A DNA stretch of 24,566 bases, from the IMG/VR virus record IMGVR_UViG_3300031251_000097, positions 1-24,566 of that record; one strand, written 5' to 3'. The position numbers and the translations under genes were made by a program. The notes beneath the pieces are model-generated. The model saw only the letters and a list, made by a program, of their open reading frames with translations, did not search any database and had not been told where the DNA came from. The DNA is from a virus. Each line of letters starts with the position of its first letter. The stretch's first letter is position 1. Of the stretch, positions 1 to 24,566 are shown in pieces.

Positions 1-17
1 CAATAGGAGCTCAGCGC

Positions 18-206
18 ATGCTGGTCGCCCCCCGGCCCGGTTTCCAATACCGGCGCACCGACACCAAGGAGCTCGTCCCCGTCGACGGCTTCGAGGCCGA
101 TCCCACCCACCTGGACATCGCCCGCGCTCTCGATTGCGGCGACCTGGTCCCGGTCTCCTCCGCCAAGTCGGCCCGCGCGGCCGCTCGTAAGGACCCCGCC
201 CAATGA
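18..206 (+). CDS. Mu gp38-like DUF2635 protein
   Basis: A 62-residue protein with the short N-terminal pattern typical of DUF2635 (a 'hV.P..G..V.D...... L...G..V' layout). In phage Mu this small gene (gp38) sits directly upstream of the tail sheath gene, exactly as here. Its role is not established; it is presumed to act in tail assembly. A purine-rich AGGAG lies about 10 bases before the ATG, and the stop codon overlaps the sheath start as ATGA, so the two are translationally coupled. The C-terminus is Lys/Ala/Arg rich and probably flexible. The gene upstream, cut off at the window edge, may end at the TAG at positions 4-6 and would be expected to be a gp37-like protein, but a single codon cannot show this. 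Confidence 0.8.
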   Translation: MLVAPRPGFQYRRTDTKELVPVDGFEADPTHLDIARALDCGDLVPVSSAKSARAAARKDPAQ

Positions 207-1699
207 GCGCCGACATCCCCTTCCACCAGATCCCGAGCAACATCCGCGTCCCGCTGTTCTATGGCGAAGTGGATGCCAGCCATGCCAACACGGCGGGCCC
301 GAACCTGCGGGCGCTCCTGATCGGCTCCAAGACCGCCGCAGGGATCGCGCCGGCCAATGTGCCGCTGATCTCCCAGGGTGTGGCCGATGCCCAGACCCAG
401 TGCGGTCTCGGCTCGATCCTGGCCCAGATGGCGTACGCCTATCGGCAGAACGACACCTTCGGCGAGCTCTGGTATCTGCCCTTGTCCGACGCCGGCGGCG
501 CGACCGCGGCGACCGGGTCGATCGCCTTCACGGGCCCGGCCACGGCCGCGGGCACGCTCAGCCTCTACATCGCCGGCGCCCTGATTGCCGTGCCGGTGAC
601 TTCGGGGATGATCGCCACGGCCCTGGCCACGGCCGTCGTCGCGGCCATCACCGCCAATGTGAACCTTCCGGTCACCGCGGCCGTGGACGGCACCTTGGCC
701 TACAAGGTCAACATGACCGCGAAGAACGCCGGCCTCACCGGCAACGATATCGACATCCGCCTGAACTATCGCGGCACGCCGGCCGGCGAGGCGACCCCGG
801 CGGGCATCGTGGCCACGATCGTGGCGATGGCCAGCGGCGCCACCAATCCGACCCTGACCACGGCGCTCGCCAACCTGCAGGACCTGCAGTTCGAGTTCAT
901 CGCGATGGCCTATACGGACGCGACCTCGATCGCGGCCCTGACGGCCTTCCTGAACGACACGGCTGGCCGCTGGTCCTGGCAGACCCAGATCTTCGGTCAC
1001 TGCATCATCGCCTATCGCGGGACCTTCTCCAGCCTCACCACCTTCGGCACCGGCCTGAACGATCCGCACATGAGCGCGATCGGCTTCAATGACAGCCCGA
1101 CCCCGGCCTGGAAGGTGGCCGCGGCGCTCTGCGCCCAGGCCGCCATCAGCGTCCGCGCCGACCAGGCCCAGCCGATCCGGGGCGTGGTGCTGCAGGACGT
1201 GCTGGCGCCGCCGGTCGCGTCGCGCTTCAGCCTCAGCCAGCGCAATACCCTGCTGTTCGACGGCATCTCGACCTTCAACGTCGACCAGGGCGGCAACGTG
1301 GTGCTCGAGAAGCTGATCACCACCTACCAGACGAACACCTTCGGCTCGCCGGACAACTCGTTCCTGGACGCCGAGACCCTGTTCAATCTGGCGGGCATCC
1401 TGCGCCGGCTGAAGACCCTGGTGACGTCGAAGTATGGTCGCAGCAAGCTGGCGGCCGACGGCACCTTCCTGCAGCCCGGATCCGGAGTCATCACTCCGAA
1501 CATCATCCGCGCCGACCTGATCGCCGAGTATCGCGAGATGGAGGACGAGGGCCTGGTGCAGCAGTCCGACGTCTTCGCCCAGGGCCTGATCGTCCAGAAG
1601 AACAGCGGCAACCCCAACCGGGTCGATGTCCTCTATCCCGCGGTCCTGATCGATCGCCTGGACGTGTTCGCCCTGCTCGCCCAGTTCCGGCTGGCCTGA
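203..1699 (+). CDS. contractile tail sheath protein (Mu gpL-like)
   Basis: This 498-residue protein forms the outer contractile sheath that drives the tail tube through the host envelope. The start motif (F..IP..IRVP.FY.E.D.S.A) and the order DUF2635-sheath-tube are those of Mu-type myophages. The C-terminal half carries the conserved sheath region (ITTYQTN..G.PD.S.LD.ET...L..I.R.L) around residues 370-400 and a terminal 'VLYPA.LI..L...A...QF' that in sheath families interlocks neighbouring subunits. Length fits the Mu sheath (about 495 residues). The Ala/Gly/Thr-rich stretch at residues 90-220 is the surface-exposed insert domain, which varies most between phages. Very high confidence in family; the host-specific details of contraction are inference. 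Confidence 0.95.
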   Translation: MSADIPFHQIPSNIRVPLFYGEVDASHANTAGPNLRALLIGSKTAAGIAPANVPLISQGVADAQTQCGLGSILAQMAYAYRQNDTFGELWYLPLSDAGGATAATGSIAFTGPATAAGTLSLYIAGALIAVPVTSGMIATALATAVVAAITANVNLPVTAAVDGTLAYKVNMTAKNAGLTGNDIDIRLNYRGTPAGEATPAGIVATIVAMASGATNPTLTTALANLQDLQFEFIAMAYTDATSIAALTAFLNDTAGRWSWQTQIFGHCIIAYRGTFSSLTTFGTGLNDPHMSAIGFNDSPTPAWKVAAALCAQAAISVRADQAQPIRGVVLQDVLAPPVASRFSLSQRNTLLFDGISTFNVDQGGNVVLEKLITTYQTNTFGSPDNSFLDAETLFNLAGILRRLKTLVTSKYGRSKLAADGTFLQPGSGVITPNIIRADLIAEYREMEDEGLVQQSDVFAQGLIVQKNSGNPNRVDVLYPAVLIDRLDVFALLAQFRLA

Positions 1700-1730
1700 C
1701 CCCAACCCCTAATTCGAAGGAGGGCCAGGT

Positions 1731-2099
1731 ATGGCCGACACCACCAACCGCATCGCCGGCGTCTGCTATCTCAGCGTCGACGGCCAGCGCGTCGCCCTGG
1801 TGGGCGAATTCAGCTATCGCCCGGCCAGTCCGACCCGCGAGGCGAAGATGGGGGCCGACGGCTTCCATGGCTACAAAGAGAAGCCGCAGCAGGGCCAGAT
1901 CAAGGCCAAGCTGCGCGACTCCGGCGGCGTCAAGGTCGCCGACCTCGGCGCAATGACCAACGTCACGGTCACCGCCGAGCTGGCCAACGGCAAGACGGTG
2001 ATCGGGCGGAATATGTTCGTCACCGAGGCGCCGTCCGCCGACAGCGAAGAAGCCGAAATCGAGATCACGTGGGAGGGCCCGGATGTCAGCGAGCACTGA
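1731..2099 (+). CDS. tail tube protein (Mu gpM-like)
   Basis: A 122-residue protein matching the Mu-type tail tube family: start 'N..AG...L..DG....L.GE..Y' and a middle 'P..REA..G.DG..GY.E.P..G.I...L'. Hexamers of this protein stack to make the inner tube through which DNA passes. A strong Shine-Dalgarno (GAAGGAGG at 1716-1723) precedes the ATG, fitting the high copy number needed. This is the only gene in the tail block with such a strong separate ribosome site; its neighbours rely on overlaps. The 3' end overlaps the next gene by 17 bases in another frame. Confidence 0.92.
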   Translation: MADTTNRIAGVCYLSVDGQRVALVGEFSYRPASPTREAKMGADGFHGYKEKPQQGQIKAKLRDSGGVKVADLGAMTNVTVTAELANGKTVIGRNMFVTEAPSADSEEAEIEITWEGPDVSEH

Positions 2100-2400
2100 C
2101 GAAGGGGCCGACCAGGACTTCGTCATCGCCTGGCCGGATCCGGAATTCGAGCTCGTCCTGCGCAAGCCGGTCGAGCACGCGGACGAGACTATCACCTCGG
2201 TGATGTTGCGCGAGCCGACCGGCGGGGAGTGGGAAGAGATCTTCGCGCAGCCCGAAAAGCTGCGCCGGCGCTATGCGGTCAGCCGGGTAGGCGGGATCCC
2301 GATGGCCGTCGCCGCCAAGATCGGGATCGGCGACCTAGTCCGGGGCGAGGCCTACCTCAACAGTTTTTTCGAAGTCGGCCTGGTGATCGCCACCAAGTAG
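2083..2400 (+). CDS. tail assembly chaperone, unshifted form (Mu gp41-like, TAC_7 type)
   Basis: A 105-residue protein in the exact slot of Mu gp41, between tube and tape measure. The acidic N-terminus, the 'L..P......ITS..LREPTGGEWE' pattern and the 'Y.VS.V.GIP...A.KIGI.DL' core are typical of tail assembly chaperones (Phage_TAC_7 / E-41-14 family). These proteins coat the tape measure during tail assembly and are absent from finished virions. The start overlaps the tube gene; no strong ribosome site is visible, so coupling is likely. Close to its 3' end lies a TTTTTTC slippery heptamer with a downstream stem-loop, so a fraction of ribosomes should make a longer fusion product. Confidence 0.85.
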   Translation: MSASTDEGADQDFVIAWPDPEFELVLRKPVEHADETITSVMLREPTGGEWEEIFAQPEKLRRRYAVSRVGGIPMAVAAKIGIGDLVRGEAYLNSFFEVGLVIATK

Positions 2401-2510
2401 AGGCCGAGCTCGCTGCGGTTTTCCACTGGGATCCATTCACCATCGGCCGCCTGACCTGGCGGCAGATGCTCGACTGGCACGCCCGCGCCGAAAGGCTGGG
2501 CCTTCTGTGA
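2083..2510 (+). CDS. tail assembly chaperone, -1 frameshift-extended form
   Basis: Ribosomes that slip one base back on T-TTT-TTC (2364-2370) leave the gp41-like frame after residue 96. They continue for 46 codons in the -1 frame to the TGA at 2508-2510, giving a 142-residue product. The extension includes 'AELAAVFHW.P', 'I.RL..R.MLDWH.RAERLG', which resembles the second half (T domain) of other phage chaperone G/GT pairs that contacts the tape measure. No ATG with a ribosome site serves this frame by itself, which supports frameshifting. Conserved chaperone frameshifts are well known in long-tailed phages (lambda G/GT); Mu itself is reported to use a -2 shift, so the -1 geometry here is a difference. 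Inferred from sequence only. Confidence 0.75.
2364..2407 (+). promoter_or_regulatory. programmed -1 frameshift signal: slippery heptamer plus stem-loop
   Basis: The heptamer TTTTTTC (2364-2370) is positioned as X XXY YYZ in the chaperone frame (T TTT TTC). After a 4-base spacer, TCGGCC (2375-2380) can pair with GGCCGA (2402-2407). Inside this, TGGTG (2381-2385) pairs with CACCA (2391-2395) around a 5-base loop, leaving a 6-base bulge that contains the zero-frame stop. This is the classical arrangement of slippery site, short spacer and stimulatory stem. Pairing was found by eye; no folding energy was computed. Confidence 0.75.
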
Positions 2511-2517
2511 GGCGATC

Positions 2518-4203
2518 ATGAAGCCCAGTATCGCCGTCGAAATCACCGCCCGGGACAAGACCGAGGCGGGCCGGAAATCGGCGGAGAAGGGCTTCGGCGC
2601 CTTCGCGAAGAAGACCTCCGACCAGGCCAAGGTTTCCGGGATCGGGAAACTCGGCCAGCAGATCGAGAGCCTGACCAAGCTCAAGGGCGCGAGCTTCGGG
2701 TTCGAGAACGCGGGCCGGAGCCTTTCGCTGATCGGCAAGACCTCGGGTGAAGTCGCCAGCGGTTTCGGATCGGCGACCACCAAGGTGGTGGGCTTCGGCT
2801 CCGCGGCCGAGAGCGTGCTCGGATCGGTCGCCGAGGCGGCGGGAACCGCCGTCGGCGTCATTGGCGGCTTGGCCACGGCTATCATCGGAGCCGGCATCGC
2901 GACCGCCGCTCTCGGCGACAAATGGTCGAAGACAGGCGCTGAGATCGGGAGGACCGCCAAGGACCTCGGCATGTCGGTTCAGGATCTGCAGGCCGCGCGA
3001 GCTGCGTCGGAGCGGTTTGGCGTCTCGACGGACGCGACGACCTCAAGCCTGGACGCGCTGGGTTCGACTCTTAGGTCCGCTCAAATCGGCGGCAACAATC
3101 TCGCTCTTGGGACCCTGACGCAGCTCGGAATCAAACTGAAGCAGACGAAGGACGGGGCGACCGACGTCAACCAGGCGATGCTCGACATTTCCGATGCGAT
3201 CGCTCGCCAGAAGGACCCCCAGGTCCAGAAGCAGCTCGCCCAGGTCTTCGGCATGTCGGCCATGCTCCCGGCGCTGCGCCAGGGATCCGGCGCGCTCAAG
3301 CGTGAGGGAAGTGACTATCTCGCCTCCGGCCGGGCGCTGACACCCGAAGAGGTCGACAAGTCCACTGACGTCTATCGGCGCGTCGTGACGGCCCGCCAGC
3401 ACGTTGGCGCGATCGAGAAGAAGGCGGGTGTCGCCGCTGAGGGTGCGACGAGCGTGGCCGCGGACGGCGCCATCGTCGCGGCCGACAAGGCGGTATCCGT
3501 CATCGGCAGCGCCGGGGAAACGGCGCACTCGGCCGTCACCGCGATTACCGAGGGCGCCCGCAATCTCGCCCATAGCGGCCTCGAGGCCGGCCGCCACCTG
3601 ATGGAGGGCGGCAAGGAAGCCGGCCGGATCATCGGTGAAGAGTTCAGCCGGTTCGCTGGCCGCATTGAGCACCAGGAGAGCCGCGGCCACCAGTTTGACC
3701 GTCATGGCAATCCTCTGACGTCGTCGGCCGGCGCGATCGGCGCCCGCCAGCTGCTGCCGAAGACGGCGGAGCGCGTCGCCCGCCAGAACGGGATCGCCTG
3801 GGATCCAGACAAGTTCGCGCACGATCCTGCCTACAACCGAAAGCTCGGAGATCTCGAGCTCCAGCGCCTGCTCAAGAAATACGACGGTGACGAGGTCCTG
3901 GCCGCAGCGGCCTACAATGCCGGCGAGGGACGCCTGGACAAGCCCTATAAGGACAAGCGGGGCCACATGCAGTCCGGGTGGCTGCAGCGCTTCGGCGACC
4001 CTCGCAAGGGCGAGATCTCCGATGAGGACTTCGCCGCGAAAATTCCTTTCCGGGAAACCCACGACTACGTCGCCAACACCGCCAAGGCGCATGTCGAGAT
4101 CACGCTGCGGAATGCTCCCGTCGGGACGGTCGCCAAGGTGACCGGCGCCCCCGGGGTGAACGTCGATATGAACGTGGCCAGGAGCCTGGACGGGCCCGGA
4201 TGA
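2518..4203 (+). CDS. tape measure protein with C-terminal lytic transglycosylase domain
   Basis: A 561-residue tape measure protein, in the slot after the chaperone. Residues 1-340 are Ala/Gly/Ser/Lys-rich and helical, with a hydrophobic segment at about 104-131 that could cross the inner membrane during ejection. Residues about 376-535 form an SLT-type lytic transglycosylase: E387 in the 'QESRG' motif is the likely catalytic acid, followed by 'GAIGARQLLPKTA' and 'AAAAYNAGEGR' (Y466, N467). The enzyme would cut peptidoglycan as the tail tip penetrates. In this class the tape measure length sets tail length, so a fairly short tail is expected (inference). GAGG at 2509-2512 serves as ribosome site. 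The 3' end overlaps the next gene as ATGA. Confidence 0.9.
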   Translation: MKPSIAVEITARDKTEAGRKSAEKGFGAFAKKTSDQAKVSGIGKLGQQIESLTKLKGASFGFENAGRSLSLIGKTSGEVASGFGSATTKVVGFGSAAESVLGSVAEAAGTAVGVIGGLATAIIGAGIATAALGDKWSKTGAEIGRTAKDLGMSVQDLQAARAASERFGVSTDATTSSLDALGSTLRSAQIGGNNLALGTLTQLGIKLKQTKDGATDVNQAMLDISDAIARQKDPQVQKQLAQVFGMSAMLPALRQGSGALKREGSDYLASGRALTPEEVDKSTDVYRRVVTARQHVGAIEKKAGVAAEGATSVAADGAIVAADKAVSVIGSAGETAHSAVTAITEGARNLAHSGLEAGRHLMEGGKEAGRIIGEEFSRFAGRIEHQESRGHQFDRHGNPLTSSAGAIGARQLLPKTAERVARQNGIAWDPDKFAHDPAYNRKLGDLELQRLLKKYDGDEVLAAAAYNAGEGRLDKPYKDKRGHMQSGWLQRFGDPRKGEISDEDFAAKIPFRETHDYVANTAKAHVEITLRNAPVGTVAKVTGAPGVNVDMNVARSLDGPG

Positions 4204-5534
4204 CCGACTTCAGCAAATCCCTCCGCAAGGCCTCCTGGCGCGGCGTCCCGTTCGGCCTGGAGGCCGGCAGCGAGACGCTTGGCCGTCGCAAGGTCCGCCA
4301 CGACTATCCCTACCGCGACACCGTCTGGCTCGAGGACCAGGGCAAGTTGCCGCGCGCCTTCCGCCTGCAGGGCTTCCTGGTGGGCAATTCGGCGATCTAT
4401 GGCGGCGGCGACGTCAAGTCCCAGCTCAAGCGACTGGAGAGCGCCGCTGAGGCCAAGGGCGTTGGCGTGCTTGTGCATCCCAGCCGCGGCCACCTGACGG
4501 TCGATCTGATCGACCTGGTGATCTCCGAGCGCTGGGACGAGGGCAACTATTACGAGCTGCAGTTCTCCTTCGTCCAAGGCGGGACCCAGCTGTTCCCGGC
4601 GATCCTCGGCGCCCTCGGCGACCTGGTGGCCAAGGCGGCCGGCCTCGCCGATGCCGCAGGCCTTGGATCCTTCGTTTCGGCAGTGACGGGCCCTCTGCAG
4701 CAGGGCATCGCCGCAGCGACCTCGATGGCGGCGACGGCTCAAGGCTGGATCGACACGGCCACGAGCCTCGCCCGGGACGCCACCAGCCTCTATGGCACTG
4801 TGAGCCAGCTGGGCGGCGCCGACTTCGGGCGGTTCTTCAACGGGCGCAACGCCGGCTTCCTGGACGGCCTGACGAGCGTCTATTCGGGGGCCACGTCGAT
4901 CGGCGGCCTGATCAGCCTCGGGTCCGACCTCCGCGCGGCGGTTTCAACTTCCGGGGCAGGGGTGCTGTCGGCGATCGGCGGCCTCGGGGTCACCACCCAA
5001 GCGACCGACGTCGGCTCCGCCATCCAGGCCCATGTGGCGGCCCTGCAGGCGACCGCAGCGGATCCCGCCGACGGCCTGCGGATCCTCAAGGCGCTGGCCG
5101 AAGGCGGTCCGTCCGGCATGGATCCTTCGACGCCGGCCGGATCGGCGATGAGCGATCTCTACAGGCGCTCGGCGGTGATCGCGATGGCGCGGGTCAGCGC
5201 CACTTATCAGCCTTCCTCCTCGGATGACGCGAACGCCGTTCGCGGCTTGGTCCTTGGGCCGGTGGACGCAGAGATCAACGTCGCCGGCCAGCAGCAGGCC
5301 GACGCGGTCTATTCTGCGCTCCGCGGCCTGCGCCGTACTGTCGTCGATGACCTGGCGGATCGCGGCGGAGCTCTTCCGCAGCTGACCCAGATCCTCTCGG
5401 CCCGGGCGCTGCCGGCGATCGTATTGGCCCAGCGCCAATATGGGGACGCCGATCGCGCGGACGAGCTGGTGACCCAGGCGGATCCGCCACACCCGTGGTT
5501 CATGCCGCAGATCTTCTCCGCCCTGGGGTCCTGA
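4200..5534 (+). CDS. DNA circularisation / baseplate protein N (Mu gpN-like)
   Basis: A 444-residue protein with the DNA_circ_N N-terminal domain at residues about 7-95: 'ASWRGVPF.....ETLGRR...HDYP.RD...LED.G...R.F.LQGFLVG', then 'LKRLE.AAEAKG.G.LVHP..G'. In Mu, gpN binds early in baseplate assembly; the name comes from a proposed role in circularising incoming DNA. The C-terminal two thirds is Ala/Gly-rich and variable, and ends with '..ADELV...D..HPWFMP', typical of the family. It overlaps the tape measure stop (ATGA) and is followed after one base by the gp44-like gene. One copy of a 15-bp palindrome (5229-5243) lies within its coding sequence. Confidence 0.9.
   Translation: MTDFSKSLRKASWRGVPFGLEAGSETLGRRKVRHDYPYRDTVWLEDQGKLPRAFRLQGFLVGNSAIYGGGDVKSQLKRLESAAEAKGVGVLVHPSRGHLTVDLIDLVISERWDEGNYYELQFSFVQGGTQLFPAILGALGDLVAKAAGLADAAGLGSFVSAVTGPLQQGIAAATSMAATAQGWIDTATSLARDATSLYGTVSQLGGADFGRFFNGRNAGFLDGLTSVYSGATSIGGLISLGSDLRAAVSTSGAGVLSAIGGLGVTTQATDVGSAIQAHVAALQATAADPADGLRILKALAEGGPSGMDPSTPAGSAMSDLYRRSAVIAMARVSATYQPSSSDDANAVRGLVLGPVDAEINVAGQQQADAVYSALRGLRRTVVDDLADRGGALPQLTQILSARALPAIVLAQRQYGDADRADELVTQADPPHPWFMPQIFSALGS
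5229..5243. repeat. 15-bp perfect palindrome GCGAACGCCGTTCGC, copy 1 (inside gpN gene)
   Basis: An exact inverted repeat around a single central C, identical to the copy at 11057-11071 and matching the copy at 21146-21159 over 14 bases. This copy lies within a gene, so it is under coding constraint and could be coincidental; its function is unknown. Confidence 0.6.
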
Positions 5535-5535
5535 C

Positions 5536-6624
5536 ATGGCGGCAACCGATGAGCTGGTGCTCAAGGTCGATGGTAAGCTGCTGTCCGGCTGGACAGAGAT
5601 CTCGGTCACCCGCGGCATTGAGCAGATGCCGAACACCTTCGCGATCCTGGCGACCGAAGCCGCGCCGATCCTGAAGGACGCCGCCATGGTCCAGGCGGGC
5701 CAGGCCTGCACGGTGTCGCTAGGCAAGGACCTAGTGATCACCGGCTATGTCGACACGGTGAGCTCCGGATACGCGTCAGGTCAGCATACCGTGCAGATCC
5801 AGGGCCGCGGCAAATGCCAGGACCTGGTGGACTGCTCGGCAGAGTGGAAGGGGAGTCAGATCTCCGGCGCCAACGCCCTGGAGATCGCCCAGAAGCTGGC
5901 CGCGCCTTACGGGATCACGGTCAAGAACCTCGGTCCAGCTGGTGAGCCGGTGCCCCAGTTCAACATCAATGTCGGCGATACGCCGGCTGACGTCCTGGAG
6001 CTGATCACTCGCCACGCCGCTCTGCTCTATTATGAGGGGACCGATGGCAATCTGATCCTCTCCCAGGTGGGGACCGCCAAGGCGGCATCGGGGTTTGTCG
6101 AGGGCCAGAATGTCGAGCGCGCGAGCGTGACCCGTTCCGTCGCCCTGCGCTATTCGGACTACTGGGTAAGCCTTCTGTCCGTGGACGTGACCGGCCTTGG
6201 CCTGCTCGGCCCATCGGATGGTCTGTTCTACTTCAAGACCCAGGACCCGAACATCAAGCGCAATCGCAAGCTCTTCAGTGTCGTGGAGGGCGTCATGGGC
6301 GGTCAGGACCTGGCGCAGAAACGGGCTCTGTGGGACTGCGCCCGGCGCGCTGGCCGTGGCAAACAGGTGCGGCTGACGGTCGACAGCTGGCGGGACGGCA
6401 AGGGCAAGCTCTGGGAGCCCAACACCTTGGCGCCGATGACGCTGCCCCGTCTCAAGATCAAGGAGTCCGGGCTCTGCATCGCGGAGGTGACCTATCGGCT
6501 CGGCCTCGAGGGCGGCCGTACGGCCGAGCTGGTGCTAATGGCGAAGGAAACCTTCCTGCCCCAGCCGATCAAGCTGCAGCCGACCATTGCGGACGTTGTC
6601 CCTGCGCCACCCAAGGTCGGGTGA
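5536..6624 (+). CDS. baseplate hub protein (Mu gp44/gpP-like)
   Basis: A 362-residue protein with the Mu gpP/gp44 start ('ELVL.V.GK..SGW.EI.VTRGIE..PN.F') and the order N-gp44-gp45. It corresponds to the T4 gp27-type hub that caps the tube and seats the central spike. The middle section ('NALEIAQKLAAPYGI.V', 'TPADVLELITRHAALLYYEGTDGNL.L') is the family core at about residues 112-175. The last 100 residues hold 'R.GK..RLTVDSWRDG.G.LW.PNTL..M..P.L'. It starts 2 bases after the gpN stop, so it is probably translated by reinitiation. Confidence 0.93.
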   Translation: MAATDELVLKVDGKLLSGWTEISVTRGIEQMPNTFAILATEAAPILKDAAMVQAGQACTVSLGKDLVITGYVDTVSSGYASGQHTVQIQGRGKCQDLVDCSAEWKGSQISGANALEIAQKLAAPYGITVKNLGPAGEPVPQFNINVGDTPADVLELITRHAALLYYEGTDGNLILSQVGTAKAASGFVEGQNVERASVTRSVALRYSDYWVSLLSVDVTGLGLLGPSDGLFYFKTQDPNIKRNRKLFSVVEGVMGGQDLAQKRALWDCARRAGRGKQVRLTVDSWRDGKGKLWEPNTLAPMTLPRLKIKESGLCIAEVTYRLGLEGGRTAELVLMAKETFLPQPIKLQPTIADVVPAPPKVG

Positions 6625-6627
6625 TCT

Positions 6628-7149
6628 ATGTCCGCAATTCATAATCTTCACCGCTGGATCCAGCGGATGTGGGGCGTCGCCGCCCTGCATGTGATCGATG
6701 ACACCGGCGATCAGCAGCTGGCCCAGGTGCACTTCGGCGCCGGCGGTCCGGACCTCCTCGAGGAGATCATCGACAAGGTTCCGAGGTGCGGTGAATACGG
6801 CCTGGCCTATTGCCCGCCGGATGGCTCCGAAGCCGTCACGATCTTCCTGGGCGGCCGTCGCTCCAGCGGTGTGATCATTGCCACTGGCCACAAGGCCACC
6901 CGCCCCAAGGGCCTCAAGCCCGGCGAGGCGATGCTCTATAACGGCCTCGCCGCCACGTTCGTGAAGATGAGCCAGGACGGCAAGATCCGCTCCACCGCGA
7001 CCGACTGGATCCACACCGGCGATCAGCACCTCACCGGCACCGAATACGCCGCGCACATGATCCCGACCGATGGGGCCAGCGGAACCTTCACCACAGTCGA
7101 TGGCAAGACGGTCACCGTGACCCACGGCATCATCACCCAGATCGTCTGA
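6628..7149 (+). CDS. baseplate spike / assembly protein (Mu gp45-like)
   Basis: A 173-residue protein of the Mu gp45 (gpV-like) family: a short N-terminal helix, an OB-like 'Q.AQVHF.AGG...EEI...' region with 'EYGLAYCPPDGSEA..IFLGG.RS.GVI.A..', then a C-terminal beta region with repeated 'DG..' and 'T.T' turns (about residues 120-173). That pattern is expected for the trimeric beta-helical spike that punctures the outer membrane. Spacing to the hub gene is 3 bases. The C-terminal 'VTVTHGIITQIV' lacks an obvious His-x-His metal site, so the spike tip may be made by another small protein or lack iron. Confidence 0.92.
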   Translation: MSAIHNLHRWIQRMWGVAALHVIDDTGDQQLAQVHFGAGGPDLLEEIIDKVPRCGEYGLAYCPPDGSEAVTIFLGGRRSSGVIIATGHKATRPKGLKPGEAMLYNGLAATFVKMSQDGKIRSTATDWIHTGDQHLTGTEYAAHMIPTDGASGTFTTVDGKTVTVTHGIITQIV

Positions 7150-7158
7150 GGCCTGCAC

Positions 7159-7608
7159 ATGGCGGATATTTCGACCGTCTGGGACCCGGACAACGGGCGG
7201 GGCGACTGGGTGGTGGTGGGCGCCGACCTGGTCGCCGGCGACGACCTGGCGACCGCGGTGCTGATCAGCCTGTTCACCGATCGCCGCGCCGAAGCCGAGG
7301 ACGTGATCCCTGACGGCTCCGGAGATCCCCGCGGCTGGTGGGGAGATACCGGGCGCGACTTTCCGCTCGGGTCCAAGCTCTGGCTGCTGGACCGCTCGAA
7401 ACAGACCGAAGACGTCCGCCAGCGGGCCGAGGACTACATCAATGACTGCCTCGCGTGGGTGCTGGACGGCGGTATCGCCGCCAGCCTCACGGTCGAGGCG
7501 AGCTGGCAGAAGGCCGGCATGCTGGGCGCCCGGATCGTGCTCTTCGAGCCGGACGGGTCGATCCAGCGCGAGTTCAACTACCAGTGGGCTTGGAAGGACG
7601 TGAGCTGA
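7159..7608 (+). CDS. baseplate wedge protein gp46 (GP46 family)
   Basis: A 149-residue member of the Mu gp46 family, which corresponds to the T4 gp25-like wedge component linking the sheath to the baseplate. The signature is clear: 'GDWVVVGADL..GDDL.TAVLISLFTDRRA..EDVIPDGSGD.RGWWGD', then 'GSKLWLLDR.K.....R..AE.Y....L.W..DG' and a terminal 'EF.YQWAWKDV'. It ends one base into the next ATG (TGATG), giving tight coupling with the gp47-like gene. Confidence 0.93.
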   Translation: MADISTVWDPDNGRGDWVVVGADLVAGDDLATAVLISLFTDRRAEAEDVIPDGSGDPRGWWGDTGRDFPLGSKLWLLDRSKQTEDVRQRAEDYINDCLAWVLDGGIAASLTVEASWQKAGMLGARIVLFEPDGSIQREFNYQWAWKDVS

Positions 7609-8741
7609 TGCCATTCGAGCGTCCAAGCCTCAGCGATCTGCGTTCGCAGGCCGCGGCCGATATCGCCGCCAGCGTTCCCGGATCCGACCCGCTGCTGCCG
7701 GTCGCGAACCTGCGGATCCTGGCCGACGTGCTGGCCGAGGGCTTCCACGCCGAATACGCCTATCTCGACTATATCGCCCGCCAGGCGGTCCCGTTCACAG
7801 CGGTGGACGAGGCCTTCGAAGGCTGGGCGGCGCTGAAGGGCGTGACCCGTAAGCAGGCGACCCAGGCGACGGGGCAGGGGACCTGGATCGGGACGCCCGG
7901 AACTCTGCTCCCGGCCGGAACGCCGGTGACTCGCGGCGATGGCGTGGCCTATGTCACGCTTGCCGATGTGTCGGTCGCCGGCGGCGGCCTGGTCACGGCG
8001 GACCTGCAGGCGGTCGTCGCCGGATCGAATGGCAACCTGGCCACTGGGACGGCCCTGCTGCTGGGCTCGGCGATCGTCGGGATCTCATCGGCCGGGACGG
8101 CCACGGCAGGGACGTCAGGGGCCGACGTGGAGGCCTTCGAGGATTTCCGGACCCGGACGCTCGCGCTCTATGCGGCCCCACCCCAGGGCGGCGCCATCTC
8201 CGACTATGTGGAGTGGGCGACACAGGTGGCCGGTGTCACCCGCGCCTGGTGCATCCCGCACGGCAAGGGCGACGGGACGGTCGTGGTCTATTTCATGATG
8301 GACCTGGCCGAGGCGATCCATGGTGGGTTTCCGCAAGGGACCGGCGGGGTCGCCGCGGCCGAGACGCGGGACACGCCGGCGACGCAGGACCTGCTGCTGG
8401 TGGCGAACCATATCTATCCGCTGCAGCCGGTGACCGCCCTGGTCTATCTGCTCGTGCTGCATGCCAACACGGTGACCTTCTCGATCTCACTGTCCGGAGC
8501 ATCCCTGGCCCTGAAGGCGGCGATCTCGGCGGCGATCGACGCGGTGTTCATCGCCTTCGGAAGCCCGGGCGGCGTTGTCAACGTGTCGCGGATCGAAAGC
8601 GCGATCGCGGCCCTGGCCGGCGCCGACGGGTTCGTGATAACGGCCGAGGCCTGCGATCACGGGTCGATCAGCCCCACGAACGGCAACATCACCTCGAACG
8701 CGGGCTATCTGCCGGTCCGCGGCACGATCACCTGGCTCTAG
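7608..8741 (+). CDS. baseplate J-like wedge protein (Mu gp47-like)
   Basis: A 377-residue baseplate J protein (T4 gp6-like), the main wedge subunit of contractile baseplates. The start at 7608 (MPFERPSL..LR.QA..DI) is fixed by family alignment and by the TGATG overlap with gp46; the open frame extends further upstream but has no family match there. Conserved features: 'G.DPLLP..N...LA...AG...', 'A...FLE.WA...G..R..AT.A.G', the 'GT.LPAGT...R.DG..Y.T' segment near residue 100, and 'P.QGG...DY..WA..VAGVTRAWC.P...G.G.V.V.FM.D' at about 190-230. All are typical for gp47. Confidence 0.93.
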   Translation: MPFERPSLSDLRSQAAADIAASVPGSDPLLPVANLRILADVLAEGFHAEYAYLDYIARQAVPFTAVDEAFEGWAALKGVTRKQATQATGQGTWIGTPGTLLPAGTPVTRGDGVAYVTLADVSVAGGGLVTADLQAVVAGSNGNLATGTALLLGSAIVGISSAGTATAGTSGADVEAFEDFRTRTLALYAAPPQGGAISDYVEWATQVAGVTRAWCIPHGKGDGTVVVYFMMDLAEAIHGGFPQGTGGVAAAETRDTPATQDLLLVANHIYPLQPVTALVYLLVLHANTVTFSISLSGASLALKAAISAAIDAVFIAFGSPGGVVNVSRIESAIAALAGADGFVITAEACDHGSISPTNGNITSNAGYLPVRGTITWL

Positions 8742-8744
8742 TCC

Positions 8745-9347
8745 ATGGCCGGGCCCCTCTACTCCGCCGACGACTACAAGGCGGCGCTGCTCACCCTTCT
8801 GCCCCGCGGCCGGGTTTGGCCGAAGGATCCCGACGTCGCCCAGAACGCGGTCATGGGCGGCTTGGCGGAGACCTTCGCCCGCCTGGACGGCCGGGCCCAG
8901 TCGCTGCTGGTGGACGCGTTTCCGCCGACCACGCTGGAGCTGCTGCCGGAATGGGAGGCCTCGCTCGGCCTGCCGGATCCCTGCGAAGGTCCGGATCAGG
9001 TCCTGCAGCAGCGCCGCACCCAGGTGGTCTATCGGCTGGTCAATACCGGCGGCCAGTCGGTCGCCTATTTCATCGGGGTGCTGAGCCGCCTCGGCTACGA
9101 AAACGCCACCATCACTCAGTTCGCCCCCTTCCGGGCGGACGTCGATTGCGCGGATCGGCCGCTCTATGGCGAGACCTGGTGGAGCGTCTGGCAGATCAAC
9201 CTGCCCGACCTGCGGGTGTTCGAATTCTGCGCCGACATCTCGGCAGCCGATGAGCCTCTGATCTCGATCGCCAATGACTCGGTGTTCTGCGTCATCGACC
9301 AGACGAAACCGGCGCACACCACGGTCTTCTACACCAACAACCCCTGA
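8745..9347 (+). CDS. tail protein gp48 (DUF2313/YmfQ family)
   Basis: A 200-residue protein of the DUF2313 family found after baseplate J in Mu-type tails. It shows the expected 'YS.DDY..ALL.LLPRGRVWP.DPD' start, 'LA...ARLD.RA..LL.DAFP.TT.ELLPEWE..LGLPDPC', the 'R...V..RL...GGQS..YFI.......GY.....' section and a terminal Cys/aromatic region. It connects the wedge ring to tail fibres (role inferred from family position). The last gene of the canonical Mu tail block in this window; the adhesin region begins after a 52-base gap. Confidence 0.92.
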   Translation: MAGPLYSADDYKAALLTLLPRGRVWPKDPDVAQNAVMGGLAETFARLDGRAQSLLVDAFPPTTLELLPEWEASLGLPDPCEGPDQVLQQRRTQVVYRLVNTGGQSVAYFIGVLSRLGYENATITQFAPFRADVDCADRPLYGETWWSVWQINLPDLRVFEFCADISAADEPLISIANDSVFCVIDQTKPAHTTVFYTNNP

Positions 9348-9399
9348 CCAAGGGGCCAGGCCCCCGCCGCCGCGGCCCGCGGCCATATTGGGACATCAC

Positions 9400-10434
9400 A
9401 TGCAACGGATCGACACTTCCACGGCCGTGGGCAGCTTGCCCACGCCTGATCCCCTGGGCTCGCCCGGCTACTTCAACCATGCCCCTCCAGGATCCGGCAA
9501 CACCCCGACCCTGGTGTCCTCGGACTGGTGCAACATGGTCCAGGAAGAGCTCGTCGCAATTCCGCTCTATGCGGGCCTGACGCTCGACAAGACCAATCAT
9601 GGCCAGGTCCTCGCCGGCATCCTGTCGCTGCTGGACTCCGCCGGCGTGAATGGCACCGGGTCGATCTTCGGGCTGATCCTGTCCAATACGCCCTCGGCCC
9701 TGACGACGTCGGTGACCATCTCCGTCGGCCAGTGCCGCGACAGCACGAACAGCGCCTCGATCGCGCTCTCCGCGCCGATCGGCAAGCTGCTGACCGCGGT
9801 CTTCGCCGCGGGCTCCGGCAATGGCGGCCGCGACAATGCCGGCGCGCTCGCCAATGGCCAGACCTGGCATGTGTTCCTGATTCTCAACCCGACTTCCGGG
9901 GCGGTCGATGGGCTGTTCAGCCAGTCGCCGACGGCGCCGACCCTGCCCACGGGCTTCACCAAGTTCCGGCGCCTGGGCGCCGTAGTGCTGGACGCCGCGG
10001 CGACCACCATCCGGGCCTTCAAACAGGTCGGTGACTACTTCAAGTACCAGCTGCGCTCGACCGACTATGCCGCCCAGGCCAACGGATCGGGCGTCGCCTA
10101 CCTGCGCCAGATCGCGGTGCCCAACGGCATCAAGGTCGAGGCGGAGATGTATTTCCAGTCGACCGGCACCGTTTCGACGACGCCCGCCTTTCTGTCAGGC
10201 ATCTTCGATCCAGACTTCGGTGTTCCGCCGGCCTTCGGCCCATCGACCCAATGGGCGCAGGTCCGCCGCAGCGGGCTCACGGATTCCGGCGGGACGGGGG
10301 TGTCCTATGACACCAAGATCGTTCGCCAGTTCACCGACGCCTCGCGGCAGGTCTACACCTTCTCCAGCGACACCGGCGACATCATCGCCCTCGGTGTCCT
10401 GGGCTGGCGTGACGAACGCGGGAAGTTCTACTGA
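9400..10434 (+). CDS. tail fibre-like protein
   Basis: A 344-residue protein in the position of a tail fibre gene. The start at 9400 gives 'MQRIDT..AV..LP.PDP.G.PGYF..', followed by 'P.T.VS.DW.NMVQEELV..', 'AGLTLDK.NHGQVLAGI', an N-terminal domain I associate with fibre proteins that attach to the baseplate. The remainder is Gly/Ser/Thr-rich and likely beta-structured. The frame is open upstream of 9400, but that part overlaps the gp48 gene and is Arg/Pro-rich shadow sequence. The ribosome site is weak. Its stop overlaps the esterase start (TGATG), suggesting the two act as a pair: fibre plus enzyme. Receptor unknown. Confidence 0.75.
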   Translation: MQRIDTSTAVGSLPTPDPLGSPGYFNHAPPGSGNTPTLVSSDWCNMVQEELVAIPLYAGLTLDKTNHGQVLAGILSLLDSAGVNGTGSIFGLILSNTPSALTTSVTISVGQCRDSTNSASIALSAPIGKLLTAVFAAGSGNGGRDNAGALANGQTWHVFLILNPTSGAVDGLFSQSPTAPTLPTGFTKFRRLGAVVLDAAATTIRAFKQVGDYFKYQLRSTDYAAQANGSGVAYLRQIAVPNGIKVEAEMYFQSTGTVSTTPAFLSGIFDPDFGVPPAFGPSTQWAQVRRSGLTDSGGTGVSYDTKIVRQFTDASRQVYTFSSDTGDIIALGVLGWRDERGKFY

Positions 10435-11048
10435 TGACCGTTCGGACCCCGTTCGTCCTGGCGGTCACCGGGACTTCGCTCACCACGGGCCGGCTCTCCG
10501 CCGACTGGCGCGCCCAGCTGGCCCGCGATCTGATCTGCCAGCCCGAGGCCAAGGGCCCCATCCGGGTCTACGACCTCGGCCATGGCGGCTGGACCAGCGC
10601 CGACATCCTGGCCAATGCGCCGGTGCTGTCGGCCCTGAAACCCACCCACATCCTGTTCGAAGGCGGCGCGATCAATGACTGCGTCGATAGCGGCTCCGGC
10701 CCCGCTATCAGCCGCGCCCAGCATATCCTCAACATCCAGGCGATGATCGCCGAGTGGCAGACGAACATCCCCGGGGTCGATCTCACCATCCAGTCGATGA
10801 GCTCGGTCTCGAGCTCCATGACGATCCGCCCCAACCTGGTGGACTTCTATTCCGACGAGATCGCGACCGGCGCCCTGGCCGGGATCCGGACGATGGACAA
10901 CTACGCCGGCTGGCCGAAGCCGTTGAACGTGGCCCTGACCAACGCCTCGGACGGCCTGCACCCGATCTGGACCGGCGCCGTGGACACCTACCTCTATCCG
11001 AACGTGCTGGCCTATGCCCGCGCGCGCATGGCCGCCCTCTGGCCCTGA
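10434..11048 (+). CDS. SGNH/GDSL-like hydrolase, tail-associated esterase
   Basis: A 204-residue protein with the four-block layout of SGNH hydrolases: block I 'GTSLT' (S15 the likely nucleophile, with GTS in place of GDS), a Gly in 'GHGGWTSADI' for block II, block III 'GGAIND' (N81), and block V 'DGLHP' (D173, H176). Phage tail esterases of this fold remove acetyl or other acyl groups from capsule, O-antigen or S-layer-linked sugars. No signal peptide is seen, in contrast to the next four genes, so it is most likely built into the virion. It starts at the stop of the fibre gene. Substrate unknown; the fold call is strong, the virion location is inference. Confidence 0.8.
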   Translation: MTVRTPFVLAVTGTSLTTGRLSADWRAQLARDLICQPEAKGPIRVYDLGHGGWTSADILANAPVLSALKPTHILFEGGAINDCVDSGSGPAISRAQHILNIQAMIAEWQTNIPGVDLTIQSMSSVSSSMTIRPNLVDFYSDEIATGALAGIRTMDNYAGWPKPLNVALTNASDGLHPIWTGAVDTYLYPNVLAYARARMAALWP

Positions 11049-11056
11049 TCTGACGC

Positions 11057-11071
11057 GCGAACGCCGTTCGC
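11057..11071. repeat. 15-bp perfect palindrome GCGAACGCCGTTCGC, copy 2 (intergenic)
   Basis: It sits in the 51-base gap between the esterase stop and the next gene, ahead of the first of the exported proteins. An exact copy is at 5229-5243 and a 14-base match at 21146-21159. There is no T-tract after it, so it is not an obvious terminator. It could be a protein-binding site or an extragenic palindrome. Confidence 0.65.
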
Positions 11072-11099
11072 CTCGTCACCCCCGACCCCGGAGCCACAA

Positions 11100-11507
11100 A
11101 TGACCCGCAAAGTCCGCCCGCGCATCCGTGCGCTCGCGCTGATGGCCGCCATGCTCGGCCTTGGCCTGTCCGACCCGTCGCTGGCCCAGCAGGTTCGAGA
11201 TCCGACGGATGGCGTCCTCTATGTGAAGCGGCCGCCGACGACCTATGCCGAGGTGACTGTCGCCGTCGTGGCGAATACCTGGACCCTGGCGATCTCCGCC
11301 AACGCTCTCCGGATTAAGCTGATCCTAGGCGACGCCACGGGCCTGGGCTGCGCCTATAGCTTTGTGGCCTCGCCGGTCTCAGGGGAGGGAACGCCCTTCA
11401 GCCTGTCCGGCACGCCGGGCAGCTATCCGATTGACGATCCGACCCCGACGAACGCGGTCTATGTCCGGTGCACCCTGAGCGGCACTATCACGGTGGCGAC
11501 CGCCTGA
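11100..11507 (+). CDS. exported small beta-rich protein (unknown)
   Basis: A 135-residue protein of unknown function. Residues 1-29 look like a Sec signal peptide: basic start (RKVRPRIR), hydrophobic LALMAAMLGLGL, cleavage predicted after SLA. The mature part is beta-rich with 'A..VAANTWTLAISANALRIKLIL' and 'YV.CTLSG..TVATA'. This is vaguely reminiscent of the small beta domain in many phage structural proteins that display on capsids or tails, but the match is weak. It has exactly two cysteines in the mature part (C84, C124), consistent with a disulphide outside the cytoplasm. GGAG at 11090-11093 is a good ribosome site. The stop overlaps the next start (TGATG), so it belongs with the exported set that follows. 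Confidence 0.6.
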   Translation: MTRKVRPRIRALALMAAMLGLGLSDPSLAQQVRDPTDGVLYVKRPPTTYAEVTVAVVANTWTLAISANALRIKLILGDATGLGCAYSFVASPVSGEGTPFSLSGTPGSYPIDDPTPTNAVYVRCTLSGTITVATA

Positions 11508-12127
11508 TGCGCCGCTTCCTCGCCCTTATCGCGGTCGCCCTGCTGGCGCTAGGTGGCCCGGCCTTCGCGGCGCCTAGAAACCTGGGCGGCGGTTCCGTCA
11601 ACCTGGTCGGCGTTCCCGAGGTTGGGTCGGTCCTGATCATCACCGGGGCGCCCGCCACGGCGAGCTGCCAGATGCTGCGCAATGGCTCGCCGATCTCCGG
11701 CGCGACGTCCTGCTCGAGCTACACGGTTGTTTCCGGGGACGCCGGGACCACGCTCTCGCTCCGGGTGATCACGGCCGGGGCGCCCGCCTATGCCGCGCTC
11801 ACAATCAGCGGGACGCCTTCCGCCACGGGCAATGTGGGCACGGCCTACAGCTTCACGCCCACCAGCACGGGTGGAGCGGGCACCAATGTCTTCGCCCAGA
11901 CGGGCTCGCTGCCAGCGGGCCTCTCCTTCAACGCGTCCACGGGCGCGCTGACGGGCACGCCGACGACGATCGGGACCTCGACCGGGCTCGACATCAGCGT
12001 GACCGACGCGCTGGGCGTCACGGCGGCCCTGACCCCATTCAGCATCGCAATCGCCACGGCGCTCACTGGGCCGACTGGCCTCGACTTCTCGCAAGCCGTG
12101 AACAGCGGCTACCTCACCGCCTTCTAA
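11507..12127 (+). CDS. exported protein with two Ig-like domains
   Basis: A 206-residue protein with a clear signal peptide (MRRFLALIAVALLALGGPAFA, cleaved after residue 21). The first domain (about 25-90) has the bacterial Ig-repeat pattern 'VG..L..TGAPA.ASCQMLRNGSPISGATS.SSYTV..GDAGT.LSLRV', with a possible C54-C69 disulphide. The second (about 100-190) matches the putative Ig (He_PIG) pattern 'G.VGTAYSFT', 'G.LPAGLSFN.STGALTGTPT..GT', 'ISVTDALG'. Ig domains are common on phage tails and capsids for loose sugar binding, but those proteins normally have no signal peptide. The start at 11507 is set by TGATG overlap and the signal peptide. Function unknown; surface adhesion is inferred. Confidence 0.7.
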   Translation: MRRFLALIAVALLALGGPAFAAPRNLGGGSVNLVGVPEVGSVLIITGAPATASCQMLRNGSPISGATSCSSYTVVSGDAGTTLSLRVITAGAPAYAALTISGTPSATGNVGTAYSFTPTSTGGAGTNVFAQTGSLPAGLSFNASTGALTGTPTTIGTSTGLDISVTDALGVTAALTPFSIAIATALTGPTGLDFSQAVNSGYLTAF

Positions 12128-12138
12128 GGACCCTCACC

Positions 12139-12894
12139 ATGAAGCTCATGAATTGGGCTGCGGCCGCCCTGGCTGCGGCGCTCGCCCTGACGTGCCTCAG
12201 CGGGCCGGCCTATGCCCAGTCGCAAACCGGGCTTGACGTCAAAGACGCCGCCGCGGCCACCAAGACCCTCTGCACCTATACCGTCTCCAGCAACCAGATC
12301 TCGTGCCAGGCGAAATATGTCTGGAACGGCTCGGCCTGGGTGCTGGAAAGCGCCGATACGTCTGGGCGCACCATCGTCAACGCGCCGTTTTCGCCGACGG
12401 CCACCAACCCGACCTCGACCCTGGCCCTGCCGGGCACCACCACGGCCTATTCCGCCAATCAGATCGTGGCGAACAGCGCGACGGGCGGCTCGGTCGTGGT
12501 GCCCTCGTTCGCCATCGCCAACACCGCCGGCGGCGCGCGGATCCCGCGACTGCGGTTGACCACAAACGACGCGACTTCGACGGGTTGGGGCGCCGCGAGC
12601 GTCCAGGTCGATCTGTGGACCGCCGCGCCGACCTTCGCCAACGGCGACCGCAACACCTGGAACGCCACCAACGTCACCGCCGGCGCCGCGGGCCACCTCG
12701 GCTCCTACACCTGCACCTTCGCGCCGGTCGTGGGCGACGGCGCCTATGCCGAATGTGCGCCGCAGGTCGGGGCCTACACGCTGGCAAAACTGGCCTCGGG
12801 CACGACCGTCTACTGGACCGAGCAGACCATCACGGCCACGGGCGTCGTCGGCGTCTCGAAGACCTTCACCCTCACCGCTGAGCTCGAAAACTGA
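12139..12894 (+). CDS. exported protein resembling a phage virion beta-sandwich protein
   Basis: A 251-residue protein with a signal peptide (hydrophobic 7-20, cleavage after AYA at residue 26) and a good ribosome site (AAGGA, 12126-12130). The mature part runs 'TTTAYSANQIVANS..GGSVV.PSFAIAN.AGGA.IPRLRL', 'VQVDLW.AAPTFANGDR', 'LGSYTCTF', 'LASGTTVYW..Q....' and 'FTLTAELEN'. From memory this follows the outline of a widespread family of phage structural proteins ('ANG/PTxxNGD', 'LASGTxLY', 'FTVxLE'). Those relatives, as I recall them, are cytoplasmic virion proteins. Four mature cysteines fall in two local pairs (C45/C56 and C192/C206). Family call is moderate; export is well supported. Confidence 0.6.
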   Translation: MKLMNWAAAALAAALALTCLSGPAYAQSQTGLDVKDAAAATKTLCTYTVSSNQISCQAKYVWNGSAWVLESADTSGRTIVNAPFSPTATNPTSTLALPGTTTAYSANQIVANSATGGSVVVPSFAIANTAGGARIPRLRLTTNDATSTGWGAASVQVDLWTAAPTFANGDRNTWNATNVTAGAAGHLGSYTCTFAPVVGDGAYAECAPQVGAYTLAKLASGTTVYWTEQTITATGVVGVSKTFTLTAELEN

Positions 12895-12896
12895 TC

Positions 12897-15272
12897 ATGC
12901 GCTTCCTCCGCAGCCTCCTGATCGGCACGCTTGTCGGGCTGATCGCCGCCCCGAGCCTCGCGGCGCCCGGCCGCCCGCCATCGGCGTTCGCGCCCTATTC
13001 CAGCTATCCCAAGCACACCGAGGCCAACCTTCAAGGCCAGACGGGCTGCTGGGCGCTGCGCTGGCCGACGAGCGCGGCGCCGGTCATCCCCGACCCGAAT
13101 AGCGCCTCGGCCCTCACCATTCCCCGCCAGCGCGGCGGCTTCACGGTCGGGACCGGCGCGGGAGATCTCTCGAAGGCGGTGACCATCAGCGAGCCGGTGA
13201 TCATCACCACCCGGCTGCGCGCTACGATGTTCAACAGCGGCGGCTCGATCACCTCCGTCCTGGTCCCCAACGCCGTCGCCGCGGAGGACTATATCTATCG
13301 GTCCGACATCGTCAGGGGCTGGAGCACCGCCGCCTGCGATGCAGCGCCTCACCCTGTCGGTCAGATCCTCACCCCCGATAGGGTTCCCGTCCGCAATGAC
13401 GGGTCGGGCCACTACTATGTGGGCGAGGCCACGGGCGTCCCGATCGAGTTCGACGCCGGCCATGGCGAGGCGCGCAATAACCAGGAGATCGCGGGCTTCG
13501 TCGTCACTTTCTGCGACAGCGGCACGGCGACCTGCGTCGGCGCCGCCCATAGCGTCACGGTCTCGGTTGGATCGACCCAGCTCTCCACCGCGGCCTTCGA
13601 CCAGCTCACGCCCGACGTCTATTCTGTGCCGCAGACCGACCTGGCGTCCCTGAACGCCGGTCTTATCACCATGGTGGCCAAGGCCTATCCTCAGGTCGGG
13701 GGCCTGGCCTCGGTCGCCAATAGCGACGGCGTGACCACCCAGCGGATCTTCTCGCCGCGCTACTACTGGAAGACCCCCAACGCGAAGCTCTACGCCTATG
13801 TTTGCGCGACGTCGTCCGCGCCCGCGCCCTGCGGCGCCAATGGGGCCGACGGCACTGGCATAATCGGCACCCTGGCCGCAGCGCAGGCCGCGCCGTTCTC
13901 GACCATCGGCGGCGTGTTCAACGCTGTGGACGCCGCCCGCAACACCACGGCGACGAGCTCGCTGATGGACGGGATCGAGATCCGGTTCACGGCCGCGATC
14001 AACCTCACCGGCTCGGCCGTCTCGCGCAACATGAACCAGGGCTGCGTGACGATCACGCGGGATCCGACGGCGCTCACGACCCGAGCGGCGGCGGTCCTGA
14101 CCCTTCCCTCCGGCGGCACCAACTGGAAGCTCACCGCCAACGTCAACATGCCGACCTCGGAAGGCTGCTTGCGGATCGAGGACGTCAGCCTTGTGCGGGC
14201 GGCCACCACCTCGCAGTTTGTGGGGGGCGCCTCGCAACCGCTCGACGTCCAGGTGGTCAACTCCAACTTCGACGACGCCAGCATGAACGCGGCGTGGCTG
14301 AGCAACGCGAACGACTATTTCTACAACGTGGCGTTCTCGAATGGCGCGGTCAGCTCCGGCTGGACCGACGTGGCGGGCGCCGAGCACCGCATCTGGCGCG
14401 GCATCACGCTGAACCGCGGGGCCAGCCAGTCGAACGCCTATTTCATCGCTGGCAACACGATGGTGGGCTCGATCATCCAGCACGTCTGCAAGGTGGGGCT
14501 GCAGAGTGGGTCGTTCCTGCACAACAACGCCCTGCTTGGACTGGACTGCACCGATCCGGCGCTCGGGTCGGCGACGTCGAGCCCCACCAGCCTGAGCGAT
14601 ATCGCTGTGCTTCAGACGGCCATTGAGGTGGTCGGACATCTCCAGGCGACGTCGATCGCGATCTCGGCCGATAACGAAACGCCGCAGACCAACAATATCA
14701 TCCTGCACTACCTCACCGTGGCGTCAGCAGGCGGCGGCGTGGGTCGCCCCAACAACCTCTACGACGAGGGCACGACGGCGCGGCTGAACAAATACTGGAG
14801 TATCCGGGCCGACCTCTGGGACACGATCACCTATTTCAAAAACGACTGGTTCTGCGCCGGCCATTGGCCGACCAACTGCTCGGTCACGCCAGCAAACTTC
14901 CGCACCGGAGGCTGGGCAGCGATCAATGGCGCTGGCGTCCGTGAGAACGCCCAGTCCTACATCGATACCCTGACCGGCGGCCTGCAGAGCGACCGAAGCC
15001 AGTATTTCATCGGCCTGGGCAGCTATGCGGGCAATAACGAGTGCACGCGCCAGAACGCGGTCAACTTCGCCTCCGGAACGGCAGTGACGAGCTCCGGAAC
15101 CGGGAGTTGCACCATCGCGGACGGCACCGCCTCGACCACTCCGGTGGGCTACATGATCAACACCAGCTCCATCGCCGCCAACCGCGTGCAGCGGCCGATG
15201 CTGGGCCATGACCTCGGCGGGACCGTGCGTCCTTCAAGCAATGACAGCGCCGGCGTCTACCTAGGACAATGA
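12897..15272 (+). CDS. large exported protein, probable right-handed beta-helix
   Basis: A 791-residue protein with a signal peptide (MRFLRSLLIG start, hydrophobic to residue 20, cleavage after SLA at 22). The mature part is Gly/Asn/Ser/Thr-rich. 'GADGTGIIGTLAAAQAAPFSTIGGVFNAVDAA' near residues 315-345 resembles the entry to pectate-lyase-like beta-helices. Segments such as 'LRIEDVSLVRA', 'VQVVNSNFDDA' and 'YNVAFSNGAVSSGW' suit parallel beta-helix coils, and the end 'GHDLGGTVRPSSNDSAGVYLGQ' resembles the closing motif of secreted beta-helix enzymes. Fourteen cysteines, an even number, suggest disulphides and an oxidising compartment. It could be an exported spike-like glycan-binding or glycan-cleaving protein. 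No catalytic residues can be assigned. Overlaps the next gene as ATGA. Confidence 0.55.
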   Translation: MRFLRSLLIGTLVGLIAAPSLAAPGRPPSAFAPYSSYPKHTEANLQGQTGCWALRWPTSAAPVIPDPNSASALTIPRQRGGFTVGTGAGDLSKAVTISEPVIITTRLRATMFNSGGSITSVLVPNAVAAEDYIYRSDIVRGWSTAACDAAPHPVGQILTPDRVPVRNDGSGHYYVGEATGVPIEFDAGHGEARNNQEIAGFVVTFCDSGTATCVGAAHSVTVSVGSTQLSTAAFDQLTPDVYSVPQTDLASLNAGLITMVAKAYPQVGGLASVANSDGVTTQRIFSPRYYWKTPNAKLYAYVCATSSAPAPCGANGADGTGIIGTLAAAQAAPFSTIGGVFNAVDAARNTTATSSLMDGIEIRFTAAINLTGSAVSRNMNQGCVTITRDPTALTTRAAAVLTLPSGGTNWKLTANVNMPTSEGCLRIEDVSLVRAATTSQFVGGASQPLDVQVVNSNFDDASMNAAWLSNANDYFYNVAFSNGAVSSGWTDVAGAEHRIWRGITLNRGASQSNAYFIAGNTMVGSIIQHVCKVGLQSGSFLHNNALLGLDCTDPALGSATSSPTSLSDIAVLQTAIEVVGHLQATSIAISADNETPQTNNIILHYLTVASAGGGVGRPNNLYDEGTTARLNKYWSIRADLWDTITYFKNDWFCAGHWPTNCSVTPANFRTGGWAAINGAGVRENAQSYIDTLTGGLQSDRSQYFIGLGSYAGNNECTRQNAVNFASGTAVTSSGTGSCTIADGTASTTPVGYMINTSSIAANRVQRPMLGHDLGGTVRPSSNDSAGVYLGQ

Positions 15273-16150
15273 GCATGACCCCCACCAACATCGCCCCTCC
15301 GGCGTCGATCATGGCTGCGCGCATGCAGGCGGTGTGGGGCCTGCGTGACACCGCGGGGTGCAAGCTCCCAGTCGGTATGCCACAGACCGCCCCGGTGAGC
15401 GTCCTGGCCTCTACTCAGATTCAGGGCGCCGACCTTCGCGGCGGCGTCTTCGCCCAGGGCGATGACACCGAGCTGCGGATCTCCGACAGCATCCTGCGGG
15501 CCCGCGGCCTCGCCAAGATGCTTGCCCTGGGCTCGACGCCCGGAGGGGTGACGCTCGGCAAGGGCTCGCCCCGCGGGATCATCAGCCGCACCACCCTGGA
15601 CCTGTCGGGCGACTCGACCCTCACGGCCGCGCCGATCTCCGGCTACAACAACGCCTCGCTCAGCTTCGACGATGTACGGATGATCGAGGCCTCGCGGAAT
15701 TTCATCGCCTGGGCGGGCCCCGGTCACCTTGAGCTGCTGAACAGCTTCGTCGGCGCCTTCGGGGTGGCGACCGACGCGAAGGACCATTGCGAGGGCCCGC
15801 ACATCGAGGGCGGCAGCTTCTTGTTCAATGGCGACCTGTTCGCGCCGGATCTGGGGTCACCTCTTACCGGCGCCCTGACCGCGGCGATCTATATCGAGGG
15901 GCTGTATTCCCCAGTCGTCGGCGCGATCTCCCACAGCATCGTCGACATCCCCAAGGGCCCGGTCCTCTGGACCATGCAGGTCTGCGCCAGAAAATTCGAC
16001 GTGGAGCTCACCATCGGCAACACCGGGATGCGCAAGGGTTCGTCCGGCTATATCGGCAAAACCGCGCTGGGCGGGAAGCTCCGGATCCGCGACGTCGGCG
16101 GCAACTTCGATCTCACGACCGGAGCCCCGGTCAACCACGCCACCCACTGA
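15269..16150 (+). CDS. unrecognised protein, possible beta-solenoid, no signal peptide
   Basis: A 293-residue protein starting in the ATGA overlap with the large exported gene. It has no signal peptide. Repeating short strands with polar turns ('IQGADLRGGVF', 'ELRISDSIL', 'GIISRTTLDLSGDS', 'LSFDDVRMIEASRN', 'LELLNSFVGAF', 'IEGGSFLFNGDLF', 'IYIEGLYSPVVGAISHSI') suggest a solenoid of about 20-25 residues per coil. It may be the intracellular or virion partner of the preceding protein, or a C-terminal half that became separate. Three cysteines. No family recognised with confidence. It is the last gene before the lysis cassette. Confidence 0.5.
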   Translation: MSMTPTNIAPPASIMAARMQAVWGLRDTAGCKLPVGMPQTAPVSVLASTQIQGADLRGGVFAQGDDTELRISDSILRARGLAKMLALGSTPGGVTLGKGSPRGIISRTTLDLSGDSTLTAAPISGYNNASLSFDDVRMIEASRNFIAWAGPGHLELLNSFVGAFGVATDAKDHCEGPHIEGGSFLFNGDLFAPDLGSPLTGALTAAIYIEGLYSPVVGAISHSIVDIPKGPVLWTMQVCARKFDVELTIGNTGMRKGSSGYIGKTALGGKLRIRDVGGNFDLTTGAPVNHATH

Positions 16151-16153
16151 TCC

Positions 16154-16501
16154 ATGTTCCCCCTCGCCGCCCGCCTGGAGTGCCCGCGCGTGAAGACAGC
16201 AGACCTTCCCAGCCTGTTCGCCACGCTTATGGGCGGGGGTGTCCTCGGGACGATCACCACGGCCCTGGTGCAGGGTTTTCGAAAGCCATCCTCCCAGGCC
16301 GAGCTGGTCAAGGTGGTGCAGGACGCCTCCAAGGAAATGATCGCGGACCTTCGAGCCGAGATCGGCCGCCAGCACGCCGAATGTGACCGCAACCTTGCGG
16401 AGCTCCGCCTCGAAATCGACGAGCTGAAGAACGGCGCCCGGATCGACGCCCTGATGCGTGGCCGCGTCGCCGGGGCCGGCGAGCGGGCGCCCAAGGACTG
16501 A
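16154..16501 (+). CDS. membrane protein with coiled coil, lysis cassette (possible spanin-like or holin-associated)
   Basis: A small protein (115 residues from the ATG at 16154). A hydrophobic segment 'LFATLMGGGVLGTITTALVQGF' (about residues 21-42) is followed by a long charged heptad-like helix ('ELVKVVQDASKEMIADLRAEIGRQHAECDRNLAELRLEIDELKN', 48-92). A membrane anchor plus coiled coil next to a holin and an endolysin suggests an inner-membrane spanin or holin partner, but the family is not recognised. The start is unsure: a GTG at 16190 has GGAG (16177-16180) at proper spacing and would give a 103-residue protein beginning MKTADL, whereas the ATG at 16154 has no visible ribosome site. Confidence 0.6.
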   Translation: MFPLAARLECPRVKTADLPSLFATLMGGGVLGTITTALVQGFRKPSSQAELVKVVQDASKEMIADLRAEIGRQHAECDRNLAELRLEIDELKNGARIDALMRGRVAGAGERAPKD

Positions 16502-16526
16502 ACCTCACCCATTGCAGGAGGCCGCC

Positions 16527-16787
16527 ATGAGCGACCGAAGCCGCGAGCTCATGTCCGTTCGGGCCGTGATCTCCTATGTCCAGATGCTGTCCTTCTTCGT
16601 CGCCCTGGGGGCGGTGATCTGGATCATCGTGTGGAAAGTCGAGGTCTCGCCGCTGATGGCGGGGATCCTCGGCACGATCCTGGGCACCACGTCGCAGGCC
16701 TTCTCGGCCGTGCGGTCCTACTGGCTGCCGGGCGCCGGGGCCGATCGGCCGCCGGCCGCCGCCGCGCCCGTGAGTGATCCGGCGTGA
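16527..16787 (+). CDS. holin-like protein, two membrane helices
   Basis: An 86-residue protein. The start at 16527 is chosen by the strong ribosome site CAGGAGG (16515-16521); the frame is open further upstream but overlaps the previous gene. Two hydrophobic helices are visible: 'VISYVQMLSFFVALGAVIWIIVWKV' (about 12-36) and 'PLMAGILGTILGTTSQAFSAV' (about 41-61). A charged N-terminus precedes them and a Pro/Ala-rich tail follows. This is the layout of a two-helix holin, which opens the inner membrane so the endolysin can reach peptidoglycan. The gene overlaps the endolysin start (GTGA), as lysis pairs often do. Family not named from sequence alone. Confidence 0.75.
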   Translation: MSDRSRELMSVRAVISYVQMLSFFVALGAVIWIIVWKVEVSPLMAGILGTILGTTSQAFSAVRSYWLPGAGADRPPAAAAPVSDPA

Positions 16788-17446
16788 CCTTGATCACGGC
16801 CGCCCAGCTGCAGATCTTCGCGCCGCGCTGTGACTTCCTGGCCGTGGCGCCGGCACTGGACCTGGCCTGCCAGGCGCATGAGATCACCACGCCGCGCCGG
16901 ATCCGCCACTTCCTGGCGCAGTGCCATGTGGAGTCGCAGGGCTTCACCGTGCTCGAGGAAAACCTCAGCTATTCGGTCGGCGGCCTGGTGGCCACCTGGC
17001 CGAAGCGGTTCCCGACGCCGGCGGCGGCTGGGCCCTTCGCCCACAATCCCCAGGCCCTGGCCGAGAAGGTCTATGGCGGCCGATATGGCAACGCCGCCGC
17101 CGGCGACGGCTGGCGCTATCGAGGGCGCGGCTTCACCGACCTGACCTTCAAGGCCAACTATGCCGCCGCCTCCAGCTGGAGCGGTCTGCCGCTGGTGGAC
17201 CATCCGGAGCTGGCCGCCCAGATCGGCCCGGCGGCGGTGATCGCGGCGGCCTATTGGCAGCTTCACGGGCTCAACCAGGTCGTCGACGCGGATCCCGACG
17301 AGAAGCTGATCGCCGACCTGTCCCTGCGGATCGCGACCAACGAAGAAGACGACCTCGAACAGGCGACCAAGGTCGTCAACGGCGGCGAGAACGGCCTGAA
17401 GGCGCGTCGGGACCAGCTGATCCGCGCGGCCAACATCTGGCGCTGA
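16784..17446 (+). CDS. endolysin, glycoside hydrolase family 19 (chitinase-like)
   Basis: A 220-residue lysozyme of the GH19 fold that cuts the glycan strands of peptidoglycan at lysis. The core motif 'RIRHFLAQCHVESQGFTVLEENLSYS' holds the two likely catalytic glutamates, E50 and E59. After it come 'VYGGRYGN', 'GDGWRYRGRGFTDLTFKANY' (the typical substrate-cleft motif) and 'VNGGENGLKARR'. The length matches phage GH19 endolysins without a binding domain. It starts at GTG 16784, overlapping the holin stop (GTGA). There is no signal peptide, so release depends on the holin. Confidence 0.93.
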   Translation: MTLITAAQLQIFAPRCDFLAVAPALDLACQAHEITTPRRIRHFLAQCHVESQGFTVLEENLSYSVGGLVATWPKRFPTPAAAGPFAHNPQALAEKVYGGRYGNAAAGDGWRYRGRGFTDLTFKANYAAASSWSGLPLVDHPELAAQIGPAAVIAAAYWQLHGLNQVVDADPDEKLIADLSLRIATNEEDDLEQATKVVNGGENGLKARRDQLIRAANIWR

Positions 17447-17471
17447 GCGCCGGCTCCAAGGAATCCCTCCC

Positions 17472-18224
17472 ATGCTGATGATTCTCGCGGCCTTCCTGGC
17501 CACGACCACCCATGCGTGCCCGGCCTTCGCGGCTGAGGGTCTGCTGCCCCAGGCGCCGGCCGCCGTGGTGATCTGCTTTGATGGCTATGCCCTCGGCCAC
17601 TCGGCGGCCGACCGCGAGCCGCTTTGGAGCGCCGAGCACCTGACCGCTGCCGGCGTCGCGACCGCGCTGAAGGCGAAGCGGGCAGGAGACTTCCACCCGG
17701 AGCTGCTGCTGCCGAAGTCCGACCGGGCCGAGCTCTCAGACTACCTCTGCGCCGATCAATTCGACCGCGGCCACATGACTCCGGTCGGCGACTTCGGTGT
17801 GACCAGCGAGGAAAACGACACCTTCACCCTGGCGAACATGGTCCCGCAGTTGGACACGCTGAACGAGGGCCTCTGGGCGGGCCTCGAGGGCGCGGTGCGC
17901 CAGTTGGCCCAGCATGAAGGCGAGCTCTATATCGTCACCGGCCCGGTGTTCGGTTCGAGCCCCGCTAAGCTCAAGGGCCGGGTCACCGTGCCGATCGCCA
18001 CCTTCAAGGCGGTCTGGGATCCGGCGACGCATTTCGCCTCGGCCTATGTCGCCCAGAACGACGCCTCGGGCGCCTACAAGGTGGTGAGCATCTCCACCCT
18101 ACAGGAGGAGATCGGCTTCGATCCGTTCCCGGGCCTGGCGCCGGCCATCAAGGCGCACGTCTCCGACCTGCCGAAGCCGCTGAAGCTGGATAGCGCGCTC
18201 AAGCCCAGGGCGTGCACGAAATGA
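17472..18224 (+). CDS. secreted DNA/RNA non-specific endonuclease (NUC family)
   Basis: A 250-residue protein with a signal peptide (MLMILAAFLATTTHACPAFA, cleaved after residue 20) and a NUC (beta-beta-alpha metal) nuclease core. 'FDRGHMTPVGDF' contains the DRGH motif (D98-H101, H101 the general base). 'TFTLANMVPQ' supplies the metal-binding Asn (N122), followed by 'LYIVTGPVF' and a late 'VPIATFKAVWD'. Such enzymes degrade DNA and RNA outside the cytoplasm. AAGGAA at 17458-17463 is the ribosome site; the gene directly follows the endolysin. Its product could clear host DNA released at lysis or destroy incoming DNA in the periplasm of lysogens; the sequence cannot decide. The stop overlaps the next start (ATGA). 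Confidence 0.88.
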   Translation: MLMILAAFLATTTHACPAFAAEGLLPQAPAAVVICFDGYALGHSAADREPLWSAEHLTAAGVATALKAKRAGDFHPELLLPKSDRAELSDYLCADQFDRGHMTPVGDFGVTSEENDTFTLANMVPQLDTLNEGLWAGLEGAVRQLAQHEGELYIVTGPVFGSSPAKLKGRVTVPIATFKAVWDPATHFASAYVAQNDASGAYKVVSISTLQEEIGFDPFPGLAPAIKAHVSDLPKPLKLDSALKPRACTK

Positions 18225-18550
18225 GGCTCCTGGACCTCGATCCTCGCTGGCTGCTCAAGGATGGCCAGCGGGTCGGTTTCATCTTCCGTAACCCGGTCAA
18301 GAAAGAACGCGGGTGGTGGGCATCCTGCTTCTTCAAACCGACGCCGGAGGATGTTCAGGAGCAACTCCTGGACGCTGCGTTGGGCGAAGACACCCCCTAC
18401 CAAATGTGCAATCCGACCGCAGGGTGGAAACCGTCCGTTGAGCCGCCCTTGGCTGACTTCGAAAATCTGTCGGTGACGCCTTCACTCGATGGCGGTCCCG
18501 GCTGGTGGCACGGATTCATCACCAACGGTGAGATCGTCGGCGGCATCTGA
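18221..18550 (+). CDS. DUF6527-like small protein
   Basis: A 109-residue protein starting in the ATGA overlap with the nuclease (a GTG 9 bases upstream is less likely). 'MRLLDLDPRWL....G..VGFIFRNP', 'WWASCFF' and a C-terminal 'ENLSVTPSLDGG..WWHGFITNGEIVGG' follow the outline of phage-encoded DUF6527 proteins, some of which were long mislabelled ammonia monooxygenase. The usual zinc-binding cysteines are not clearly present (only two Cys). DUF6527 relatives also occur next to ubiquitin-like systems, but nothing here suggests that. Role unknown. The sequence is slightly less GC-rich and richer in Lys than its neighbours. Confidence 0.5.
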   Translation: MRLLDLDPRWLLKDGQRVGFIFRNPVKKERGWWASCFFKPTPEDVQEQLLDAALGEDTPYQMCNPTAGWKPSVEPPLADFENLSVTPSLDGGPGWWHGFITNGEIVGGI

Positions 18551-18936
18551 TGGCGCAATCCGCAGACTGGCCCTGGCGACCGCCGGCCGAGAATGTCCTG
18601 GAGGTTCGCGCGCTCGCGGAGCGCATCGTCGAGATCGCCCGGCCGGCGGCCAGGGCCTGCGGCTATGCGATCGGCGTCCACGGCAGCATGGAGCGTGACC
18701 TGGACCTGATCGCGGCCCCTTGGACCGATGACGCGGCCGCGCCGCTGGCCGTGGTCAAGGCGATCCAAGCCGCGATCACCGCCGGCGTCGGCGATTGCTA
18801 TCGAAGCGCCGAGGTCGAGCAGAAGCCGCATGGTCGCCTGACCTGGGTGCTGCATTTCCAGAACGCCGTCGAGACCACGAACGGCGCCTATCCCTTCGTC
18901 GACCTGTCCGTCATGCCGCGGATCGCGGTCGACTGA
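18550..18936 (+). CDS. nucleotidyltransferase-like phage protein
   Basis: A 128-residue protein starting at TGATG. 'YAIGVHGSMERDLDLIAAPWTDDA' (residues 39-62) looks like a small nucleotidyltransferase signature: G45-S46, then D50 and D52 as possible metal ligands. The spacing between GS and the first Asp is shorter than in classical pol-beta enzymes, so activity is doubtful. The same 'GS..RDLDLIA.PW' pattern recurs in small uncharacterised proteins of many phages. A helix precedes it ('VLEVRALAERIVEIARPAAR') and 'GRLTWVLHFQN' with 'FVDLSVMP' ends the fold, possibly supplying a third acidic residue. Function unknown. Confidence 0.55.
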   Translation: MAQSADWPWRPPAENVLEVRALAERIVEIARPAARACGYAIGVHGSMERDLDLIAAPWTDDAAAPLAVVKAIQAAITAGVGDCYRSAEVEQKPHGRLTWVLHFQNAVETTNGAYPFVDLSVMPRIAVD

Positions 18937-18977
18937 TCCCCATCCCGCGGCCTAGCCGCACCCCTGAGAGAACTCCC

Positions 18978-19268
18978 ATGAACAAGATCCTGATGGCGGC
19001 CGCCCTGGCCGCCGCCTGCGTGGCCCTGTCTGGCTGCGCGGGCTTCACCATGCCCGGCGCCGCCGGCAACGCGACCGCCGCCACCAACAGCCTGGTGCAC
19101 GACGTCATCACCGACCCGAACTGCGGCCACCATGACGAGGTCCGGCTGACGACCGGCGCGGCCGGCGTCCCCGGCAGCGCCGTGGTCGTGCTCACCCGCG
19201 ACTGCCCGGCCCGGCCGGTCGCCCCGGCCCCGGCCGCTGCGCCGGCCGCCACACCGCCTGGTGCGTGA
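18978..19268 (+). CDS. small lipoprotein, possible outer-membrane spanin-like
   Basis: A 96-residue protein with a lipoprotein signal: 'MNKILMAAALAAACVALSGC', where C20 in the LSGC lipobox would be lipid-modified. The mature part is short, with two further cysteines ('DPNCGHHDEV' and 'TRDCPARP') and a Pro/Ala-rich tail ('APAPAAAPAATPP'). Its place at the end of a lysis region suggests an outer-membrane spanin (Rz1-type), which are also short, Pro-rich lipoproteins. However, no adjacent inner-membrane partner overlaps it; the nearest candidate is the coiled-coil protein at 16154. It could equally be a surface-exclusion lipoprotein. The start follows GAGAG at 18966-18970. Confidence 0.6.
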   Translation: MNKILMAAALAAACVALSGCAGFTMPGAAGNATAATNSLVHDVITDPNCGHHDEVRLTTGAAGVPGSAVVVLTRDCPARPVAPAPAAAPAATPPGA

Positions 19269-19867
19269 TGCGGCACCTCCCCTGGGTGTTGGCGATCCTG
19301 CTGGGCATCATGTTGGCCGGGATTTATGCCCCGCCGACCTACGCCCAGGCCGCTCCGCCTGGTGATCCCTGCGCCCACGGGCCCTGCAGGGTGAGTGGCG
19401 CTGCGCTGCGCTTAACGATCCCGCTGCCGGCGAAGCCTGGCCAGTTCGCCGGCAAGTTCGAGCTGGTGCCGCTGTTCGATCGTGGCCATCGGCCGGTGAT
19501 CAGCAACGGCCACCAGTATTATGCCATCCGGAACACGATCGGATTCCGGACCAAGGCCGGCGACGTGGTGAGCACCTTCGCGGGCGCCACCACGGACCTG
19601 GCCTCGATCCCCGCCGCCATGTGGCCGATCATGCCGCCGGACGGGCCCTGGGCCGAGGCCGCGACCTTCCACGACGCCTGCTACAAGTCGCGTGGGACAT
19701 TCGTCTGGCAGAGCCACACAGGCCGCACCAGGTTGAACCCCTACGCCCGTGCCGACTGCGATGACATCCTTGACCAGGCGATGATCTCGCTTGGCGTTCC
19801 CCAATGGAAACGGGTGTCGATCTGGTCGGCCGTCCGCGTGGGCGGCTTCATGGGCTGGGGCACATAA
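19268..19867 (+). CDS. exported DUF1353 protein
   Basis: A 199-residue protein starting at TGATG, overlapping the lipoprotein. Signal peptide 'MRHLPWVLAILLGIMLAGIYAPPTYA' (cleaved after about residue 26). The core is DUF1353: 'FAGATTDLASIPAAMWPIMPPDG', 'AEAATFHDACYKSRG' and 'R.DCDDILDQAMISLGVP...', with the TDLASIP and HDACY motifs. DUF1353 proteins are common in phage tail and lysis regions and their biochemical role is unproven. The His-Asp in the HDACY motif and the downstream DCDD acids could bind a metal. The signal peptide is unusual for the family as I know it. This is the last gene of the long rightward operon, with a terminator 38 bases after it. Confidence 0.75.
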   Translation: MRHLPWVLAILLGIMLAGIYAPPTYAQAAPPGDPCAHGPCRVSGAALRLTIPLPAKPGQFAGKFELVPLFDRGHRPVISNGHQYYAIRNTIGFRTKAGDVVSTFAGATTDLASIPAAMWPIMPPDGPWAEAATFHDACYKSRGTFVWQSHTGRTRLNPYARADCDDILDQAMISLGVPQWKRVSIWSAVRVGGFMGWGT

Positions 19868-19904
19868 GACCCGGCGATCCTAGTCTTCCCGTCGCCGCAT
19901 CCTG

Positions 19905-19937
19905 GCCCCGTCGCGCAACCACGCGGCGGGGCTTTTT
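19905..19937 (+). terminator. strong rho-independent terminator of the late operon
   Basis: The arms GCCCCGTCGCG (19905-19915) and CGCGGCGGGGC (19922-19932) form an 11-bp stem with one G-U pair and a 6-base loop (CAACCA), followed by TTTTT (19933-19937). It lies 38 bases after the DUF1353 stop, separating the late operon from the toxin-antitoxin genes. Confidence 0.9.
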
Positions 19938-19958
19938 GCGTTTGGGCCATCGAACAAA

Positions 19959-19977
19959 TGTAAGGCAATGCCTCACA
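19959..19977. promoter_or_regulatory. operator 1, 19-bp palindrome upstream of higBA
   Basis: TGTAAGGCA-A-TGCCTCACA is an inverted repeat with one mismatched pair. It matches the second site 37 bp downstream (centre to centre). Probably bound by the HigA antitoxin or the HigBA complex, since the pair directly precedes higB. Confidence 0.7.
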
Positions 19978-19995
19978 TTACGCTTGCATCATGCG

Positions 19996-20014
19996 TGTAA
20001 GGCAGTACCTTACA
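19996..20014. promoter_or_regulatory. operator 2, 19-bp palindrome overlapping the higB promoter
   Basis: TGTAAGGCA-G-TACCTTACA, an inverted repeat with one mismatched pair, ends 3 bases before the higB start codon. A possible -35 (TTGCAT, 19984-19989) and -10 (TACCTT, 20006-20011) with a 16-base spacer would overlap this site, so binding would block transcription. With that -10 the mRNA would be nearly leaderless. The promoter elements are tentative. Confidence 0.7.
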
Positions 20015-20017
20015 TTC

Positions 20018-20296
20018 ATGATCAAGAGCTTCAAAAACAAAGGCCTCCGCCTCTTCTGGGAAACCGGAAGCGCCCGTCGCCTCGCCGTCCCGAACACCGA
20101 TCGGGTTCGCCTGATCCTGGTGGCCCTAAACGCCGCGACCGTCCCCGGCGACATGAACGTCCCGGGCTGGCGCTTCCACCCGCTGGGAAAGATGGCGCCG
20201 GGTCGCTATGCTGTTGAGGCGAGCGCCAACTACCGCGTGACCTTCGCTTTCGAGGCCACAAACGCGGTCGATGTCGACCTGGAGGATTACCACTGA
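20018..20296 (+). CDS. higB: HigB-type mRNA interferase toxin
   Basis: A 92-residue RelE/HigB-superfamily toxin that would cut mRNA on the ribosome. 'MIKSFKNKGLRLFWETG' is the standard HigB start, which fixes the ATG at 20018 although the frame is open 27 bases further up into the operator. Other family motifs: 'RL.LVALNAATVPGDMNVPGWRFHPLGK' (about residues 31-58) and 'YRVTFAFE...AVDVDLEDYH' at the end. No ribosome site is visible, in keeping with a leaderless or weakly translated message. The stop overlaps the antitoxin start (TGATG). Toxin-first order is normal for HigBA. Confidence 0.92.
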   Translation: MIKSFKNKGLRLFWETGSARRLAVPNTDRVRLILVALNAATVPGDMNVPGWRFHPLGKMAPGRYAVEASANYRVTFAFEATNAVDVDLEDYH

Positions 20297-20631
20297 TGGG
20301 CAAGCCCGAAGACACCGCCCCGCTGAAGCGGGGCCTCGCCCCCGTCCACCCGGGCGAGATGTTGCGGCTCGAGGTCGTCCCGGCCCTGAAAGCCACGGGG
20401 GTCACCAAGGTGGCGCTCGCGGCCGCGCTGGGGATCAGTCGGCGGACGCTCGAGGACATCCTGCTCGAGAAGCAGAACGTCACCCCGGAGATGGCTCTGC
20501 GGCTCGGCAAGGCGCTGGGCAATGGCCCGAACCTCTGGCTCAACCTGCAGCAGGACTGGGACCTGGCGCGGGCCCGTGAGCGGCTCGGTGCGGCCCTGGA
20601 CGAGATTGCGACCTTCCAGGTGGCGAGCTAG
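20296..20631 (+). CDS. higA: HigA-type antitoxin, XRE-family DNA-binding
   Basis: A 111-residue antitoxin with the HigA signature 'HPGEMLRLEVVPALKATGVTK' followed by a helix-turn-helix at about residues 36-60 ('KVALAAALGISRRTLEDILLEKQNVTPEMALRLGKALG') and 'N.WLNLQQDWDLARARE'. It neutralises HigB and binds its own promoter; the two palindromes at 19959-20014 are the likely sites. The gene is coupled to higB through TGATG. In a prophage such a pair may stabilise lysogeny or act in abortive infection. Confidence 0.93.
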   Translation: MGKPEDTAPLKRGLAPVHPGEMLRLEVVPALKATGVTKVALAAALGISRRTLEDILLEKQNVTPEMALRLGKALGNGPNLWLNLQQDWDLARARERLGAALDEIATFQVAS

Positions 20632-20642
20632 TCGCGGCGGCC

Positions 20643-20876
20643 ATGGAGGAGCTCGAGGCGCGCCTGGCGGCGCTGGAGACCCTGTTCATGGAGCGCCTGG
20701 CGCTGGATCCGCCGGCGATGCTGCGGGCCCTGCAGGCCCAGCTGGACGTTGAGGCGTTCGGTGATGAGCGGATGATCCGCGACCAGGCGCTCCACATCCT
20801 GGGCGATGCGATCCGCCGCTTCGACGAGATCTCGGTCGGGTTCAGGATCCCGACGCCGCCGGCGGCCGAGAGCTAG
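20643..20876 (+). CDS. small helical protein, unknown
   Basis: A 77-residue protein 11 bases after higA. It opens with a heptad-like helix 'MEELEARLAALETLFMERLAL' and continues with 'LRALQAQLD...FGDERMIRDQALHILGDAIRRFDEI'. I believe small proteins of this outline occur in other alphaproteobacterial mobile elements, without known function. The ribosome site is weak. It may be the third gene of the higBA operon or independent. Its stop codon shares the CTAG tetramer with the stop of the convergent minus-strand gene, so no room is left for a terminator between them. Confidence 0.55.
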   Translation: MEELEARLAALETLFMERLALDPPAMLRALQAQLDVEAFGDERMIRDQALHILGDAIRRFDEISVGFRIPTPPAAES

Positions 20877-21082
20877 ACCGGATCCTCGGTGCAGTCCGAG
20901 CGGACGAAGACGATGGCGTTGATGCTGCCGGCGTTGATCACGTCCCACACGCGGCCGTAGTGGTCGCGGAATCGCCGGATTGGGCGCCGGCCGGCGGTGG
21001 AGTTCATCACCGGCAGGCCGAGGAGCGCCTCGCGCGACATCGTGCGCGGATCTGCGGTCCATTTGTTGGGCGGGGCATCCAT
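20873..21082 (-). CDS. small unrecognised protein (leftward)
   Basis: A 69-residue protein from the ATG at 21082 (a TTG at 21121 would add 13 residues, less likely). It has a basic middle ('AGRRPIRRFRDHYGRVWDVI') and the end 'AGSINAIVFVRSDCTEDPV'. No family recognised. It ends in the CTAG shared with the convergent gene. It lies downstream of the integrase operon, but a gap of 120 bases with a palindrome and a weak terminator suggests its own promoter. Low-complexity shadows in other frames are rejected because this frame has the more ordinary composition. Confidence 0.45.
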   Translation of the reverse strand: MDAPPNKWTADPRTMSREALLGLPVMNSTAGRRPIRRFRDHYGRVWDVINAGSINAIVFVRSDCTEDPV

Positions 21083-21202
21083 GGTGGCCGCGACGGATAC
21101 ACCCGCCGGCGGCTCGCGCAAAGTCTATGTTGCCAAAATGTTCAAGCGAACGCCGTTCGTTCCTTCGGTTTACAAAACCCCGGAGGGGATCGGGGATTTC
21201 CC
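21083..21202. other. gap with palindrome and possible leftward terminator/promoter
   Basis: No gene is seen. Read on the minus strand it holds a short stem CCCC-TCC-GGGG followed by TTTT (21188 down to 21174), a weak terminator for the leftward operon. It also holds the third copy of the palindrome and an AT-richer stretch around 21120-21145 that may carry a promoter for the gene ending at 20873. None of these is strong alone. Confidence 0.35.
21146..21159. repeat. palindrome GCGAACGCCGTTCG, copy 3
   Basis: Matches 14 of the 15 bases of the copies at 5229-5243 and 11057-11071; the last base here is T in place of C. It is upstream of the leftward gene that starts at 21082, where an operator would be expected. 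Confidence 0.6.
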
Positions 21203-21616
21203 TTATGGCGTCAGGGGTTGCGGGGTTCGGGGGTGGCGGGCTTCGGGACTATGCCGGGACATGGCGGCGGCCTGGCGCGCGTCGCGCTCGACCTGCGCCA
21301 TCAGGTCGTCCGCCCGGCCCGTCGCCGCCTGGGCGCGACGCCGGGCGGCATCGACCTTTCGGGCCTGGTCCGCATGGTGGGCGTTGTAGCGAGCCATGGC
21401 GTCATTGGCGGCGCCCTCGGTCCCGACGAACAGGACGCAGGGCAGGCCGATCCGCTGGGGCTTGCGATGGCCGGTCATCCAAGGCTTGACGCCGATCGCC
21501 GGCCCGGCCCACCCGTCGGCGCGGCTAGGCATCAGCGCCTTGACCTCGGCCACCCGCGGGCCGTTGCCGAGCACGTAAAGGGCAAAGTCGCCGACTTGAA
21601 TATCGTCCAGGTTCAT
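21203..21616 (-). CDS. unrecognised protein in the integrase operon
   Basis: A 137-residue protein. The start at 21616 (MNLDDIQVGDFALYVL) is set by the ATGA overlap with the gene upstream and a GGAGAG ribosome site; the open frame extends 144 bases further back but overlaps that gene. The N-terminal part 'VGDFALYVLGNGPRVAEVKALMP' looks like a small beta-barrel (SH3 or KOW-like) fold, followed by 'RIGLPCVLFVGTEGAA'. The C-terminal half is a charged Ala/Arg-rich helix ('ARYNAHHADQARKVDAARRRAQAATGRADDLMAQVERDARQAAAM'). No family named. It is the fourth small gene after the integrase. Confidence 0.6.
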   Translation of the reverse strand: MNLDDIQVGDFALYVLGNGPRVAEVKALMPSRADGWAGPAIGVKPWMTGHRKPQRIGLPCVLFVGTEGAANDAMARYNAHHADQARKVDAARRRAQAATGRADDLMAQVERDARQAAAMSRHSPEARHPRTPQPLTP

Positions 21617-21867
21617 AGGGTCTCTCCGGTTTCTCTCAGGGGGGCTTTCCTCTCGTTGGTGACGATGGCGAGCCAGGCGTCGAGGATCTCGTTCTTGATC
21701 CCATAGTCGAATTGATCGGCCTCCTGGCGCCAGCCGCGCCGATCGGTCACGTCGGCCCATATCGCGGCCACGATGGCCTCGTCGCCGCCCGCCGCCTTCA
21801 TGGCGTCGAGGCGGCCGTAGAACGCGGCCGAGGCCCGTTCGTAATCGTCGGGGGGTGCTTCGCTCAT
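21613..21867 (-). CDS. small acidic protein, unrecognised
   Basis: An 84-residue protein, 'MSEAPPDDYERASAAFYGRLDAMKAAGGDEAIVAAIWADVTDRRGW', mainly helical and acidic, ending 'IVTNERKAPLRETGETL'. No family recognised. It is coupled to the next gene by ATGA. AAGGAAAA before the ATG serves as ribosome site. Its C-terminal RKAPLRET lies on one copy of the repeated junction sequence described for this operon. Confidence 0.6.
   Translation of the reverse strand: MSEAPPDDYERASAAFYGRLDAMKAAGGDEAIVAAIWADVTDRRGWRQEADQFDYGIKNEILDAWLAIVTNERKAPLRETGETL
21639..21649 (-). repeat. junction repeat GAAAGCCCCCC, copy A
   Basis: On the minus strand GAAAGCCCCCC, continuing as TGAGAGAAACC. It encodes KAPL near the C-terminus of the gene ending at 21613, just before the next start. 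The downstream part resembles copy C (CCCCCCATGAGTGAAACC), as if a lost start codon. Confidence 0.6.
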
Positions 21868-21869
21868 GG

Positions 21870-22166
21870 CTATTTTCCTTGGGGCGGTTGGGGTGTCTCG
21901 GGATTGAGGGGGGCTTTCTCAGGGTCGGTGAGGCCTTGCAGAATGCGCAGCTTGGCCTCTAGGGCTGCATAGGCCTGGCGCAGCGGCGCGGCCCGATCTT
22001 CGATCCGCGCACGCTTCCGGGTGTGGTGCGCCGGGATTGATCCGAGCGGGTAGGTGATGCTGCCGATGCTGCCCTTGAGATAGACGAGCGCGTCGATCAG
22101 GCCGACCTGTGCGCCGCGAAGCCGGCTTAGGTGCTCGGGATCAGCGGCGCGGGGGGTTTCACTCAT
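21870..22166 (-). CDS. small helical protein, unrecognised
   Basis: A 98-residue protein beginning 'MSETPRAADPEHLSRLRGAQVGLIDALVYLKGSIGSI', with a basic middle ('HHTRKRARIEDRAAPLRQAYAALEAKLRILQGL') and a Pro-rich end 'PEKAPLNPETPQPPQGK'. The start overlaps the end of the upstream gene by 8 bases; the stop is 2 bases before the next start. The MSE(T/A)-P start resembles that of the neighbour at 21867, which hints at a shared origin of their 5' ends although the bodies do not look alike. No family recognised. Confidence 0.6.
   Translation of the reverse strand: MSETPRAADPEHLSRLRGAQVGLIDALVYLKGSIGSITYPLGSIPAHHTRKRARIEDRAAPLRQAYAALEAKLRILQGLTDPEKAPLNPETPQPPQGK
21908..21918 (-). repeat. junction repeat GAAAGCCCCCC, copy B
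   Basis: On the minus strand GAAAGCCCCCC followed by TCAATCCCGAGACACC. It encodes EKAPLNPET at the C-terminus of the gene ending at 21870. Confidence 0.6.
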
Positions 22167-22647
22167 GGGGGGCTTTCCCTTCTAGCTCGGCGATGCGGGC
22201 GAGCGTGGCCGCCAGGGCGTCGGTCGCGCTCTCGAGCATCGCGCGGCTGAAGCTGATCTGGCCAAGCGCGTTCGCGGGCTCGGCATCGGCCTTCCATCGG
22301 CGCAGCATGGCGAGCGTCGCTTCAGGTTCGACGCCGCACTCTTCAAGGCTCGCGGCGTGATAGGCGTCGGCAAGCGCCTCCCATTCGGGGTTCGGTTCCG
22401 GCTTCTCGGCCATGGTGGGAGCGTAGGAGGTCTCGCCGAGATCGGCCTGGGCGATCGCCGCGATGATGGCGTCTGAAAGCGCAGCACATCTGGCCGCGGT
22501 CTCTGCGCTGAATTCCAGCCGTTCGGCCGCGACACTGGCTCTAGCGAATAGCCCCGCATGGCTCTGGGCCGCGGCGGAAAGCATTGCCGGGCTCGCCTGC
22601 GCATCGAGGCCCGTGACGGCCTCAAGGAACTTTCGCGGATGTTTCAT
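22159..22647 (-). CDS. Ala-rich helical protein, unrecognised, directly after the integrase
   Basis: A 162-residue protein starting 11 bases after the integrase stop, 'MKHPRKFLEAVTGLDAQASPAMLSAAAQSHAGLFARASVAAERLEFSAETAARCAALSDAIIAAIAQADL'. Nearly all is predicted helix, with a hinge 'GETSYAPTMAEKPEPNPEWEAL' in the middle and the ending 'ARIAELEGKAPHE'. No family recognised. First cargo gene of the leftward operon; its 3' end contains copy C of the junction repeat and overlaps the next start. Confidence 0.6.
   Translation of the reverse strand: MKHPRKFLEAVTGLDAQASPAMLSAAAQSHAGLFARASVAAERLEFSAETAARCAALSDAIIAAIAQADLGETSYAPTMAEKPEPNPEWEALADAYHAASLEECGVEPEATLAMLRRWKADAEPANALGQISFSRAMLESATDALAATLARIAELEGKAPHE
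22167..22177 (-). repeat. junction repeat GAAAGCCCCCC, copy C, abutting a start codon
   Basis: On the minus strand GAAAGCCCCCC runs straight into ATGAGTGAAACCCC, the start of the gene at 22166. It encodes GKAPHE at the end of the upstream gene. Partner of copies A and B; a similar but imperfect version (GCGAAAAGCCCCC) lies near the 3' end of the integrase gene. Confidence 0.65.
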
Positions 22648-22658
22648 TGTGCTCGTCC

Positions 22659-24347
22659 TTAGGCGGCGATTGTGATCAGCAGGCCGTTAGGACCGTGCTG
22701 GCTGCGCGTCCCCGCACCCATCTTGGTCCTAACAGCGATGTTAGGCGCATCAGCCCCCGCAAGGGGGCTTTTCGCGTTTTGGAGTACTGGCGCGAGATCG
22801 GTCTGGATCTCCAGGCGGTAGGCTCCACGCGCCTCGAGCGGGATCACGTGCACGCCCCGCACCAGGGCCCGAAAGGCCTCACGGGCGGCCTGGCGCTCAG
22901 CGGCGCCATCCTCGGCCACCAGGTGGGCCTGCAGATCCTCGACAAGCTTGCGCCAGCGCGCCGGAGCGCCCGGGTGCAAGGTCACCACGTCGCCGGCGTC
23001 GTCGGCCGAGGCCAGCAGCTGCTCGAGCTCCGCGCGCCGCGCCTCGAGGGTGCCCAGTCGATCGCGCACCGAGGCGCCCGAAAGCACGCCATCCGCGACC
23101 TGGTCGACGAGTCGATCGGCGCGGCGCTTCACCTCTCCCAGCTCACGCTCCCAGGCCGTCCGCTTCCCGCGGGCGGCCTTTTGCGTTTCAGCCTTGGCCG
23201 CGTGGTACTCGCGCATGGCCAGCTCGATCACCTCGGGGTGCAGCAGGTCGCGCTGGATCGCCTCGAGGACTCGAGCCTCGACGTCCACCGACTTGGCGCC
23301 CCGGCCATTGGCGCAGCCGGCCGGGCCGCGCTCGCGCCTGGTGCTGCACAGGAAGCGCCGATCGGGCCCGGCCAGCGTCATCGGACCGCCGCACTCGCCG
23401 CACCTCACGAGGCCTGACAGGAGGCCACGGGGCCGCGCAGCAGCGCCCGGACGGCCGCCCTCGGCCACCTGGCGCTGGGCCAGGGCGTAGCGGGCTTGCA
23501 CGGCCGCCCAGAGGGCCTCATCGACGATCCTGAGCGCAGGGACGTCCTGGCGCACGATTGTCTCGGCGTCGCCGGCCCGCGCTCGGCGCTTCCCAGTCTT
23601 GCGGTCCTTCATCCAGGCGTGGCGGCCCCAGACGACGACTCCGCGATAGAGCTCGTTGTGCAGGACGCCGTTCCCGCGCTTGGCGTTGCCATTGATGGTC
23701 GAGGCGTTCCACATCCCGCCCGACGGGCCAGGGACGCCAGCGAGGTTCAGGGCGGCGGCGATCGCGCGCGGCGATTCACCGCCGGCGTAGCGGGTGAAGA
23801 TCTCGACCACGTGCTCGGCCTCGAGCGGTTCGATCTCGCGAAGGCCGCGCACCAGGTCGCCGCGGCCGTCCAGCTCGCGCCGAATCCTGTAGCCGTAGGT
23901 TCGGCCGCCTGCATGCCGACCGTCGCGCGCGACGCCATCTAGGCCCCGGCGGGTCTTCCTGGCGAGCTCGCGGAGGAACAGGGCATTCATCGTGCCCTTG
24001 AGGCCGATCGCCAGCTCCTCCACCTCGCCCTCGGCCGGCGTGTGGATCCTGACGCCGGCGGCGCGGAGATCCTCGAATATGTCCCAGGCGTCGCCGCCCG
24101 ATCGGGTGAGGCGGTCAAGGGCCTCGGCGATCACCACGTCGATCGTGCCGGCGGCCGCGGCCGCGAGCAGCGCCTGCAGGCCGGGCCGGTTGGCGGCCGA
24201 TGCGCCGCTGATCGCGGCGTCGGTGAACTCGGCCGAGACTGTGGCGCCGATCCGCTCGGCATGTCGCCGGCAAGCATGCAGCTGGTCGGCGATCGAGGCT
24301 GTCGACTGCAGGTCGCTGGAGAACCGGGCGTAGAGGGCGGCGCGCAT
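22659..24347 (-). CDS. large serine recombinase (probable integrase)
   Basis: A 563-residue recombinase that would integrate and excise the prophage by a serine-linked double-strand exchange. The start at 24347 (MRAALYARFSS) is set by the resolvase fold; the open frame upstream is Pro/Gly-rich shadow. Catalytic residues: S10 in 'YARFSSDLQ', with R79 and R82 in 'EALDRLTR'. The recombinase domain follows ('GRTYGYRI', 'IFTRYAGGESPRAIAAALN', 'HNELYRGVVVWGR'). Next is a zinc ribbon with C316, C319, C334 and C345, then a coiled coil ('RELGEVKRRADRLVDQVADGVL'). Length and layout fit large serine integrases. Start coupled to a 47-residue ORF (TGATG). The probable promoter side is the right edge of the window, where the attachment site may lie, but no att core can be identified from one end. 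Confidence 0.92.
   Translation of the reverse strand: MRAALYARFSSDLQSTASIADQLHACRRHAERIGATVSAEFTDAAISGASAANRPGLQALLAAAAAGTIDVVIAEALDRLTRSGGDAWDIFEDLRAAGVRIHTPAEGEVEELAIGLKGTMNALFLRELARKTRRGLDGVARDGRHAGGRTYGYRIRRELDGRGDLVRGLREIEPLEAEHVVEIFTRYAGGESPRAIAAALNLAGVPGPSGGMWNASTINGNAKRGNGVLHNELYRGVVVWGRHAWMKDRKTGKRRARAGDAETIVRQDVPALRIVDEALWAAVQARYALAQRQVAEGGRPGAAARPRGLLSGLVRCGECGGPMTLAGPDRRFLCSTRRERGPAGCANGRGAKSVDVEARVLEAIQRDLLHPEVIELAMREYHAAKAETQKAARGKRTAWERELGEVKRRADRLVDQVADGVLSGASVRDRLGTLEARRAELEQLLASADDAGDVVTLHPGAPARWRKLVEDLQAHLVAEDGAAERQAAREAFRALVRGVHVIPLEARGAYRLEIQTDLAPVLQNAKSPLAGADAPNIAVRTKMGAGTRSQHGPNGLLITIAA
22752..22772 (+). terminator. terminator-like hairpin on the plus strand, inside the integrase 3' end
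   Basis: AGCCCCC (22752-22758), loop GCAA (a GNRA-type tetraloop) and GGGGGCT (22763-22769) form a perfect 7-bp stem, followed by TTT and, after CGCG, TTTT. It is oriented to stop rightward transcription, while the gene it lies in is leftward. It may block antisense read-through into the integrase, or be coincidental. Confidence 0.5.
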
Positions 24348-24490
24348 CAGGGACGTGATTCCGTCTGGGCAGGCTGGGCGCGATCCTCTTCCGCCGCCAT
24401 GAGGCGTGCAAGGGCCCGCGCGAGCGCCAGCACCGCCGGAGAGGGCGGGGGCGCTTGTGACGGAACGGCCTGGCTCGCGCGGGTGCGCAT
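24347..24490 (-). CDS. 47-residue protein coupled to the serine recombinase
   Basis: A short leftward ORF: ATG at 24490, TGA at 24349-24347, sharing one base with the recombinase ATG (TGATG). The product starts 'MRTRASQAVPSQAPPPSP' and then has the amphipathic helix 'AVLALARALARLMAAEEDRA', ending 'QTESRP'. From memory, short genes with an 'ALARALAR' helix precede serine recombinases in other alphaproteobacteria; this should be checked. Coupling and the ordered Pro-rich/helix composition support a real gene. It might regulate or assist the recombinase; a role as excision factor is only a guess. No strong ribosome site is seen. Confidence 0.6.
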   Translation of the reverse strand: MRTRASQAVPSQAPPPSPAVLALARALARLMAAEEDRAQPAQTESRP

Positions 24491-24566
24491 GATCCGAACT
24501 GCTGCTGAAATTCAGGAAAGGGGGAGGGGTCGGGCGCGCGGCGAATCCCAACGAAGTGGAGAGCCG
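24491..24566. other. noncoding edge upstream of the integrase operon
   Basis: No gene is supported in the last 76 bases. The segment should hold the promoter of the leftward operon and perhaps part of the attachment site, which for serine integrases usually lies just upstream of the integrase gene. No convincing -35/-10 pair or att inverted repeat could be picked out, and the left prophage end is outside the window. Confidence 0.4.

Follow-up and report, generated by a model that had tools for sequence, protein, structure and literature searches.

The tail assembly chaperone gene of this virus is predicted, at a probability of about 0.93, to be expressed by programmed -1 ribosomal frameshifting of the P2 E / E+E' kind. 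The gene is located in the window analyzed here, a stretch of 24,566 nt from an IMG/VR virus record that contains a contractile-tail block, in which sheath, tube, chaperone and tape measure genes are followed by baseplate genes. The plus strand encodes the tail sheath (203–1699; Phage_sheath_1, 62.9 bits; phrog_165, 560 bits), the tail tube (1731–2099; Tail_tube, 123.9 bits) and the tape measure protein (2518–4203; phrog_2276 tape measure, E 1.3e-25), the latter with an SLT domain. The zero-frame chaperone product of 105 residues (2083–2400, plus strand) is encoded between the tube and tape measure genes and matches phrog_166 (E 4.7e-6) and Phage_TAC_7 (E 1.2e-4; 22.4 bits, under the Pfam gathering cutoff of 25). 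Further along, the window encodes a DNA/RNA non-specific endonuclease of the late block (17472–18224; Endonuclease_NS, 123.8 bits), a HigB-like toxin (33.7 bits) with an antitoxin-like helix-turn-helix gene after it (19991–20631), and, on the minus strand, a large serine recombinase with Resolvase, Recombinase and Zn ribbon domains (22659–24551), which is probably the integrase.

The slippery heptamer T TTT TTC occupies positions 2364–2370 of the plus strand. Counting chaperone codons from 2083 places TTT at 2365 and TTC at 2368, so that T2364 TTT TTC forms an in-phase X XXY YYZ site, as the original prediction had stated. U_UU.U_UU.C was an efficient, shift-prone heptamer in E. coli tests, according to a passage of PMC4066793. 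Counting both strands, the 24,566 bases contain a single TTTTTT, against 0.80 occurrences expected from shuffles, and this run lies exactly at the site position of the relatives described below. Among the 3,022 in-phase positions of ten tail-block reading frames, T TTT TTC is the sole T-type canonical heptamer, the remaining five canonical heptamers being of the GGGCCC/CCCGGG kind; within the chaperone/GpE overlap it is the only canonical heptamer.

The -1 frame contains no stop codon from 2097 to 2508 and ends with TGA at 2508–2510, just upstream of the tape measure gene. The -1 extension (2370–2510, plus strand; 46 codons and TGA) carries the GpE domain, recognized by Phage_P2_GpE (23.7 bits, cutoff 23) and by a GpE HMM built without the window (E 1.2e-7). 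The predicted products thus comprise 105 residues in the zero frame and 142 residues in the fusion. Site, phase, frames and domains bear out what had been proposed from the first inspection of this DNA, namely a -1 signal in the tail chaperone, a downstream frame open for 46 codons up to the tape measure gene and a 142-residue fusion.

Most ribosomes would read 2083–2400 and stop at TAG 2398–2400, producing the 105-residue chaperone, and a minority would slip back one base on TTTTTTC while TTT and TTC, both encoding Phe, occupy the P and A sites. The slipped ribosomes would read past the zero-frame TAG and add the 46-residue GpE domain, giving the 142-residue fusion. Slipping at TTTTTTC is a prediction from the nucleotide sequence; for a chaperone cluster, a passage of PMC3711429 gives frameshifting of 6–7% in a published test. 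As in lambda G/GT, the short form would probably coat or bind the tape measure and the long form recruit tube subunits, roles assigned to the lambda-type proteins in a passage of the review PMC5009743. The hairpin located 4 nt downstream of the heptamer may raise the slip rate.

Related loci were collected by their sheath proteins from 80 genome contigs, 80 viral contigs, three contigs of a first scan and 12 named phages. Counting the window and its copy L001, 176 sequences contained a sheath, 173 of them a tube and 166 a chaperone found by the model; removal of exact duplicates left 155 distinct chaperone regions. Dropped were the window's own copy (L001), a locus with the sheath cut short (L004), three loci in which no tube was found (L101, L019, and L147), seven in which the model found no chaperone (L104, L032, L031, L118, L013, which is Mu, L044, and L132) and two lacking a slippery site (L137 and L007). 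The later finds L177–L187 do not enter these counts, L177–L181 having been inspected by eye only. In L019 and L101, the Mu-like sheath is followed past about position 4982 by other genes, with no tube or chaperone. The GpE model was built from ten named phages with the window excluded, and leaving these ten out gave 143 test loci including the window. GpE was found at E<0.01 in the -1 frame of 140 of the 143, and in none of them in the zero or the third frame. A second set, fetched via the baseplate hub protein, contained a chaperone in 64 of 80 cases, reduced by 12 duplicates to 52 loci, some of whose contigs are common to the first set; all 52 carry GpE in the -1 frame and none in the other two frames.

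A slippery site lies inside the overlap in 153 of the 155 regions. T-type canonical heptamers are present in 113 (43 GGGTTTT, the commonest single heptamer, and 70 TTTTTTN), GGGAAAN is present in nine, and another 31 have no more than a T TTT tetramer (CGGTTTT in 26), which is the weakest site call because an in-phase T TTT can arise by chance; two regions (L137 and L007) have no site. In eight loci (L022, L053, L122, L162, L165, L174, L073, and L037), GGGAAAG or GGGAAAA occupies the last zero-frame codons directly 5' of the stop, with no T run. Tandem TAC_7 copies also occur: chaperone ORFs of 180–216 residues are found in L014, L015, L111 and many Burkholderiales and are followed by one -1 GpE; Pfam recognizes two stretches in L111, and the model finds two domains in 38 of the 166 chaperone loci.

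Transcriptional slippage on long A/T runs is known, and RNA polymerase slipping on the T6 run of the window would yield some mRNAs with an altered number of U. A passage of PMC4066793 deals with such AAAAAAA/UUUUUUU runs; the run of the window is present but comprises just six T, bordered by G and C. The T run is shorter in many relatives that likewise carry GpE in the -1 frame (43/155 GGGTTTT, 31/155 tetramer), and 7/155 have GGGAAAG. Conservation thus does not extend to a long T run itself, which makes this explanation very unlikely. Alternatively, GpE could be a separate gene with its own start, its overlap with the chaperone being incidental, and a separate GpE gene is indeed annotated in Dobby and Alfacinha3. 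The only ATG, GTG or TTG codons in the -1 frame of the window are, however, GTG 2229, which lies 5' of the slippery site and lacks a spaced Shine-Dalgarno sequence, and ATG 2466, which lies within the GpE domain; because no such codon occurs between them, the full GpE could not be started alone. The slippery site in the overlap of 153 of 155 regions, 31 of them of the weak tetramer class, also speaks against independent initiation, which is extremely improbable. That the two frames reflect a pseudogene or a sequencing error would be compatible with the single contig and the lack of a close DNA relative, but the frames are split likewise, in an identical direction, in 140/143 and 52/52 loci, which leaves a broken gene with a practically negligible probability. 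All three explanations were rejected, and programmed -1 frameshifting remains the preferred reading.

The candidate stimulatory stem of the window follows the heptamer after an unpaired spacer of four bases (2371–2374). It consists of a 6-bp lower stem (arms 2375–2380 and 2402–2407) and a 5-bp upper stem (arms 2381–2385 and 2391–2395) closing a loop at 2386–2390, and the zero-frame stop TAG (2398–2400) is located within the bulge 2396–2401, all on the plus strand. This architecture matches the earlier description base for base, and RNA folding, suggested there as a check, gave with RNAfold the same hairpin as the best structure, except that T2381 pairs with A2401 rather than A2395. The stem 2371–2407 has a z of -2.65, with 20 of 1000 shuffles folding as well; the corresponding numbers are 13/1000 for 2375–2407 and 127/1000 for the longer 50-nt stretch 2371–2420. 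The record is GC-rich, and 2,877 of its 24,529 stretches of 37 nt fold at least as well as the stem. The advantage of the stem over shuffles is modest, and folds of its strength are not uncommon in the record. In the 50-nt post-site frame used below for clusters of relatives, the z of the window is -1.14.

The nearest relative, L093, is a proteobacterial MAG with a sheath 68% and a chaperone 41% identical to those of the window. Its site sequence is GGGTTTTTTC. A different 6-bp stem is found in L093 at nearly equal distance from the site. The conservation expected of heptamer and stem among relatives is borne out in part: L093 retains the heptamer and most relatives retain its class, but the stem sequence of the window is not kept. 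No set of close relatives allowing analysis of stem covariation was found. Searches for chaperone relatives gave none confirmed in one case and one weak match in another, further relatives of the window/L093 sheath pair were not confirmed, a search with the tube pair across 398 genomes from a single order returned only L093's own genome, and a DNA-level search of phages and plasmids revealed no close relative, with at most 8% of the query covered. An Rfam search of the window, L198 (P2), L093 and L012 gave no match.

At the family level, folding was evaluated for 105 clusters (80% identity) as z against dinucleotide shuffles. The 50 nt directly 3' of the site have a mean z of -1.11 (se 0.14), compared to -0.06 to -0.29 at offsets -105 to -30, +15 and +30 and smaller peaks at -150/-135 (-0.55, -0.62) and +45/+60 (-0.72, -0.79). 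The site window is stronger than the mean of the other windows (Wilcoxon p 6e-8) and than each other peak (p 0.001 to 0.04), although these p values, like those below, are optimistic because the clusters are related. Pairing probability rises after a less-paired spacer to 0.73–0.83 at nucleotides 9–11 past the site, against 0.54–0.55 in shuffles, and the stem of the window covers these positions. In 12 further clusters from the hub-protein set, the z at the site is -0.90 (se 0.44), and no other offset gives a lower value. P2-like phages served as the control: a chaperone was found in 79 of 85, with 75 distinct regions having a T-type site and three without, and the resulting 41 clusters (T6G, T6C, T7) have a z of -0.15 (se 0.12) at the same place (Mann-Whitney p 5e-5 against the 105 clusters).

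The fold differs by site class, with mean z of -1.85 for tetramers (n 13), -2.09 for GGGAAA (n 6), -0.95 for T6 (n 58) and -0.88 for GGGTTTT (n 28). It is stronger at weak sites (Mann-Whitney p 0.013 with tetramers only, 0.0035 with GGGAAA added). Stronger folds at tetramer sites fit the E. coli tests reported in a passage of PMC4066793, where U_UU.Y tetramers without a stimulator gave almost no shifting.

The -1 shift could also be driven by the heptamer acting alone, the downstream hairpin taking no part, as reported for P2: a passage of PMC3091744 describes P2, KS5, KS14, and KL3 as having no hairpin within 60 bp. The z of -0.15 in the 41 P2-like clusters and the modest stem of the window itself are consistent with this possibility, whereas the family-level fold just past the site, seen again in the 12 further clusters (-0.90, se 0.44), argues against it; a sole role of the heptamer is a serious possibility but falls somewhat short of an even chance. 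Tentatively, and with the balance of probability rather against it, the slippery site and the hairpin may form a tunable pair in SfV/BZS1-like contractile tails, unlike P2-like ones, in which a hairpin is kept and is stronger at weak (tetramer, GGGAAA) sites; the stem of the window would be one instance. The family-level trend is modest and appears to be the only fresh element here; the literature searches listed no recognized report of hairpins common to tails of this group.

The P2-like chaperones (41 clusters; P2 itself is L198, 728–800) have a strong fold of their own 45–95 nt past the T6 site, beyond the zero-frame stop, with a mean z of -2.10 (se 0.25). Against synonymous-codon randomization, its z is -1.87, with 17 of 37 at p<=0.05. 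The register of this fold varies, and a search for a fixed-register hairpin near the FHW codons of these phages found none.

The original prediction regarded a -1 signal in an otherwise Mu-like tail as a noteworthy variant. This does not hold, as 35 of the 43 labeled rows of a quick sheath tree (45 rows; the labeled rows exclude L019, where the chaperone was not found) are -1 and eight are -2/+1. The Mu branch comprises all -2 rows and, in addition, Bordetella PBb001 and Chromohalobacter YPCBV-1, which are -1; the tree needs two frame changes, or one without YPCBV-1. The window groups with L093 (SH-aLRT 99) among the -1 rows, outside the Mu branch, and its sheath shares 47.6% identity with the sheath of Serratia phage BZS1 and 37.3% with the Mu sheath. 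The -1 shift is the normal condition in this tail, and -2 marks only the Mu sub-branch; therefore, the contrast with Mu sets the window against a side branch. The frame of the reading from chaperone to tape measure is -2/+1 in Mu, D108, Pmp9, B23, MuM16-2, martha and Vibrio 1.028, and GGGGGCGA is common to all seven; Kp4866-3, judged from translations, has the -2/+1 relation too. A passage of the review PMC5009743 gives the shift of Mu as -2 rather than +1. YPCBV-1 (L191, 4384–4916), although a member of the Mu branch, has a T6G site with a -1 shift and is sister by sheath to B23, which has a -2 site; in YPCBV-1 either the shift direction was switched or the segment exchanged.

GpE of the window lies in the -1 frame only and not in the -2/+1 frame, and in place of GGGGGCGA the window has CGGGGCGAG at 2341–2349, one G short. 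These positions were considered as a Mu-type site for their likeness to GGGGGCGAG of Mu and rejected: the G is missing, the likeness is absent from L093, and a -2 shift there would miss the GpE frame.

Among known systems, the window resembles P2 E / E+E' in its position 5' of the tape measure gene, the combination of Phage_TAC_7 and Phage_P2_GpE, the -1 shift at a T6 heptamer and the 142-residue fusion; P2 products of 91 and 142 aa and a T6G site are given in a passage of PMC3091744 and in record NC_001895. The differences are T6C in the window and T6G in P2, and a hairpin right after the site in the window, reported absent in P2. This arrangement is known from P2 and many tailed phages, as indicated by passages of PMC3931495, PMC3091744, and PMC10885494, where Xu 2004 and Christie 2002 are cited. 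The nearest named phages by sheath (39–48% identity to the window) are SfV, ST64B, BZS1, and phiNP, with a Mu-like sheath and a -1 chaperone; they share the -1 GpE frame following a T6 or T7 run and differ in their divergent sequence. Mu gp41 has an equal gene position, with Phage_TAC_7 (24.7 bits) and Gp41_Mu matches, but its downstream frame is -2/+1 at GGGGGCGA and its extension has no Pfam match. The heptamer of lambda G/GT is G GGA AAG, and its protein families differ from those of the window. Its likeness to the window is a low-level -1 shift that yields a chaperone and a fusion for tail assembly (passage of PMC5009743). In Burkholderia phage PhiE067, a passage of PMC7266877 predicts a chaperone frameshift for gp16/gp16.1 at GGGTTTT; the likeness is one of site prediction, and the heptamer of the window differs. 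The authors of KS10 found no frameshift, according to a passage of PMC2628397. Overall, the chaperone gene of the window offers a clear though unexceptional case of a signal already known from numerous tailed phages.

These results can guide annotation, since the GpE half of the chaperone is easily missed: of 13 -1 records retrieved with annotation, not one presents the fusion as a joined gene. For the tail family, the rule is the -1 shift, with the -2 shift of Mu confined to one sub-branch. If the hairpin trend is true, the tail-chaperone genes would form a natural series in which the strength of the slippery site is traded against the strength of the hairpin.
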